This document shows, piece after piece, positions 1 through 64,000 of a stretch of 64,000 nt of DNA. Every line of letters begins with the position of its first letter. The stretch's first letter is position 1. The DNA is taken from positions 1 to 64,000 of the forward strand of contig NZ_SRRY01000002.1 of the NCBI RefSeq assembly GCF_004792295.1, written 5' to 3'. Source of the DNA: Pseudoalteromonas sp. MEBiC 03607 (GTDB lineage Bacteria; Pseudomonadota; Gammaproteobacteria; Enterobacterales; Alteromonadaceae). The position numbers and the translations under genes were made by a program. The notes under the pieces were generated by a model. The model had not been told where the DNA came from, searched no databases, and saw nothing but the letters and a program-made list of their open reading frames with translations.

Positions 1-311
1 CTACCCAAGGGGTGACCTTTACCAGCGAAACAATTCGTTCATTAAAAGCAACTTACTACCGTATCGCACTCGATTTTATCGAAACTTATCACAACGATGC
101 GCTGATGAATGGTTTAACACTTGATATTCACCATGAAGAGAAAGCCGTTGAAATGTTTGCGCAAAACATTATGAATGCGGGTCAGCACTTCTTAGAAAAC
201 CCAATGGAGGCACCATTTGTGCCGAGTTGGAACCGAGTCGCTTCGGCAATGCCAGATGTATTTGCTCGCTTAGAAGAAGCCGTAGAGCTTGATAACAAAG
301 AATTTATTTAA
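1..311 (+). CDS. C-terminal end of a glycosyltransferase, probably glucosyl-3-phosphoglycerate synthase-like (partial)
   Basis: The frame is open from the left edge of the window, with no stop before the TAA at 309-311, so the GTG at 12 is probably internal and the gene starts upstream. About 102 residues are visible; they are mostly helical and contain no complete catalytic motif. The fragment (SLKATYYRIALDF, NDALMNGLTLD, PSWNRV) resembles my memory of the C-terminus of GT81-like synthases that sit beside sucrose-phosphorylase-like genes in marine gammaproteobacteria. It ends 12 bases before the next gene, so the two are almost certainly co-transcribed. If the neighbour is a glucosylglycerate phosphorylase, this enzyme would make the phosphorylated precursor of that compatible solute. 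The function rests mainly on context; the existence of the coding fragment is secure. Confidence 0.6.
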   Translation, partial: TQGVTFTSETIRSLKATYYRIALDFIETYHNDALMNGLTLDIHHEEKAVEMFAQNIMNAGQHFLENPMEAPFVPSWNRVASAMPDVFARLEEAVELDNKEFI

Positions 312-323
312 CGGAGAAGACAC

Positions 324-2093
324 GTGACTTTAGAGCTACTCCAACAACGGGTTATACAGCATTTAACCTGTATCTACGCCGAGGTTGAGTTATCAACCTC
401 GCTTGAACAACTTGCAGACAGGCTTATCAATACCATGTTAGGTGATGATCCTGTACGTGACCCAACGCCGCATAAAAACCGTTGGGATGAGCAAGACATG
501 ATTTTAATTGCTTATGGTGATTCAATCATTCGCCATGCGAATACGGATGAAGCCGTGGCAAAGCCTGAAGAGCCACCTTTGCATACTCTACATCGGTTTG
601 TAAAAAGCCAATGCTTGCCTGAGCTTAATGCACTTCACATTTTGCCATTTTACCCATATAGCTCAGATGAAGGCTTTGCGGTAATGAATTATGTGCAAGT
701 GAATGAAGCGTTAGGCAGTTGGCAGCATATTCGTGATATTTCAGCAGATGTTAGATTGATGGCTGATTTGGTGATCAACCATTGTTCAAGCCGCAGCGTT
801 TGGTTTGAAAACTTTATTCAAGGCAAAGAGCCGGGTAAAGGGTATTTTAAAACGGCAAGCCCGAGTGACGACCTAGTGCAGGTTGTTCGTCCGCGTACAT
901 CGCCTCTTTTACAAGCGGTCGAAACAAAAGATGGTTTGCAACATGTGTGGTGTACGTTTAGTCATGACCAAGTCGACTTTGATTTTGCCAACCCAGATGT
1001 ACTTAACGAGTTTGTGGGTATTATTCGTCATTATTTAGATAATGGTGTGCGTATTTTCCGCCTTGATGCGGTGGCTTTTTTATGGAAAAAGCTCAATACC
1101 CGTTGCATTAATTTACCTGAAACTCACGAAGTGATCAGGCTACTTCGTACCCTTATTGAGCACTTTGAGCCTAATGTGATTATTATCACTGAAACCAATA
1201 TTCCAAATCGCGAAAACCTATCGTACTTTGGTAATGCCAACGAAGCGCATTGTATTTACAACTTCTCATTGCCACCGTTGTTGTTACACACTTTACTCAG
1301 TGGCGACAGCACTGCATTAAAGCATTGGATGATGAGTATGCCACCTCCTCAAGAAGGGACCGCATACTTTAACTTTATAGCTTCACATGATGGTATTGGT
1401 TTAAGGCCTGTCGAAGGGTTATTGGAGCAAAGTGAAATTGCCGAAATGGTCAGTACGACTGCAAAGTATGGCGGTAAAGTCTCACTGCGTACCGCACCTG
1501 ATGGAACTAACACCCCTTATGAATTAAACATTGCTTTATTTGATGCATTGCAAGGTACCCATAAAGGCCCTGATAAGTGGGGAGTTGCTCGCTTTTTATG
1601 TGCACATGCCATTATGTTTGCGCTTGAAGGCATTCCTGGTTTGTACATTCATAGCTTACTCGGTACTACCAACGATTATGAGCGCTTTGAAAATAGCCAA
1701 CATAATCGGGCTATTAACCGTCACCGTTGGCAAGAATCAGATTTACTAGCAAAACTGAGTAATGAAAATGCCCATCACCGTACTGTGTTTAAAGCGATGA
1801 AAAACTTGATGGCTATTCGTAAGGCGCAAAGCGCATTTCACCCTAATGCGACGCAATATACGTTACATTTAAGTGAGGGGTTATTTGGTTTTTGGCGACA
1901 AAGTATTAACCGTTCACAAAGCATGTTTTGTGTTTATAACATTAGTGATGAGACGCAAACTCTTACTCTTGCAGACTTAAATTTGATTGGTACCGAGCAG
2001 TGGCGAGATTTAATAAGCGGGGAGCAAATTACTGAGCAAACACAAACATTGTCGCTGACTCCATATCAAGCAGTTTGGCTCAGCAATAAATAA
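324..2093 (+). CDS. GH13_18 sucrose phosphorylase-like enzyme, probable glucosylglycerate phosphorylase
   Basis: A 589-residue cytoplasmic GH13 enzyme. The GTG start is preceded by a GGAGAAG ribosome binding site. The family regions are visible in order: [15 protein letters not shown] near residue 107, region I MADLVINH, region [12 protein letters not shown] with the Asp nucleophile, region III ITETN with the Glu acid/base, and region [19 protein letters not shown] motifs and the absence of a signal peptide mark the sucrose/glucosylglycerate phosphorylase subfamily rather than a secreted amylase. These enzymes use phosphate to release glucose 1-phosphate from a small glucoside. Pairing with a glycosyltransferase 12 bases upstream favours glucosylglycerate over sucrose, since no sucrose gene is nearby. 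Sucrose or sucrose-6-phosphate phosphorylase remains an alternative. Its product, glucose 1-phosphate, is also the substrate of GlgC encoded at the other end of this window. Confidence 0.85.
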
Positions 2094-2123
2094 TCCTATC
2101 ATCAAGATAATACAAGTCTTATC

Positions 2124-2162
2124 GTTAACAAGTAAGCCTATCAGGTGGGTTTGCTTGTTAAC
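2124..2162 (+). terminator. Inverted repeat after the GH13_18 gene, possible terminator
   Basis: The arms start and end with GTTAACAAG/CTTGTTAAC (9 perfect pairs) and extend inward with wobble pairs to CC/GG around a short loop. It begins 31 bases after the stop codon. There is no good T-tract, so Rho-independent activity is doubtful; it may instead be an mRNA 3'-end stabiliser or a protein-binding palindrome. The same GTTAACAAGTAA string is repeated directly on both arms. Confidence 0.4.
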
Positions 2163-2318
2163 AAGTAACTTACAGTTATCGTAAATTGCTCCCTTATTGC
2201 ACACCAAATTATCATTCCAGCTTAATTTTCAATGAAATAGTCTTAGAAATTAAATCTTGTTTAATCTAATTTACCGTTTTTAGTAAAAAGTAAAGTTAAC
2301 AATATTTACAATGCAAAA

Positions 2319-2337
2319 GATAACTATTACCATTTGG
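2319..2337. promoter_or_regulatory. Weak candidate Fur box upstream of the porin-imelysin-DHOR cluster
   Basis: The 19 bases starting GATAAC and centred on ATTACCATT match 12 of 19 positions of the classical Fur consensus by hand alignment. It lies 25 bases before the porin start codon, a position where a repressor would block initiation. The match is modest, and the region is AT-rich, so chance is a real alternative. The case rests mainly on the iron-linked genes that follow. Confidence 0.3.
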
Positions 2338-2361
2338 TTTTATTTTTAGGTGCACTTTACG

Positions 2362-3765
2362 ATGAACAAAGCAGTACTTTCTCTCGCGGTGTCATTGGCT
2401 TTGACTCCACTATGCAGTGTTGCAAATGATGACATGCAAGCCCAACTCGAAAAACTTCAACAACAACTCCTTGAACAACAAAAAGCGATTGATTACTTAA
2501 AAAGTCAATTAGATGCGAAAAACACCCAGCAAGTTGCAGTGCAGCAAAAAGCCCCAGTTGTTACTGAGCAAGCAACCCCAATTGCTGCAGTTGCAAGCAA
2601 AAAAGACTCAAAACTTACTTTTAAAAGCTATGGTACTTTGCTTTACAAAAGTGACGAAGTGTTTGCCAACGTTCAAGATACTTCACCAGAGCGCCGCGCC
2701 ACTACAGACTTAGAGCGAGTTGTCACTGAGTTTGAATATGAAATTGATGATAAGTGGAAAGTCGAATTTGAACTTGAGTATGAACACGGCGGTACAGGTA
2801 CCACGCTTGAATATGACGGCTTTGAAGAATTTGGCGAATTTGAATCAGAAGTTGAAGCGGGTGGTGAAGTTATTGTCGAAAAGCTACAGCTAGAATATGA
2901 ATATAACCCTAACTTTACAGTCAAGTTTGGTCATATATATGTTCCGGTAGGCTTAGGCACAGACTTAAACAAGCCAGATCAATACTTTACCACGACTCGC
3001 CATTGGGGTGAGGCAACTATGATCCCGCAAGTTTGGCATGAAACTGGGGTTAACTTAATTTCTCGTTGGTCTGACTTTACACTGCAAACATTGGTGACGA
3101 CGGGTCTTAACTCTGAATACTTCCGTTCGACTAATTGGGTCGCGGGTGGTGCACAGCAACGCTTTGAAGAAAATACCGCAGATGATTTAGCGCTCACATT
3201 ACGCCTTGATTATGGCAATGTTAAAGCCGGTAAAGGGTTTGGTGTTAGTTACTATACGGCAAATACATCTGATAACCGTCGCAATCAGGGCAAACTTGAT
3301 GTGGATGGAAACGTGTCTATTCTCGGGTTACATGGTGCATGGACGTTAGATGATCTTGTGTTCCGTGGTCAGTACTTATTTGGCGAGTTAGAAGACTCAG
3401 TTGCTATCACTGCTGCTAATAAAACTACGCCGGGTCTTCGTCCGGGAAGCTTTGCACAGCTTGGTAGTAAAGCTGAATCTGCATTTGTAGAAGCCGCTTA
3501 TAATATGCAGGGGCTGTTTGATTTATCTTCGCCGCTGTATGTATTTACCTCGTTTGATTATGCCAACCCAATGCTTGAAGTGGCCAGTGGTGCGGCTATT
3601 CATCGTTACGACATTCGTGAGCTTAACTTTGGTTTGAATTACCTTCCAAACAAAAACTTAATTCTAAAACTTCAGGGCGGTCAACGTTATTACGCACAAG
3701 ACGATATCGATGACACGACTCACTTTAGCGCCTCTCTTGGCTATAAATTTTCTACAGAACTATAA
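2362..3765 (+). CDS. Outer-membrane porin with N-terminal coiled coil, first gene of an iron-linked cluster
   Basis: A 467-residue exported protein. I chose the ATG at 2362 rather than the GTG at 2350 because it gives a clean signal peptide (MNKAVLSLAVSLALTPLCSVA, cleavage before NDD). A heptad-like coiled coil rich in Gln, Glu and Leu follows (residues about 26-55), then a linker. The rest is an aromatic-rich beta-barrel with many alternating acidic and aromatic strands (EFEYEIDDKWKVEFELEYE), ending in LGYKFSTEL. The coiled coil plus barrel layout resembles OprP/OprO-like and other trimeric porins. The next gene starts 12 bases downstream and encodes an imelysin, so a role in uptake related to that cluster is inferred. 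The substrate cannot be read from the sequence. Confidence 0.8.
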   Translation: MNKAVLSLAVSLALTPLCSVANDDMQAQLEKLQQQLLEQQKAIDYLKSQLDAKNTQQVAVQQKAPVVTEQATPIAAVASKKDSKLTFKSYGTLLYKSDEVFANVQDTSPERRATTDLERVVTEFEYEIDDKWKVEFELEYEHGGTGTTLEYDGFEEFGEFESEVEAGGEVIVEKLQLEYEYNPNFTVKFGHIYVPVGLGTDLNKPDQYFTTTRHWGEATMIPQVWHETGVNLISRWSDFTLQTLVTTGLNSEYFRSTNWVAGGAQQRFEENTADDLALTLRLDYGNVKAGKGFGVSYYTANTSDNRRNQGKLDVDGNVSILGLHGAWTLDDLVFRGQYLFGELEDSVAITAANKTTPGLRPGSFAQLGSKAESAFVEAAYNMQGLFDLSSPLYVFTSFDYANPMLEVASGAAIHRYDIRELNFGLNYLPNKNLILKLQGGQRYYAQDDIDDTTHFSASLGYKFSTEL

Positions 3766-3777
3766 AGGAATCTTGGG

Positions 3778-4929
3778 ATGAAAACTGTATTAAACAGCAT
3801 TACAGCTGTAATGTTAGCGTCAACACTTGTTGCATGTGGTTCGTCTTCTTCGGACGATTCTTCAGATACAAGCACACCTGTTACTGAAGTAACAGGCTTT
3901 AGCTATGACGCAACAGATTTAATTGAAAACGTAACTGAGCAAGTAATTGTTGATGGTTACGAAATGCTAAACAGCAAGGCAACGGTTCTACATAACGCGA
4001 CACTGACATTATTAGAAAACAAAAACGAAGCCGCGCTGCTTGCTGCTCAACAAGCATGGAAAGATGCACGTGTATTCTGGGAGCAAGGTGAGTCACATAT
4101 CTTTGGTCCTGTTGATAGTTTATCAATTGATCCACATCTTGATACTTGGCCACTGAATACCGCTGATTTAGAAGCACTACTTGCAAGTAACACAACGTTC
4201 TCGGCTGATAATGTGAAGAACTTTGACGATGGTGTACAAGGTTTCCACACCATGGAGTTCTTATTATTCGGTAATGGCGTTGAAGATAACGATAAGTCAA
4301 TTGACGAAATGACTGTGCGTGAAATGGAATACTTAATTGCATGTGCTGAAGTATTTAATATTCATACACAAAGCCTTGTTGATGCATGGGTTATCTCTGC
4401 AAATGCGGATGATGAACCTGCTTATAAAGATTATTTATTAACACCGGGCAATGATAAATACTCATCTGAGTTAGGTGTTATCGAAGAGTTAGTCAATGGG
4501 GTTATCGGTATTGTTGATGAGGTAGGTAACGGTAAAATTGCAGAACCATTTGGTACTAGCAAAGACACAGCTGACACATCATTGGTTGAATCACAATATA
4601 GCTGGAACTCATTAACTGACTTTAGCAACAACATTGTTGGTGTACAAAATGTGTTTTTAGGCACATTCAGCGATGAAAACGACAGCCCAGGTCTTAAAGC
4701 ATTTATCAATGCCGGTGACGCTGAACTAGCAGCGAAAGTTGAAACTCAAATTTCAGCAGCGATTGCAGCGATTGATGCCATTGCAGGTGCAGATGATATG
4801 CCATTTAGACAAGCGATTAAGGATGATGCTGGTCGCGTTCGAATTCAAACAGCGATTGATGCGCTAGGTGAATTACAAGCGACCCTTGAAGAAGAAGTTG
4901 TGCCACTTATCAAAGAGTGGAATTTATAA
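3778..4929 (+). CDS. Imelysin-family (M75) periplasmic lipoprotein
   Basis: A 383-residue lipoprotein. The signal peptide ends in a lipobox, LVAC, with Cys20 as the lipidated residue, followed by a Ser/Asp-rich tether (GSSSSDDSSD). The imelysin signature GxHxxE is present as GFHTME at residues 155-160, and the chain is otherwise helical as expected for the two four-helix-bundle domains of the family. Imelysins include the EfeO/IrpA/AlgP7-type iron-associated proteins. Their biochemical role is metal binding rather than proven proteolysis. The start is preceded by AAGGAATCTTGGG. It sits between a porin and a di-heme oxidoreductase, an arrangement I recall from COG3489-COG3488 pairs. Confidence 0.9.
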   Translation: MKTVLNSITAVMLASTLVACGSSSSDDSSDTSTPVTEVTGFSYDATDLIENVTEQVIVDGYEMLNSKATVLHNATLTLLENKNEAALLAAQQAWKDARVFWEQGESHIFGPVDSLSIDPHLDTWPLNTADLEALLASNTTFSADNVKNFDDGVQGFHTMEFLLFGNGVEDNDKSIDEMTVREMEYLIACAEVFNIHTQSLVDAWVISANADDEPAYKDYLLTPGNDKYSSELGVIEELVNGVIGIVDEVGNGKIAEPFGTSKDTADTSLVESQYSWNSLTDFSNNIVGVQNVFLGTFSDENDSPGLKAFINAGDAELAAKVETQISAAIAAIDAIAGADDMPFRQAIKDDAGRVRIQTAIDALGELQATLEEEVVPLIKEWNL

Positions 4930-4934
4930 TCGCT

Positions 4935-4954
4935 GGGGAAGCATTTGCTTCCCC
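4935..4954 (+). terminator. Perfect hairpin between the imelysin and di-heme oxidoreductase genes
   Basis: GGGGAAGC, loop ATTT, GCTTCCCC: an 8-bp GC-rich perfect stem starting 5 bases after the imelysin stop codon and ending 18 bases before the next start. It is followed only by TCTTTG, a poor T-tract. It may act as a partial terminator or 3' stabiliser that lowers the expression of the downstream gene relative to the imelysin. Confidence 0.55.
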
Positions 4955-4972
4955 TCTTTGCAAGATACCGTC

Positions 4973-6598
4973 ATGAATGTAAAAGCAATTAAACCAATTC
5001 TATTTGCTTTCACAGCCTTATCTTTAGTGGCATGTGGAAGTAAAACCAGCGATAAAAGCGCGACCGAAACGACAACGCCACCACCAACAAGCAGCGAAAC
5101 TGATCCAAATTATATTGATGTCGTTGCCTTGGCAGGTGATGCGACAGCCCTCGATACCAATAATTCAGGCCATGGTTTCTCTACACCTATGCCTAATTTA
5201 AGTGATTCAGAACTCGATATTCACTTAACTGGCGATGCTAATTTTGAAACATCCTTTACGACAGCCCCGAATGATGCACACCCGGAACTCGATGGTTTAG
5301 GGCCAGTTTTTAATAACAATAACTGTAATGCTTGTCACCAACGAGATGGTCGCCCAAGTACTATTGTTCCAACCGCTGAACAGCAAACTGTGAAGTTAGC
5401 GAATGATGCTGGGATCTTTTTACGCGTTAGCTTAGCCGATGGCGTGTGTGAAATGCCAAGTAGTATCAATGATTTTTGTCAGGTTACAGGCGTTGAAGGG
5501 TTTGGGGATCAACTCTTTCACCGGGGGATTTTACAAGCCCGTGAAGACTGGCAAACGCATAATTTTGGTGGCCAAGCTGATGTATATCTAAGCTATGATT
5601 ACACGGAGTTTAGCTACCCAGATGGCAGTACTGTCACGTTGAAAAAGCCGGTATTTACTATCGATAATGCATGGGACTCACCTGAAAACTTCAGTTTAAG
5701 TGCCCTTGCCAATGAAGATGTACGTTTTAGTGCCCGTAATGGTATGCCTGTCTTTGGTCTTGGATTGCTTGAAGCGATTGAAGAGCAAGATATTCTAGCG
5801 CTTGAAGATGTCGATGATGCCGACAACGATGGAATTTCTGGTAAAGCAAACTGGGTATTTGATGCTGTTAAGGCTCAAGCGGGTGATGAAAACCCTGTAT
5901 CACTTGGACGATTTGGTTGGAAAGCCAGTACACCATCAGTCAGACAGCAATCACTGGGTGCACTTCGTGGTGACATGGGGGTAACCAACTCATTGTTCCC
6001 TGAAGAAAGCATTGCCAATACATTAATGCACGAAAGTTATTTATCTCGTACTAACTATCAAGATACCGGTTCTGATGAGCAAGGATTGCCAGAAGCCAGT
6101 GATGAGTTTGCTGATACGGTCGTGTTTTACGCAGAAACACTTGCTGTGCCAGCACGTCGTAATGTAGCAGACGAAGGTGTTAAAGCCGGTGCACGTTTAT
6201 TCGATGATTTAAACTGTACTGGTTGCCATACGCCTCGTTTTGTAACCGCAAATGGTGCCGCTTTATTACTGGGCGGTGTTGCAGCGCCTGCGGCAGTTAA
6301 AGGGCAAGAAATTTGGCCATTTACCGACATGTTGTTGCATGACATGGGTGAAGAGCTCGCAGATAACCGCCGTGATTTTATGGCAACAGGCCGTGAGTGG
6401 AAAACGCGTCCGCTTTGGGGGATTGGTTTAACGAAAACAGTTAACCCTGCCGCTGGTTTCTTACATGATGGGCGTGCAGCAACACTTGAAGAAGCGATTT
6501 TATGGCATGGTGGTGAAGCTGAAAAAAGTAAGCGTGAATTTACAGAGCTTAGCAGTGAAAAAAGATCACAGTTAATCAGCTTTTTACAATCACTATAG
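4973..6598 (+). CDS. Di-heme oxidoreductase (DHOR, COG3488 type) lipoprotein
   Basis: A 541-residue lipoprotein. The ATG at 4973 gives a signal peptide with lipobox LVAC (Cys19), so earlier in-frame starts inside the imelysin gene were rejected. Two c-type heme sites are visible: CNACH at residues 118-122 and CTGCH at 415-419, the spacing expected of the di-heme thiol-oxidoreductase-like family related to MauG/bacterial cytochrome c peroxidases. The C-terminus contains TRPLWGIGLTKTVNPAAGFLHDGRA, typical of the family (only part of this motif is needed for recognition: LWGIG and FLHDGRA). The enzyme would act in the periplasm, anchored to a membrane. Its physiological substrate is not established; the pairing with imelysin suggests iron or copper redox handling. 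Confidence 0.9.
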   Translation: MNVKAIKPILFAFTALSLVACGSKTSDKSATETTTPPPTSSETDPNYIDVVALAGDATALDTNNSGHGFSTPMPNLSDSELDIHLTGDANFETSFTTAPNDAHPELDGLGPVFNNNNCNACHQRDGRPSTIVPTAEQQTVKLANDAGIFLRVSLADGVCEMPSSINDFCQVTGVEGFGDQLFHRGILQAREDWQTHNFGGQADVYLSYDYTEFSYPDGSTVTLKKPVFTIDNAWDSPENFSLSALANEDVRFSARNGMPVFGLGLLEAIEEQDILALEDVDDADNDGISGKANWVFDAVKAQAGDENPVSLGRFGWKASTPSVRQQSLGALRGDMGVTNSLFPEESIANTLMHESYLSRTNYQDTGSDEQGLPEASDEFADTVVFYAETLAVPARRNVADEGVKAGARLFDDLNCTGCHTPRFVTANGAALLLGGVAAPAAVKGQEIWPFTDMLLHDMGEELADNRRDFMATGREWKTRPLWGIGLTKTVNPAAGFLHDGRAATLEEAILWHGGEAEKSKREFTELSSEKRSQLISFLQSL

Positions 6599-6616
6599 CT
6601 GTAAAGCCCTTTAATA

Positions 6617-6650
6617 GCGCACTGTCAACGCCCTTTACAGTGCGCTTTTT
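6617..6650 (+). terminator. Rho-independent terminator of the porin-imelysin-DHOR cluster
   Basis: GCGCACTGT pairs perfectly with ACAGTGCGC (9 bp) around an 11-base loop, followed by TTTTT. It starts 18 bases after the DHOR stop and overlaps the 3' end of the convergent gene, whose stop codon lies in the loop. Confidence 0.9.
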
Positions 6651-7678
6651 GTTGCCTCTAAGAGAAGAGATTCAACACTAAAGGGAAGAGGGTTTATATG
6701 TGCTTTACTGAAAACGCGAAAGTTAATTGCCACGTTATTACTGTGAATTTGTTCAACGAGCTTTAGCGTTTGTTCGTTATGTTGACTGAAAATAGCCACT
6801 TCTTGATGCATTGCTCCAGTTGAGTAATTATTGAGTAGATCATGAACATTTACTATAGCTAAAGCTCCGAGCGTAACATGACCACCGATTGTGATATCTA
6901 TTTTTTCGGCCACCGCCCTAAGCGGCCAATTAATTGCTCCAACCACTACGTTTTTGCGTTTGTTTAACTCATCAAGCGCAGCAATTGCCCCTAACGCCAT
7001 CGCATCATTTGCCGCCCAAACAATATTAATAGTTGGTTGATGCCTAAAAAAACCAAGGCTTTGACGGTAGGCTTGTTTAGTTGACCAATTGGCAACTGTA
7101 TTAGCAGTAATGTTTGCACTAGTATTAGATGCCACACTTTGCTTTAAACCTTGCTCCCGATCAAGGGCTGCATGGGTTGTGTAGTCTCCATTAATTGCGA
7201 AAATGTTGGCAGCTTGCTGGCTCTTTTCAATTAGTTTGTTAGCTAATAATTGGCCTGCTTGTTTGTTATCGGGTACTACGCTACCAGCGACATTAATACC
7301 ATGATCACTCATAAGTTTTAGCTCTTGCTTAGATGGGCGGTTGAGTAAAAAATAGATGGGTGTAGGTACAGGAGACAAGCTTAAAAGCTGTTGCGTAAGC
7401 ACACTTTTCTCATCAACTAAAATGAGCATATCTGGCTTAGCTTTGATTGCTTTAGCCACTAAAGATTTCATTTCAATATGATTTCGATTGGCATAATGAA
7501 TAGTTAAATCGAGATCAAAGTCTTTTGCAGCGTCTTGCATCAACTGCGACACTTCAAACCAAAACGGGCCTGTTACATTGGTATCTGCATGACCTGGATT
7601 AATAAAAATAATACTTTGCTTGGCAAAAACACCAGGCAGGTAAAATAGACAGATAGTGATAAATACTGTTTTAAGCAT
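6635..7678 (-). CDS. Orphan periplasmic sugar-type substrate-binding protein
   Basis: A 347-residue exported protein with signal peptide MLKTVFITICLFYLPGVFA. The body follows the RbsB/Peripla_BP_4 fold: an N-terminal IIFINPGH strand-turn, repeated alpha/beta units, and the typical hinge pieces VAGSVVPDNKQAGQLLANKLIE, FAINGDYTTHAALDREQGLKQ and IVWAANDAMALGAIAALDE (given here as family landmarks, shortened: PDNKQAG, REQGLKQ, NDAMALGA). No ABC permease or ATPase gene is adjacent. It may serve a sensor kinase or c-di-GMP protein elsewhere, as LuxP and similar proteins do. The ligand is unknown, and the gene stands alone between convergent and co-directional neighbours. Confidence 0.8.
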   Translation of the reverse strand: MLKTVFITICLFYLPGVFAKQSIIFINPGHADTNVTGPFWFEVSQLMQDAAKDFDLDLTIHYANRNHIEMKSLVAKAIKAKPDMLILVDEKSVLTQQLLSLSPVPTPIYFLLNRPSKQELKLMSDHGINVAGSVVPDNKQAGQLLANKLIEKSQQAANIFAINGDYTTHAALDREQGLKQSVASNTSANITANTVANWSTKQAYRQSLGFFRHQPTINIVWAANDAMALGAIAALDELNKRKNVVVGAINWPLRAVAEKIDITIGGHVTLGALAIVNVHDLLNNYSTGAMHQEVAIFSQHNEQTLKLVEQIHSNNVAINFRVFSKAHINPLPFSVESLLLEATKSAL

Positions 7679-7777
7679 GGCTTTATTGGGTTAAAAGACC
7701 GGTAGGGTAGAGTATAGCTTGAATTGGTAGATTTTAAGTAAATGATTGGAATAGGGTATTTTTTTAATATCTGATAG

Positions 7778-7805
7778 AAAAAGGGCTGCACAAATGTGCA
7801 GCCCT
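7778..7805 (-). terminator. Rho-independent terminator of the TonB-dependent receptor gene
   Basis: On the minus strand AGGGCTGCAC, loop ATTT, GTGCAGCCCT forms a 10-bp perfect stem followed by TTTTC. It begins 24 bases after the stop codon of the receptor gene. Confidence 0.92.
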
Positions 7806-7828
7806 AAGAGAATCAAAGTTTTTAACGA

Positions 7829-10672
7829 TTAGAAATCGTAAGATAGTCTTAAGTAGCCGAAACGACCGATGTTATCGTAACTTGCACTACCAGAACCTGT
7901 ACCTCGAGTACCGAATGGAAGCTCTCGGTTAAAGATGTTATCAACACCTACTTTAACGCCAAAGCCGCTTTCGAAGTTATAACCAACTGTTGCGTCAGAA
8001 ATAACATAGCTACCAAACTTCATTAAGCTATTTGGATTCGGGTTATCTTCTAACTCTTGGTCTGTGTAAAGGCTTACTTCATCTAGGTAACGTGTATCAA
8101 ACGTTGCAAAGAAACCATCACGCTTATAAGAGATAGTTAAATTAGCTTGCCATTTCGCTTCACCAGTTGTACCAGCATACTCGATGTAATCTTCAGGTTG
8201 ATCTTGGAACGGGAAGTCTTTACGTTCAATTAGGTATGTACCAATTAAACGTGTAGAGAAGTTGCCTTCTAGTGCGTCAAAATCATAACCTAACTCAAAG
8301 TCAACACCCGATGCTTCTTGACCAGAAACGTTTAATACTGAGTTTTGAATCAGTGTAATTTCATGTGATGTGCTATCACGTGTAATTAGATTACAATATT
8401 GGTTATTGATACCGCCTTCAGCGTCAACACAGCGGTCAAGAATTTCTTGAGAGGCAATTGTTGAGATTGCGTCTTCTAATTCAATTTTCCAATAGTCGAT
8501 TGTAATAACAGAGTTTTCTAGGAATGACGGTTGGTAAACTAAACCAATAGTTGTACTAGTTGACTCTTCACCTTTAACGTCTCTGTTACCACTTACTAAA
8601 CCTTCAAGGGTTTGTGAGTCGTAATCTGATTCAAAGCCTGCAGGAACACCTAAAGCAGCACAGTTTGCACGACGAACCTCTGAATTTTGTAAATCATCTA
8701 GGTTATCAGCTAAACAAGGGTCATCAACGTTGTAGAATGTTTGGCTCGGTGCACCGAAGATCTCACCAATGTTAGGTGCGCGAAGTGCTTCAGATTGTGT
8801 TGCACGAACACGTAGTTGATCGTTTACAGTCCAATCTAAACCAACTTTCCAGCTTGTTGCATCGCCAATTGTGCTGTAGTCAGCATAACGTACTGCTGTA
8901 TCAAGTACTAGGTCTTGAACAAGTGGTAAGTCAGCTAGTAATGGGATAGATGCTTCGAAGTAAATCTCGTTTACATCAAAATCACCTTTATCTTCACCCA
9001 GTGCGTTGAAGAATGTACCTACTGCATTATCTGGCTCTTTAGTTTCACTTTCTTCTTTACGGTATTCTACACCTGCAGCAAAGCCAACATAACCCGCTGG
9101 TAATTCATAGATTGCTGAGTTTGCAAGTGATGCAGTTACTACTGTCTGAGTAATCTCAGAAGTACCTGTTGATACCGTATTAATGTAATTAATTGCTTCT
9201 TGGCTTGGTGCGCCAAAGCCCATGATGTTTACCGGTACACAGCCTTCAGCGCGTGCTTCTTCACTACGACAAACAATATTACCTTCGCCATCATCAATAG
9301 CGTCAAGAGCATTGTAGTAGTTTGCCATAATCATGTTAGCGCCATTAATACGCTCTAAGTCTGTTTGACCATGAACAACTGATGCATCTAATTCCCAATC
9401 AGTGAATACTGTGCCTCTCAAACCAGCAACAAAACGGGTTGTTTCACGAGTATTGTTTTCGATACGACGACCTAAATCTGTCATCATACGGTTAACCATG
9501 ATTGAGCTAACACCTTCTTGTTCCATTAGATCTTTAACACTCGAGTCAAGATATGGGTTGTCAATCTTGATGCTGTTATTTGGGTTAAAGAAGAAAAATG
9601 CTGGCTGGCCAATGCTTTCGCCTTCGCTGTTTACATATTTTGCTTCGAAATAAGCATTCATGTCTTCAGCAACGTCATAGTTAACTTTGAAGTTTACGTT
9701 GTAGCGTTCAAATTCAGGCTGAATTTCATTGAATTGTGCAAGGTTGAATGAATCACAGTCAGCACATGCAAGACCATCTACTCGGTCACCTATATAAATG
9801 TCACGAAGGCTGCCATCTGGGTTGAATGAGTTAACATAGCCATTGCTTGATGCAAAAACACCTGCATTATTAATCGCATAATAGCCAGCGTTTGGTGTGT
9901 AAATTCTATCAGGGAAATTTGGATCGTCTTTGTTTTCTTCGTTTTGATCTGGGTTACGCAAGCTAAAGAAAGAGCCATCAGTCCATGGGTGATCAAGCGC
10001 ATTTAATGTATTTTGGCCTGAATATTCAACAGCAAAGGCTACGTTACCACGGTCATTATCGAAATTCGTGCCGTATGAAAACGTTGCTTTTTCGTTTTTG
10101 TAGTCACTTAGTTCAGAGGCGCCTTTAGTAACACTAACACTTAAGCCTTCGATGTTCTTTTTAAGAATAAAGTTAACTACACCTGTTACAGCGTCGGCAC
10201 CGTATACAGCTGATGCACCACCTGTGATGATCTCAACACGCTCTACCCATGTGCTTGGAATTGTATTGGTATCAACAGATTGAGAACCTGCAGAGCTAGA
10301 AACATGGCGTTTACCATTAACAAGTACAAGTGTGCGGTCTGTACCCATATTGCGTAAATCAAGAATGTTTAGACCCGCAGTACCGATAAAACGACCTGAG
10401 TTTGCTAGTGAATAAGTGTTACCAAGGGCTGGTAATTTATTTAGTGCTTCACCAATATTTACAGCACCTGTGTTAACTAAGTCTTCACCACTGATAACAG
10501 TTACTGGAGCAGGGGCAATAGCACCTTCACGTAAAATACGTGAACCAGTTACTTCTATACGGTCGATTGATTTTACTTCTTCTTCAGCAGCTATAGATTG
10601 GCTAGAAATGGCAAGCGCCGATGAGCATAGAGCAAGCTTGATGCTAGCACCTAAATAATTATTTTTTATCAT
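7829..10672 (-). CDS. TonB-dependent outer-membrane receptor
   Basis: A 947-residue receptor with a signal peptide ending near SSQSIAA. A TonB-box-like segment IDRIEVTGSR lies at about residues 36-45. The plug domain follows (APAPVTVISGEDL, LVLVNGKRHV, VERVEIITGGASAVYGADAVTGVVNF, of which the last is the classic plug end). The remainder is a barrel of about 22 strands ending in LRLSYDF with the terminal Phe. The subfamily is the large one found in many copies in alteromonads, where substrates include peptides and glycans as well as siderophores, so the substrate cannot be assigned. A clear Fur-like box lies in the upstream intergenic region but about 205 bases from the start codon. The ribosome binding site is AGGTGA. 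Confidence 0.93.
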   Translation of the reverse strand: MIKNNYLGASIKLALCSSALAISSQSIAAEEEVKSIDRIEVTGSRILREGAIAPAPVTVISGEDLVNTGAVNIGEALNKLPALGNTYSLANSGRFIGTAGLNILDLRNMGTDRTLVLVNGKRHVSSSAGSQSVDTNTIPSTWVERVEIITGGASAVYGADAVTGVVNFILKKNIEGLSVSVTKGASELSDYKNEKATFSYGTNFDNDRGNVAFAVEYSGQNTLNALDHPWTDGSFFSLRNPDQNEENKDDPNFPDRIYTPNAGYYAINNAGVFASSNGYVNSFNPDGSLRDIYIGDRVDGLACADCDSFNLAQFNEIQPEFERYNVNFKVNYDVAEDMNAYFEAKYVNSEGESIGQPAFFFFNPNNSIKIDNPYLDSSVKDLMEQEGVSSIMVNRMMTDLGRRIENNTRETTRFVAGLRGTVFTDWELDASVVHGQTDLERINGANMIMANYYNALDAIDDGEGNIVCRSEEARAEGCVPVNIMGFGAPSQEAINYINTVSTGTSEITQTVVTASLANSAIYELPAGYVGFAAGVEYRKEESETKEPDNAVGTFFNALGEDKGDFDVNEIYFEASIPLLADLPLVQDLVLDTAVRYADYSTIGDATSWKVGLDWTVNDQLRVRATQSEALRAPNIGEIFGAPSQTFYNVDDPCLADNLDDLQNSEVRRANCAALGVPAGFESDYDSQTLEGLVSGNRDVKGEESTSTTIGLVYQPSFLENSVITIDYWKIELEDAISTIASQEILDRCVDAEGGINNQYCNLITRDSTSHEITLIQNSVLNVSGQEASGVDFELGYDFDALEGNFSTRLIGTYLIERKDFPFQDQPEDYIEYAGTTGEAKWQANLTISYKRDGFFATFDTRYLDEVSLYTDQELEDNPNPNSLMKFGSYVISDATVGYNFESGFGVKVGVDNIFNRELPFGTRGTGSGSASYDNIGRFGYLRLSYDF

Positions 10673-10745
10673 TGTTTCACCTGTTACTTTATTGTTTTAT
10701 CCCTGGAAGGGGTGTTAACCATGTTTTTTAAATGTTAACAAGCGT

Positions 10746-10773
10746 ACTCTAGCATTGTCCCCTTTTTTTGCAA
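10746..10773 (-). promoter_or_regulatory. Candidate sigma-70 promoter of the TonB-dependent receptor gene
   Basis: On the minus strand TTGCAA (-35), a 16-base spacer and TAGAGT (-10) with an upstream TGC extended -10 element. The -10 lies 74 bases before the start codon. Both hexamers match the consensus at 4 of 6 positions, so this is a candidate only. Confidence 0.35.
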
Positions 10774-10876
10774 TAAAAAATTCGTAGCAAAATGTAGTAA
10801 AATAAAACTTATATATAACAGTTGGTTACTGGGTGGTTGGTTTTTGTGTTGAAATTTATAGTTAGTTTTTTTGCAA

Positions 10877-10891
10877 TGATAACGATTATCA
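10877..10891. promoter_or_regulatory. Strong candidate Fur box in the divergent intergenic region
   Basis: TGATAACGATTATCA matches the 7-1-7 Fur model (TGATAAT-N-ATTATCA) with one mismatch. It lies 205 bases upstream of the TonB-dependent receptor start and 118 bases upstream of the cytochrome b562 start. It could control either gene through an additional promoter, or both by a looped or extended complex. It sits in a 336-base intergenic region that otherwise holds only the promoter elements listed here. Confidence 0.65.
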
Positions 10892-10973
10892 ATTGATGTA
10901 ATTTTTGATATAGTAATATTATTTTATAAACTGATGCTAACTTTTTGAATTAGGCTGATGATGTGTTTCGACA

Positions 10974-10979
10974 TATAAT
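10974..10979 (+). promoter_or_regulatory. Consensus -10 element upstream of cytochrome b562
   Basis: A perfect TATAAT followed by GCGGCC lies 30 bases before the ATG at 11009. No convincing -35 was found at the normal spacing. The transcript would have a leader of roughly 20 bases. Confidence 0.45.
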
Positions 10980-11008
10980 GCGGCCAAGTTTTTCCACATG
11001 AGTACTTT

Positions 11009-11395
11009 ATGAAATTTTTTCTAGTTACCTTATTGGTATTTTTCTCGGCAGTCTGTGTAGCAGAAGAGCTCGATCTTGAAGCAAATATGAAGAATATGGG
11101 GCTGGCTTATAAAAACTCGGTTCGTGCAACGAGTCTTGAAGTGTTTAATACATCAATTGATGAGTTTATTCACTTGTTAGAAAAAGCACGGACAGCCGAC
11201 TTTAAACAGCATAAAACAGCATCTCTTGAAGGACTTGATAAAGTAATAAAACAGGCAAATCTGGCTAAAGAACTAGCCAGCAAGCAGGGACTTGATGCAG
11301 CGAAAGTACCTCTTAAATCAATAGATGATTTACGAAAAAAATACCATGAACTCCATGAACCGCCAGGTTTTTGGCAGCTGTTATTTGGAAAATAA
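11009..11395 (+). CDS. cybC: Cytochrome b562-family periplasmic protein
   Basis: A 128-residue exported protein with signal peptide MKFFLVTLLVFFSAVCVA. The mature chain is entirely helical, as expected for a four-helix bundle. The two heme-iron ligands of cytochrome b562 can be placed: Met27 in LDLEANM, near the mature N-terminus (E. coli DLEDNM, Met7), and His113 in LRKKYHEL, near the C-terminus (E. coli NAYHQKY, His102). The ligand separation is 86 residues against 95 in E. coli, so a loop or helix end is shortened. The tail extends about 15 residues beyond His113. The physiological role of this family is poorly known; a link to iron status is suggested by the Fur-like box upstream. A non-heme-binding relative is possible, but both ligands are kept. 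Confidence 0.75.
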   Translation: MKFFLVTLLVFFSAVCVAEELDLEANMKNMGLAYKNSVRATSLEVFNTSIDEFIHLLEKARTADFKQHKTASLEGLDKVIKQANLAKELASKQGLDAAKVPLKSIDDLRKKYHELHEPPGFWQLLFGK

Positions 11396-11422
11396 TATTA
11401 TTTAATTTTCGAAATTAGACTT

Positions 11423-11448
11423 AAAAAAGGTGCTGAAGCACCTTTTTT
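11423..11448. terminator. Bidirectional terminator between cybC and the L36 gene
   Basis: AAAAAAGGTGC, loop TGAA, GCACCTTTTTT: a GC core stem of 5 bp extended by six A-T pairs, with T-tracts on both strands. It overlaps the stop codon of the minus-strand L36 gene and serves both convergent transcripts. Confidence 0.92.
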
Positions 11449-11584
11449 AACGCTTATTCTTTTTACCTTGAACTGCTTTAAAGCGCGGATTGTCTTTATT
11501 AATTACATAAACGCGGCCTTTGCGCTTGACAATTTGGCAACCCGGACGGGATTTTGCACTTTTAAGAGAGCTTAATACTTTCAT
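11447..11584 (-). CDS. ykgO: 50S ribosomal protein L36, zinc-free type B paralogue
   Basis: A 45-residue very basic protein. The sequence starts [13 protein letters not shown] and contains [13 protein letters not shown] and NPRFKAVQG, nearly the same as E. coli YkgO. The classical L36 zinc ribbon (three Cys and one His) is missing; only one Cys (Cys16) remains, so this is the C-minus form that does not need zinc. In E. coli this paralogue replaces zinc-binding L36 under zinc limitation through Zur. It lies 19 bases downstream of the L31 type B gene on the same strand, so the two form an operon. A GGAGTT ribosome binding site precedes the ATG. Confidence 0.92.
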
Positions 11585-11603
11585 TTTAACTCCTAAACGC
11601 GGT

Positions 11604-11855
11604 TTACTTGCTCGCTAAGTTTTTAAAACGACGATTAAATGCAGCTACACGACCATCGCTTGCTACTGCTTTTTGCTTGCCGGTATAAAATGGGTGTGAA
11701 TCACTCGATACATCAATTGGTACGTAAGGGTATGTTTTACCATCAAGCTCTATAGTACGAGATGTTTTAATCGTCGAACCGATAATAAAGTAGCTGTCGG
11801 CAGCAGTATCGTGAAACGCTACTTGATGGTATTCAGGGTGTATATTAGGCTTCAT
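11604..11855 (-). CDS. rpmE2: 50S ribosomal protein L31, zinc-free type B paralogue
   Basis: An 83-residue protein with the L31 pattern: [16 protein letters not shown] at the start, the centre [12 protein letters not shown] and the end [10 protein letters not shown]. It has no Cys at all, so it lacks the CxxC zinc site of the primary L31 and belongs to the YkgM/RpmE2 class. In enterobacteria and bacilli this class is induced by zinc starvation, which releases zinc from ribosomes for other uses. It is the first gene of the rpmE2-ykgO pair, and a Zur-like palindrome lies directly upstream. Confidence 0.95.
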
Positions 11856-11871
11856 TATTTACCTTTTGTGT

Positions 11872-11892
11872 TATGTGATAATATATCAAATA
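11872..11892 (-). promoter_or_regulatory. Candidate Zur operator upstream of rpmE2-ykgO
   Basis: A 21-base inverted repeat with one mismatched pair, core TGATA-ATA-TATCA. On the minus strand it reads TGATATATTATCACA, close to my memory of E. coli Zur sites (TGTTATAATATCACA). It lies 17 bases before the start codon of rpmE2, which suits repression of this zinc-response pair. Confidence 0.6.
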
Positions 11893-12058
11893 TAAAGCAA
11901 AAATAGACAGGCTTCAAGGTAAAAATAATTCTTATTTGTAGGTTGGTTGGCTTAAAATTAGTCATTATGAACAATCAGTGAGCAGTTGAATTTAAAAAAC
12001 TGGCTATTGTTAATAAGGCTGTTATAACTAGGTATGCGTGCTTATTTAAGAGAGGGAT

Positions 12059-12331
12059 ATGGAAGTGAATGATATAGCTGGCCGCGAAGAACTAGATCAA
12101 AATGTAATGAACACGCTTCGCGATAAAGATCACTCTACATTAGCAAACCAAGTTGATACTTTGCTGTGTTCACATAACGACATAATAGAGCTTTTGGCTC
12201 AGTATCTAGCACTTAGTGAGCAGGATGATGATGAGCGTTTTGATCATTGGTTTGATAATCTAAGTAAAGAGCAACATACCGTGGTTAAAACCTTTGAAGT
12301 CTATCGTGGACACTATGAGCATTTAGATTAG
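12059..12331 (+). CDS. Small acidic hypothetical protein
   Basis: A 90-residue protein with no signal peptide or membrane segment. It is acidic (many Asp and Glu, ending EHLD) and predicted to be helical, with one Cys in DTLLCSHND. An AGAGGGAT ribosome binding site precedes the ATG closely, and a terminator follows, which supports a real single-gene transcript. I do not recognise the family. It lies between the zinc-response ribosomal genes and a secreted protease, with no obvious functional link to either. Confidence 0.65.
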   Translation: MEVNDIAGREELDQNVMNTLRDKDHSTLANQVDTLLCSHNDIIELLAQYLALSEQDDDERFDHWFDNLSKEQHTVVKTFEVYRGHYEHLD

Positions 12332-12383
12332 CTGATAGCTGAATTACCAAAACAAATTAACTGTTTTGTTGTTTTTTTGAACT

Positions 12384-12409
12384 AAAAAAGCCACCCAAAG
12401 GCGGCTTTT
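12384..12409. terminator. Bidirectional terminator between the small acidic protein and the S8 protease
   Basis: AAAAGCCACC, loop CAAA-rich, GGCGGCTTTT: about 9 pairs with one internal mismatch. The minus strand ends in a T6 tract and is the stronger direction, serving the protease gene. The plus strand has TTTTAGTTT. Confidence 0.8.
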
Positions 12410-12428
12410 AGTTTATAGCATTAACTTA

Positions 12429-15400
12429 TTAGTCAAGCATGTATGCTCGCATAGTAATTTGTTCGGCAGAACTTGAACCATAGTCAGAAACGATAGTACG
12501 AATATGTACAAAGTCTCCTTTAACGCCGGTATTTGGAATAGTAGCAACCCATTCACCGTCTATTTGTTCTACTTTAGCATCAAGCCAATTTTCGGTTGAA
12601 AACTGAGTCGATACTGGACAATAAATATAAGCAGGGACTGTTTCGATACCGCATTCTTGACCGTAAGCGTATTGGAACTCTACGTTTGCAAGCGGTACTT
12701 CACCAACTCCATCGAGTAAACCTGTTAGTTTAATATGCGCCACTTCACCCACTTGCATGCTGTTATTAATATCAACAGGTAAGTCGATCATAGGCACCAA
12801 GATAGGTTGTGCACCCTGCTGTTGTTCGTTAGCAGTAAAGGTGTAGAAGCCTTGATAGAGTGACCCTAAATGATCTTTAACAGGTGAACGCTCACCAACA
12901 CCACGAGCATAAGAGCGCATTTCAAGGGTTACTTGGTGGTCGCCTGGCTCGAGTGTTAAGGTTCCTTGATATGGAAATACTGGCTCGCCATCTAAACGTA
13001 AACCAAATGCAGAGCTGCCCATATAACCAAAAATACCGTCATGGTTTGACGCATCGCCAAACGAGGCAAGATTAAAGTAAAGTACATTAGTATCTCGACG
13101 AATAATCGGTGAACCACCGCTGCCCAAGCTACCTGCTCGAGGGCCTTTAAACCATGTTGTTGTTTCTTCAGCCCCTTCGGTCATAGCACGAGGACCGTCA
13201 AAATAAGCGCCCGCACTTTGAATTTGGTAATTAGGCATAACAACGTTAGTCCAGGCATTTTTAGCTGTCGCGGTGTAATACTCGTCTCGTACCTGAGGCA
13301 ACATGATAAGTTGTGAGCTACCCGTCGAATAAAATTCACCGGTACTATTGGTCATTGCCATTACATCAGTCCAAGCTGGACGTTCATCATTTTGTGAATG
13401 GTACGAGGCAGTGATCTTATGCATTCTATGGTCAGCGATATTGATTTGCCCTGACTCAATCCTGCCATCAGTAATGTGATTAATTGAATAAGCGTATGGC
13501 GAGCGTTCAGCCGCTATACCTGACCAACTAACAAGATTGTTGCCGGCTTCAATCTCGGCCATTAATCTTTCACCTTGTTCAGTGCTGATACCGATAACTG
13601 GTACCTTTGGTGTGCCTGTAATCGCACCTTTATAGCGACCACCACGGTCTGGACGATAGAAAATCACGCCTATGGCGCCATGTTTCATAGCATTACCAAC
13701 CATGTAAGAGGTGAGATAATTTGGATTTGCAATAAGTGCAATTTTACCATCCAGATCAAACTGGCTCCAATCAGTGCTATAACCAGCATCACCGACAGGG
13801 AGAACTTCAGCAGACCCTTCACCATGGAATGACAATGCTAAACCTTGCTTGATGTAATCAAGCTTTTCGCCATTTTGCATCATGACCGTTGTCTCAGGTG
13901 CAACGGCACGAGTGGTAATGAATGAGCGAAAACGATCATCATGGCCCTGTGACCAAGCATACATCTCATTGACGTAATCTGGTGCCATCTCAATCGCTGC
14001 GAGTTTAGCTACTTTTTCATCGTCAATTGCATAGGTAAAACCAAAAGAATAGCCTTGTGGATCGAGTGGCTGATCTGCTTTAAAGGTAACTTTTTGAGCG
14101 CTGCGGGCATCAAAATCGATATGCGTTTGGCCATCAATTTTACGGCTTAAAACAGCCATCTGTGCTGCTGATTCAACTAAACCTGAGCTTGTTTGCGGGT
14201 TGTCGAATGTCATGATGTTTGCAATCAGTGTGTAGTAACCTGCAGGAACATCAATACTCGCTTTGCCGCCAGATAATCTGACCAAGCTACCCCAATCATC
14301 TTCTTCGTTGATTAGATAAAGCTTTGATGGTGAAGTGGCTGGATTGCCCCAGCGGTCGGTTAAGTTAACAGATAATTGCACGGTAGGTTGAGCAACCCAA
14401 AAAGAGACAGGAACTGTAACTTGATGATCGCTTGTTCCAACAGTCGTGCCTGTAACTCGACCTGTGATAGCACCATATGCACCGTTATTAAGTGCAACGC
14501 GTGGGTCAATCCACATAGGCACATTTGCTTCACCTTGAGCTGGTATGGTGATTGTTTTGGTATCTAAACCTGCCAGCGTAGCAGGTAATTGCGTTTTGCC
14601 ATCCTCACCAATTAAATCTAGCTTCAGTTTAAGGGTAATATCTGAATCAGACGTATTAGTCAGTGTGATGTGTGTTTGTGTAAACTCATCGCTATTACTG
14701 TTTTCAAAAAAGCCTAGTTCACGGTTGGCAGGGGCAACTATAGCTTGGTTAATGGCACGGTCGATATTCATCGCGCCAGCTCCTTGCTCAAGAACGTGAG
14801 AATCACCGCTAAATACTGACGAAGTTAGAACGTCTTTAATTTCTTGTGGACTAAGCTCTGCACGAGCCTGCATAACAAGCGCAGCACCACCAGCAACATG
14901 AGGCGCAGCCATTGAGGTACCCGAATAGACGCGGTATGCAGTATCGCCTAGACCACCTGAAGCAGCAGCTACAACAGACACACCTTGTGAGGCAATATCA
15001 GGCTTTGCTGAATGACCATCTGGCGATGGGCCTCGTGATGAAAATGAAGCTGTATTACCTTCTCTATCAATTGCACCAACAGTCAGTGCGCTTGGCGCGC
15101 AGCCTGGTAGACCAATTGTCTCGCGGGTAAAGCTATTACCTGCAGAAATAACAAACAGGGCTTTGTCGCTCAGCGCTTCCACCATCTCTACAAGTGGGCC
15201 ACCACAGCTAGTGCCCGAGCCACCTAAAGACATATTTACGATATCAGCTTGCTCGGAAAGCACAGCCCATTGCATACCATTTAATATACCGAAGGTTGAA
15301 CCAGAGCCAGTATTACTCAGTACTTTACCAATGATGAGATCAGCTGCTGGGGCAACACCTACCCATTTCCCATCTGACTCATGACCATTACCTGCAACAG

Positions 15401-16208
15401 TTGAAGCTGTGTGCGTACCGTGCCCGTTTAAGTCATCTACACCATTGCTTGAATAGGTAAAGTCACGAGATGCAATAACACGACCTTGTAAGTCTGGGTG
15501 TTCAGTATCATAACCTGTATCAAGTACGGCTACTTTAATGCCTGCACCATTGAAGTTAATTGCAGATTCACCATAGGCACCTGTTAATGGCACAGTAGGT
15601 GTTAAGGCTGCTGATTGAGTTACTTTATGCGCATGCACAACAGCATCCAGCCAAATACCTTCTACATCAGCTTGTGAAGCCAAAGTTTGCCAGGTTTGTG
15701 CCGCTTTTTCTTTGCTAATAGCAAACGCTGCACTATCGATTAGCTCGATTTCGCCAGTCAGAGACATGCCAGCTAAGGCTGATGGAACGGCCGCACCAGC
15801 TAGAGTTCCGTCTTTGTACTCAACAATCACAGGTAAAGCATCTGTTGACGCATCATCATAGCCAGATTCATACAACTTATTAATGTTAAATAGTTCTAAA
15901 TCGATTGCTTGAGAGTCAACAAGCGCTTGTGCATAATTAGGTACAACGTATGTGCTCTTACCGCGTTTAAAAATACTGGTAATTGCATCGGAGCCATCAG
16001 CATTGAGCAAACGAATGCCGCTTAGTTCGCCATCTTTGTTTACGACAGCAGAGACTTTATCACCGGTGATCAGGGTAAATGTAAGCGCATCTGCTTTAGT
16101 TTGATTAGTTACTACATTAGTTTGCGCTAAAGTTGGCTGAGCAAAGGTTAAACCGAGCATAGCCAAGTAGGTCGCTTTGACGCGACCAAGCCTTGGGAAA
16201 GGTTTCAT
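12429..16208 (-). CDS. Secreted S8 (subtilisin-like) serine protease with PA domain
   Basis: A 1259-residue exported protease. The signal peptide ends near LTFAQPTLAQ, followed by a pro-region of about 190 residues. The catalytic triad is Asp230 (VAVLDTG), His263 (NGHGTHT) and Ser432 (SGTSMAAPHVAGG), with oxyanion Asn358 (SAGNS). A protease-associated (PA) insert-like region lies near residues 800-880 (GKIALIANPNY, MKHGAIGVIFYR, PVIGISTEQG). The C-terminal 350 residues are beta-rich and unassigned. It resembles Vpr/lactocepin-like S8 proteases common in marine alteromonads that scavenge protein. It would be secreted, probably by type II secretion, because no autotransporter barrel or PPC-type end is seen. 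The ribosome binding site is GAAGGATGAA. Confidence 0.95.
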   Translation of the reverse strand: MKPFPRLGRVKATYLAMLGLTFAQPTLAQTNVVTNQTKADALTFTLITGDKVSAVVNKDGELSGIRLLNADGSDAITSIFKRGKSTYVVPNYAQALVDSQAIDLELFNINKLYESGYDDASTDALPVIVEYKDGTLAGAAVPSALAGMSLTGEIELIDSAAFAISKEKAAQTWQTLASQADVEGIWLDAVVHAHKVTQSAALTPTVPLTGAYGESAINFNGAGIKVAVLDTGYDTEHPDLQGRVIASRDFTYSSNGVDDLNGHGTHTASTVAGNGHESDGKWVGVAPAADLIIGKVLSNTGSGSTFGILNGMQWAVLSEQADIVNMSLGGSGTSCGGPLVEMVEALSDKALFVISAGNSFTRETIGLPGCAPSALTVGAIDREGNTASFSSRGPSPDGHSAKPDIASQGVSVVAAASGGLGDTAYRVYSGTSMAAPHVAGGAALVMQARAELSPQEIKDVLTSSVFSGDSHVLEQGAGAMNIDRAINQAIVAPANRELGFFENSNSDEFTQTHITLTNTSDSDITLKLKLDLIGEDGKTQLPATLAGLDTKTITIPAQGEANVPMWIDPRVALNNGAYGAITGRVTGTTVGTSDHQVTVPVSFWVAQPTVQLSVNLTDRWGNPATSPSKLYLINEEDDWGSLVRLSGGKASIDVPAGYYTLIANIMTFDNPQTSSGLVESAAQMAVLSRKIDGQTHIDFDARSAQKVTFKADQPLDPQGYSFGFTYAIDDEKVAKLAAIEMAPDYVNEMYAWSQGHDDRFRSFITTRAVAPETTVMMQNGEKLDYIKQGLALSFHGEGSAEVLPVGDAGYSTDWSQFDLDGKIALIANPNYLTSYMVGNAMKHGAIGVIFYRPDRGGRYKGAITGTPKVPVIGISTEQGERLMAEIEAGNNLVSWSGIAAERSPYAYSINHITDGRIESGQINIADHRMHKITASYHSQNDERPAWTDVMAMTNSTGEFYSTGSSQLIMLPQVRDEYYTATAKNAWTNVVMPNYQIQSAGAYFDGPRAMTEGAEETTTWFKGPRAGSLGSGGSPIIRRDTNVLYFNLASFGDASNHDGIFGYMGSSAFGLRLDGEPVFPYQGTLTLEPGDHQVTLEMRSYARGVGERSPVKDHLGSLYQGFYTFTANEQQQGAQPILVPMIDLPVDINNSMQVGEVAHIKLTGLLDGVGEVPLANVEFQYAYGQECGIETVPAYIYCPVSTQFSTENWLDAKVEQIDGEWVATIPNTGVKGDFVHIRTIVSDYGSSSAEQITMRAYMLD

Positions 16209-16249
16209 CTATTCATCCTTCGTTTTAATATAATTTATTGGGAAGAAAG

Positions 16250-16295
16250 GAGTTATCGAGAGGCTGTCATGTTTTTAATGACCCAAAGATAACTC
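16250..16295 (-). promoter_or_regulatory. Nested inverted repeats in the S8 protease leader
   Basis: GAGTTATC at 16250-16257 pairs with GATAACTC at 16288-16295. Inside it GTCAT at 16266-16270 pairs with ATGAC at 16278-16282. The element ends 42 bases before the start codon, so it would lie in the mRNA leader or overlap the promoter. It has no T-tract, so it is not a standard terminator. It may be an mRNA structure or an operator. Confidence 0.35.
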
Positions 16296-16426
16296 TTCGA
16301 GATGAATTTAACGGCTATCTAGCTGAAAACCTACAAAACAAAAGTAGCAAAATGTACTAACCAAAAGTTAACAAGTGATACATTGTTGTAACTTTGTGCA
16401 TGGGTTCATGGTATGTTCACTTTCAA

Positions 16427-16450
16427 GAAAAAACGGATTTTATAGCCGTT
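16427..16450 (-). terminator. Weak Rho-independent terminator overlapping the end of the DUF6058-like gene
   Basis: On the minus strand AACGG, a 9-base loop and CCGTT are followed by a T-tract. The stem is only 5 bp and starts inside the stop codon, so efficiency is doubtful. Confidence 0.45.
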
Positions 16451-17102
16451 ATTTTACTGATAAATCATATTTTGCCACCACATCATCAATGTAACGATGG
16501 CGAAGGGTATTTTTACCTTCGTGCCCGGTACCGTGACTCAATGCGCGATTCATGAGTTTGAGTGCTTTATGCAGGGTTTGGCGCTCTTCCACGCTCAAAC
16601 CAGTCTTTGTCCGAAGCTCAGTAATATCATCAATAAGCAGTTTAGCAACATCAAGTTGCACAGCTTCTTCAACGAGACCATTTTGTGTTAGCACGCCATA
16701 CTTGCTGCATAGAAATTGCTGCCATACTTGTTGTAAATGCTCATCTATGTCGCTACCAAACAATTCTTCGTCAATGGCAAACCCTTGTTCAGCAAGTTTA
16801 GCAAGTTGTGTTGAGTAATGTTGAGCAAAATAATTAAAGGCTTGGCATGATGAGCTTATGTCATGTTTTATGATTAATTGCCCCCAACTTGCTGCACCTC
16901 GCGGGTAATAGTCTTGATACTCTTCACACTGATAAATACCTGAATATGAACTGCACTCTAATTGACTCTGCAAACAATAACTAGGTTTGGGAAATAAGCT
17001 ACTTTGTTGCCAGTTTGCAAGCGTATCCTCATCAATTGAGAGGGTTTGACATAGCTCTTCAGTAGTATAAAAGTAGGTTGCCAAAAATTTGGAAAGTTGC
17101 AT
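16449..17102 (-). CDS. Small cytoplasmic protein, DUF6058-like
   Basis: A 217-residue soluble protein; the ATG at 17102 is preferred over an in-frame TTG six bases upstream. The N-terminal 30 residues look like a helix-turn-helix or MerR-like start (LSKFLATYFYTTEELCQTLSI, shortened landmark EELCQTLSID). The PKPSYCL motif with a later YYPRGAASW motif matches my memory of the DUF6058 family, common in Pseudoalteromonas and Vibrio, sometimes labelled natural-product-related without firm evidence. Cys44, Cys52 and Cys61 form a possible metal site. It stands alone, divergent from the dihydrodipicolinate synthase-like gene. Function unknown. Confidence 0.7.
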   Translation of the reverse strand: MQLSKFLATYFYTTEELCQTLSIDEDTLANWQQSSLFPKPSYCLQSQLECSSYSGIYQCEEYQDYYPRGAASWGQLIIKHDISSSCQAFNYFAQHYSTQLAKLAEQGFAIDEELFGSDIDEHLQQVWQQFLCSKYGVLTQNGLVEEAVQLDVAKLLIDDITELRTKTGLSVEERQTLHKALKLMNRALSHGTGHEGKNTLRHRYIDDVVAKYDLSVK

Positions 17103-17262
17103 TATCAATTACTCACAATAAATACTGTTAATTTATACAGTATTTGATTTTGGCTTAAGTTTGATTTTTTCTCAAGTTTTTTTATTTATTGCATCAGACT
17201 ACTCGGAAAATGGCTGGGTTTATGATACAACTAGCGCAAATTTTCCAAACATTAAAAAAGTT

Positions 17263-18177
17263 ATGCGCAGCCTAGAAACAATTAAACAAGCAAGCTTGAT
17301 CACAGCTATTAAAACACCTTATTTAACCAATGGTGAAATTGATCTTGCTTGTTATGACGACCTTGTTGAACAGCAAATTGCAGCTGGAGTTGATGGCATT
17401 ATTGTCGGTGGGACGACCGGTGAAGGTCAACTAATGAATTGGGAAGAGCACTTAATGCTAATCGCACACAGTGTGAGCAAATTCTCTGACCGCTTATTAA
17501 TTGTTGGTAACACAGGAAGTAACAATACGCGTGAAGCTATAAAAGCAACTGAATATGGTTTTGCAACAGGTATGGATGCGGCGCTGCAAATTAATCCATA
17601 TTATGGCCGTACGTCAATGGCTGGTGTAAAAGAGCACTTTAATCGTTTACTCGATATTGGCCCGGCGTTTATCTACAATGTTGCGGGTCGCACAGGTCAA
17701 GATTTAACACCTGATATCATTGAACCTTTGGCAAAACACAAGCATTTTATCGGTGTAAAAGAGTGCGGTGGTAATGAGCGTATCGCACATTATGAACAGC
17801 AAGGCATAGCTTGTTGGTCAGGTAATGACGATGAAGCGCATGATGCAAGGCATATTCATAATGCCCATGGTGTGATCTCAGTTACATCTAACTTAATTCC
17901 CGGCCTTTTCCGTCAATTGATGGATGAAAAAAATGAGGCACTAAATACAAAACTACAGCCACTTATGAACTGGTTATTCTGCGAGCCTAATCCGATTGCG
18001 ATCAATACGGCGCTGATGATGACTGGTGCGGTGAACCCTGTGTTCCGTTTACCTTATGTGCCACTAACAAATGCGCAGCAAGAAATTGGCTTAGGTTATA
18101 TTAACGAACTTAATGTTGCTGATATTGTGGGTAGTGAGGCAAATATTTTAGCTGAGCAAGACGTTATTTTGCTTTAA
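17263..18177 (+). CDS. dapA: Dihydrodipicolinate synthase, plant-type sequence
   Basis: A 304-residue cytoplasmic TIM-barrel enzyme of the DapA family, which condenses pyruvate with aspartate semialdehyde in lysine synthesis. I chose the ATG at 17263; the upstream in-frame TTG would add an atypical 34 residues. Active-site parts are present: Thr51-Thr52 (GGTTGEGQ), Tyr113-Tyr114 (NPYYGRT), Arg143 (AGRTGQD) and Schiff-base Lys166 (GVKECGGN). The motifs GEGQLMNWEEH, NTGSNNTREAI, WSGNDDEAHD and FRLPYVPL agree with my memory of plant chloroplast DHDPS rather than E. coli DapA. Trp60, Asn88 and Glu91 around the plant lysine site are kept, so lysine inhibition is plausible. It is monocistronic, not in a lysine operon. 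It may be a second copy next to a standard dapA elsewhere. Confidence 0.88.
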   Translation: MRSLETIKQASLITAIKTPYLTNGEIDLACYDDLVEQQIAAGVDGIIVGGTTGEGQLMNWEEHLMLIAHSVSKFSDRLLIVGNTGSNNTREAIKATEYGFATGMDAALQINPYYGRTSMAGVKEHFNRLLDIGPAFIYNVAGRTGQDLTPDIIEPLAKHKHFIGVKECGGNERIAHYEQQGIACWSGNDDEAHDARHIHNAHGVISVTSNLIPGLFRQLMDEKNEALNTKLQPLMNWLFCEPNPIAINTALMMTGAVNPVFRLPYVPLTNAQQEIGLGYINELNVADIVGSEANILAEQDVILL

Positions 18178-18203
18178 GTGCAGATTAAGTCATTTAGCGC
18201 ATA

Positions 18204-18240
18204 TTTAGTTAAGTTATAACTAACTAAAATCATTTTTTTT
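18204..18240 (+). terminator. AT-rich hairpin after the DHDPS gene, possible terminator
   Basis: TTTAGTTA(A)GTTA and TAACTAACTAAA pair over 12 bp with one bulged A, followed shortly by a T8 tract at 18233-18240. The stem contains only four G-C pairs, so stability is low. Confidence 0.35.
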
Positions 18241-18243
18241 CTG

Positions 18244-18268
18244 TATAATTTGCGACCCTTGATATAAT
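18244..18268 (+). promoter_or_regulatory. Two consensus -10 hexamers upstream of the RNA helicase
   Basis: Perfect TATAAT hexamers at 18244-18249 and 18263-18268 lie 43 and 24 bases before the ATG at 18287. No good -35 was found for either. The second would leave only about 10 leader bases. Confidence 0.4.
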
Positions 18269-18286
18269 GGCCGCAGGTTATACAGC

Positions 18287-19588
18287 ATGAATTTTAAATC
18301 ATTTAGTTTTTCTTCTGAGCTTTTACAGGCATTAGATGAGCTTAATTTCGAAACGCTTACTCCCGTTCAACGTAGTGCAATTCCTGCGGTAAGAAAAGGC
18401 AAAGACGTACTTGTTAGTGCGCAAACTGGTACGGGTAAAACCGCGGCATTTGCATTACCAATAATCCAAAAGTTATCAGAATTAGCAGTTAGTGATAATA
18501 ATGCCCCGAGTGCATTAGTGCTTGCGCCGACTCGTGAACTTGCTGAACAAATTGCTAATAATTTCAAATCGTTTGCTAAGTATACCGAACTTAAAACAGT
18601 GTGCTTATTTGGTGGTATAAATTTAGCTGGCCAAGCAAATGATCTTAAAGCGGGTGTCGATATTGTTGTAGCAACACCTGGGCGCTTACTTGATCATATT
18701 CGTTTAGGTAATATCAGCTTAGCAAGTGTAAAACATTTAGTGCTTGATGAAGCTGACCGCATGCTAGATATGGGCTTTATCAATGATATGCAAACAGTCA
18801 TCAACGGCTGTAATGAAGCGCGTCAGATTTTATTATTCTCTGCCACTTTTCCTGCGGCAATTAAACAGTTTGCAAGTAAAGTTCTAAAACAACCAGAAAT
18901 CATTCATGTAGACCAAACAAACAGTACCGCAGAAACAGTGCAACACGTTGTTTATCCAGTCGAAGAGCGCCGTAAACAAGAGCTTTTATCTGAATTAATT
19001 GGTAAGAAAAACTGGCAGCAAGTACTGGTTTTTGTGAACATGAAAGAAACAGCTGATGAGCTTGTTAAAGAGCTTAATCTTGATGGTATCCCTGCTGTTG
19101 TTTGTCATGGTGATAAGACGCAAGGTAACCGTCGCCGCGCATTACGTGAATTTAAAGAAGGCAAAGTTCGCGTACTAGTAGCAACCGAAGTGGCTGCGCG
19201 TGGTATTGATATTGAAGGCTTGCCGCGTGTTATTAATATCGATTTACCATGGCTTGCAGAAGACTATGTTCACCGGATTGGCCGCACTGGTCGTGCAGGA
19301 AAACCAGGTGAGGCTATCTCATTTGTTAGTCGTGAAGAAGAAAATACTTTATTCGATATTGAAAAGCTAATTGGCCAACGCATTAAACGAATCGTATTGC
19401 CTGGTTACGAAGTAAGTAACCGTGATGTATTAATTGAGAAAATAGTTAAAAAGCCATCGCATTTACGCCGTAGTCGTACAAACAAGCCATCAGGCCAAGC
19501 TACAGGTGAAGCCCGCGCAAAGAACCGTTCGCGTATTGCAAATGTGCGTAAATCATTAAAAGGCAATAAGTTAAGTCTTAAAAAATAA
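18287..19588 (+). CDS. rhlE: DEAD-box ATP-dependent RNA helicase, RhlE type
   Basis: A 433-residue cytoplasmic helicase. All core motifs are present in order: Q motif (TPVQ), I (AQTGTGKT), Ia (PTREL), Ib (TPGR), II (DEAD), III (SAT), then domain 2 motifs IV (LVFVNM), V (ATEVAARGID) and VI (HRIGRTGRAG). The C-terminal 70 residues form a basic tail rich in Arg and Lys (RRSRTNKPSG, RAKNRSRIANVRKS) that would bind RNA. Length and motif spelling fit RhlE, which acts in ribosome assembly and mRNA turnover, often at low temperature. It is a single-gene unit closed by a strong terminator. Confidence 0.93.
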   Translation: MNFKSFSFSSELLQALDELNFETLTPVQRSAIPAVRKGKDVLVSAQTGTGKTAAFALPIIQKLSELAVSDNNAPSALVLAPTRELAEQIANNFKSFAKYTELKTVCLFGGINLAGQANDLKAGVDIVVATPGRLLDHIRLGNISLASVKHLVLDEADRMLDMGFINDMQTVINGCNEARQILLFSATFPAAIKQFASKVLKQPEIIHVDQTNSTAETVQHVVYPVEERRKQELLSELIGKKNWQQVLVFVNMKETADELVKELNLDGIPAVVCHGDKTQGNRRRALREFKEGKVRVLVATEVAARGIDIEGLPRVINIDLPWLAEDYVHRIGRTGRAGKPGEAISFVSREEENTLFDIEKLIGQRIKRIVLPGYEVSNRDVLIEKIVKKPSHLRRSRTNKPSGQATGEARAKNRSRIANVRKSLKGNKLSLKK

Positions 19589-19598
19589 TTTAGTTGTA

Positions 19599-19640
19599 AA
19601 AAAAGCCCCATCACTTTGAAAGGTGATGGGGCTTTTTTTT
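19599..19640 (+). terminator. Strong Rho-independent terminator of the RNA helicase gene
   Basis: GCCCCATCAC pairs perfectly with GTGATGGGGC around an 8-base loop. The stem is extended by an A6/T8 pairing, and the T8 tract ends at 19640. The A-tract on the left arm would also allow termination from the opposite strand. Confidence 0.95.
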
Positions 19641-19782
19641 ACTCTGAAATTAATACAAAAGGCGTGTTTTGTTAATTTTTAGCTGTCGAAATGTAGAATT
19701 GGGTTAACAAATGTACCTCACTGAATTACAATCGCTTTGAAATCAGTTAAATAGCGTTTTTAACGCATCAGTCTCTAAATGG

Positions 19783-22035
19783 ATGTTTATGCAGTACTTA
19801 AAAAGAATAATAAATCAAATCATCGCCCCTACCTGTTTATTTAGCGTTATCAGCATGCCTTTTTACACACATGCATTTGATAAAGCAGAATTTTCGCTTG
19901 CCCATATTAAAGAGTCTATTAGTGTTGATGGTGTGATGGATGAGCCTCACTGGAAATATGCGACAAAAGTGCCTTTGAAATATCAAAATGAACCGACCGA
20001 AAAAGGCACACCACTTGTTCAAACTGATGCGTTTATATACGAAGATGGTAAATACTTATATGTTGGGTTTATTGCAAAAGACAATGACCCTTCACAAATT
20101 CGCGCTGCTCTTCGTGATCGCGATACTCTTTGGCAAGACGATAATGTTGCCTTGATGATAGATACTTTCAATGATGAACGTACCGGCTATGAATTTTACG
20201 TAAACCCCCTTGGTGCGCAAGGCGATATGCGCATGACTGATATTGATGATTGGGTGGAAGACCCATCATGGGATGCTATTTGGGATAGTGCAGGGCAAAT
20301 AACTGACGATGGGTATGTGGTTGAAATGCGTATTCCATTCACAGCACTTCGGTTTCCAAAAGACCAAACGGAGTTAACGTGGAGCTTTGCAGTTTGGCGA
20401 AACTACCCGCGTGATGTGTATTATCAGATGTCGAATGTTGGCTTTGACCGAGATGTAAAATGTAGTTTTTGTCAGTTTGATAAACTTACTGGTTTTGCCA
20501 ACATGACTGAAAGCCAAAACATTCAGCTTACACCAACTTTAACGGCGCTTCGTCATGATACCAAAGACATAGTGCCAGGTGATTGGCAAAATGGTGATAT
20601 TGATACTGAAGCGGGGTTAGATTTACGTTGGGGGGTGACTCAAGATGCGGTAATTAACGCCACTATTAACCCTGATTTTTCTCAAGTAGAAGCAGACTCT
20701 TTAGAGCTTGATGTAAATACAACTTACTCGATTTATTATGCTGAAAAGCGTCCATTCTTTTTAGATGGTGCCTCTTATTTTAACACAAGCCAACTAGAGC
20801 TTTTATATACGCGAATGATTGCTGAACCTGATGTCGGTTTGAAGTTAACAGGTAAAACCGGCGCACACAGTTATGGCTTTATGTACGCTGACGATCAGAA
20901 TACCAGTGTATTGTTACCGACTAATCAAGGTTCAGGTTTTGCGAATTTGGCGGATAAAACGCAAGCTGTGGCAGGGCGTTATCAATTTGATATAGGCCAA
21001 AAAGGGACGATTGGCGTAATGAGCACCCACCGCGAAAATGATGATTACCATAATACGGTATTATCGATAGATGGGAGTTATTGGTTTAACCAGTCAGATA
21101 GTTTGCAGTATCAAGTAGCAACGACAGACACTACGAATGCAGACTTTTTAGTAGACTATTACGGGGTCGATAAAAATCAATCGGATCAAGCTTATGCCAT
21201 TGAGTTTACAAGAACTAAACGTGACTATGAGCTGTATGCGAGCTACGAAAATATCGGCGAAGAGTATCGTTCAGATCTCGGTTATCAGGCGAAAGTCGAT
21301 TATGAAAAAATTGAACTAGGCGGTGGGCAAACTTGGTATCGCAATGCTGATGATGCTATTACTGAGTATAGCTATAACGCCGAGTGGGATAAAACGTGGG
21401 CACAAAATGGTGACCTACTTGAAGAAGAATATGATGGCTATTTTACTTTTAAAGGTAAGATGCAGTCGCAAACCGAAATTGGTTTTATTCATCGTAATGA
21501 GTTTTATGCCGGTGAGTTCTTTAATCAGAACATAGGTTATATCTACGGCGGTTTTAGGCCCATTCGGGATGTTCGTTTCTTATTGTATGCTCAATATGGC
21601 AGCAAAATTGACTACAGTAATGCAGCTTTAGGTACTATGGTGCGAATTGAACCTGAAATGACATGGGATATTAACGATCATTGGCAAGTGCAACTTGAGC
21701 ATAGTTATAGCTACCTAGATAACGAACAAAATGAACGTGTTTATACGGCGAACTTAACCGATTTACGCGTTTATTATAAATTTAATATGCGCTCAATGTT
21801 AAAGCTTGTTTTGCAGTTTGAAGATGTTGATCGAAATAATGAAGCTTATCGGTTTGATGTAAGCCAAACTAACCGTGATTATGGCAGTCAGTTAGTGTAT
21901 TCATACAAAATTAACTCACAGACGCTGTTTTACTTAGGTTATTCAGACAAAGGTTATCAAGACGATTCGTTGCAAGGTGTTGAGCGCGATCAACGTACAT
22001 TTTTTACCAAGCTAAGCTATGCATGGCAGCTTTGA
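19783..22035 (+). CDS. CBM9-like/DUF5916 outer-membrane protein
   Basis: A 750-residue exported protein. The signal peptide ends near MPFYTHA; the start may be ATG 19783 or ATG 19789. Residues about 40-220 form a CBM9-like module (ISVDGVMDEPHW, DDNVALMIDTF, VVEMRIPFTALRF), and residues 250-750 form the DUF5916 barrel: INATINPDFSQVEAD, LDVNTTYSIYYAEKRPFFLDGA and strands with alternating aromatics to the end (FFTKLSYAWQL). This combination is common in marine bacteria that degrade polymers and is thought to sit in the outer membrane, but substrate and role are not established. There is one CxxC-like pair (CSFC). It is bounded by terminators, so it is monocistronic. Confidence 0.85.
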   Translation: MFMQYLKRIINQIIAPTCLFSVISMPFYTHAFDKAEFSLAHIKESISVDGVMDEPHWKYATKVPLKYQNEPTEKGTPLVQTDAFIYEDGKYLYVGFIAKDNDPSQIRAALRDRDTLWQDDNVALMIDTFNDERTGYEFYVNPLGAQGDMRMTDIDDWVEDPSWDAIWDSAGQITDDGYVVEMRIPFTALRFPKDQTELTWSFAVWRNYPRDVYYQMSNVGFDRDVKCSFCQFDKLTGFANMTESQNIQLTPTLTALRHDTKDIVPGDWQNGDIDTEAGLDLRWGVTQDAVINATINPDFSQVEADSLELDVNTTYSIYYAEKRPFFLDGASYFNTSQLELLYTRMIAEPDVGLKLTGKTGAHSYGFMYADDQNTSVLLPTNQGSGFANLADKTQAVAGRYQFDIGQKGTIGVMSTHRENDDYHNTVLSIDGSYWFNQSDSLQYQVATTDTTNADFLVDYYGVDKNQSDQAYAIEFTRTKRDYELYASYENIGEEYRSDLGYQAKVDYEKIELGGGQTWYRNADDAITEYSYNAEWDKTWAQNGDLLEEEYDGYFTFKGKMQSQTEIGFIHRNEFYAGEFFNQNIGYIYGGFRPIRDVRFLLYAQYGSKIDYSNAALGTMVRIEPEMTWDINDHWQVQLEHSYSYLDNEQNERVYTANLTDLRVYYKFNMRSMLKLVLQFEDVDRNNEAYRFDVSQTNRDYGSQLVYSYKINSQTLFYLGYSDKGYQDDSLQGVERDQRTFFTKLSYAWQL

Positions 22036-22043
22036 TAAATTTA

Positions 22044-22072
22044 AAATTGGTCAGCTTAGTGCTGACCAATTT
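22044..22072. terminator. Bidirectional terminator between convergent genes
   Basis: AAATTGGTCAGC, loop TTAGT, GCTGACCAATTT: a 12-bp perfect stem followed by CTTCTTTT on the plus strand and TAAATTT on the minus strand. The stop codon of the minus-strand phosphatase gene lies in the loop. Confidence 0.82.
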
Positions 22073-22577
22073 CTTCTTTTATTTTGTTTCTTACCACAGG
22101 CTCTAAACTCTTTAGTCCCCATTGTTTTCCAATTTCAACAGCATCATCAATTGGCTTTTTTAAAGTGACACCATGATAGAGCGCAACTAGCGCGCCTACA
22201 CGATTACTACTGGCGCAATGAACTAAAGTAGTATGCTGAGATTGCTGATCCAACAAGTTGTGTAATTTAGTCGCATTTTCTAGGGTGATGTCGGCTTTTG
22301 ATTGCACTGGAATAGGGTAGTAGTTTAACCCTAATCCTTTAACTACCTCTTGCTCTGACCAACTCGTTTCATTTTCGCCGCGTAAATTAATAATGGTATC
22401 AACCCCCAGCGCTTTTAATTTTGCAAAGTCTGATTGGCTCGGTTGACCAGATGTATAAACATGTTCAGATTGGGCATGTAAATTTAAAATATCGAGTTGT
22501 ATGCTGGTTGCTTGCTCAGCTAGTACTGTAAATGATAATAAGACTATGAACATTGTTTTTATGAGTTTATTGATCAT
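22056..22577 (-). CDS. Exported DUF442/BLH-type protein phosphatase-like protein
   Basis: A 173-residue protein with signal peptide MINKLIKTMFIVLLSFTVLA. It has the family start VYTSGQPSQSDFAKLKALG, the strand TIINLRGE and the phosphatase loop LVHCASSNRVGA with Cys121 and Arg126. The loop is CX4R rather than the standard PTP CX5R, as in DUF442 (beta-lactamase-hydrolase-like phosphatase) members. It would act in the periplasm. It is the second gene of a pair with an amidohydrolase lipoprotein 12 bases upstream, so a shared periplasmic or envelope task is inferred. The substrate is unknown. Confidence 0.8.
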   Translation of the reverse strand: MINKLIKTMFIVLLSFTVLAEQATSIQLDILNLHAQSEHVYTSGQPSQSDFAKLKALGVDTIINLRGENETSWSEQEVVKGLGLNYYPIPVQSKADITLENATKLHNLLDQQSQHTTLVHCASSNRVGALVALYHGVTLKKPIDDAVEIGKQWGLKSLEPVVRNKIKEEIGQH

Positions 22578-22589
22578 CTTTCTATTCCA

Positions 22590-24326
22590 TTATTGTTTTG
22601 TGTAAACGGTTTTACCGCGACTGATAGTGTATAAAATTTGCAGTTTATGTAGGTTTTCTGGCTCAATTTTAAGTGGGTTTTTATCCAAAATGATTAAATC
22701 AGCTTGCATCCCCTGTTTTAATTGCCCTTTTGATGCTTCTTCAAAATGTTGATACGCAGGCCAAGTGGTCATTGCTTGCAGTGCAGTATACACAGAGACG
22801 CGTTGATCTGGGCCAAGTACTTGGTTAGTGCGTGTTGTGCGATTAACTGTCGCATCGAGAACGCGCATCGCATTTGGTAATGCTACCGGTGCATCGTGAT
22901 GGGTACTAAACATCAACCCTTGCTCTTTGACCGAATTGGTTGGTGAAATAAAATCAGCACGCGGATGGCCAAGTACCGAATCTACATGCCAATCGCCCCA
23001 ATAAAAGGTATGCATTGGGAAGAGCGATGGAAAAATACCTAATTCTTTAAGGCGATTTACCTGCTCTTGACGAATTGTTTGACCATGAATCAGCACCGGG
23101 CGGCGGTCTTTTTTTCCTAATTTATTGTTGGCATTTTCAACAGCATTTAAAAATTGTTCAATTGCGGCATCTCCATTGGCATGGGTCATAACCTGCCAGC
23201 CATTAGCAAAGGCAGTCTCAACATATTCAAATGCTTGTTCATCATTAAAGGTAGGATAACCTAAATAGCCAGCTTCTTGGCCTTCAGGTGCTTTTAAGTA
23301 TGGGTGAGATAACCAAGCGGTTTTCCCTTGTGGTGAGCCATCAAAGTTAAGTTTTACACCACCAATCCGAAACTGATTTGTGTAGTTTTTACTGTTATAG
23401 GGCGAGTCCATAAAACTGCTGCTGGTGGCCATATCGGCATAGGCAACCACATCAATGACGAACTTATCGGCTTTGGATGCTCTTACCATCGAATCGTAGG
23501 CTTCTTGAGTTGCTCGGCCTTCTTGTGCTGTGGTGTAGCCGTATTTTGTATAGAGTTTTTGTCCTTCTTGTAGCATTAAATCTTGTAACTCAGGATCAAA
23601 AGACTGCATGAGTTTAAACAGTAAACCAAAGTGCGCATTTTCTTCGAGCACCCCATTGGGTTCTTGTGAGTTCGCCATACGACGAATTAGCCCGCCTTTA
23701 GGGTTTTCTGAGTTTTCGTCAATGCCCGCCATGGCTAAGGCTTTACTGTTTGCGACACTTAAGTGACCCGAGGTATGAATGATAATGACCGGCTTTTCGG
23801 TGCTAACGCGGTCTAAGTCCATTTTAGTCGGGTATCTATCAAGCTCAGCATCATCGTAACCAAATCCTAATATAGCACCGGTTTTTTCGATAAATGTTGT
23901 GTAATCAGGGTTAAGCTGTGCGGCTGTAAGAATATTAACGATTTGCTCAACACTGTTGGCATCACCATCAGGGCTCGGTAATAAATTGGCTACCATAGCC
24001 TGTAACCCAACACCATAGACATGGCTATGACCATCGACAAAGCCCGGCATTAAGGTTTTACCTTGTAGATCAACTAGCTTTGTTTTGCCAAACATATGCT
24101 CAAGTGCTTTACTTTTATCACCAACAAAGATGATTTTGTCGCCTTGCGTTGCAATTGCTTGTGCGTACTTTGGTTCATCACTTGTCATGGTGAGAATATC
24201 GCCACCGTAATAAATAGCATCTGCTACGCTAACTTGGAGTGGTAATGTTTTAGCTGTTTGTTCTGGGGCTTTATCACAGGCCGTTAAAGCGAGTAATGAA
24301 CAGGCAAGTGCGAGGTGATGTTTCAT
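22590..24326 (-). CDS. Periplasmic amidohydrolase lipoprotein (YtcJ-like, Amidohydro_3)
   Basis: A 578-residue lipoprotein with lipobox LTAC (Cys17). The amidohydrolase metal site HxH is in PGFVDGHSH (His100, His102). Later landmarks are VMTHANGDAAI with another metal-site His, VLIHGQT, and the C-terminal composite beta strand QADLIILDKNPL. The order matches YtcJ/imidazolonepropionase-like members, which hydrolyse cyclic amides, ureas or amino-acid derivatives. Substrate not predictable. It is the first gene of an operon with the DUF442 phosphatase. Confidence 0.9.
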   Translation of the reverse strand: MKHHLALACSLLALTACDKAPEQTAKTLPLQVSVADAIYYGGDILTMTSDEPKYAQAIATQGDKIIFVGDKSKALEHMFGKTKLVDLQGKTLMPGFVDGHSHVYGVGLQAMVANLLPSPDGDANSVEQIVNILTAAQLNPDYTTFIEKTGAILGFGYDDAELDRYPTKMDLDRVSTEKPVIIIHTSGHLSVANSKALAMAGIDENSENPKGGLIRRMANSQEPNGVLEENAHFGLLFKLMQSFDPELQDLMLQEGQKLYTKYGYTTAQEGRATQEAYDSMVRASKADKFVIDVVAYADMATSSSFMDSPYNSKNYTNQFRIGGVKLNFDGSPQGKTAWLSHPYLKAPEGQEAGYLGYPTFNDEQAFEYVETAFANGWQVMTHANGDAAIEQFLNAVENANNKLGKKDRRPVLIHGQTIRQEQVNRLKELGIFPSLFPMHTFYWGDWHVDSVLGHPRADFISPTNSVKEQGLMFSTHHDAPVALPNAMRVLDATVNRTTRTNQVLGPDQRVSVYTALQAMTTWPAYQHFEEASKGQLKQGMQADLIILDKNPLKIEPENLHKLQILYTISRGKTVYTKQ

Positions 24327-24415
24327 ATATCTTCCATGTATATTAGCTAATAATTATGTCGTTGAGTAATATAAGAATATAGTCTGTTTAAAAATTTTTT
24401 CTTTTAAAAATGGAC

Positions 24416-25393
24416 TTAAATTTCATTAAAGTATAAGACAATTGCAGCACCATCTAGGCTGCTACCGTTATGGATGTTGATGCCAATACCAAAATTGTTG
24501 AACCAAGAGGTCCAGCGCTGTGCATCCCATAAAAAGCCTATACCATACTCATAAAAATGGTCAGTTCCGAATGCAACTCGACTATCACCACCTAAGTCGA
24601 TACGTTGTCCTTTGATATAAAATGCTTGCTCAAATGGTCCAATCTTAAACATGTTAAACGTTGCTTTAATACCATTTAGTGTTCGCCAAGTTTCAGGGGC
24701 TGCATTATGTATACCGTCAGGGTGAGAGAGTGCCCAGCCATAGTAATAATTAAAGTTAAGCTTATATTCGTAATAGCCCCAATATCTAGGCAGGCGATAA
24801 ATCATGGTTGCATTAGGGTTTAACACCAGTGCATTGCTATTAAGATTGGTGTAAAGGTTATCAGTTAAAGGCTTTAAATTACGCCTAGACTCGGGAGAGT
24901 TGTAGTCGTAATCATTGTTGTAATGTAAGTAGTGAGTATTCAAACCAAATTGATATGACCACTTAGAGCCAAGAGCTTTTTCTGCGTTAAAGCCGAGCAT
25001 TCCGTTATACACAGTTTCAGAAATATAGTCGTCAGCTACATTATCAAACAGCGAAATGAAATCTGACTGATTTAGGTAGCTGATCCGACTTACTACATTA
25101 ATGTTGTGTTGGTAGATAGGGTTATTTACCTGCCATTTAAGCGGAATGCTGTAGAGTTTTAACTTCTTTCTCAGTGCTATGCTGTCTTCTTCATTGACAG
25201 TATTTTGTGGGTTAAATATGGTTTGAGGATCAAAATCACCAAATCCTAAAGTAATGCTGTCACCATCAGTTAAAACCAATGAGGTGGCAAATGCTGATTC
25301 AAGTTGTTTCGTTGGATTTGCATCACTGTATGAGCAGTAGATCAAAGCCCATACTGTGCACAGAGTAAAAACCTTTTTAATTCGGTTATTCAT
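24416..25393 (-). CDS. Outer-membrane beta-barrel, solitary autotransporter-barrel-like
   Basis: A 325-residue exported protein if translation starts at the ATG at 25393, which gives a standard signal peptide (MNNRIKKVFTLCTVWALIYC, cleavage near SYSDA). Two earlier ATGs (25414, 25438) are possible and no start has a good ribosome binding site. The rest consists of amphipathic strands rich in Tyr, Trp and Asn. The C-terminal part (HFYEYGIGFLWDAQRW, NNFGIGINIHNGSSLDGA, IVLYFNEI) resembles the solitary outer-membrane autotransporter beta-barrel family (Omp_AT) as I remember it. There is no passenger domain. Function unknown. Confidence 0.7.
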   Translation of the reverse strand: MNNRIKKVFTLCTVWALIYCSYSDANPTKQLESAFATSLVLTDGDSITLGFGDFDPQTIFNPQNTVNEEDSIALRKKLKLYSIPLKWQVNNPIYQHNINVVSRISYLNQSDFISLFDNVADDYISETVYNGMLGFNAEKALGSKWSYQFGLNTHYLHYNNDYDYNSPESRRNLKPLTDNLYTNLNSNALVLNPNATMIYRLPRYWGYYEYKLNFNYYYGWALSHPDGIHNAAPETWRTLNGIKATFNMFKIGPFEQAFYIKGQRIDLGGDSRVAFGTDHFYEYGIGFLWDAQRWTSWFNNFGIGINIHNGSSLDGAAIVLYFNEI

Positions 25394-25620
25394 CAAAACT
25401 TTAAATCTCATATAAAAGCATTGTAAATTCAGTGGCATGAATCTTGTTGTGTTGGTACCTAATTGGTATCCATATCATATAAAACCCCTCCCTCGGAACT
25501 AGTAACAAAGGGTGTCGGAATTTTCACAAACTCACCTTGAATCAGAATTTTCTCATTCGAACTCGTAATATTTTAATCTAATGTAAATGGTATGTACAAA
25601 GTGGATGTTCGTAATTAACA

Positions 25621-26340
25621 GTGGATACGTTGCAATTAGATTCAATCTGTTCAAGAGGCCCCACTTTGAATGCTTCATATTTTAATGCTAGTTCAAATGG
25701 CTTTGTTTTTAAGCTTGCTACATTCATCCTATTTGCTGGTTCTTTATTTTGCAGTCAACAGGGCAAAGCTGAGCAAACAGGCTGGTTTTTATCAGGACAA
25801 ATAGGTTCAGCTTCAACAGACCTCAGCAAAAAGAACCTAACGTCATCATTAATTGAACAAGGAGCCTTAATTAACTCTGTGTCGATTAAGGACTCAGATA
25901 CAGGTTATCAAGCTGCAATTGGTTATAAATTCAATTCGTTCTACTCACTGCAAGTTGGTTATGTAGATTTTGGCGAAAGACATTTCAGCTTTACTGGTGA
26001 AGTCAGCGACATAGACAGCTTACACAGTACCATGGAACAAATTTACCCAGAATCAGCAAAGGGGCCGCAAATATCACTTTTAGCATCGTGGCCTGTTACC
26101 AAAGAGATATCACTGACTGGTAAGTTGGGGTATTTAGATTGGCAACAAGATTACCAATACCAAATAGACTCTTCACAGCTATTTAATGCAAAACGAAGTG
26201 GCAACAGTGTCACCTTTGGCATTGAAGCAAGTATTGCTGTTTTTAAAAGTACTCAAGTTTTTATTAGTTACGACCATGCAGCGCTGGATGCAACTGATGC
26301 TTCGATGCTCTCTATTGGCGCAAGATATTACTTCGACTAA
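25621..26340 (+). CDS. Small OmpA/OmpW-like outer-membrane beta-barrel protein
   Basis: A 239-residue protein if the GTG at 25621 is used. The N-terminal 30 residues before the hydrophobic stretch FVFKLATFILFAGSLFC are unusually long for a signal peptide, so the true start may be a TTG or other codon downstream. The mature part begins near AEQTGWFLSGQIG and shows eight amphipathic strands (GYQAAIGYKFN, SLQVGYVDFG, SLTGKLGYLDWQ, VFISYDHAALD) ending in SIGARYYFD with a C-terminal aromatic residue. This fits the eight-stranded OMP_b-brl fold. The giant surface protein begins 122 bases later on the same strand; a functional link is possible but not shown. Confidence 0.75.
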   Translation: MDTLQLDSICSRGPTLNASYFNASSNGFVFKLATFILFAGSLFCSQQGKAEQTGWFLSGQIGSASTDLSKKNLTSSLIEQGALINSVSIKDSDTGYQAAIGYKFNSFYSLQVGYVDFGERHFSFTGEVSDIDSLHSTMEQIYPESAKGPQISLLASWPVTKEISLTGKLGYLDWQQDYQYQIDSSQLFNAKRSGNSVTFGIEASIAVFKSTQVFISYDHAALDATDASMLSIGARYYFD

Positions 26341-26462
26341 CTCATTATCGATGTGCGCAAGGGGCGTACATTTTAAATTATCTCAAGGAATAGCTGAGAA
26401 TCTGAGTAAATCATTTTGATGATATTACTCGCAGCTTGAAGTTTCTACAGGAACACTACGTC

Positions 26463-29400
26463 ATGCTATCAACAATTATCAAATACCTATACCTAATAGC
26501 GCTTATTGCGCCTATGTCTATACTGGCTATGCCAATAACAATCATTACACCGAACGAGACTTTCACACTCGATGTTGAGCCAAGTGACAGCATTGATACG
26601 GTAAAAGGCCTTGTTGAGCAGCAGACGAGTATTGCGCAAGCTCGGCAGATTATCACCTTTAATGGTCAAACATTAGAAAATGGTCGGTCATTGTCTGATT
26701 ATAATGTGCAAAAAAATTCAATATTAAATGTAACTAAATCGAATGTAGCGCCTAGCTTGAGTGTTAGCGCCTGGGAATCATTAGGCAGTACTAGGTTTGC
26801 TGGGTCATCTAACAGTGGGAACCATTCAAGAATTAGACTGGATGCTAACGATGTGCCATGGGTAATTTTCGCTGATACATCAGAGCATAATGGTAGCGTC
26901 ATGAAGTTCAATGGCACAGATTGGGAATATGTTGGAAATAAAAATATTGCAAATGGTGACATTTATTACACAGATATCATTTTTGATAGTAATAACACCC
27001 CATACATTTCTTTTGCAGATGAAGGTAACTCAGGCAGGTTAAGAGTGTTGAGTTTTAATGGGAGTAATTGGAATGATGTAGGCTCACTTATATCGAGCGG
27101 CTTAGGTTTTTACTCTAATTTAGCATTTGATAATAATGGTGTTTTACATGTTGTTTATAATGATAGTAACTTCAGCAATAAAGCTGTTTTAAAAAAGTAT
27201 AATGGTGCTAATTGGGTAAGGGTGGGTGTTGAAGGGTTTTCACTAGCAAAAGCAGCCTACACTGATCTTGCTTTTGATAGTACAAATACGCCTTACGTTT
27301 CATTTAGAGACTTTTCTTTAGATTCCACTAGTGCTTCAGTTATGTCGTTTGATGGCTCATCTTGGGAATATGTCGGCAAAGCCGGTGTTTCAAATGTCGA
27401 AGGAAATTACACGAATATAGCAATTGACAGCAAGGACAATATATTATTGAGCACTAAAACCGAAATTAGCCGACTTACAAAGAGACTTTCACTTTATAAA
27501 TTTGATGGTACAAGCTGGACTATACTCCACGAAGATATCACTGGTGACGCAGTATTTTCTCCCGACTTTGTATTGGGAAAGAACGATATACCCTTTATAT
27601 TTGTTACAGACTATGGAGTTGATCCAAACAGAGGGAGTGTCGTAACTTATCAAAATAACTCTTGGCAGTTTGTTGGAGCTAGGGGATTTAGCGAAGCTTT
27701 CACTGACTTTAATCGTATAGCTCTTGATAGCCAAAACACACCTTATGTTTTTTATGCCGATGGTAATTCATTGGCACAAGGCACGGTAAAAAAATATACT
27801 TCAACATCTTTCTCAGATTCTTCTCAATCTATTAATCAAGGGATATCAATAGGAAACCCGTTTCAAGATGTAAAAGTTTCTGATAATGATGATGATAATG
27901 TTCTACTTACAATTTCACTTTCGGATACTGTCGCAGGTGACTTTTCAGGTAGTGCTAGTGGAAATGCAGTGTATAGCTATGATGCAAATTCAGGTGTATT
28001 AACAATATCTGGAAGTGCCAGTGATGTAAATGCCACTATTGATAACTTAACCTTTTCTCTGGACAGTAACTACATTGGTGAATTTACATTCACCACCGAA
28101 CTTACTGATGGCACTGAAAGTGTAACGCCTGTCCTTTTAACTTATTCAGTAAATGCAATAAACCAAGCTCCTTCTATTGCGATTAATACAGGACTTTCAA
28201 TTAATGAAGGCGATTCAAAAGTTATTACTAATAGTTTGTTATCTGCAAAAGATAGTGATGACTCTGGGACAGGGTTAACATATACGCTTAAATCAGTACC
28301 TACGAATGGTAGTTTGTTTGTCGATGCTAATGATAATGGTAGTTTAGACTCAGGTGAGGGACTTGCTGTGAATGGCACGTTTACCCAGCAAACACTTGAT
28401 GATTCAAAGCTTTATTATAAGCATGATGGTAGTGAAACTACGTCAGATAGTTTTAATTTTGACTTAGCTGATGGAGGAGAAGACTCTGTCGAACCAATTA
28501 CAAATCAAGTCTTTAGTATCACAGTCATCCCAGTTAATGATCTACCCGTCATTGAATCTGAACCTGTTAAAGTTGTGCAAGTTGGTCAGTTATATACATA
28601 TAAAATTATAGCCACTGATGCAGACAATGATGCGATAACGATTATCGTTTCTTTCGGCGATACATTTCCTAGTTGGCTCTCTTATAGTGCCGTAACGAGA
28701 ACTATAACAGGTCTCCCAGAACAAACGGATATTGGCACTTACCCTATCACGATTCATGTACTTGAAAATGGAGTTGAAAAACTTAAACAAGAATATTCTT
28801 TAAGTGTAACTCGCAAGAACGAGGCGCCTGTTATTACTTCCTCTGCACAGATATGGGCAACTGAAGACACTGAATATTTATATTCAGTTAAGGCAAGTGA
28901 TGCGGATATAGGTGATACCCTTACATTTAGTGCAATTGGTTTACCTAGTTGGCTAACAATTGATTCAAAAACTGGCGTTTTATCAGGCACACCAACAAAT
29001 GATGATGTTGGCACGCATTATGTTGCCGTTGTTGTAGCAGATTCTTTAAATGCATCGGACAGACAGGATTTTGTTATTAGTGTTGCTAATGTTAATGATA
29101 AACCAACTATCACATCTACTCCTGTCGCAACAGCAACAGAGGGCGAGCTCTATAGTTATAAGTTTACTGCAGTAGATGTTGATCCTGGTGATTCGATCAC
29201 ATACTCAGGTTTAAATCTGCCTTCTTGGTTAACCTTTGATAGTGTCAGCCAAGTCTTAAGTGGTACTCCCACAAACGAAAATGTTGGGAAACATGCGATT
29301 ACCTTGCTTGCTGTTGATTCAAAGAATGAAGCAAGTACTCAGAAATTTACGCTGACAGTTTTGAATGTTAATGATGCGCCTGTCAGCCAAAATGATACAG

Positions 29401-32400
29401 CTAGTGTTGATGAAGATAACATTGTTGCGATAAATGTCTTAGAGAATGACACTGATGTCGATAGTCAACTGAACCCTGCTAGTGTGATGGTTGTCACACC
29501 CCCAGAGCATGGTAAAACGAGTCTAAATACAGCAACGGGGGTAATTACCTATACCCCGAATAAGGACTACAACGGCAAAGATAGTTTTACTTATACTGTA
29601 GAGGATATGGAAGCCAGTCGTTCGAATACTTCAATTGTCTCGATAACTATCAATGCAGTGAATGATGCTCCGATTGCTCTAGGTGATGAGATCACAACAG
29701 ACGAAGACATGGCGGTCGAAATCGATGTGGTGGCAAACGATAAAGATATTGATAGTAATGATGCAATTGATCTATCAACTCTCGAAGTCGTTACATTGCC
29801 TGAAAATGGGGATGCCAAAGTAAGTAATGAACTGATCATATATACACCAAAAGCCAACTTTAGTGGCAGCGATTCGTTTACATATCGTATTGCTGATAAA
29901 GCAGGGGCATTTTCTAAAAGTGCCACTGTGCTGATCACTATTGGTGAGATTAATGACGCACCGGTTGCAAGCGCTGATACGTTTGAGTTAAACGAAGATA
30001 TCCCTACGATACTTTCTATTTTAGATAATGACGTCGATGTTGACAGTGAGTTATTGGTAAAAAATGTAACAGTTACAAAAGATCCAAGTCATGGTGTTTT
30101 AAATATTGATAGTGAATCAGGACAAATCACCTACACGCCACAAAGTAACTATTTTGGTAGTGATGGCTTTAGCTATGCGGTTAAAGATGAACAATCTCTT
30201 ATGTCAAATATTGCACCTGTTAACTTAACTATTAAAAGCATAAACGATGCTCCAATAGCTAACAATGATACAGCCGTGATTTTGGAAGACACACTTCATA
30301 ATATCAATGTGTTAGGAAACGATTCTGATGTTGATGGTAGTCTAGATGAAAGCAGTATTGAAGTTGTGAACGCCCCACTTCAAGGTATTGCTATCGCGTC
30401 TCAGGGAGTTATAAGTTACACACCTAATGCCAATAGCAATGGCGAGGATACGTTTACCTATCGGGTAAAAGATGATCTAGGTGAATGGTCAAACGCAGCA
30501 CGCGTGTCATTAACGGTCACACCTGTAAATGATGCACCGTTAGCTAACAATGATACTGTGCAAATAAATGAAGATGAATCAATAGTGATAAATGTGATTA
30601 TCAATGATGATGACGTAGATGGCAGCATTGATGTTTCTTCACTGCAAATCGTGAATTCTCCTTCTTTCGGGCAGGTTGTGAACAATGCAGATGGTACGTT
30701 TGCTTATACACCTACTAGTAACTATGTAGGAATCGATTCATTCAGTTATACCCTTTTTGATAACGAAGGTGCTAAATCCAATATTGCTTCAGTGACTATT
30801 ACCATCTTGCCTGTAAATGATGCGCCTGTTATTGAATCGGCAGCGTTAACTTCTGCGACACAAGATGAGTTTTATAGTTATACATTAGTTATCAATGATG
30901 TAGACAGTGCTGATAGCTATAAGTTGAGTGCCCCAGAACTGCCAAGTTGGCTTAATTTTAATCTTGCAACAGGTGAGCTAAGTGGTACACCCACTAATGA
31001 TGATGTGGGCACTCATGCTGTTACTTTATTAGTAACTGATGCCGAAGGATTAACTGATACACAAACCTTTGTTATCACAGTTGCCGATGTTAACGATGAA
31101 GCAACCGGTGGTATTAGTATCAGTGGCGAGGCTAAACAAGGTCAAACCTTGCGTGTTGAGTCAACCATTGAAGACCCTGATGGCGTAGGTGAATTTACCT
31201 ATCAATGGATGCGCAATGGGGTATTAATTTCAGGTGCAACACTATCGGAGTACATGCTAACCGATGCTGATATCGGCGCGACGATAACGGTTGTAGTAAC
31301 CTATGTTGATGGCAACGGTAATACTGAGACCTTTACATCGGGTGCAACCAGCCCTGTTATTATTGCAAACACTGCGCCTGTGGCTAACGGTGAACAACTT
31401 AGCACAAATGAAGACGAGAGCATCACCTTTACACTCAGCTATTTTGATGAAAATGGCGATGATCTGACATTCAACCTTGTGACACCGGTTAGTAATGGTA
31501 CGTTAACGATGGATGCTAATAGTTTCACGTACCAGCCTAATGCTGACTTTTACGGTACTGACAGTTTTAGTTATCAAGTATCAGATGGAAAAGTAAGTTC
31601 AGAGCTTGCCACCGTTACTATCATAGTAAATCCAGTAAGTGATGCACCTATCTCTGTGCCGGATAGCTTTACGATTAATACTGACTTAAATGAGTTTGTG
31701 ATTTTAGACGTGCTGGCAAATGATCGTGATGCAGATGGCGATGAGTTAACTATTCTCAATGCTACAGCCAGTGCAGGTGTTGTCCGGATTGTTGATAATA
31801 AGCTTGAGTATCTCGCACCTGTTGGAATGATTGGTGAAGTTGTAATCACTTATCAAATTAGAGATAGCAGTGGTGAAATAACCGAAGTGACTTTAGTTGT
31901 TTCGTTAGTCTCAACATCACAGAACATTACAATTACAGCGCCAGATGACAGAACAATTGCATCTGAGGGGTTATTCACAAAAGTAAACATGGGAACGGCG
32001 ATTGCACTTGATTCTTTAGGTAATCCAGTGCGAGTAACAGCTAGCTCTAAAGGATTTTTTGCATCAGGTACCCATACCGTTGTGTGGACTGCTGGTGAAG
32101 GCAGTGACCAAGTCTCGGCAACTCAGCTGATCCATGTTGTACCCCAAGTCAACTTTAGTAAAGACCAAACAGCTACAGAAGGGACAACAGTGACGATTAA
32201 AGCCATTCTCAATGGTGATGCAGTAAGTTACCCTGTTATTGTTCCATACTCAGTGTCAGGCGATGCAACACAAGGGCTTGACCATGACTTAGTGGATGGA
32301 GAGTTTGTCTTTAACGAAGGACAGCGAGAGGCGCAACTTATTGTAAATTTAGCACAAGATGAGTTTGAAGAAGGCAGCGAAACAGTCGTAGTTAGCCTGT

Positions 32401-34073
32401 CTGATCCACAAAGTGCTGTAATTGGTCCTTTAGGTACACATACATTGACTATTGCAGAGGGTAATGTCGCACCAAGCGTACAATTATTTGCAAGTCAAAA
32501 CGGCCTTACTACACGAATAATAGATAAGCATGCTGGTGAAGTGACGATTAGTGCATTAGTGATCGATGCAAACTTAGCTGATACCCATACTTATGATTGG
32601 AGTGTGTCGAGCGACAGTATTGTAGATATCGATCAGATTGACGATCAATTTAGCTTTGACCCTAGCAATGTGGAAAATGGTACTTATCAATTTACCATTG
32701 TTGCCAGTGATGGTGATAAAACAGGCTCAATGAAATTAGAATTAACAATTTTAGAGTCTGCACCTTTACTCACTTCAGAAGATACCGATTTTGACGGCAT
32801 TAGTGACCTACAAGAAGGTTATGGTGACAGTGATAATGACGGTATTCCTGATTATATCGATTCAGTCTCTTTGGCGAAAAATGTGTTGCAAGAGAAGTTC
32901 AACGAAAGTGAGTTTTTCTTAATGGAAACAGAGCCAGGCTTGCAGCTTAGCCTAGGACATGTTGCCTTTGTTGCACATGGTACGCAAACGGGGATTACTG
33001 GAGAAGAAGTTGAGCAATTCGCAAGTAACAGTCAAAACAACGTTGTTGATGCAAGCTTTAACTATGAAAATGGTGTATTTGACTTCAATGTGACTGATAT
33101 ACCAGTGCCAGGGCAATCTGTGAGTATTGTTATGGCGCAATTTTCTCCGGTTCCGAGCAATGCGGTTTATCGCAAGTTGATGCCTACAGGTTGGACTGAG
33201 TTTGTCGTAGATAGTAAGAATAGTATCGCTTCAGCACCGGGTGTTGAGGGGTTCTGCCCACCACCTCGTGATGCACAATATGAAGAAGGCTTAAAAGAAG
33301 GCTACTGGTGTGTGCAATTGACTATCGAAGATGGTGGTCCTAATGATGCGGATGGACTAGTCAATCGTGCAATCGAAGACCCAAGTGGTTTAGCAACGTT
33401 AGCCGGCACAAATACTAAACCTGATGCGCAAAACGATACTGTAATGGTTAAACGTAATACAGCTGCTTATCTTGATGTGTTATCAAATGATAGTGATGCT
33501 GATGGTGACTCATTGACCTTAACATCTGCCTCAGTTGATATTGGCCAAGTTAGTATTGCTAATAATCAATTGTATTTCACTCCACAAGCAGAGCATCTAG
33601 GAACGGCAAGCATTACCTATGGAATCTCTGATGGTCAAGGTGGTTCAAGCTACGCTAAGGTAAATGTTGATGTTGTTGAAAATGAAGCACCAAGTATTTC
33701 TCTCATCGTGGATGTAAGCACTGAGGATCAAAACCCAGTAACTGTAGACGTTTTAGCAAATGTGTCAGATGAAGATAATAATTCATTCATTATTATTTTC
33801 GCATCGGCAAATAATGGTACGGTCATTATCAATGCTGATAACACCTTAACCTATACACCAAACGTTGGTTTTGAAGGGATCGATACGGTGACATTTACAG
33901 TATCAGACGGTGATGGTGGTACTGTTGAGGGGCAATTTAATGTTTTAGTGAACTCTAAAAAACGGGTAACTGTTGAGAGTAAAACACGTGGAGGTTCATT
34001 ACCTCTAGGTTTAATTGTTTATCTCTTCTTATATACGCTTTATAGACGTTACTCGCAAAAAGTACGCCGTTAA
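26463..34073 (+). CDS. Giant secreted surface protein: ubiquitin-like domain, beta-propeller, cadherin/Ig repeats, GlyGly-CTERM
   Basis: A 2536-residue exported protein. The ATG at 26463 has an AGGA site 10 bases upstream; an upstream in-frame TTG was rejected. Order of parts: signal peptide (1-22, ending SILA); ubiquitin-like domain (23-92); seven propeller-like repeats (about 104-450); a cadherin-like stretch; four He_PIG-type domains marked by PSWL; about nine VCBS/cadherin-like repeats marked by NDAP and DVLANDxDxD; a Calx-beta-like segment (about 1896-2000, ATEGTTVTI); an acidic TSP3-like calcium segment near 2107 (TDFDGISDL, GDSDNDGIPDY); and a C-terminal Gly2510-Gly2511, hydrophobic segment and RRYSQKVRR tail (GlyGly-CTERM). 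This suggests a calcium-stabilised adhesive or enzyme-inhibiting surface fibre released by type II secretion and rhombosortase. No catalytic domain was recognised. Confidence 0.92.
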   Translation: MLSTIIKYLYLIALIAPMSILAMPITIITPNETFTLDVEPSDSIDTVKGLVEQQTSIAQARQIITFNGQTLENGRSLSDYNVQKNSILNVTKSNVAPSLSVSAWESLGSTRFAGSSNSGNHSRIRLDANDVPWVIFADTSEHNGSVMKFNGTDWEYVGNKNIANGDIYYTDIIFDSNNTPYISFADEGNSGRLRVLSFNGSNWNDVGSLISSGLGFYSNLAFDNNGVLHVVYNDSNFSNKAVLKKYNGANWVRVGVEGFSLAKAAYTDLAFDSTNTPYVSFRDFSLDSTSASVMSFDGSSWEYVGKAGVSNVEGNYTNIAIDSKDNILLSTKTEISRLTKRLSLYKFDGTSWTILHEDITGDAVFSPDFVLGKNDIPFIFVTDYGVDPNRGSVVTYQNNSWQFVGARGFSEAFTDFNRIALDSQNTPYVFYADGNSLAQGTVKKYTSTSFSDSSQSINQGISIGNPFQDVKVSDNDDDNVLLTISLSDTVAGDFSGSASGNAVYSYDANSGVLTISGSASDVNATIDNLTFSLDSNYIGEFTFTTELTDGTESVTPVLLTYSVNAINQAPSIAINTGLSINEGDSKVITNSLLSAKDSDDSGTGLTYTLKSVPTNGSLFVDANDNGSLDSGEGLAVNGTFTQQTLDDSKLYYKHDGSETTSDSFNFDLADGGEDSVEPITNQVFSITVIPVNDLPVIESEPVKVVQVGQLYTYKIIATDADNDAITIIVSFGDTFPSWLSYSAVTRTITGLPEQTDIGTYPITIHVLENGVEKLKQEYSLSVTRKNEAPVITSSAQIWATEDTEYLYSVKASDADIGDTLTFSAIGLPSWLTIDSKTGVLSGTPTNDDVGTHYVAVVVADSLNASDRQDFVISVANVNDKPTITSTPVATATEGELYSYKFTAVDVDPGDSITYSGLNLPSWLTFDSVSQVLSGTPTNENVGKHAITLLAVDSKNEASTQKFTLTVLNVNDAPVSQNDTASVDEDNIVAINVLENDTDVDSQLNPASVMVVTPPEHGKTSLNTATGVITYTPNKDYNGKDSFTYTVEDMEASRSNTSIVSITINAVNDAPIALGDEITTDEDMAVEIDVVANDKDIDSNDAIDLSTLEVVTLPENGDAKVSNELIIYTPKANFSGSDSFTYRIADKAGAFSKSATVLITIGEINDAPVASADTFELNEDIPTILSILDNDVDVDSELLVKNVTVTKDPSHGVLNIDSESGQITYTPQSNYFGSDGFSYAVKDEQSLMSNIAPVNLTIKSINDAPIANNDTAVILEDTLHNINVLGNDSDVDGSLDESSIEVVNAPLQGIAIASQGVISYTPNANSNGEDTFTYRVKDDLGEWSNAARVSLTVTPVNDAPLANNDTVQINEDESIVINVIINDDDVDGSIDVSSLQIVNSPSFGQVVNNADGTFAYTPTSNYVGIDSFSYTLFDNEGAKSNIASVTITILPVNDAPVIESAALTSATQDEFYSYTLVINDVDSADSYKLSAPELPSWLNFNLATGELSGTPTNDDVGTHAVTLLVTDAEGLTDTQTFVITVADVNDEATGGISISGEAKQGQTLRVESTIEDPDGVGEFTYQWMRNGVLISGATLSEYMLTDADIGATITVVVTYVDGNGNTETFTSGATSPVIIANTAPVANGEQLSTNEDESITFTLSYFDENGDDLTFNLVTPVSNGTLTMDANSFTYQPNADFYGTDSFSYQVSDGKVSSELATVTIIVNPVSDAPISVPDSFTINTDLNEFVILDVLANDRDADGDELTILNATASAGVVRIVDNKLEYLAPVGMIGEVVITYQIRDSSGEITEVTLVVSLVSTSQNITITAPDDRTIASEGLFTKVNMGTAIALDSLGNPVRVTASSKGFFASGTHTVVWTAGEGSDQVSATQLIHVVPQVNFSKDQTATEGTTVTIKAILNGDAVSYPVIVPYSVSGDATQGLDHDLVDGEFVFNEGQREAQLIVNLAQDEFEEGSETVVVSLSDPQSAVIGPLGTHTLTIAEGNVAPSVQLFASQNGLTTRIIDKHAGEVTISALVIDANLADTHTYDWSVSSDSIVDIDQIDDQFSFDPSNVENGTYQFTIVASDGDKTGSMKLELTILESAPLLTSEDTDFDGISDLQEGYGDSDNDGIPDYIDSVSLAKNVLQEKFNESEFFLMETEPGLQLSLGHVAFVAHGTQTGITGEEVEQFASNSQNNVVDASFNYENGVFDFNVTDIPVPGQSVSIVMAQFSPVPSNAVYRKLMPTGWTEFVVDSKNSIASAPGVEGFCPPPRDAQYEEGLKEGYWCVQLTIEDGGPNDADGLVNRAIEDPSGLATLAGTNTKPDAQNDTVMVKRNTAAYLDVLSNDSDADGDSLTLTSASVDIGQVSIANNQLYFTPQAEHLGTASITYGISDGQGGSSYAKVNVDVVENEAPSISLIVDVSTEDQNPVTVDVLANVSDEDNNSFIIIFASANNGTVIINADNTLTYTPNVGFEGIDTVTFTVSDGDGGTVEGQFNVLVNSKKRVTVESKTRGGSLPLGLIVYLFLYTLYRRYSQKVRR
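26529..26738 (+). other. Ubiquitin-like domain at the mature N-terminus of the giant surface protein
   Basis: Residues 23-92, directly after the predicted signal-peptide cleavage. Hand alignment with eukaryotic ubiquitin from Ub12 to Ub69 needs no gap and gives 28 identities in 58 positions, including TLxVEPSD, FxGxxLExGR and LSDYNxQKxSxL. The first strand also aligns (MPITIITP for MQIFVKTLT) with one residue less in the turn. Core hydrophobic positions are kept. Lys27 and Lys63 equivalents are present; Lys48 is Gln, Ile44 is Thr and the C-terminal RLRGG is replaced by TKSNVAPS, so it cannot be conjugated as ubiquitin is. Confidence 0.85.
26772..27825 (+). other. Seven-repeat probable beta-propeller within the giant surface protein
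   Basis: Seven units of about 46-50 residues share the pattern Y-T-x-hydrophobic-A-F-D-S-x-N-T-P-Y-V-x-F-x-D, then a hydrophobic strand and F-N-G-x-x-W-x-x-V-G. The best units start near YTDIIFDSNNTPYISF and YTDLAFDSTNTPYVSF; the fifth and sixth are degenerate. Seven such four-strand units fit a seven-bladed propeller. Confidence 0.65.
33990..34070 (+). other. GlyGly-CTERM sorting signal of the giant surface protein
   Basis: The C-terminal 27 residues consist of Gly-Gly-Ser, a hydrophobic segment (LPLGLIVYLFLYTLY) and a basic cluster (RRYSQKVRR). This matches the GlyGly-CTERM class recognised by rhombosortase, known in Shewanella, Vibrio and relatives and linked to type II secretion. Confidence 0.8.
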
Positions 34074-34077
34074 AAAA

Positions 34078-34108
34078 TAAAAAAGCCAAGCATTAGCTTG
34101 GCTTTTTT
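34078..34108. terminator. Bidirectional terminator between the giant surface protein and the AbgT gene
   Basis: AAAAGCCAAGC, loop ATTA, GCTTGGCTTTTTT: a 7-bp GC-containing core with A/T extensions. T6 follows on the plus strand and a T-rich run on the minus strand. Confidence 0.92.
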
Positions 34109-34124
34109 CATCTCTTTGATGAGA

Positions 34125-35720
34125 TTAAGGCTGATAGTAAATCGGTGATTCAGGGCCAACAGGGAAGCCCAGAACAAATACCCATAAGTAGAATAACGCC
34201 ACCCAACCAACAAAGAAGATCATACTGTATGGAAGCATGGTCGCAACCAATGTACCAATACCCATGTCTTTCTTATACTTAGTTGCAACAGCCAGTATTA
34301 AACCAAAATAGCTCATCATTGGTGTAATAAGGTTAGTAACCGAGTCACCAATTCGATACGCCGCTTGAATAGTTTCTGGCGCGTAGCCAATTAGCATTAA
34401 CATTGGCACGAAGATAGGTGCAGTAACAGCCCACTGCGCTGAAGAAGATCCCAAACTTAAGTTTACCAATGCACACATTAAAATGAATAGCACAAATACT
34501 TCTGGGCCAGTTAGGTTTAATGCTTGTAACAGAGCGGCGCCGTTAATGGCTAAAATTGTGCCTAGGTTGGTCCATTTAAAGAAAGCAACGAACTGTGCTG
34601 CAAAGAAAACCAGCACAATGTACATACCCATCGAGCTCATGCTTTTACTCATGGCATCGATGACATCTTTATCGTTTTTCATCGTGCCAACAACGCGGCC
34701 GTAAACAAAACCCGGAATACCGAAAGTTACAAATATAAAGACCACAATGCCTTTTAAAAATGGCGAGTGTGCAACAAGGCCTGTTTCTGGATTACGCAAA
34801 ATGCCGTCTTCAGGAACAATTGTCCATGCAAGTAATAATGAAACCACTAACAGTGAAACACCCGCCCACTTAAGGCCTGACTTTTCTTTATCGGTTAAAC
34901 CTGCAATGTCATTTTTTGGCAAATCATTACTTGCTTCATCAGGGTTGTACTTACCAAGGCGTGGCTCGACGATTTTTTCAGTAACGAAAGTGCCTAAAAT
35001 GGCAATTAAAAATACAGAGATCATCATGAAATACCAGTTTGCTTCAGCGCCAACTTGGTAATTTGGATCAATCATTTGTGCTGCAGGTGTAGTAATACCA
35101 GCAAGAAGAGGGTCAATGGTGCCTAGCAATAGGTTGGCACTGTAACCGCCTGAAACACCTGCAAATGCTGCAGCAAGGCCCGCAAGTGGGTGGCGACCAA
35201 GGCTGTGGAATATCATGGCTGCTAGTGGAATCAGTACGACATAACCAAGCTCTGATGCTGTATTTGATAAAATCGCAGCAAATACCACCATGAAAGTAAC
35301 TAGGCGTTTAGACGCGCCCATTACCATGCCTCGCATAGCTGCAGAAAGTAAACCTGAGTGCTCTGCAACACTCACACCTAATAAAGCAACCAGTACTGTG
35401 CCAAGTGGTGCAAAGCTTGTAAAGTTTGTAACAAGGCCAGTGACGATACGCTGCAGGCCTTCGGCACTGAGCAGGCTGACAACTTCAATAACACCATCGG
35501 GGTCGCGTCCAGCAGCGCCTTCTGGGCGTGGGTCGATGGCACTTAAACCATACCAATCGGCAATGCCACTAAATACAATAATGGCAACACAAAACATTGC
35601 AAATAATGTGATCGGGTGGGGGAGCATATTACCCAAAAATTCAACGGTGGCTAAAAATCGGTTAAACAACCCATTATTGCCACCCTCATGGGTGTTGTGA
35701 GAGTTTATAGTTTTTGACAT
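34125..35720 (-). CDS. abgT: AbgT-family transporter
   Basis: A 531-residue inner-membrane protein with about eleven hydrophobic segments. Family landmarks are present: the N-terminal LGNMLPHPITLF, the loop with DPRPEG, SNTASELGYVVLIPLAA, FAGVSGGYSANLLLG with TIDPLLAG, the C-terminal SLGSSSAQWAVTAPIFVPML and ITPMMSYFGLILA. AbgT proteins were described for p-aminobenzoyl-glutamate uptake in E. coli, and related MtrF/YdaH proteins also export sulfonamides and p-aminobenzoate. The substrate here may be a different aminoacyl or dipeptide compound. No abgAB hydrolase genes are adjacent. It is monocistronic, closed by a strong terminator. Confidence 0.93.
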   Translation of the reverse strand: MSKTINSHNTHEGGNNGLFNRFLATVEFLGNMLPHPITLFAMFCVAIIVFSGIADWYGLSAIDPRPEGAAGRDPDGVIEVVSLLSAEGLQRIVTGLVTNFTSFAPLGTVLVALLGVSVAEHSGLLSAAMRGMVMGASKRLVTFMVVFAAILSNTASELGYVVLIPLAAMIFHSLGRHPLAGLAAAFAGVSGGYSANLLLGTIDPLLAGITTPAAQMIDPNYQVGAEANWYFMMISVFLIAILGTFVTEKIVEPRLGKYNPDEASNDLPKNDIAGLTDKEKSGLKWAGVSLLVVSLLLAWTIVPEDGILRNPETGLVAHSPFLKGIVVFIFVTFGIPGFVYGRVVGTMKNDKDVIDAMSKSMSSMGMYIVLVFFAAQFVAFFKWTNLGTILAINGAALLQALNLTGPEVFVLFILMCALVNLSLGSSSAQWAVTAPIFVPMLMLIGYAPETIQAAYRIGDSVTNLITPMMSYFGLILAVATKYKKDMGIGTLVATMLPYSMIFFVGWVALFYLWVFVLGFPVGPESPIYYQP

Positions 35721-35797
35721 GTCCAGTTCTCGTTATTTCAAAATGGCGCTAACCTAGCATTTTTTACCGGACAGATCATGTTTTAGCGGTGGGAAAT

Positions 35798-36097
35798 CTA
35801 ATAGGTACGTTCCAATACGCCCTTGTATAGCAAGGGATAGCGGCGCAAACGCTTACCAATGTAATCATCGGCTAAAATTTGCGCACAGATTTGGTCTACA
35901 TCATTCGTTGCTTCAAACACCCAATCAAAACGCTCAATAGCAAGTAAAAAACCTCGTTTAAGAAACTGTTGCTCACGATAATAGCTAAGATTGTCGCGAA
36001 TAATATCTAGCTTACTTGGGTCATTTTTTAATTCATTAATAACCTGATTGATAAATGCAACTTGCTGCTTGGATTCAGCTTTTACCCGTCGTTTCAT
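35798..36097 (-). CDS. Small basic hypothetical protein
   Basis: A 99-residue basic, helical protein with no signal peptide or membrane segment. The middle contains LSYYREQQFLKRGFLLAIERFDWVFE (landmarks SYYREQQF and IERFDWVF). It starts 7 bases after the DUF3081-like gene and is therefore the second gene of a small operon. I do not recognise the family. Confidence 0.6.
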   Translation of the reverse strand: MKRRVKAESKQQVAFINQVINELKNDPSKLDIIRDNLSYYREQQFLKRGFLLAIERFDWVFEATNDVDQICAQILADDYIGKRLRRYPLLYKGVLERTY

Positions 36098-36104
36098 TAC
36101 TTAT

Positions 36105-36365
36105 TTATAGTTCCTGCTCTGCGATATAAAGCACTTTCTTCATAAAGTCTTCTTTGTTTTTTTCGTGTTGATAGTCAAGGTGATAGGTATTATGAAAACC
36201 AAAGCGAAGTAATACACCACTGCCTTTTAGATAGACTGTATATCCATCGATATCAGAAAAAGCGCAAATACCTTCGTAAAGCTTTCCATCTTCATGGTCT
36301 TCACCATGTTGAATGATTTTTTCATACACAGATAGAATTAATTTACCGTCTAGTTCATTTTTCAT
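36105..36365 (-). CDS. DUF3081-like small protein
   Basis: An 86-residue cytoplasmic protein. It contains LSVYEKIIQHGE, a central DIDGYTVYL and LLRFGFHNTYHLDYQ, which fits my memory of the DUF3081 family found in Vibrio, Shewanella and Pseudoalteromonas. AAAAGGAGTCATC precedes the ATG. No function is known. It forms a two-gene unit with the basic protein that follows. Confidence 0.75.
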   Translation of the reverse strand: MKNELDGKLILSVYEKIIQHGEDHEDGKLYEGICAFSDIDGYTVYLKGSGVLLRFGFHNTYHLDYQHEKNKEDFMKKVLYIAEQEL

Positions 36366-36554
36366 GATGACTCCTTTTTAATGTAGTACGTTTCATATCT
36401 ATAAAAAGTTTAGTGCTATTTTTAATGTTTTGAGTGTTTCTATGGCTTAGTTTGCGATAAATCATTAAATCTGCATTTAGCCAGCAGATGTCGAAAATTT
36501 ACAATATTTTGTCTTACCTTAAACTTAAAATTGGTTTTATTTGAGGGACGCACA

Positions 36555-37421
36555 ATGAGTTATAAATTAATACTACTGATACTACTAACAGGCTTGTTGC
36601 TTGTAAGCCAAAGCATATCAGCAAATACAGCCCCCCTTGTTTTAGAAAATGAAACAGGGAAAATAGTCAAACTTGAAAGCTACTTAGGAAAAAAACCAGT
36701 TTACTTAAAGTTTTGGGCTACTTGGTGCAAGCCATGTATGGAGCAGATGCCGCATTTTCAGCATGCTTACGAACAGTATGGCGATAAAATTCAATTTGTA
36801 GCAATTAATATCGACCTCAATGATGATGCACACGCTGTTGCTAAGGTTAAAGAGCGTTTTTCACTTAGCATGCCATTATTTACCGATCATACAGGCCGGG
36901 TTGCTAAACATTATGAATTTATGGGCACTCCTTTTCATGTGTTAATTGATAGCGATGAAAAGGTTATTTTTCAAGGCCACGAAGCTGATAAACCGCTTGA
37001 TAACACGTTACGTTTGTTGTCACACAATGGCAAAGTTGAAAAAGCGCGATTACTAGGTGAAAAGCAAGGTAAAGCGGCTCCTTTGGTTATTCCGAATAAA
37101 GGCAAAAAAGCAGTGCTATTCACCGCAACATGGTGCGACTGGTACTTAGCTGACACTCGTCCTGCAATGGCAAAGCAGTGTGAATTAGCGCAGCAACATG
37201 TTAATCAGTTGGCAAAGCAAGGAATTGATGTCGAGGTTAAAGTGAGTCAGTTATGGACAGATCAAAGTGCAGTGCAAGAATATGTTGATAAATTCTCTGT
37301 AACCATGCCAGTTTCAATCGATTATGGAAATGAGTTATTTATCGAAAATGGCATTAATTCGGTACCAAGTTTACTTCTTTACAACGATGGAAAAATAGTC
37401 TCAACACAGGCTAAATTTTAA
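36555..37421 (+). CDS. Periplasmic TlpA-like thiol-disulfide protein with two thioredoxin modules
   Basis: A 288-residue exported protein. The ATG at 36555 follows a GAGGGA site and gives a signal peptide MSYKLILLILLTGLLLVSQS with cleavage after SISA; an earlier in-frame TTG was rejected. Module 1 (residues about 25-165) is a TlpA/ResA thioredoxin with the redox pair Cys58-Cys61 (WCKPC) and the cis-Pro GTPFHVLI. Module 2 (residues about 175-285) starts VLFTATWCDWYL: the position of the second Cys is Tyr197, so only Cys194 remains, and its cis-Pro region is SVPSLLLYNDG. Module 2 may bind a partner or substrate rather than cycle disulfides. It precedes the MATCAP-like gene by 78 bases. Confidence 0.87.
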   Translation: MSYKLILLILLTGLLLVSQSISANTAPLVLENETGKIVKLESYLGKKPVYLKFWATWCKPCMEQMPHFQHAYEQYGDKIQFVAINIDLNDDAHAVAKVKERFSLSMPLFTDHTGRVAKHYEFMGTPFHVLIDSDEKVIFQGHEADKPLDNTLRLLSHNGKVEKARLLGEKQGKAAPLVIPNKGKKAVLFTATWCDWYLADTRPAMAKQCELAQQHVNQLAKQGIDVEVKVSQLWTDQSAVQEYVDKFSVTMPVSIDYGNELFIENGINSVPSLLLYNDGKIVSTQAKF

Positions 37422-37499
37422 TAAAAACCGTGTGATTTTGCTTTGTAATTATGCAAATTTAGCCTATGCTCAAGGCTCATTACACAGTGAGCCTAGAGC

Positions 37500-38780
37500 A
37501 TGATAGATAAGGCATTATTAGCAAAAACACGCGAGTTATCTGACCGATTAATCGCACTGCAAACACCCATTCGTATCCTTGATGCGATCAACTGGGATAA
37601 ACAAATCAAAGAAGAGTTTTTTAAGCATAAATGCCAGAAAAACCCAACAGTTGATCAAGCATATTACCAACAGCGTGACCTTGGTTTTGTACCAAGCGAA
37701 CTGCGCCGTGCGTTTTCTGATTTAAATCGCGATATCATCAGCCAATTAGGGCAACTGAACCCGATTGCGCAATACATGAGCAAGATGTGTACTGAATATA
37801 AAACCGTACTTAGTATGATTGAGTATCGTGGTACCCCTGAATTTCATGATCTGTCTGTAGAGCTGTTCGGTCATCCTAAAGATTTATTCCATGCTGGAGA
37901 GCCGTCACTTTCAGAGCTTGCAACTATGCTTGAGCAGCCACTAAAGAGTATGCTTGATGCCGATATCTTGCCTGATGATCCAAAAAATATCGATGCAGAA
38001 GATGCGGTGAAAATTCTAGCAGCTCAAGTGTCTCAAACGATGCCAGGCATTGATGTTGAGGTCATTCTGAGTGATGGTATCGTCAGTGATGCCGCAGCTG
38101 GTGCAAATAATATTAAACTTAATCAAGATGTTAAGTTCTCTCAGCGTGAGCTTGATATTCTTGAAGTGCATGAAGGCTGGATCCATGTGGGTACGACGCA
38201 AAACGGTCTTGCTCAGCCATATTTAACCTGTTTAAGTAAAGGCACACCGAGCTCTACCGTCACCCAAGAAGGCCTTGCGGTGTTGACCGAAATTATTACC
38301 TTAAAGTCGACGCCACGACGTTTAGCAAAGTTAGTTAATCGTATTCAAGGTATTACCAAGGTCATTGATGGCGCTGAGTTCGTTGATATTTATCGTGACT
38401 ATGTAGCGCAAGGTTTGAGTAAAGACGACAGCTATACACTCACACAACGAGTGTTTAGAGGCAGTACAGCAACAGGCTTACCTTTTACCAAAGATATCGC
38501 CTATATCAAAGGTTTCGTGTTGGTGTATAACCTTATACGAGTTGCCATTCAGTTAGGTCGAATTGATCAATTGCACTTGTTATTGGTTGGTAAAATTTCA
38601 ATTGATGATTTCAGACTGATATCACAATTACATGATTTAGGTGTGATTGAAGACCCTAAGTTTATTCCGCCACACTTTAAAGACTTACGAGGCCTAGCAA
38701 CATGGCTAAGCTTTGGCCGTTTTATTGGTAACTTGTCGTTTGAGCAATTAGAAAACGATTACAAACCACTCTTTATTTAA
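37500..38780 (+). CDS. MATCAP/DUF1704 family metallocarboxypeptidase homologue (QEGLA motif protein)
   Basis: A 426-residue cytoplasmic protein. It carries the zinc-peptidase-like motif HEGWIH at residues 224-229 (HExxxH) and the QEGLA motif at 256-260, whose Glu would be the third metal ligand. These are the family's catalytic motifs: eukaryotic MATCAP proteins (KIAA0895L), shown in 2022 to remove the C-terminal tyrosine of tubulin, have HEIGTH and a matching EEGLA. Bacterial members are usually annotated as flavohemoglobin expression-modulating QEGLA motif proteins. They have no tubulin, so the target is unknown. The start lacks a good ribosome binding site; the first ATG is used. It follows a TlpA-like gene on the same strand, possibly sharing a transcript. 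Confidence 0.88.
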   Translation: MIDKALLAKTRELSDRLIALQTPIRILDAINWDKQIKEEFFKHKCQKNPTVDQAYYQQRDLGFVPSELRRAFSDLNRDIISQLGQLNPIAQYMSKMCTEYKTVLSMIEYRGTPEFHDLSVELFGHPKDLFHAGEPSLSELATMLEQPLKSMLDADILPDDPKNIDAEDAVKILAAQVSQTMPGIDVEVILSDGIVSDAAAGANNIKLNQDVKFSQRELDILEVHEGWIHVGTTQNGLAQPYLTCLSKGTPSSTVTQEGLAVLTEIITLKSTPRRLAKLVNRIQGITKVIDGAEFVDIYRDYVAQGLSKDDSYTLTQRVFRGSTATGLPFTKDIAYIKGFVLVYNLIRVAIQLGRIDQLHLLLVGKISIDDFRLISQLHDLGVIEDPKFIPPHFKDLRGLATWLSFGRFIGNLSFEQLENDYKPLFI

Positions 38781-38822
38781 GACCCAACCGCAATAATACT
38801 TAATTAAGCGAATTGGTATAAA

Positions 38823-38853
38823 AAAATGCAGCTGGAATGAGCAGCTGCATTTT
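38823..38853. terminator. Bidirectional terminator between the MATCAP-like and decarboxylase genes
   Basis: AAAATGCAGCTG, loop GAATGAG, CAGCTGCATTTT: a 12-bp perfect stem between convergent genes. T-tracts are short (TTTT on both strands). Confidence 0.85.
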
Positions 38854-38899
38854 AAGAGTTAAAGCATGTTGCCTTACATGCTTTTAGTCGAGGAAACGA

Positions 38900-40117
38900 T
38901 TAACCGGTGAGTGCGTCAACCTGCACTACATCATTCAGTACGATAACTCCTGCACGTTTGAAGAAGTTAAAATCTGTTGCGGTTGCTAATGTGTAAGCAC
39001 CCATCATACGGCTGATGATTAAATCACCATTGTTTAATTTTGGTAGCATGATTGACTCACTCACTACGTCGATGCTATCGCAAGTTGGGCCTGCTAATAC
39101 TGACTCTACGCGATCGCTTGATTGCTTTAACGAGTCGATAGGGTATGAGGCTTCATCGAACAATAAACCACTAAATGAGCCGTAAATACCATCATCCAAG
39201 TAATACCAAGGTTTGCCATCACGTACCGCTTGACCCATTACTGATGCAACACTGGTTACAGCACTAGCGACAATAAAACGACCCGGTTCAGCAATCACGC
39301 GCACTGTCTCGGGTAACTGCGCTAAGGCATCATTAATCGGCGCACAAAATTCATCAATTGGCAGCACGTCTTTGTGATATGGCACTGGGAAACCACCGCC
39401 GATATCAAGCGTGCTAAGCGCAGGTAATCCTAATGCGGCTACATCGTTAATCACTTGGTTACATGCAGCAATGGCAGTGACATATTTAGTTGGACTCGCT
39501 GTTTGTGAACCAACATGGAACGACAGCCCTTTGATACGAATACCTAATTGTTGCGCGTAGCTAATGATTTCAATGGCCATTGCTGGGCTACAACCAAATT
39601 TTTTCGATAAATCAGCGAATGCTTCCGCATTACGAAAACTTAAGCGAACAAGTAACTCAACTTGGTCTTTGTATGCAATGAACTTTTCTAATTCATTGAT
39701 GTTATCAACCACAAACACATTACAACCGTATTCAAGTGCATCACGGATATCACGATCACGTTTGATAGGGTGCGTGTGAATAGTACGATCACTTGGTACG
39801 CCTTGGCTGGCGACTAAGTCTACTTCACCGCTGGTTGCTAAATCAAAGCTGGCACCTTCCTCTAAAAGCGTACGAACAACCGCAGGATGAGGCAATGGCT
39901 TTAATGCAAAGTGTAAAACAACGCCAGGTAAAGCACGGCTTAATGCACGGTATTGATGACGAACAGATTCACAATCTAGCACCATTAATGGCGCGCCATG
40001 TTGTGCAACAAGTTGCTCAATAAATTGGTTTGATGGTTGTGCAATTGATTCATTTGCAGCAACCGACGCTGCAGGTACTTTGATTGTTAAGTCTTGTGTA
40101 AGGGTTGAAATAGCCAT
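38900..40117 (-). CDS. Ornithine/lysine decarboxylase, fold type III
   Basis: A 405-residue PLP enzyme. The ATG at 40117 follows a GGAGAG site; an in-frame TTG five codons upstream is rejected. Landmarks of the eukaryotic-type/alanine-racemase-fold ODC group: PLP Lys73 in HFALKPLPHP, HVGSQT with the active-site His, the Gly-rich loop DIGGGFPVP, EPGRF, and GPTCDSIDV with the Cys at the second active site. The LKPLPHPAV spelling, not YAVKCNP, is a variant of the common motif. The expected product is putrescine (from ornithine) or cadaverine (from lysine). It lies next to arginine-succinylation genes, which supports ornithine/arginine metabolism, though a terminator separates them. Confidence 0.88.
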   Translation of the reverse strand: MAISTLTQDLTIKVPAASVAANESIAQPSNQFIEQLVAQHGAPLMVLDCESVRHQYRALSRALPGVVLHFALKPLPHPAVVRTLLEEGASFDLATSGEVDLVASQGVPSDRTIHTHPIKRDRDIRDALEYGCNVFVVDNINELEKFIAYKDQVELLVRLSFRNAEAFADLSKKFGCSPAMAIEIISYAQQLGIRIKGLSFHVGSQTASPTKYVTAIAACNQVINDVAALGLPALSTLDIGGGFPVPYHKDVLPIDEFCAPINDALAQLPETVRVIAEPGRFIVASAVTSVASVMGQAVRDGKPWYYLDDGIYGSFSGLLFDEASYPIDSLKQSSDRVESVLAGPTCDSIDVVSESIMLPKLNNGDLIISRMMGAYTLATATDFNFFKRAGVIVLNDVVQVDALTG

Positions 40118-40125
40118 TTTACTCT

Positions 40126-40148
40126 CCGGCAATTAAGCAACTGCCCGG
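40126..40148 (-). promoter_or_regulatory. Hairpin covering the upstream edge of the decarboxylase ribosome binding site
   Basis: On the minus strand CCGG(G)CAGTT, loop GCTT, AATTGCCGG: 9 pairs including one G-U pair and one bulged G. The right arm ends in GCCGG, directly abutting and overlapping the GGAG ribosome binding site. It could restrict translation. A post-transcriptional control of polyamine synthesis would fit, but no ligand or partner is seen. Confidence 0.4.
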
Positions 40149-40187
40149 AAAAAAATGGAAGTCCGAGTCAGTTGAGTGTTATTAAGC

Positions 40188-40205
40188 GCACAGTATGTTC
40201 TGTGC
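40188..40205. promoter_or_regulatory. Inverted repeat GCACAG-N6-CTGTGC in the decarboxylase upstream region
   Basis: Two perfect 6-base arms separated by TATGTT, 71 bases upstream of the decarboxylase start. It is one of two palindromes in this 371-base intergenic stretch (40118-40488) and could be an operator or a transcript hairpin. Confidence 0.4.
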
Positions 40206-40244
40206 AATCAAATACACTCTTGGATAGTTGCTCTATCGCCTTGC

Positions 40245-40261
40245 TACAAACAGTGTTTGTA
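40245..40261. promoter_or_regulatory. Perfect 17-base palindrome TACAAACA-G-TGTTTGTA in the decarboxylase upstream region
   Basis: Eight-base arms around one central base. Its symmetry and size are typical of a dimeric repressor site. It lies 128 bases upstream of the decarboxylase start. The regulator is not identified. The rest of the intergenic stretch up to the terminator at 40431 is AT-rich and shows nothing else clear. Confidence 0.45.
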
Positions 40262-40430
40262 ATGTACTCGGATTGGCTATCATCAAGAAGCGGCGTGATA
40301 ATAGATCTGCTTTTTTATTTGCGCAATAAAAAATTTCAAAAACAGAAATATATTTTTAACCTGTTGATTTTTAATTAATTATAACGATTTAAATTTTTGA
40401 TACTCTAGAGAAACAGATTTTATTAAACGA

Positions 40431-40457
40431 AAAAAAATCCCCAAAAAAGGGGATTTT
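40431..40457 (-). terminator. Rho-independent terminator of the astC-astA-astD-DUF1338 operon
   Basis: On the minus strand AAAATCCCC, loop TTTTTT, GGGGATTTTTTT: a 4-bp G-C core with A-T extensions and a T-tract of at least seven. It starts 32 bases downstream of the DUF1338 stop codon. Confidence 0.88.
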
Positions 40458-40488
40458 ATAATTATTGGTTTAGCTAACAAGCCGTTAC

Positions 40489-41292
40489 TTATCGAGCATT
40501 GGTGCTCTCAAAAATTTTGTCGGCAGATGCTGCTACAAAGCCTGTGTAAAGCTCGCCATCTGGTTTTGCATAACGTAGTGCGAACTCATAAAAACAGCTT
40601 GGTACAGCCATTTTGCCATCGCTGAATTCCACTTCGCTGTCATCAGCAAGGGTTGAAGATTGCTCAAGCAATACCTCAGGCGAACCTTTGATTTCGCCGC
40701 CTGATGTATTCAATGCAAACCCAGCATCTTTAAGTGCTTGGTTAACACTTTCGATATCATCGAATTTTGCTAATTCATTGATGCTCACAGTAAAGTGATT
40801 AGCACGGTAACCCCACGCCGACATCCACGCTGCATATTCGCTTTCTGCTAACAGCTTTTTGTAAGTGTCTGAACTTACTTGCCAGTGCGTTCCAGAGTAA
40901 AGGAAGTTATCAGCTGTTACTGCACTTTCGTCAATCTGATCAACCATGTCGTTCACAATAGCTTGTAATTCTTCTGAGCATTGCTCAACAAGTAATTCAG
41001 AGATAAAAACTTTAGGTTGTTTAGGATCTGAATGTTCAAAATGCTTAGCGTATAGTTTTTTCGCTTCGAAATGATACTCGCCGCATTCTTTGTAGCCAAC
41101 AGCTAAAAAGTGCGCAGCTAGTTTTTCTAAACCGATTTTTTCGTGATTAAAAGTACGTAGAGCGATGTGATCGTTAATCACGTCATCTTTTTGTGTAGAG
41201 CCTAGTAGCTCGTGTACTTTTACCGCCGAAGGCGTAACTGATAAATAGTTTTCCCATAGATTTTCAAATAGGGCGTTTACATCTGTGTGCAT
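40489..41292 (-). CDS. DUF1338 (2-oxoadipate dioxygenase/decarboxylase-like) protein
   Basis: A 267-residue cytoplasmic protein. The ATG at 41292 follows GAAGGAAT. It has the family metal-ligand landmarks: His42 in INDHIALRTF, a second His in WGYRANHFTV and a Glu in CFYEFALRY. P. putida HglS (about 460 residues), a distant member, converts 2-oxoadipate to D-2-hydroxyglutarate with Fe(II) and oxygen. This shorter form is unproven and may act on another 2-oxo acid. It is the last gene of the operon that starts with astC, 40 bases after astD, in the place where astB or astE would normally be found. It may oxidise or remove a product of arginine breakdown. Confidence 0.85.
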   Translation of the reverse strand: MHTDVNALFENLWENYLSVTPSAVKVHELLGSTQKDDVINDHIALRTFNHEKIGLEKLAAHFLAVGYKECGEYHFEAKKLYAKHFEHSDPKQPKVFISELLVEQCSEELQAIVNDMVDQIDESAVTADNFLYSGTHWQVSSDTYKKLLAESEYAAWMSAWGYRANHFTVSINELAKFDDIESVNQALKDAGFALNTSGGEIKGSPEVLLEQSSTLADDSEVEFSDGKMAVPSCFYEFALRYAKPDGELYTGFVAASADKIFESTNAR

Positions 41293-41332
41293 GTTTAATT
41301 CCTTCAATTAAGGCGGCAAGGCCGCCAATCAA

Positions 41333-42805
41333 TTATTCAATAATTAAGCCCGGCGCAAGGGTCTGTGGTAAGTTAACTTTATCGGCTTCAACAGAAGCAA
41401 CAGGGTATGCACAGTAGTCAGCAGCATAATACGCGCTTGCTCTGTGGTTACCACTGGCACCAATACCACCAAACGGTGCAGCGCTTGATGCGCCTGTAAT
41501 TGGTCGGTTCCAGTTAACGATACCGGCACGAATACGTTTTAAGAAATGCTGGTAGTCGTTGCTATCATCACTTAATAAACCTGCAGATAAACCAAACGAG
41601 GTGTTATTTGCTTCATTAATCGCGCTATCAAAATCTGTATAACGATATACCTTGATAAGAGGACCAAAATGCTCTTCATCTGGCATATCTTTGACAGCAG
41701 TAACATCAATAATACCTGGGCTTACAAAACCTGTGCCCGGCTCGAGATGCTTAAGCTCAACAAGAGAGGTCGCTCCCATATCAAGTAACTGCTGCTGAGC
41801 TGCAACCATACCTAGTGCTGCTTTTTCGCTGATCATTGCACCCATAAATGGTTGCTCTTCGCTGAAGCTGTCTGCCACTTTGATGTTTTTTGTTGCAGCA
41901 ATTAATTTTTCTAAAATTGCATCACCATTTGCTGAGTTCTCAATAAATAAACGACGAGAACAGGTACAACGTTGGCCTGACGTAATGAAACCAGACTGAA
42001 TAATGTCGTGAACAGCGGCACTTACATCTGCGACATCTTTTACGATCAGTGGGTTATTACCACCCATTTCTAGCGCTAAGATTTTACCTGGATGACCTGC
42101 AAATTGCTTATGTAATAGGTGACCTGTATTTGAGCTACCCGTAAAGAATAAGCCATCAATATCTTGGTGAGATGCAAGAGCAATACCTGTGTCTACTTCA
42201 CCTTGAACAAGGTTAATGACACCGGCTGGTAAGCCTGCTTTTAGCCAAAGCTTTAAAGTGAACTCAGCAACATGAGGCGTCAGTTCTGATGGCTTAAATA
42301 CAACTGTATTACCCGCTAAAATAGCAGGAACAATATGGCCATTTGGTAAATGACCTGGGAAGTTGTATGGGCCAAACACCGCAACAACACCATGTGGCTT
42401 GTGACGAATAAACGCTTTAGCACCCGGCATTGGGTTTTCTGTCGTACCCGTGCGCTCATGATATGCCTTAATAGAGATAGCAATCTTACCCGTCATTGCA
42501 CCTACTTCAGTACGTGTTTCCCAAAGTGGTTTTCCTGTTTCACGGGCGATAATAGTCGCAAACTCTTCGCTGTTTTCTTTAAGCTCGGCTGCAAAGTTTT
42601 CAAGAATAACAATACGATCTTCAAGGCTCATATCAGCCCAGCCAAGCTGCGCATTGCGGGCTGCTTTAATTGCATCAGCTACTTGTTCAGCGGTGGCGGT
42701 TTTACCTTGCCAAACAACCTCCCCATTACTTGGGTTGATTGAACTAAAATCATGACCAAGGCCAGCTTGCCATTGGTTATCTATAAGTTGAGTTGTTACA
42801 CTCAT
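41333..42805 (-). CDS. astD: N-succinylglutamate 5-semialdehyde dehydrogenase
   Basis: A 490-residue ALDH-superfamily enzyme. It oxidises succinylglutamate semialdehyde to succinylglutamate with NAD, the fourth step of the arginine succinyltransferase pathway. Landmarks: the N-terminal [24 protein letters not shown], the NAD site [20 protein letters not shown] with the catalytic Glu, and [11 protein letters not shown] with the catalytic Cys. The family's usual length is about 490. It is the third gene of the operon, 18 bases after astA. Confidence 0.95.
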
Positions 42806-42823
42806 TTTAAACTCCTTAAGTGG

Positions 42824-43858
42824 TTACAGACGGAAGAAACGTGCTGCATCCCCTTGTTTTAATTTAAGTGCTTCTGCCACTTCTTGGCTGACGATTAAGG
42901 TGTGCTTAGCGTGATTGTAATGAGCATGTTTAGTAAAAGTGGCTCTAAAGTCATTCACGCCTTGATTACAAATTGCCAGTGTGTCTGAGCATTTCTCATT
43001 GATATGATCAAGTTCACCTATAGTAATAGGGCATACTTGTGACTCTCGAACACTGCGAATATTACCAAGTTTTGCCTCTACAGTTGGTCCTGCATCGAAT
43101 AGGTCGACGTAACCACGATGCTCAAACCCTTCTTTTTCTAAAAGTTTTAGTGCAGGTTTGGTTTTTTCATGAACTTGACCAATGACAGCTTGTGCTTTTT
43201 TGCTAAGCAGGTTGGCATAGATAGGGTACTTAGGCATTAACTCACTGATAAACACTTTATCGCCAAGGCCAACTAAGTGATCAGCTTGTGGAAATTCAAT
43301 GCTAAAAAAGTGTTCTTGTAGCCATTGCCAAAAAGGTGAGTGACCGTCTTCATCACTAACACCTCGCATTTCTGCAATGATGGTATCGGCAAAACGCTCA
43401 CTATGTTGCGCCATAAACAAAAAACGTGAACGTGATAAAAAGCGACCAGTTAAGCCTTTTCTGTTTTGCTCACGCAAAAACAATGTACAAATCTCAGAAC
43501 AACCGGTGTAATCATTACACATGCTCAAGATATCGACAGTATTATAAACATTTAGTGTAGGGGAGTGATGAACGGTTTTTCCTAAGTGATAATGATACAA
43601 AGGAACCGACATACCCACTGCGGCTTCGATAGCTGTAGTGCCAATAACGTCGCCGGTCTTGCTGTCTTCTAGTACAAATAAGTAGGTTTCGTCTTGTGGT
43701 TTATTTATATCTTTAGCAAAACTGCGTTCTGCGCGTTCGATTTTTTGTTGTAATAAATTATCATCGACTGGCAGTGAGGTAAAACCATGGCCTGACTCGA
43801 TAGCAATTTGTTTCAACGCAGCAAAATCATTTGCTGTGATAGGACGTAATACTTGCAT
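42824..43858 (-). CDS. astA: Arginine N-succinyltransferase
   Basis: A 344-residue enzyme, the same length as E. coli AstA. The ATG at 43858 (MQVLRPIT) follows GGAGTG; an earlier in-frame GTG was rejected. It transfers succinyl from succinyl-CoA to arginine, the first committed step of the AST route. Landmarks: a GNAT-like core with TYLFVLEDSKTGDVIGT, the hydrophobic core GMSVPLYHYHLGKTVH, the middle LCTLFLREQNRKG-type region (here ICTLFLREQNRKG) and the C-terminal SQVCPITIGEL. The gene lies between astC and astD as in other gammaproteobacteria. Confidence 0.96.
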   Translation of the reverse strand: MQVLRPITANDFAALKQIAIESGHGFTSLPVDDNLLQQKIERAERSFAKDINKPQDETYLFVLEDSKTGDVIGTTAIEAAVGMSVPLYHYHLGKTVHHSPTLNVYNTVDILSMCNDYTGCSEICTLFLREQNRKGLTGRFLSRSRFLFMAQHSERFADTIIAEMRGVSDEDGHSPFWQWLQEHFFSIEFPQADHLVGLGDKVFISELMPKYPIYANLLSKKAQAVIGQVHEKTKPALKLLEKEGFEHRGYVDLFDAGPTVEAKLGNIRSVRESQVCPITIGELDHINEKCSDTLAICNQGVNDFRATFTKHAHYNHAKHTLIVSQEVAEALKLKQGDAARFFRL

Positions 43859-43905
43859 TAATTGCACTCCAATGGCGCACACTTAAAAGCATGCGCCAAC
43901 TAGAA

Positions 43906-45120
<1,215 letters not shown>

Positions 45121-45144
45121 CTAAATCTGGCTTAGTATGAAAAA

Positions 45145-45172
45145 AGTATATTGCGAAAATTAGATCAGTTAA
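45145..45172 (-). promoter_or_regulatory. Candidate promoter of the ast operon
   Basis: On the minus strand TTAACT (-35), 16-base spacer, TATACT (-10). The -10 lies 34 bases before the astC start codon. Hexamers match the consensus at 4 and 5 of 6 positions. The operon diverges from an Lrp/AsnC regulator gene, and the 161-base intergenic region would hold the shared control sites; no clear ArgR or Lrp box was identified. Confidence 0.4.
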
Positions 45173-45272
45173 GCCGTTCCTGCCTAATTAAGCACGATGA
45201 GATTATTTTTCTTATCTATTTTTCTTATTATCTTGGTTAGGAACTTAAATTTGCAGTGCTATTTTGTGAAAA

Positions 45273-45743
45273 ATGACTAAAATAAAAAGCAAATTAACGA
45301 TGAAAGTGAACAAAGTGATAACTCCTCAAGATGAAAAGCTCTTATCTATCTTAAGAACTAATGCCCGCGCTAGTATTTCAGACTTAGCTAGAGCGCTTAA
45401 TCTCTCTCGCTCAACAGTACAAAGTCGTATGTTAAAACTAGAAGAGTCAGGTGTAATAAAAGGCTACAGCGTTGATTATGGAGATGCCTACTTGAACCAA
45501 ATGGTGTCAGCGCATGTTTCAATCAAGGTTAAACAGAAACTCACCACTAAAACTAACATAGAGCTAAAGCAGATAGATGCTATTTCACAGCTCTATGCAA
45601 TTAGCGGTGAATTTGATTTGATTGCTGTTGTACAAGCCCAAAACCTTGAAAAGCTGAGCCATCTTTTAGATGACATTGGTAACTTAGATGGTGTTGAGCG
45701 TACGACCTCGTCGGTGATTTTAGAGACAAAATTTAAGCGTTAA
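45273..45743 (+). CDS. Lrp/AsnC-family transcriptional regulator, divergent from the ast operon
   Basis: A 156-residue DNA-binding protein. It has an N-terminal winged helix-turn-helix (residues about 15-65: PQDEKLLSILRTNARASISDLARALNLSRSTVQSRM, landmarks DLARALNLSRSTVQ and LEESGVIKGYS) and a C-terminal RAM/AsnC ligand domain (HVSIKVKQ, LYAISGEFDLIAVVQA). It is transcribed away from astC, a classical layout for local control of an amino-acid pathway, so arginine or a product is the likely effector. The start may be ATG 45273 or ATG 45300; neither has a good ribosome binding site. Confidence 0.93.
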   Translation: MTKIKSKLTMKVNKVITPQDEKLLSILRTNARASISDLARALNLSRSTVQSRMLKLEESGVIKGYSVDYGDAYLNQMVSAHVSIKVKQKLTTKTNIELKQIDAISQLYAISGEFDLIAVVQAQNLEKLSHLLDDIGNLDGVERTTSSVILETKFKR

Positions 45744-45796
45744 TTGTTTAGCAAGTAAAAACGCGCTTATTGTCTATAATAAATTTAATTTATTAG

Positions 45797-46978
45797 TTGT
45801 TTAGGCTGATATTAATGCTTGCTTCTTTTTTGCTTTCTCTCACTGTGGCTCAACCGCTTCAGATAGGAACGAATCTGCCAATTAACGTACCTCATAATGC
45901 AATAAGTCATGTTGAATGTATATTTAAGCAAATCAATGTGCCATTTAAGTTACATAAGCTACCTTGGCTCAGAGCAAAAAGGGAAGTGCAGTTAAATCGG
46001 CTCGATGGTTATTTTACCGCAAACCTGTTATCGCAAATGCAAGAGTATGGTGAACTTTCTGCACCTATGTATTTAGAAAATTGGTACTGGTTTACCCATG
46101 CAGATTCAGCGACGATTGCTGAAGAAGACCTTCGTTATGGGGTTGTTAGGGGAAGCCATCAGGCTGACTGGTATCAACTAAGCAATAAAAATATTGAAGT
46201 AGAAGTTAACACCACACATGAACTACTGAAAGTATTTAAAAAGCAGCGTATAGACAGAATTTTGCTTGATTTAGAAGAATTTGAATACAACGCTGTGCAA
46301 CTGCAAATAAAACCTGACGAGTACGCGCAGGCATTTTACCGCTATGTTCCACTTGGCTTATTTGCGGCAAATAAAACGCTCAAGGAGTTTCCCGAGTTTT
46401 TAAACATATTTAATAGCCACATAAGTAGCTGTTCACAAAACCCCTTCATATTGTCAAAAATTGAAAAACTAACATTAGTGAAAGTGCTCCTAGAAAAAAT
46501 ACAGCATTTAGCAAGCTCAGAACAGGTGCAACAGGCGGTAATAAAAAGTAATGAAGAACCAATTGATATCAAACAGTTAGAGCAGATTGATCAGCTGTGG
46601 GCTAAGCAAGTTATTGACAATAAACCAATACTTGCAGAGCGCTTTCTCAAACTTGAGGGTTCACAATTCTTACAAGTGTGGCAAAAGCAAATGCAAGGCC
46701 TAATTACAGAAACAATCGTCACCGACAAACAAGGCAAGAATGTCATAATCAGTGAAGTCACAACCGATTATTGGCAGGGTGATGAAGCTAAGTTTTTAAA
46801 TATGTATTTGCAAGATGATGACTACTACATTGACACGGTTGAGTTTGATGAGTCGACTAAGCACTTTCAGGTGCAGTTTAGTGTACCCATATTAGATGAT
46901 GAAAATCAGCACATTGGTGTGCTGATTTTGGGAGTCGATATTGAAAAGGCACTTTCAAATAAAGTAAGTAGCCCTTAG
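45797..46978 (+). CDS. Fusion of a solute-binding-like domain with a C-terminal Cache-like domain
   Basis: A 393-residue exported protein. I keep the TTG at 45797 because MFRLILMLASFLLSLTVA is a usable signal peptide, while the ATG at 45815 would leave no positively charged n-region; the site is unresolved. Residues about 20-235 resemble SBP_bac_3 (family 3) amino-acid-binding proteins (LQIGTNLPIN, LDGYFTANLL, YWFTHADS). Residues about 265-385 resemble a single Cache/PDC domain (ITETIVTDKQGKNVIISE, FQVQFSVPILDDENQHIGVLILGVDI, landmark LDDENQHIGVLI). There is no transmembrane or output domain. It may bind small molecules for a separate sensor. The 3' end overlaps the convergent gene by 4 bases. 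Confidence 0.7.
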   Translation: MFRLILMLASFLLSLTVAQPLQIGTNLPINVPHNAISHVECIFKQINVPFKLHKLPWLRAKREVQLNRLDGYFTANLLSQMQEYGELSAPMYLENWYWFTHADSATIAEEDLRYGVVRGSHQADWYQLSNKNIEVEVNTTHELLKVFKKQRIDRILLDLEEFEYNAVQLQIKPDEYAQAFYRYVPLGLFAANKTLKEFPEFLNIFNSHISSCSQNPFILSKIEKLTLVKVLLEKIQHLASSEQVQQAVIKSNEEPIDIKQLEQIDQLWAKQVIDNKPILAERFLKLEGSQFLQVWQKQMQGLITETIVTDKQGKNVIISEVTTDYWQGDEAKFLNMYLQDDDYYIDTVEFDESTKHFQVQFSVPILDDENQHIGVLILGVDIEKALSNKVSSP

Positions 46979-47898
46979 TGATTAGGTTTAGGCGCTTTTC
47001 GGATGACTTTTTTCTCAACCTTATCAAGTTCAATCACATAAGCGTTGCCACCAATACCTTTAAATTCTTCATCAGTGAAAACAATCGTATTGTCATCATA
47101 AAAAGTAATCGCTTCTTTTTGGGTCACGATACCTAAATCTATAAGCGAAACGTCGCCAGAGAAAAACTTATCACCTTGAAAATTCTCAAATAGCCAGATG
47201 CTAGTTGAATCTAACAGTACTAACTTGGAGCGGTCTGGGCTAAGTGCTGCAGAAGTGATCCAACAGAGTTTTTCCATGGTGGTGCAGGTTTTAAATGAGT
47301 CAATTAGCTCTGCATCAAAATTAGCGGCATGATCGCCTACTTTATATACTTTGGTGATACCATCAAATGGTTCTGTTCTGTTTTTAGTGAATAAATAAAG
47401 GTGACGACCGAGAGCTACAAACGCTTCCAAATCAAAGTTTTTTTGATCTGGAGTAATGGGGTTACCATCCATTTCTGGATAGGTGAACTTGATAATTTCG
47501 GCTTCAGTGGTGTCGCCTTTGATATCAATAGGGTTTTCGATTTTATAAATGGTTAACCACTTTCTATCATTGTTATTATTGCCGAAGTCGCCTAAAAAAA
47601 AATGACCAAATTTATTTTGTGTCATATCTTCCCAATCAATGTTTTTGGCATTTGTTACTAAGATTTCTTTTGCAATTGAGCCATCTTTATTGAGCCGATA
47701 GAGCTTCGGTTGGTCACCACTGTCGTTAATAGCCCATAGCCGTTTATATTTATCAAATTCAATTCCTGAAATTTCTTTCACTTTAGGGTCAACAGTTAAA
47801 CGCTTTTTACTGTAAAGCGTGTAAATTGAAGAGGCTACAAAAATTCCCATCAACGTGATGGAAAACAGTAATATAGATAATAGGCTTTTTTTTAACAT
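46975..47898 (-). CDS. Membrane-anchored or exported protein, possibly a beta-propeller
   Basis: A 307-residue protein. Residues 1-30 form a signal anchor (MLKKSLLSILLFSITLMGIF, no clear cleavage site). The rest is beta-rich with repeated strand-turn motifs (EISGIEFDKYKRLWAINDSGD, GHFFLGDFGNN, RHLYLFTKN, AALSPDRSKLVLLDSTSIW, TIVFTDEEFKGIGGNAYVIEL) that suggest a beta-propeller resembling SdiA-regulated-type proteins. I could not name the family. It runs convergently with the solute-binding/Cache gene with overlapping ends and may share a transcript direction with the GGDEF-EAL gene upstream, 49 bases away. Confidence 0.6.
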   Translation of the reverse strand: MLKKSLLSILLFSITLMGIFVASSIYTLYSKKRLTVDPKVKEISGIEFDKYKRLWAINDSGDQPKLYRLNKDGSIAKEILVTNAKNIDWEDMTQNKFGHFFLGDFGNNNNDRKWLTIYKIENPIDIKGDTTEAEIIKFTYPEMDGNPITPDQKNFDLEAFVALGRHLYLFTKNRTEPFDGITKVYKVGDHAANFDAELIDSFKTCTTMEKLCWITSAALSPDRSKLVLLDSTSIWLFENFQGDKFFSGDVSLIDLGIVTQKEAITFYDDNTIVFTDEEFKGIGGNAYVIELDKVEKKVIRKAPKPNH

Positions 47899-47947
47899 TT
47901 AAGGCACATATTTGGAAAAGTACACGCTATTATAGTCATAACGATAA

Positions 47948-49861
47948 TTACTGTATATTCCAAACACCAGTGCCTGTTACAGACATAAAGTTTAAGTTGT
48001 CTTGTAAAACTTTATGGCCTACATAAACGGATGATTCAGGGTGGCTAACTAAATAGCCTTGCACACTTCTTATGCCAAGCGATTTGACAAGCTCAAACTG
48101 GCTGTGATCTTCAACACCTTCAGCAACAATTTTTAATCCAAGTTTTTGCCCTAATTCACTCAACGTATGTAATATCTGGTTATATTTAGGATTTTGATCA
48201 GCCTGTGAGACAAACATTCTATCGAGTTTAATAACATCAATTGGTAATTCAGCCAATGTACTCAATGAGCTAAATCCTGTACCAAAATCGTCAATTGCAA
48301 TAGTGACGCCTTCTTCACGCAAGCGCTCTAGAGAATGAATGATTTTATTACTAGCTTTTATAAGCGTAGACTCTGTGATTTCAAGCATCAGTGCTGTTGC
48401 TGGTAGACCGGTTTTAGCTAGTTTTTCTGTGATGAATTTATAAATATCAAGATGCTTTAATTGCACACCAGAGATATTTACTGAAATTTTAACCTTCTTT
48501 AAGCCTGCGTTATGCCATGCTGACATTTGTCGACACGATTCAAGCATTATCCAATCACCCAAATCTAAGATTAGGTTTGATTCTTCAGCGATTGGTATAA
48601 ATTCGTCAGGAGCAATAGAGCCCTCAGCTGGATGATCCCAACGGATCAGCGCTTCAAAGTAATCTATCGCGCAATCCTCAACATGTACGATGGGTTGAAA
48701 AGACAAATGAAAGCTTTCACTTGCGATTGCTAAACGCATTTCTTCAAGTAAATAATGGTATCGGCGGATCTTTTTACCCATTTCAGGTGAATAAACTTTG
48801 AAAATACCGCGACCATCTGTTTTAGCACGATACATAGCAACATCGGCCATCTGTAATAAAGATTGCGGTGTAGCCGCACTATCAGGGTAAACGGCAATAC
48901 CAATACTTGCACTAATTTTTATTAACTTATTACCAAGAACAAAATCACGTTCAATCTCTCTCAACACATTTTGAGCAACTTCAACTGTTTTTTGTTGATC
49001 TAGTTGTTGGCTTATAAATATTGAAAACTCATCACCACCTAATCGAGCTAAGTTTTGTTCAAGCTGACTTTTAGGAGACAAATTTATTAATTTATGATGA
49101 CGTAATACACTGCTTAAACGGGCTGCAACTTGAATGAGCACTTCATCCCCAAAGCTGTGCCCAAATGAGTCATTAACTTGCTTAAAGCCATCTAAATCTA
49201 TGAATAATAAAGAACATCTGAGTTTGTTATTTTCGGCTATTTGTAATTGTTCTGCGAGGTATTCAATGTAAGCATGGCGGTCGAGTAATAAGGTGAGTTT
49301 GTCTTGATGAATACTCACTTCAGATTCTCTCGTATAGGTCGTTATATGCGAGCTAAGTGCTTGAACATTTTTTTTAAGTTGAATGATAGGTTTTACTGTA
49401 GGCTCAGATGGCACATGGACAACATTTAAGTTTTCTAATAGCTCTGTCGTTTGCTTATTTAGCTCCTTTAACAAATACTTTTCACTACTTGATTGCTTTT
49501 TTCTTGTAACTACCAGGCTTATTGCTAATGCAAGCAGAAGAAAAACAATAATATTAACAGGTGATAAAAGTGTTAGTTTGATAAGTTTATTCGCCTCAAT
49601 TGCATTAATTGCAACTGGGGTTGCTTGAATTACGACAAATTGAGAGTCATCAGCGAGAAACGTTTTCTGACCATATAGTATCACATTGTACCAAGGCGAT
49701 GGCTCAACATTTAACAACGCTCGCTCAAATGTTCTCAATTCTGCAGTATTAATATTGAATTGTATATCATTAACTTGCTTGGTTAACAGTATGTTACAGC
49801 CATAACAAAAAGCCATTACGGTTATTATGGTTATGCACGTTATACGAAAAGATTTGGTCAT
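47948..49861 (-). CDS. Membrane-bound GGDEF-EAL c-di-GMP enzyme
   Basis: A 637-residue protein. Two hydrophobic segments (about 8-25 and 100-118) flank a short periplasmic sensor region that does not match a known domain. The GGDEF domain follows at about residues 185-345 with an intact RLGGDEFSIF motif near 271, then EAL at about 370-620. The EAL active site is complete: EALIRW, SVNISG, EITEST, IDDFGTGFSS, IKLDRMF, AEGVED and the QGYLVS end. No I-site RxxD precedes GGDEF at the usual distance. Both halves look active; the net direction of c-di-GMP change cannot be read. A palindromic element lies 125 bases upstream. Confidence 0.93.
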   Translation of the reverse strand: MTKSFRITCITIITVMAFCYGCNILLTKQVNDIQFNINTAELRTFERALLNVEPSPWYNVILYGQKTFLADDSQFVVIQATPVAINAIEANKLIKLTLLSPVNIIVFLLLALAISLVVTRKKQSSSEKYLLKELNKQTTELLENLNVVHVPSEPTVKPIIQLKKNVQALSSHITTYTRESEVSIHQDKLTLLLDRHAYIEYLAEQLQIAENNKLRCSLLFIDLDGFKQVNDSFGHSFGDEVLIQVAARLSSVLRHHKLINLSPKSQLEQNLARLGGDEFSIFISQQLDQQKTVEVAQNVLREIERDFVLGNKLIKISASIGIAVYPDSAATPQSLLQMADVAMYRAKTDGRGIFKVYSPEMGKKIRRYHYLLEEMRLAIASESFHLSFQPIVHVEDCAIDYFEALIRWDHPAEGSIAPDEFIPIAEESNLILDLGDWIMLESCRQMSAWHNAGLKKVKISVNISGVQLKHLDIYKFITEKLAKTGLPATALMLEITESTLIKASNKIIHSLERLREEGVTIAIDDFGTGFSSLSTLAELPIDVIKLDRMFVSQADQNPKYNQILHTLSELGQKLGLKIVAEGVEDHSQFELVKSLGIRSVQGYLVSHPESSVYVGHKVLQDNLNFMSVTGTGVWNIQ

Positions 49862-51016
49862 AGATTACTACCGTTTTGGTGTTAATGTTTTACTATAAAA
49901 CTCACCAGCTTAATGCCTTGAGTATATTGCTTGTAAATTTAATTAACAAAGCCTTTCTTGTCTAATGGAACAATGGGTGTAAGTAAATGTGAAATTTCAC
50001 ATTGTTTAGTATATTTGCTCTAACCTTTTCCTTCTCAAATAATTCTTCTATTGTTGCTAATTGCTGAATTGTGTAGCAGCAGAGTAAGCGTAATATCGAG
50101 CAGATATTCTAGTTTAGCGCATTTGAGGTGATGATTTCTTTGTGCATGATCAATTTATTTATAATAATAATATGTATGATAATTTTCACCTTGTGATTAT
50201 TTTTGTATAAAAGTTGCGTTTTTGGTGATTTTTAAGGTTTCAAGTGTTTACAGATTAGTTAGAGAACAGGTTTTAAACTGTAGGGAAAAATCATTAGCTT
50301 GTTGCATAGATTTGGAAAGTGCTTTTCAAAAGGGACTGCATGCAAGTCTAAAATTTACGCTTTTCTACTTATTGTCTTCGTTTTATTGCTGAGATATTTT
50401 TTAAAAAATGTAAATTGTATCGTCAGCCTATATAGTAGTCTTTTTATTCTATATATTTGTTTGCAATATAATAAGGTGATACTGTTTTTATTGTGTTTAT
50501 TTAACCTAAAAATATAAGTAAAAATAAAGGTTAAGTTTTCGTTGCTGTTGAATGTGTGTTTTTATTTTAGAAATTAACTACTCATGCAGTTTGTTGTATT
50601 TATTCTTGTTGTATTAAGTGTAATGTTGTATTTAGTGTTTTTACTCTAAATAAGCTTCAAATTTATTCACTTTACCAAAGTCCGCAAGTTAACTACTTTT
50701 ACAATGCTTTAAAAGCAACACCTAAAAAACATATTGAAATTAAACTATATTTTATAGCCAACTTGGTTCAGTTATTGCTCATAACAAGTTAGCAAGATGA
50801 TGGGTGTTAGGATAGTTTGTTTTTTGCTCTTTTTTGGTGCAAAAAATAAGCTGATGCACTGTCATAATGCGTAAACATAGGTTTGATTTACTAAGTTCAC
50901 TTATTTTCATAAGTATCTAGATAAATAAACCTTAAACGCACAGTTTCGCGCAGTAAGTTGTTAAAAGCGGTACTGTGACAAGGATAAATTTACCAATTGG
51001 TTGATTGGAGCCCACT
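49862..51016. other. Long AT-rich intergenic region upstream of the glycogen operon
   Basis: About 1.15 kb without a convincing gene. It holds the 18-base palindrome at 49986-50003 near its left end and presumably the promoter of the glycogen operon near its right end, although no good -35/-10 pair was found. Possible short frames are hydrophobic, lack ribosome binding sites and do not look real. T-rich runs are frequent. It could encode a small RNA or a long leader; no tRNA or clear terminator was seen in it. Confidence 0.6.
49986..50003. promoter_or_regulatory. Perfect 18-base palindrome, candidate operator for the GGDEF-EAL gene
   Basis: AATGTGAAATTTCACATT is its own reverse complement. 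It contains TGTGA and TCACA halves like a CRP site, but the spacing is 4 rather than 6, so CRP binding is doubtful. It is 125 bases upstream of the GGDEF-EAL start. Confidence 0.45.
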
Positions 51017-51316
51017 ATGTTAAGTAAACGTTTTTTTAAGACTAAAGACGAAACAGAAGTTACCTTTGAGTTTAAGCGTCCCGATGCAGATGACGTGCAG
51101 TTAGTTGCAGAATTTACAGATTGGCAACCAGTGCCAATGAAATTCAATAAAAAAGAACAAGTGTTTAAATGTAAACAACGCCTACCACTTGATAAAGAAT
51201 TTCATTTTCGTTATCTAATTAATGGTCAAGAGTGGGATAACGACCACCAGGCTGATGGCTATATTCCAAATGAATTTGGAACAGATAATAGTATTGTTAA
51301 TACCCAACGCGTTTAG
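51017..51316 (+). CDS. Small stand-alone CBM48/isoamylase-N-like protein
   Basis: A 99-residue cytoplasmic protein. The ATG at 51017 follows GGAG; the upstream in-frame TTG is rejected. The whole chain is an early-set carbohydrate-binding fold (TFEFKRPDADDVQLVAEFTDWQPVPMKF, FHFRYLINGQEW; landmarks FTDWQPVPM and FRYLINGQEW) as in AMPK-beta and the N-domains of GlgB and GlgX. It has no catalytic part. It is the first gene of the glycogen operon, 8 bases before malQ. It may hold enzymes to glycogen or regulate them by binding glucan, an inference from the fold and place. Confidence 0.85.
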   Translation: MLSKRFFKTKDETEVTFEFKRPDADDVQLVAEFTDWQPVPMKFNKKEQVFKCKQRLPLDKEFHFRYLINGQEWDNDHQADGYIPNEFGTDNSIVNTQRV

Positions 51317-51324
51317 GTGAGTTG

Positions 51325-53301
51325 ATGCAGTCACTTTCGCAGTTATATTATCTGCATGGCATAGGCTATGAATATACGAAGTATACTGGCGAGCATGTTA
51401 TTTTCGAAGAAAATACACGCCGCCAGGCACTAAGCTGTTGTGGTATAGACACAGCTAATTCTGATCAAATAAATCAGTTAAATTTTGCTTTAGATGCAGG
51501 AACGTGGCTGACTTTGTTGCCTCAAACTAGCATTATTGAGGCACATGACCCTTACTTAAAAGTTCGTATCGATGAACGCTTGTTGAGCCGAGCTTGTCAC
51601 CTTAGCATACCATCCTTGTCCATAAATCTGACACGTGAAAATCTGCAAGGACTTGCCGTGACAGGAGACTATGGCTTTAATGGGGTTCGTTACCTTGAAG
51701 TTGCTTTACCTGTTCCTGCTATGCCTATTGGTTATCATGATGCAGTGATAACGGTTGCTGATCAACAAGCTCATAGCCAATTATGGATAACACCTAAAGA
51801 GTGTTACTCAATTGATGATAAAAAGCGTTTGGGACTTTCCATCCAACTTTACAGTTTGTGTAATGCGCAAGGATTAGGTATTGGCGATTTTGCTGATTTA
51901 GCAACTTTAATCCGTGAAGTGGCGCAACAAGAAATGGATTACATTTTACTTAATCCATTGCATTTATTATTTGAACACAGTCCTGAGCGAGCTAGCCCTT
52001 ATAGCCCTAACAGCCGAGCGTTGTTAAACCCGCTATATATTTCGATTTCACTGTGTGAAGATGCATTGAATAATGACTCACTATCACAATTGCTCAGTGA
52101 TAAACCCGCTACAACTGAACCTTTTATAGATTATTCTGCTGTTAGTCGATTTAAATATGATGCATTTCGTTGTTTATACACTCAATTTTGCCGGACAGCG
52201 TCAGCTGAACGAAAAGCAGAGTTTAAGCAGTTTTGTAGTAATCATAAGCACAGTCTAGCAACCTTGGTAGTTGACGATAATGAATATGCCAGTTACTTGC
52301 AGTGGCAGGCACATTTACAGCTAAATCATTGTCAGCATATTGCAAATGAAGCAAATATGGCGATAGGTCTTATTAACGATCTAGCTGTTGGTTGCGCTGG
52401 TGATGGCAGTGAGTTTCGTAGCCAAGAAGAGTTATTTGCAGTGGGGGCAAATGTGGGAGCGCCTCCTGATCCTTGGGCTGAACAAGGTCAGAATTGGGGG
52501 TTGCCAGCTTTAAATCCTCAAAAGTTAAGTAAAAATAATTTTGCCTTCTATCGCTCTTTGATCCGCGCCAATATGGAAGATGTTGGTGGATTGCGCATAG
52601 ATCATGTGATGGCAATCAGAAGGCTGTGGTGGTGTTTTGAAAATAACGCCCAGCAAGATGGTTGCTATGTTTACTACCCATTTGAACATTTGTTGGCGAT
52701 ACTGAAAATAGAATCTCATCTTAACCACTGTGTCGTGATAGGTGAGGATCTAGGTGTTGTACCAAGTGAAGTTCGCGAAGCACTAAAAGCAAGTGCAATT
52801 TATTCAAATGGCTTGTTCTATTTTGAAAAAGATTATCAAGGTGAATTTTTAGCATCAGAGCACTTTGCACCGCATAGTTTGTTGATGATTGCTAATCATG
52901 ATGTACCGCCATTTAAAGGGTGGTGGACTGGTCACGATATTACTGTTAAGCAAGAGTATGGTTTGCTTGATAGTGCACAAAGCGCTGCGCAACATGAAGC
53001 GAGAAATGTCGAAAAGCATCGTATGCTTAATTTTATCGCAAGAGAATCAGGGCAGCACTTATCATTAGATTCTGAAGCGTCTGTGGTGTATGAGTTATTA
53101 GCCTCATCGTTAGCAGCTGCTCCAGCCAGATTATTTACCATTCAAATTGACGATTTAGATCAGCAAATTTTGCCGGTGAACATTCCCGGAACTGATAAAG
53201 AATACCCAAATTGGCGGCGCGTTCTTTCACGCCCAACTGAGCAAATTATTCGTGCTCAGCATGCATTTTTAGCCAATTTAATTTCGATAAGGAATCAATA
53301 A
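51325..53301 (+). CDS. malQ: 4-alpha-glucanotransferase (GH77)
   Basis: A 658-residue cytoplasmic enzyme. The ATG at 51325 follows AGGTGA. It transfers alpha-1,4-glucan segments among malto-oligosaccharides. The GH77 landmarks are present: SPYSPNSRALLNPLY, the flexible-loop region VGAPPDPWAEQGQNWGLP (shortened as GAPPDPWAEQGQNWG), nucleophile Asp426 in LRIDHVM, acid/base Glu474 in VIGEDLG and the transition-state region IANHDVPPF. An N-terminal extension of about 170 residues is beta-rich, as in E. coli MalQ. Its place in the glycogen operon suggests recycling of limit dextrins and short oligosaccharides from GlgX and GlgP. Confidence 0.95.
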   Translation: MQSLSQLYYLHGIGYEYTKYTGEHVIFEENTRRQALSCCGIDTANSDQINQLNFALDAGTWLTLLPQTSIIEAHDPYLKVRIDERLLSRACHLSIPSLSINLTRENLQGLAVTGDYGFNGVRYLEVALPVPAMPIGYHDAVITVADQQAHSQLWITPKECYSIDDKKRLGLSIQLYSLCNAQGLGIGDFADLATLIREVAQQEMDYILLNPLHLLFEHSPERASPYSPNSRALLNPLYISISLCEDALNNDSLSQLLSDKPATTEPFIDYSAVSRFKYDAFRCLYTQFCRTASAERKAEFKQFCSNHKHSLATLVVDDNEYASYLQWQAHLQLNHCQHIANEANMAIGLINDLAVGCAGDGSEFRSQEELFAVGANVGAPPDPWAEQGQNWGLPALNPQKLSKNNFAFYRSLIRANMEDVGGLRIDHVMAIRRLWWCFENNAQQDGCYVYYPFEHLLAILKIESHLNHCVVIGEDLGVVPSEVREALKASAIYSNGLFYFEKDYQGEFLASEHFAPHSLLMIANHDVPPFKGWWTGHDITVKQEYGLLDSAQSAAQHEARNVEKHRMLNFIARESGQHLSLDSEASVVYELLASSLAAAPARLFTIQIDDLDQQILPVNIPGTDKEYPNWRRVLSRPTEQIIRAQHAFLANLISIRNQ

Positions 53302-55539
53302 ATGAGCAGTCGTGTTGGTCAAAAGCCTTTTGCTGAACCCATGGTTTATCAAGCACATATCGATGCATTGTCTTCAGGTTGTTATAAAGATCCTTTCAGT
53401 TTTTTAGGGCCCCATAAAGTTAGTGCATCAAGCTTTGAGATTCGCTGTTTTTTACCTGGGGCAAGCCAGTTGTCAATTTTGCAAGGCAAGCAGGTTATTG
53501 AGGCCAAAAAGCAAGGTGACAGCGATTTATTTATTGCAACTGTCAAAGCAAAATCAATCCCTGATTACCAACTGGATGTGAATTATGGGGATGGCAGTCA
53601 GTATCTTCAAGAAGATGAGTATCGTTTTACAAGTACACTTGATGAACAAGCTATGTACTTATTTAACGAAGGTAGTCTTGAACACGCTTATCAGCACTTT
53701 GGTGCGCACTTTGTAACCCAGCAAGGAGTTGAAGGTGTGCGATTTACTGTTTGGGCACCTAACGCGAGTAGCGTTTCAGTTATTGGCGAATTTAATTATT
53801 GGCAGCGCAACCGTCATTTTATGCGCTTTCACCCAGCCAGTGGCGTTTGGGAATTATTTATCCCAGGTTTAAAAGAGCATCAGTGCTATAAGTTTGCGAT
53901 TAGTACACCTTCTGGTGAAGTACTTGATAAAGCCGATCCGTTTGCATTTAAAATGCAACAAGCGCCGGGCACTGCTTCTGTCTTACAAAAGCTTAATAAG
54001 AAGATACAGTTGTCTGATGAAGCGTTAGCAAATCGCGCAAAGCGTAACAGTATCGATGCACCTATCAGTATTTACGAAGTGCATGCAGGCTCTTGGCAGC
54101 GACGCGATGATGAGGGCCGCTATTTAACATGGCGTGAGCTTGCCGATAACCTTATTCCGTACACTAAAGATCTTGGTTTTACGCATTTACAATTAATGCC
54201 TATCAGTGAGTATCCATTTGATGGTTCTTGGGGTTATCAGCCTGTGGGCTTATTTGCCCCAACTAGCCGTTATGGCAGTTTTGAGGATTTTGTATATTTT
54301 ATTGAGCAATGCCATGACGCTGATCTCGGTATTATTTTAGATTGGGTGCCGGGTCATTTCCCAAGTGATCCACATGGTTTACATCGTTTTGATGGCACGC
54401 ATTTATACGAGCATGCAGATGTAAGACAGGGATTTCACCCTGATTGGAATACCTATATTTACAATTATGATCGTGCTGAAGTTCGCAGCTTTTTGATAGC
54501 TAATGCAATGTATTGGTTGCATGAATTTGGCATTGATGGTTTGCGTGTTGATGCGGTTGCATCAATGTTGTATCTCGATTACAGCCGAGAAGAAGGGCAA
54601 TGGATCCCAAACCAGTATGGCGGTCGTGAAAATCTTGGTGCAATAGAATGTTTAAAGCAGGTTAATCTGCGCTGTTACGGTAAAAATCCTGGCATTATGA
54701 TGGTAGCTGAAGAATCAACTGCTTGGCCGGGAGTGACACGGCAGGTCGATCATGGCGGTTTAGGCTTTGGCTATAAATGGAATATGGGTTGGATGAACGA
54801 TAGTTTGCATTATATGCAGCGTGATTCTTTATATCGTGCCCACCATCATCATGAAATGACGTTTTCAATGGTGTATGCCTATAGCGAGAACTACATTTTA
54901 CCATTAAGTCACGACGAAGTTGTGCATGGTAAAGGCTCATTGATAGAGAAAATGCCAGGTGATGATTGGCAGAAGTTTGCTAATTTACGAGCATACTACG
55001 CATTTATGTGGGCTCATCCAGGTAAAAAGCTGTTATTTATGGGAGCTGAAATTGCTCAGCGTAGTGAATGGAATCATGATCAATCAATTGACTGGCACTT
55101 GCTTGAGCATGTTAGTCATAGTGGTATGCAACAAACAATTAAACAACTGAATAATATTTATACCACGACTCCTGCACTCTATGAGCAAGATACTAGCCCA
55201 GCGGGCTTTGCATGGTTAGATAGTTCTAATGCAGAGCAAAGCATGTTTAGTTTCATCCGTTATGCCAAGCATGCTGACGATTTTGTTCTGGTAATTAGTA
55301 ACTTAACACCGCAAGTTTATCATGACTATGTAATAGGCGTTCCTAAGCCAGGTCGTTATCAAGTTATCTTTAATTCTGACAATGAAGAATACTTTGGTTC
55401 AGGTGTTGAAGTTAGCGGTAATACAGAACAACTTATCTTTAGTCAGCCTACTGCGAGTCATGGTTACAATCAAAGTATAAGCGTGTCTTTACCTGGGCTT
55501 GCAACTATTTACCTGAAGAAGGTGAACGATGAGTCATAG
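53302..55539 (+). CDS. glgB: 1,4-alpha-glucan branching enzyme (GH13_9)
   Basis: A 745-residue enzyme that introduces alpha-1,6 branches into glycogen. The start codon directly follows the malQ stop, with AAGGAAT as ribosome binding site. It has an N-terminal CBM48-like doublet (FSFLGPHK, VEGVRFTVWAPNASSVSV), then the GH13 barrel: ILDWVPGHFP, nucleophile Asp417 in LRVDAVASML, acid/base Glu470 in VAEESTAWP and LSHDEVVHGKG. The length matches GlgB with the long N-terminus. The reading frame overlaps glgX by 11 bases, which indicates translational coupling. Confidence 0.97.
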   Translation: MSSRVGQKPFAEPMVYQAHIDALSSGCYKDPFSFLGPHKVSASSFEIRCFLPGASQLSILQGKQVIEAKKQGDSDLFIATVKAKSIPDYQLDVNYGDGSQYLQEDEYRFTSTLDEQAMYLFNEGSLEHAYQHFGAHFVTQQGVEGVRFTVWAPNASSVSVIGEFNYWQRNRHFMRFHPASGVWELFIPGLKEHQCYKFAISTPSGEVLDKADPFAFKMQQAPGTASVLQKLNKKIQLSDEALANRAKRNSIDAPISIYEVHAGSWQRRDDEGRYLTWRELADNLIPYTKDLGFTHLQLMPISEYPFDGSWGYQPVGLFAPTSRYGSFEDFVYFIEQCHDADLGIILDWVPGHFPSDPHGLHRFDGTHLYEHADVRQGFHPDWNTYIYNYDRAEVRSFLIANAMYWLHEFGIDGLRVDAVASMLYLDYSREEGQWIPNQYGGRENLGAIECLKQVNLRCYGKNPGIMMVAEESTAWPGVTRQVDHGGLGFGYKWNMGWMNDSLHYMQRDSLYRAHHHHEMTFSMVYAYSENYILPLSHDEVVHGKGSLIEKMPGDDWQKFANLRAYYAFMWAHPGKKLLFMGAEIAQRSEWNHDQSIDWHLLEHVSHSGMQQTIKQLNNIYTTTPALYEQDTSPAGFAWLDSSNAEQSMFSFIRYAKHADDFVLVISNLTPQVYHDYVIGVPKPGRYQVIFNSDNEEYFGSGVEVSGNTEQLIFSQPTASHGYNQSISVSLPGLATIYLKKVNDES

Positions 55540-57586
55540 TGTAGAGCTTCAAATCGGTTCAACGATGCCTCTAGGGGCATCTATTGTTGAAAACGGTGTT
55601 AATTTTGCTGTGTATGCACCCCAAGCTCAGCATGTGTCATTGTGTTTATTTGACAATAGCGGTCATTCAGAAGTAATGACTCTTTCAATGCACCTTAACG
55701 AAGGTGGCATTTGGACATTGAACGTTAGCCCTTTAAAAGCAGGGGCATTGTATGGTTACAGGGCAGATGGTGAATATGCACCAGAAAAAGGGCTTTTCTT
55801 TAATAATCACAAGCTACTACTAGACCCTTATGCGCGAGACTTGCATGGTGAGTTTACTTGGAGTGAGCGCCATTATGGTCAGATGCCTGTAGGTAAGTTG
55901 AGTCAAGTCAATAACGCTGTTGATATGCCCAAGTCTCGAGTTCGCGAGCTTGCACCTTATACGGGTAAAAAACCTAACCATAGTTGGGGTAAAACGGTGA
56001 TTTATGAGTGCCATGTTACTGGCGCAACATGTCGACACCCAATGATCCCTAAAGCACTACAAGGTAAGTTCTTAGGCTTAAGCCATCCGAGTTTTATAGA
56101 GCATTTACGCACTATAGGGGTGACTTGTCTTGAATTACTCCCTGTGCACGCATTCATAAGTGAGCAGTTCTTAACGGCTAAAGGCCTACAAAACTATTGG
56201 GGTTACAACACGCTTAATTTCTTCACGCCGCACAAAGATTATCTAGTGAATGATGATATCGGCGAATTTCAGCAAATGGTTGCGGCTCTTCATAAGGCTG
56301 ATATCGAAGTAATTTTAGATGTTGTCTATAACCATACTGCTGAAGCAGGAACTGATGGGCCTATTCTTTCTTTACGCGGCTTAGATAACCTTGGCTATTA
56401 TCGCACTGTGGCTGATAAACCTCAGCATTATATCAATGATACCGGCTGTGGTAATACTGTGAATATTGATTCACCAAGAACCTTACAGCTGGTGCTTGAT
56501 AGCTTGCGATATTGGGTTGAAGTAATGGGGGTAGACGGTTTTCGTTTCGACCTTGCAACGATTCTTGCTCGTAATCCTAATGGCTTTAATCAAGCGCATG
56601 CGTTTTTCCAAGCAATCAACCAAGATCCTGTTTTGAGTAAAGTAAAACTGATTGCTGAGCCATGGGATATTGGCCCGGGCGGTTACCAATTAGGGGCTTT
56701 TCCTGCACCTTGGCGTGAGTGGAACGACAAGTATCGTGACACTATCCGACGTTTTTGGCGACAAGAGCAGGGGGTTATAGGTGAGCTTGCAAAGCGTTTA
56801 CATGGTTCGTTCGACTTATTTGAGCATAATCTCAGAGGACCACTTAACAGCATTAATTTTGTGACGAGCCATGATGGTTTCACGCTTAATGATTTAGTGA
56901 GTTATGAACAGAAACATAATGAAGCCAACGGTGAACAAAATAGAGATGGACACAGTGCCAACCACTCCTTTAATTGTGGTGTAGAAGGTTTTACTGACGA
57001 TAAAGAAATTAACGCATTACGTTTGCAGCAACAAAAAAATATTCTATTGACGTTATTACTTTCAAAAGGGGTTCCAATGCTTTCACTAGGAAGCGAAATG
57101 GCCCATTCACAAGGTGGTAATAATAACGCGTATTGCCAAAATAATCGCACTAGCTGGCTTGCATGGAAAGACTCGCAAATTAATCATCCATTAACCCGAT
57201 TCATCGATGATGTTTTGCGTTTACGAAAGCAGTTTAGTGTCTTTAAGCATCGTTTTTTTGTTCATGATAATGATCCACGTTACGACGTCGCGTGGTTCAC
57301 TGAATCAGGCACCGCAATGGAACAAGACGATTGGCATCAAGGTGATCGCCAAGTGTTGATTTATAGCCTGACTGATAAACACACAAACCAAGCTTTATTG
57401 ATCATTTTAAATGCTGGGTCAGAGTCTGTTACTTGTCAATTACCCCCTCTTGCGAAAGGGAAGTGGCATTTAGCACTGACAAGTATACATCCTATGTCAA
57501 CTTATGATGTTGATAAGGAACAACAGATTGCTGCAATGAGCAGCTGGGTTTTTACCGCCAATTCAGAGGATCCTAATCATGGCTAA
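55529..57586 (+). CDS. glgX: Glycogen debranching enzyme (isoamylase-type, GH13_11)
   Basis: A 685-residue enzyme that hydrolyses alpha-1,6 branches of phosphorylase-limit dextrin. It begins inside the end of glgB (11-base overlap). Residues 1-110 form a CBM48 domain (GVNFAVYAPQAQHVSLCLF). The GH13 parts follow: EVILDVVYNHTAEAG, nucleophile Asp341 in FRFDLATIL, acid/base Glu377 in LIAEPWDIGPGG and TSHDGFTLNDLV. The CQNNRTSWLAW loop is typical of GlgX. The 3' end overlaps glgP by 8 bases. Confidence 0.96.
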   Translation: MSHSVELQIGSTMPLGASIVENGVNFAVYAPQAQHVSLCLFDNSGHSEVMTLSMHLNEGGIWTLNVSPLKAGALYGYRADGEYAPEKGLFFNNHKLLLDPYARDLHGEFTWSERHYGQMPVGKLSQVNNAVDMPKSRVRELAPYTGKKPNHSWGKTVIYECHVTGATCRHPMIPKALQGKFLGLSHPSFIEHLRTIGVTCLELLPVHAFISEQFLTAKGLQNYWGYNTLNFFTPHKDYLVNDDIGEFQQMVAALHKADIEVILDVVYNHTAEAGTDGPILSLRGLDNLGYYRTVADKPQHYINDTGCGNTVNIDSPRTLQLVLDSLRYWVEVMGVDGFRFDLATILARNPNGFNQAHAFFQAINQDPVLSKVKLIAEPWDIGPGGYQLGAFPAPWREWNDKYRDTIRRFWRQEQGVIGELAKRLHGSFDLFEHNLRGPLNSINFVTSHDGFTLNDLVSYEQKHNEANGEQNRDGHSANHSFNCGVEGFTDDKEINALRLQQQKNILLTLLLSKGVPMLSLGSEMAHSQGGNNNAYCQNNRTSWLAWKDSQINHPLTRFIDDVLRLRKQFSVFKHRFFVHDNDPRYDVAWFTESGTAMEQDDWHQGDRQVLIYSLTDKHTNQALLIILNAGSESVTCQLPPLAKGKWHLALTSIHPMSTYDVDKEQQIAAMSSWVFTANSEDPNHG

Positions 57587-60101
57587 AAATGCCGATCAAG
57601 TATGTGTTGTTAAGGGCTGGCAGGATGCCCCTACCGTTGATGAAAGCACCTTAGATGATGATTTATCTCGCCATTTTTATTACACCCTTGGGCGTGACAA
57701 AGTCGGTGAATCGCAATTATATTTATATCATGCTTTAGCATTAACTATTCGTGACAGATTGGTTGCACGTTGCCGTGTAACTAATCAGCAAATTCACGGA
57801 CAAAAGCGTCGTAAAACTGCTTATTTATCTCTTGAATTTTTAATGGGTCGTGCTCTTGGTAATGCCATTCTAAACCTAGATTTAGACGATCAAGTTGCAA
57901 AAGCATTACAAGACTACTGTACAAAGTTAGAGACAGTTGCAGAAGCTGAGCACGACGCAGGTTTAGGTAACGGTGGTTTGGGCCGTCTAGCTGCGTGTTT
58001 CTTGGATAGCTGTGCAAGCTTGGCACTACCTGTGATTGGTTATGGTATTCGTTATGAATATGGCATGTTTAATCAAGCGATTGAAAATGGCCATCAAATT
58101 GAACAGCCCGATAACTGGTTACGCGAAGGTCATCCTTGGGAGCTAAGTGCCCCAGAGCAATCAAAGCGCGTAAAATTCTTTGGTCATGTTGAAAGTTATA
58201 CTGATAAATACGGGCGTGAGCACCGTCAATGGCTTGATTCTCACGATGTCTTAGCTGTGCCTTATGATGTGCCAATTCCAGGCTATAAAAACGATATCGT
58301 AAACACGCTACGTTTATGGAAATCAGAGGCGACTGACGAATTTGATTTGAGCGAATTCAACGCAGGGAGTTATTCAGAAGCTGTTGCTCGTAAAAACCTT
58401 GCTGAACAAATCACCATGGTACTTTATCCAAATGATAGCAGTGAAAATGGTAAAGAGCTTCGTTTACGCCAGCAATACTTCTTATCATCGGCGAGCTTAC
58501 AAGACATCATAGATACGTGGGTTAGCAAACATGGCGAAGATTTCTCTGACTTTGCTGATTACCATGTTTTTCAATTAAACGATACACACCCAAGTATTGC
58601 TGTAGCAGAACTCATGCGTATTTTGGTTGATGAGTATGAGCTAGATTGGCAAGAAGCCTGGTCTATTACCACTAAAACCATGGCTTATACTAACCACACT
58701 TTACTGCCAGAAGCATTAGAGAAGTGGTCAGTATCATTATTTGCGCGATTATTACCGCGTATCTTAGAAATAATCTATGAAATCAATGCCCGCTTCTTAG
58801 CAGATGTTGCTCAAGCATGGCCTGGAGATGTTGAAAAACAACGAGCATTATCGCTTATTGAAGAAGGCCCAGAGCCACAAATCCGCATGGCGTATTTAGC
58901 AATTGTTGGTAGTTACTCAGTAAATGGTGTTGCTGCACTTCATACCGAGCTACTTAAAGCGGGCTTATTCAATGAGTTTTATCAGCTTTGGCCAGAAAAA
59001 TTCAATAATAAGACCAATGGGGTTACGCCACGTCGTTGGCTTGCACATTGTAACCCTGATTTAGCCAAACTACTCAATAAGCACATAGGTGATGAGTGGG
59101 TAGGTGACTTCAGTAAAGTCAGTCAATTACGTCGCTTATACGACGACACTAAATTCCACAAAGAATGGCAAGCAGTTAAACATAGCAATAAGCAACGCCT
59201 TGTTGAACTTGTTAAGGCTCGTTGTGGCGTTGAGTTTGATCCATCAATGATGTTTGATGTGCAAGTAAAACGTATTCATGAATACAAGCGCCAATTATTA
59301 AATATATTACATGTTATTCACTTATATGATCGTATTCGCCAAGGTGATACTTCAAATATTGTCCCTCGTTGTGTGTTATTAGGTGGTAAAGCCGCACCTG
59401 GTTACTACATGGCGAAGAAGATAATTAAGTTAATTAACAATGTTGCTGAAGTGATCAATAAAGATCCATTGGCAAAACCGTACTTGAGAGTGGCTTTTTT
59501 ACCGAATTATAACGTGACAGCAATGGAAACTATTTGCCCAGCAACGGATTTGTCTGAGCAAATTTCAACAGCAGGTAAAGAAGCATCGGGTACCGGTAAC
59601 ATGAAATTCATGATGAATGGTGCTTTGACCATTGGTACGTTAGATGGTGCCAATATCGAGATCCGTGACGCAGTAGGTGCTGATAATTTCTTCTTGTTTG
59701 GTGCTCGAGCAGAACAAATTGATGATATCAAAGCGCACTATAATCCTGAGCAAATTATTCATCAAACCGACAGCCTATACAAGGTAATGCAGTTACTTGA
59801 AAGCGGTCACTTTAACTTGTTTGAACCAAATCTATTCGACGACATTATTGCTGCGATTAAGAGCCCGCACGATCCGTGGTTAGTTGCACATGATTTTGCC
59901 AGCTTCGTTGAGGCACAAGAGCAAGTTGAAAAAGCTTACCTAGACACTGCTCACTGGACGCAAATGAGTATTTTAAATACGGCGGCTAGTGGCATGTTTT
60001 CGAGCGATAGAACAATTAGTCAATACAGTGATGACATCTGGCACTTGGAACCACTGTTAGACATTAGCGCAAAGCAAAACACACAGAAGAAAAGCAGCTA
60101 A
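57579..60101 (+). CDS. glgP: Glycogen/maltodextrin phosphorylase (GT35)
   Basis: An 840-residue PLP enzyme that releases glucose 1-phosphate from alpha-1,4-glucan ends. It overlaps glgX by 8 bases. Landmarks in order: RKTAYLSLEFLMGRAL, DAGLGNGGLGRLAACFLDS, LNDTHPSIAVAELMRIL, the late RIHEYKRQLLNI, KAAPGYYMAKKII and the PLP site EASGTGNMKFMMNG with Lys676. All active-site regions are complete, so the protein should be active. The size fits bacterial GlgP. No regulatory phosphorylation or AMP site typical of animal enzymes can be seen. Confidence 0.97.
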   Translation: MAKNADQVCVVKGWQDAPTVDESTLDDDLSRHFYYTLGRDKVGESQLYLYHALALTIRDRLVARCRVTNQQIHGQKRRKTAYLSLEFLMGRALGNAILNLDLDDQVAKALQDYCTKLETVAEAEHDAGLGNGGLGRLAACFLDSCASLALPVIGYGIRYEYGMFNQAIENGHQIEQPDNWLREGHPWELSAPEQSKRVKFFGHVESYTDKYGREHRQWLDSHDVLAVPYDVPIPGYKNDIVNTLRLWKSEATDEFDLSEFNAGSYSEAVARKNLAEQITMVLYPNDSSENGKELRLRQQYFLSSASLQDIIDTWVSKHGEDFSDFADYHVFQLNDTHPSIAVAELMRILVDEYELDWQEAWSITTKTMAYTNHTLLPEALEKWSVSLFARLLPRILEIIYEINARFLADVAQAWPGDVEKQRALSLIEEGPEPQIRMAYLAIVGSYSVNGVAALHTELLKAGLFNEFYQLWPEKFNNKTNGVTPRRWLAHCNPDLAKLLNKHIGDEWVGDFSKVSQLRRLYDDTKFHKEWQAVKHSNKQRLVELVKARCGVEFDPSMMFDVQVKRIHEYKRQLLNILHVIHLYDRIRQGDTSNIVPRCVLLGGKAAPGYYMAKKIIKLINNVAEVINKDPLAKPYLRVAFLPNYNVTAMETICPATDLSEQISTAGKEASGTGNMKFMMNGALTIGTLDGANIEIRDAVGADNFFLFGARAEQIDDIKAHYNPEQIIHQTDSLYKVMQLLESGHFNLFEPNLFDDIIAAIKSPHDPWLVAHDFASFVEAQEQVEKAYLDTAHWTQMSILNTAASGMFSSDRTISQYSDDIWHLEPLLDISAKQNTQKKSS

Positions 60102-60119
60102 CTTAAGACGGAGAGAGTT

Positions 60120-61403
60120 ATGCCTAGTTATGCAAATCGATACATAAGTAGTTTAACAAGAGAAACGTATGCACTCATTTTAGCAGGTGGGCGTGGTTCT
60201 CGTTTACATGAATTAACAGACTGGCGTGCTAAGCCAGCAGTGTATTTTGGCGGGAAACATCGAATAATCGATTTTCCTCTATCAAACTGTATTAACTCAG
60301 GCATTCGTCGTGTTGGTATAGCAACTCAATACAAGTCACACTCATTAATCCGCCATGTAAACCGTGCGTGGGGACACTTTAAGAAAGAACTCGGTGAGTC
60401 GGTAGAAATACTGCCGGCATCACAACGTAAAGGTGATGATTGGTATTGTGGTACGGCAGACGCCGTTTTCCAAAATATGGATATCATTCGTCATGAGCTG
60501 CCTAAATACGTGATGATTCTCTCAGGTGACCACGTTTACTGCATGGATTACGGCGGTTTACTTGCTAAGCATGTTGAAACTGGTGCAGATATGACAGTGT
60601 GCTGTATCGAAGTACCGTGTGAAGAGGCCGCAGGTACCTTTGGTGTAATGACTGTTGATGAGAATAACAGAGTTCGCCGTTTTGATGAGAAACCATCTGA
60701 GCCAACTTCAGTGCCGGGTAAACCAGGTACTTGTTTAGCGTCAATGGGTAACTACATTTTTAACACAGAGTTCTTATTTGAACAGTTAAAAAAAGATGCA
60801 GAAACAGAGGGTTCTGGTCGTGACTTTGGACACGATATTATCCCGGCCATCATTGAAGAGCACAATGTATTTGCATACCCATTTAGAGATGAAAATGAAG
60901 GCCAGCCGTACTGGCGTGATGTAGGTACCCTGGATTCGTTTTGGGAAGCCAATATGGAGCTTGTTATGCCAGAGCCTCAGCTTGATTTATACGATCCTAA
61001 ATGGCCGATTTGGACATATCAAGAGCAATTACCACCTGCTAAATTCATTTTTAATGATGATGATAGACGTGGTATGGCTGTGGATTCAACGGTATCGGGT
61101 GGCTGTATTATCTCTGGTTCAATGGTTAGAAAATCACTGCTGTTTTCGAATGTATATGTTCATTCATATTGTGAAATCGAAGAGTCAGTGATCTTACCTG
61201 GGGTTAAAATTAACCGTAATTGCCGCATTAGGCGTGCTATTATAGACCGTAACTGTGAGATCCCTGCTGGCCTTGAAATTGGTTTTGATAATGAAGCTGA
61301 TAAAGAAAATGGCTTTAGAGTGTCGAAAAAGGGTATCGTACTTGTTACCCGAGACATGTTGAATGAGCTTGAGAAAAAAGCAAAGGCAACAAAAGCAAAG
61401 TAA
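60120..61403 (+). CDS. glgC: Glucose-1-phosphate adenylyltransferase (ADP-glucose pyrophosphorylase)
   Basis: A 427-residue enzyme that makes ADP-glucose, the committed step of glycogen synthesis. It starts 18 bases after glgP, with a GGAGAG ribosome binding site. The nucleotidyltransferase motif is [21 protein letters not shown], followed by the sugar-phosphate part [14 protein letters not shown], the active-site region [12 protein letters not shown], the catalytic Asp in [13 protein letters not shown], a C-terminal left-handed beta-helix ([32 protein letters not shown]). The protein is nearly the E. coli length (431). Allosteric control by a glycolytic intermediate is expected from the family but not shown here. 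Confidence 0.97.
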
Positions 61404-61439
61404 TAAATACTTTGTTTAATGGTAAAGTCATAGTGTAGT

Positions 61440-61463
61440 AAGGAGTAGCAATTGCTACTCCTT
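61440..61463 (+). terminator. Perfect hairpin between glgC and glgA
   Basis: AAGGAGTAGCAA and TTGCTACTCCTT form a fully self-complementary 24-base element, with a practical stem of about 10 bp and a 4-base AATT loop. It is followed by TTGTTTC, a weak T-tract. It lies 37 bases after the glgC stop and 41 bases before the glgA start, the only large gap in the operon. It may cause partial termination and lower glgA expression. Confidence 0.65.
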
Positions 61464-61503
61464 GTTTCATAGTAAGAATTAATGTTATGGAGTACTGCTA
61501 ATC

Positions 61504-63042
61504 ATGCATGTGTTGATGGTGGCTGCAGAGAATGACGCATTACCGAATGCTAAAGTCGGTGGTGTAGCGGATGTTGTTAGGGACTGTCCTAAAGCGTTAG
61601 TTGATAAAGGCCTTACTGTTGATGTTGTGATCCCTGATTACGGATTTCATTATCTTGAACGTCATCATATCGGTGTTGTACATGTTCCATTTGCAGGGCA
61701 TATGCAGCAACTAGACGTGTGGAAACTTGCCAATAGTGAACACGGTGTTACGCAACTGATTATTTCTCATTGGGAATTCAGTCGCCATAATGGTGCCGTG
61801 TATTGTAATGATGAACCTGGCAGGCCCTTTGCAACCGATGCGAGTAAGTTTGCATTGTTTAATGCGGCGGTGTGTGAAGCCTTACTACAAGGAATTATCC
61901 GAACCCCTGATGTAATGCATTTGCATGACTGGCATAGCGCCTGTGTGGCATTATTACTAAAAAATGACGGTCGTTACCGTACATTATCTAAGTTATTTTT
62001 AGCTTATACCGTTCATAATTTGGCATTGCAGGGTATTCGCCCATTTAAAGGCGATAGCTCAAGTTTAGAAGCATGGTTTCCGGGCTTAAATTATAACGGC
62101 GAGAAATTGTGCGATCCGCGTTATCACGATTGTTTTAATCCGATGCGAGCAGCGATTAATTTAGTTGATAAAGTGCACCTTGTTTCACCGACCTACTGTC
62201 AAGAAGTATTGCGTCCGAGTGATGCTGCAAATGGTTTTTTTGGTGGAGAAGGACTAGAAGCTGATTTGCAGGCAGCCTATCGTGAAGGTCGTGTGGTAGG
62301 GATCCTAAATGGTTGTGAATATCCAGGAATGGAACTCAAAGATATCAGCCTTGCAACACTTTACCATCATGCAGAGTCGGCACTATTTCAATGGATGGCG
62401 AAGAGCCCCATCTTGGATTCAAGTTATTATCTTGCTCACCAACGTTTATTACAGTTCAAAACAAAACCTTTTGCGGGTCCGCTTGTTACGAGTGTTGGTC
62501 GATTAACAGATCAAAAGGCACTTTTACTGCGTCAACCTTATGAAAAAGCATTGGTTTTAGATGAGTTATGTCAACGCTTAAAGCAACATGATGGCTACAT
62601 GATAATTCTTGGCTCTGGTGATGCTGAACTTGAGCAAATCATGACAACTGTCATGGCACGCCAAGAGAATCTGCTATTTTTAAAAGGCTATGCACACTTG
62701 GTTGGTGAATATATGTATCACTTGGGTGATTTATTCTTAATGCCAAGCTCATTTGAGCCATGTGGAATAAGTCAAATGTTAGCAATGCGCGCTGGACAGC
62801 CATGCTTAGTTCATGGTGTTGGCGGTTTACAGGATACGGTCGAGCATAATGTCAGTGGTTTTAGTTTTAGAGGTGAGAGTTTAGCCTCTCAAAGCTACGA
62901 ACTTATTACTGGTTTTAGTGATGCGCTAGACCTTAAAAAGTCGCAACCTGAGCAATGGCGCTCGATATGTGAACAAGCTAAAAATGCTCGTTTTACATGG
63001 GGATCTGTTGCAGATGGCTATTTATCAGGCTTATATCAATAA
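61504..63042 (+). CDS. glgA: Glycogen synthase (GT5, ADP-glucose type)
   Basis: A 512-residue glycosyltransferase that extends glycogen from ADP-glucose. It carries the GT5 N-terminal substrate motif KVGGVADVV (Lys17, the usual spelling is KVGGLGDV), the HLHDWHSACVALLLK acceptor region, YTVHNLALQG, VGRLTDQKALLL (the usual spelling is RLTxQKG) and the C-terminal catalytic motif SFEPCGISQMLAMRAG. It is the last gene of the operon. It may use an internal promoter or read-through past the hairpin in front of it; AGTACTGCTAATC shows no good ribosome binding site except GGAG 12 bases upstream. Confidence 0.96.
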   Translation: MHVLMVAAENDALPNAKVGGVADVVRDCPKALVDKGLTVDVVIPDYGFHYLERHHIGVVHVPFAGHMQQLDVWKLANSEHGVTQLIISHWEFSRHNGAVYCNDEPGRPFATDASKFALFNAAVCEALLQGIIRTPDVMHLHDWHSACVALLLKNDGRYRTLSKLFLAYTVHNLALQGIRPFKGDSSSLEAWFPGLNYNGEKLCDPRYHDCFNPMRAAINLVDKVHLVSPTYCQEVLRPSDAANGFFGGEGLEADLQAAYREGRVVGILNGCEYPGMELKDISLATLYHHAESALFQWMAKSPILDSSYYLAHQRLLQFKTKPFAGPLVTSVGRLTDQKALLLRQPYEKALVLDELCQRLKQHDGYMIILGSGDAELEQIMTTVMARQENLLFLKGYAHLVGEYMYHLGDLFLMPSSFEPCGISQMLAMRAGQPCLVHGVGGLQDTVEHNVSGFSFRGESLASQSYELITGFSDALDLKKSQPEQWRSICEQAKNARFTWGSVADGYLSGLYQ

Positions 63043-63133
63043 ATATTGCGTGATTCATGGTAATTAAGTGACTTTTTTGTCTATTTCAGCTATTAATTAC
63101 TTAGTGTGATATAAAAATTCAAAAGTAGGTAAA

Positions 63134-64000
63134 GTGGCTGTATTTGTTGCTAGGCAAGCGGTCTTTAATCGTCGTCAACAAGTTGTCGCCTATGAGCTAC
63201 TATTTAGAGATAGTTTAAAAAACAGTTTCCCGGATGTTTCAGAGAGCACAGCTACTGCGCGTCTGATTATGGAAAACCAGCTCAATCTAGGCACTCGCCA
63301 TATTACGTCGGGCAAAAAGGCGTTAATTAACATAGGTCCAGAATCGTTGAAACTGGACCTATGCGCGTTTTTGCCAACTCAAGACGTGGTTATTGAGCTT
63401 CTCGAAACGATGGAGCCAACAGATGAAAACTATGAATTTTGTCGGGAGCTTTTCCATAATAACTACAAACTTGCTCTTGATGATTTCGTATACCAACCTG
63501 AATGGGACCGCTTTTTAAAGTTAATTCGCTTGATTAAGTTCGATGTGAAGCAAACCCCCTTTGAGGACATTGCCCCTGTTTTACAGAAGCTGAAAAAGCA
63601 TAAAAAAATAAAACTATTAGCAGAAAAGCTTGAAACTGCCGATGATTATGAGAAAGCCTACAAAATGGGTTTCGATTTTTTCCAAGGTTACTTTTTTGCA
63701 AAACCAAAAATGATCCAACATCGCGATATCGATTACAACTATGCATTAGTTTTGTCGATTTATGCTGAAGTAATGCGCCCTGATCCTAATATTAGCGAAA
63801 TCGCGGGACTGTTTTCATTAGATACTGCACTTGCGTATAAGCTATTACGCTTGATAAACAGTGGTGTATTTCCAATAAAAAGTAAAATAGGTTCATTAAA
63901 GCAAGCGCTTGTGTACCTAGGTCATGAACGACTGAAAAAGTTTGTTAGTTTGATCATCACCGCCCATAGCGCCCAATCAAAACCAGCCGAGCTTACTCGG
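63134..64000 (+). CDS. EAL-HDOD domain signalling protein (partial, degenerate EAL)
   Basis: Open to the right edge of the window; 289 codons are visible with no stop. The GTG at 63134 follows AGGT and gives VAVFVARQAVFNRRQQVVAYELLFR, the standard YuxH/CdgJ-like start (landmark FNRRQQVVAYELLFR). The EAL domain (residues about 5-205) has lost its catalytic residues: EAL is ELL, and the DDFGTG loop is DDFVYQ. It is followed by an HDOD domain (LSLDTALAYKLLRLIN, SLKQALVYLGHERLKKFVSL). Members such as V. cholerae CdgJ affect motility without cleaving c-di-GMP. It is a separate gene from the glycogen operon, 91 bases downstream of glgA. Confidence 0.9.
   Translation, partial: MAVFVARQAVFNRRQQVVAYELLFRDSLKNSFPDVSESTATARLIMENQLNLGTRHITSGKKALINIGPESLKLDLCAFLPTQDVVIELLETMEPTDENYEFCRELFHNNYKLALDDFVYQPEWDRFLKLIRLIKFDVKQTPFEDIAPVLQKLKKHKKIKLLAEKLETADDYEKAYKMGFDFFQGYFFAKPKMIQHRDIDYNYALVLSIYAEVMRPDPNISEIAGLFSLDTALAYKLLRLINSGVFPIKSKIGSLKQALVYLGHERLKKFVSLIITAHSAQSKPAELTR

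What the first reader, a model, noticed from the sequence alone, without database searches (positions are those of the whole stretch)
26463..26738. A ubiquitin fold with strong sequence similarity at the N-terminus of a giant bacterial surface protein
The mature N-terminus, right after the signal peptide, aligns to ubiquitin without gaps over Ub12-69 with 28 of 58 identities. Shared strings include VEPSD and LSDYN. This is far above the similarity of ThiS, MoaD or Pup. The domain keeps the core and Lys27/Lys63, but Ile44 is Thr, Lys48 is Gln and no diglycine end exists. A secreted ubiquitin is known in Bacteroides fragilis, but a ubiquitin-like cap on a cadherin-repeat GlyGly-CTERM protein is not familiar to me. 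It may come from a eukaryotic source and act as a cap, host-mimicking module or adhesion tip.
Basis: partly seen in the sequence, partly recalled or inferred. Interest (0 to 1): 0.92.

Follow-up and report, generated by a model that had tools for sequence, protein, structure and literature searches.

The report
Ubiquitin-like cap on bacterial surface proteins
A huge surface protein of a marine bacterium starts with a real ubiquitin-like domain, and the same layout, a ubiquitin placed directly behind the export signal of surface proteins, turns up in many unrelated bacteria although ubiquitin is thought of as a protein of complex cells.

Summary
Window 26463-34073 (+) encodes a 2,536-residue exported protein of a Pseudoalteromonas. 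Its mature N-terminus (26529-26738) is a ubiquitin-like domain: Pfam PF00240 E 2.6e-15, 28 of 58 ungapped identities against at most 14 in 5,000 shuffles, AlphaFold pLDDT 95.8, 1ubq at 1.0 A. Lys27 and Lys63 are kept; the hydrophobic patch, Lys48 and the diglycine are gone: a ubiquitin-like domain, not a conjugatable ubiquitin. Behind it lie a modelled lectin-like beta-propeller and cadherin/Ig repeats. It is not an oddity: one scan of 84,980 species genomes gave 296 relatives. Of the best 80, 67 place ubiquitin directly behind a signal peptide, often on autotransporters or other surface proteins. These are 82-99% identical to human ubiquitin, have host-like codons and low dN/dS, yet only 3 of 68 keep the diglycine. 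The closest published case I saw is the free secreted ubiquitin of Bacteroides fragilis. I read the window protein as a diverged member of a widespread ubiquitin cap shown at the far tip of surface proteins. What the cap binds is not known.

The parts
26463..26528 (+). signal peptide (residues 1-22), cleavage expected between Ala22 and Met23
   Evidence: sequence; hydrophobicity rule met. The same rule passes 230 of 6,961 other Met positions in ORFs over 200 codons of the 80 relative loci
26529..26738 (+). ubiquitin-like domain (residues 23-92), beta-grasp, no diglycine
26754..27812 (+). beta-propeller, second domain of the head, lectin- or glycoside-hydrolase-like fold
   Evidence: AlphaFold model of residues 23-486, mean pLDDT 85.4; Foldseek best hits glycoside hydrolase BT3686, LGI1 EPTP, Photorhabdus PLL/PHL lectins
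28170..31710 (+). stalk of cadherin-like / Ig-like (tandem-95, He_PIG, Big_9) repeats; limits approximate
   Evidence: Pfam and NCBIfam
32148..32417 (+). Calx-beta domain
   Evidence: PF03160 E 1e-7
33054..33395 (+). choice-of-anchor U domain
   Evidence: NF041766 E 1.6e-10
33960..34070 (+). C-terminal tail: Gly-Gly, hydrophobic stretch, basic end; looks like GlyGly-CTERM but is not called by TIGR03501
   Evidence: sequence; TIGR03501 search of the genome; rhombosortase present
25621..26340 (+). neighbouring gene: OmpA-like outer-membrane barrel, probable partner
   Evidence: PF01389 E 1.6e-12. Relatives at 52% identity or more only in the same 3 of 99 Pseudoalteromonas genomes that carry the ubiquitin domain; fused to the giant protein in a Vibrio

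Best explanation
The protein is a very large, probably C-terminally anchored surface adhesin. Its membrane-distal head is a ubiquitin-like cap plus a lectin-like beta-propeller, on a stalk of cadherin/Ig repeats. Shown: ubiquitin-like domain, its place directly behind a predicted signal peptide, repeat stalk, propeller model, OmpA-like neighbour. Inferred: anchoring at the C-terminus (GlyGly-type tail plus rhombosortase, perhaps held by the OmpA-like barrel), so that the cap is the outermost part. The cap belongs to a widespread set of prokaryotic exported proteins in which a captured ubiquitin stands directly behind a signal peptide and is kept as a non-conjugating N-terminal domain. In the relatives examined the ubiquitin surface is highly conserved, which suggests a non-covalent binding partner. 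In the Pseudoalteromonas group the cap has diverged (43% to human) and has lost the classical patch, so it probably serves a changed binding role or as a stable end-cap of the adhesin head.
For: Identity and fold. Place after the signal peptide: 67 of the best 80 relatives (control rate 230 of 6,961). Surface or anchoring modules among 70 proteins scanned: autotransporter beta-domain 21, SLH 5, OMP beta-barrel 4, IPTL-CTERM 4, T9SS tail 2, choice-of-anchor U 6; categories can overlap. Domain kept by selection: window against sister species G012, dN/dS 0.107 in the cap and 0.192 in the rest; of 22 pairs chosen, 13 gave finite non-zero values for both parts and the cap was lower in 13 of 13. Codons match the host gene: GC3 r = 0.91, n = 25. 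Diglycine kept in 3 of 68 exported proteins but 6 of the 12 without signal peptide. Conserved surface in the 68: K11 68, K63 66, L8 66, K48 65, I44 63, V70 57. Partner: OmpA-like gene and ubiquitin domain occur in the same 3 of 99 genomes; fused in Vibrio sp. ES.051.
Against: No function was measured and no binding partner is known. The window domain has lost the hydrophobic patch, so what holds for the wider family need not hold here. TIGR03501 does not call the tail. Signal peptides were judged by a simple rule, not a trained predictor. The trees have 72 columns and are mostly unresolved. The 22 dN/dS pairs were chosen by hand; in 7 the cap and in 1 the rest had saturated synonymous sites, 1 had no downstream part, and some downstream alignments are poor (23-26% identity). 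Of 70 proteins a large share match none of the listed anchoring modules.
Confidence: 0.6

Rival explanations
1. The cap is a diffusible or contact-acting weapon against other bacteria, as shown for the free secreted ubiquitin BfUbb of Bacteroides fragilis.
Against: The window cap sits on a protein of some 2,500 residues with adhesin repeats; only 31% identity to 8hm2 in the structural alignment. Many relatives carry anchoring or barrel modules. No toxin family appeared among the 10 nearby genes scanned with Pfam at E 1e-4.
Confidence: 0.15
2. Eukaryote-directed mimicry: the cap binds ubiquitin-recognising proteins of protists or animals (marine hosts, grazers).
For: In the wider family the eukaryotic residue is kept at 91% of positions outside the core on average, with host-like codons and strong purifying selection. 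One strain with the protein is from abalone.
Against: In the window group Leu8, Ile44 and Val70 are all replaced and identity is 43%. No habitat survey was made; record names of the wider family suggest soil, freshwater, marine and rumen sources, which neither support nor exclude contact with eukaryotes.
Confidence: 0.15
3. A purely structural end-cap: ubiquitin folds fast and is protease-resistant (recalled), so it protects the N-terminus of a long surface protein and needs no partner.
For: Directly behind the signal peptide in 67 of 80 relatives, with many unrelated downstream domains. The window cap has drifted on its surface but keeps the fold.
Against: In the 68 exported relatives residues outside the core agree with human ubiquitin at 91%, which a mere cap would not need. 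Three Dyella genomes export the cap alone.
Confidence: 0.25
4. Contamination or chance: eukaryotic sequence in assemblies, or an over-read weak similarity.
For: Of the best 80 loci 12 lack a signal peptide by my rule, and some look eukaryotic (L073 has four tandem ubiquitins); 6 of these 12 keep the diglycine. 47 of the 68 exported relatives are from records labelled MAG.
Against: The window gene lies in an 830-kb contig of a two-contig genome, with relatives in named Pseudoalteromonas strains. 21 of the 68 exported relatives come from records not labelled MAG; in 9 of 9 genomes tested the gene is found in the genome; codon usage follows the host gene.
Confidence: 0.02

Closest known systems
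BfUbb, secreted ubiquitin of Bacteroides fragilis (PMC3352274, PMC5705921; PDB 8hm2)
   Same: bacterial; signal peptide ending exactly before Met1; ubiquitin fold; terminal glycine(s) missing
   Different: BfUbb is a free 76-residue protein with tested antibacterial activity and 63% identity to human ubiquitin (papers); the window cap is the first domain of a 2,536-residue protein and has 43%
Ubiquitin family, Pfam PF00240 / ubiquitin-like domain proteins of eukaryotes
   Same: sequence family and fold; an N-terminal ubiquitin-like domain on a larger protein is a usual eukaryotic layout (recalled)
   Different: exported bacterial protein; no diglycine; hydrophobic patch replaced
Giant repeat proteins with OmpA-like barrel in other Pseudoalteromonas (loci L139-L141)
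   Same: Ig/cadherin-type repeats and GlyGly-type tail by eye, OmpA-like barrel
   Different: no ubiquitin domain in those genomes; barrel is fused at the C-terminus, not a separate upstream gene
Vibrio sp. ES.051 giant Ig-like protein (P0146; locus L012)
   Same: signal peptide, ubiquitin (65% to human), NHL-type and Ig-type repeats (Pfam list of P0146), GlyGly-like tail by eye, barrel homologous to the window's neighbour (28%)
   Different: barrel and OmpA C-terminal domain in the same reading frame; cap much closer to eukaryotic ubiquitin

Membership tests
Ubiquitin-like domain family (PF00240) | sequence score over the curated cut-off | tested here: met
   56.4 bits against 25.4
Ubiquitin-like domain family (PF00240) | beta-grasp fold | tested here: met
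Ubiquitin as a conjugatable modifier | C-terminal diglycine | tested here: not met
   sequence reads LNVTKSNVAP where LHLVLRLRGG is expected; therefore not filed as a ubiquitin modifier
Ubiquitin as a conjugatable modifier | Leu8-Ile44-Val70 patch | tested here: not met
   Pro, Thr, Thr
Ubiquitin as a conjugatable modifier | conjugating enzymes (E2) in the genome | tested here: inconclusive
   PF00179 found nothing in 13 genomes, but it rang in none of the 14 control genomes either
BfUbb-type secreted ubiquitin | signal peptide ending directly before Met1 | tested here: met
   BfUbb as described in PMC5705921
BfUbb-type secreted ubiquitin | free 76-residue protein | tested here: not met
   2,536-residue protein
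BfUbb-type secreted ubiquitin | antagonises related strains | not testable with these tools
   needs growth-inhibition assay
GlyGly-CTERM / rhombosortase substrate | match to TIGR03501 | tested here: not met
   8 matches in the genome, not this gene (1 of 14 control genomes was over the cut-off); tail looks similar
GlyGly-CTERM / rhombosortase substrate | rhombosortase in the genome | tested here: met
   TIGR03902 164.8 bits, over the 84-bit cut-off; all 14 control genomes give weaker matches, none over the cut-off
Bacterial ubiquitin-like defence operons (Bil, CBASS-type; recalled) | E1, E2 or JAB-type peptidase genes next to the ubiquitin-like gene | tested here: not met
   Pfam scan of 10 nearby genes and the upstream gene shows none; the other window genes were not scanned

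The most novel reading that the evidence does not exclude
Prokaryotes have a general, horizontally spread module: a signal peptide joined directly to ubiquitin, which puts a non-conjugating ubiquitin at the outer end of many kinds of surface proteins in several bacterial phyla and perhaps methanogenic archaea. It is kept almost unchanged because its surface binds a partner. The Pseudoalteromonas/Vibrio giant adhesins are diverged members that use the cap as part of an adhesion head.
Probability: 0.5. Interest if true: 0.92.

Novelty: new variant of a known kind. Interest (0 to 1): 0.76.

Why it matters
The 2017 paper on BfUbb calls B. [quoted passage not shown] If exported ubiquitin caps are in fact spread over several bacterial phyla and kept by selection without the diglycine, ubiquitin has a second life as a displayed, non-covalent surface ligand. 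That would be directly testable in cultured bacteria (for example Dyella, Saccharibacillus, Pseudoalteromonas), and would ask what bacteria or grazers recognise on it.

Tried and rejected
Chance similarity: rejected. Contamination: rejected for the window; likely for some of the 12 loci without signal peptide. A protein search with the short Vibrio domain scored 7,972 hits, listed the best 120, mostly eukaryotic polyubiquitins where named, and told nothing about bacterial architectures; 26 of those rows (17 with an organism name) later served as eukaryotic references. One clear single origin of all bacterial caps: neither shown nor excluded; 16 label changes against 26.1 in shuffles, 78 of 99 inner forks open. 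In the second tree two Pseudoalteromonas rows (P0014, P0017) kept only 22% of the columns, so their place says little. Phages as carriers: none in 50,697 phage records; 10 matches over two IMG/VR scans, 9 different contigs; L017/L157, L155 and L161/L162 have signal peptides, but viral contigs may hold host flanks. E2 search: silent in controls, so useless. Cassette exchange: in some pairs the cap has more synonymous change than the rest (L048-L078, L036-L081, L038-L069), in others not; 72 codons are too few to decide. Literature: ten searches of open-licence PMC papers showed no report of ubiquitin caps on bacterial surface proteins in the listed titles and abstract starts; four of them had more papers than were listed, and many subscription papers are not held, so this is no proof of absence. 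PMC11354881 was searched for six terms only.

Full report

How it differs from ubiquitin. Identity to human ubiquitin over positions 1-72 is 43%. Lys27 and Lys63 are kept. Lys6, Lys11, Lys29, Lys33 and Lys48 are not. The patch Leu8-Ile44-Val70 reads Pro-Thr-Thr, and there is no diglycine. So it is a ubiquitin-like domain, not a ubiquitin that can be conjugated.

What surrounds it. The model of residues 23-486 (pLDDT 85.4) shows the cap and then a beta-propeller. Foldseek's best solved matches are glycoside hydrolases of the BT3686 type, LGI1 and the Photorhabdus fucose-binding lectins, at 8-16% identity among the 50 listed, so a ligand-binding propeller is a fair inference and a specific ligand is not. 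Then follow cadherin/Ig repeats, a Calx-beta domain, a choice-of-anchor U domain and a Gly-Gly/hydrophobic/basic tail. The genome has a rhombosortase (164.8 bits; the 14 control genomes give only weaker matches, none over the cut-off). The GlyGly-CTERM model lists 8 other places and not this gene. The gene directly upstream (25621-26340) is an OmpA-like barrel.

Partner gene. In 99 Pseudoalteromonas genomes PF00240 is found in 3. The barrel gives some match in 85 of the 99; relatives at 100, 80 and 52% identity are in the same three genomes, and all other matches are at 30% identity or less. Three of those others were fetched; in each the barrel is the C-terminal end of one giant reading frame, behind a GlyGly-like tail and a second signal-like stretch. 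In the two whose N-terminus could be read there is no ubiquitin (L140, L141); the third, L139, runs off its contig. In Vibrio sp. ES.051 (G439, named through P0146) signal peptide, ubiquitin, repeats, tail and barrel are all in one frame; its barrel matches the window's neighbour with 28% identity, E 4e-28. This links barrel and giant protein functionally; how they join is inference.

How far the giant protein reaches. The first protein search gave 17 hits. One (P0008) is a different, multi-ubiquitin protein. The other 16 share the layout of the window protein; 12 of the 16 carry a PF00240 annotation and 4 (P0015-P0018) do not, although they align over 99-100% of residues 1-100 with 60-61% identity: the cap drifts to the edge of recognition within the group. 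A search with the Vibrio protein gave 17 hits. Six long ones pass the signal-peptide rule directly before ubiquitin (P0147-P0149, P0152-P0154); P0155 has three residues in between. P0146 is the Vibrio protein itself, P0151 is a partial record that starts at Met1, P0150 has its ubiquitin at the C-terminus, and P0139-P0145 carry many ubiquitin-type Pfam domains and were not read.

The wider family. A scan of 84,980 species genomes with an alignment of four bacterial domains matched 384 stretches; 296 encode relatives and the best 80 were kept, ranked by likeness to a near-human sequence. By a simple rule 67 of 80 have a signal peptide whose last residue stands directly before Met1; L081 misses the rule narrowly and I count it too, giving 68; 12 do not qualify. 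The rule passes 230 of 6,961 other Met positions in the same loci. The 68 come from 11 named phyla, two without a phylum; 47 are from records labelled MAG and 21 are not: 14 Pseudomonadota, 5 Bacillota, 1 Actinomycetota and 1 cyanobacterium (Prochlorococcus AG-418-O03, recalled to be a single-cell genome). Archaeal cases are MAGs only (two Methanotrichaceae). In 9 of 9 genomes followed up PF00240 was found, once in 8 and twice in Neptunomonas. In sampled groups the domain is rare: over the cut-off in 3 of 99 Pseudoalteromonas, 3 of 196 genomes of the Vibrio genus, 4 of 394 of the order and 2 of 369 of the class, the last two counts and the first with the window's own genome included.

What the caps sit on. 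Of 70 mature proteins scanned (68 plus window and Vibrio), 21 match the autotransporter beta-domain, 5 SLH, 4 IPTL-CTERM, 4 OMP beta-barrel, 2 the type IX sorting tail and 6 choice-of-anchor U; the groups can overlap, and many proteins match none. From general knowledge these modules hold the C-terminal end at the cell, which leaves the N-terminal cap farthest out; this is inference. Three Dyella genomes export the cap alone.

Selection. The 68 are 82-99% (median 93%) identical to human ubiquitin; agreement is 95% at 17 recalled core positions and 91% elsewhere. GC3 of the cap follows GC3 of the rest of the same gene, r = 0.91 in the 25 of 28 chosen loci with enough downstream sequence, so these are not fresh arrivals. 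In 22 hand-chosen pairs, 13 give finite non-zero dN/dS for cap and rest, and the cap is lower in all 13 (0.02-0.16); 7 are saturated in the cap, 1 only in the rest, and 1 has no downstream part. Yet 65 of 68 have lost the diglycine, while 6 of the 12 loci without signal peptide keep it. Conservation of the surface with loss of the conjugating tail argues for non-covalent recognition in the family at large. The window group is the exception with a changed surface, though still under constraint (window against G012: 0.107 in the cap, 0.192 in the rest).

Origin. A tree of 102 rows is nearly unresolved; bacterial exported rows cluster more than shuffled labels (16 changes against 26.1). In a smaller tree the Pseudoalteromonas rows sit with Vibrio L152 and Neptunomonas L151 at 92/93 and 95/71, not a firm support. 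Together with the intermediate identities of these marine caps to human ubiquitin (74% L152, 72% L151, 67% L153, 65% G439, against 43% in the window) this suggests descent from marine gammaproteobacterial secreted ubiquitins.

What is known. B. fragilis BfUbb is the precedent: secreted, mature at Met1, terminal glycine missing, antagonistic to other strains (PMC5705921: passages including the abstract, and the Discussion section; PMC3352274: passages including the abstract). Ten searches of the open library showed no description of ubiquitin caps on bacterial surface proteins among the papers listed. One plasmid record already names a Ruminococcus albus gene a ubiquitin family protein, so single members are annotated.

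Verdict. The finding is real; the window protein is a diverged member of an under-described class. Function stays open; the adhesin-head reading is the most likely.

Noticed in passing
L139 (G009), L140 (G044), L141 (G034): Pseudoalteromonas giant reading frames end with a GlyGly-like tail, then a second signal-like stretch and an OmpA-like barrel in the same frame, as if one polyprotein were cut into adhesin and barrel.
   Followed up: partly
P0153, P0154: Metagenomic giants with signal peptide, ubiquitin and an OmpA-type barrel annotation, like the Vibrio protein.
   Followed up: partly
L005, L006 (G268, G125; same order, another family): Short ubiquitin-like proteins of about 79 residues without signal peptide, ending LYLVLR and a stop, in two genomes of one genus.
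   Followed up: no
L159, L160 (IMG/VR contigs): Open frames of about 250 codons that start with a diverged ubiquitin-like domain without signal peptide.
   Followed up: no
L017/L157, L155, L161, L162 (IMG/VR contigs): Exported ubiquitin genes on contigs classed as viral: beside terminase- and methylase-like genes (by eye), as free ubiquitin ending RLRGG, or with a PEP-CTERM-like end (by eye). A possible route of spread.
   Followed up: partly
window 37500-38780 (+): Protein of the MATCAP family (named for a microtubule-associated tyrosine carboxypeptidase), E 8.7e-129, in a marine bacterium.
   Followed up: no
window 24416-25438 (-): Solitary outer-membrane autotransporter barrel (Omp_AT), E 2.6e-81, close to the OmpA-like gene.
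   Followed up: no
G860 (Neptunomonas antarctica), L150 and L151: Two different exported ubiquitin genes in one genome.
   Followed up: no
L024, L052, L056, L065, L089: Ubiquitin in prokaryotic records without a recognised signal peptide and without being plain polyubiquitin; L052 and L056 share a similar downstream stretch.
   Followed up: no
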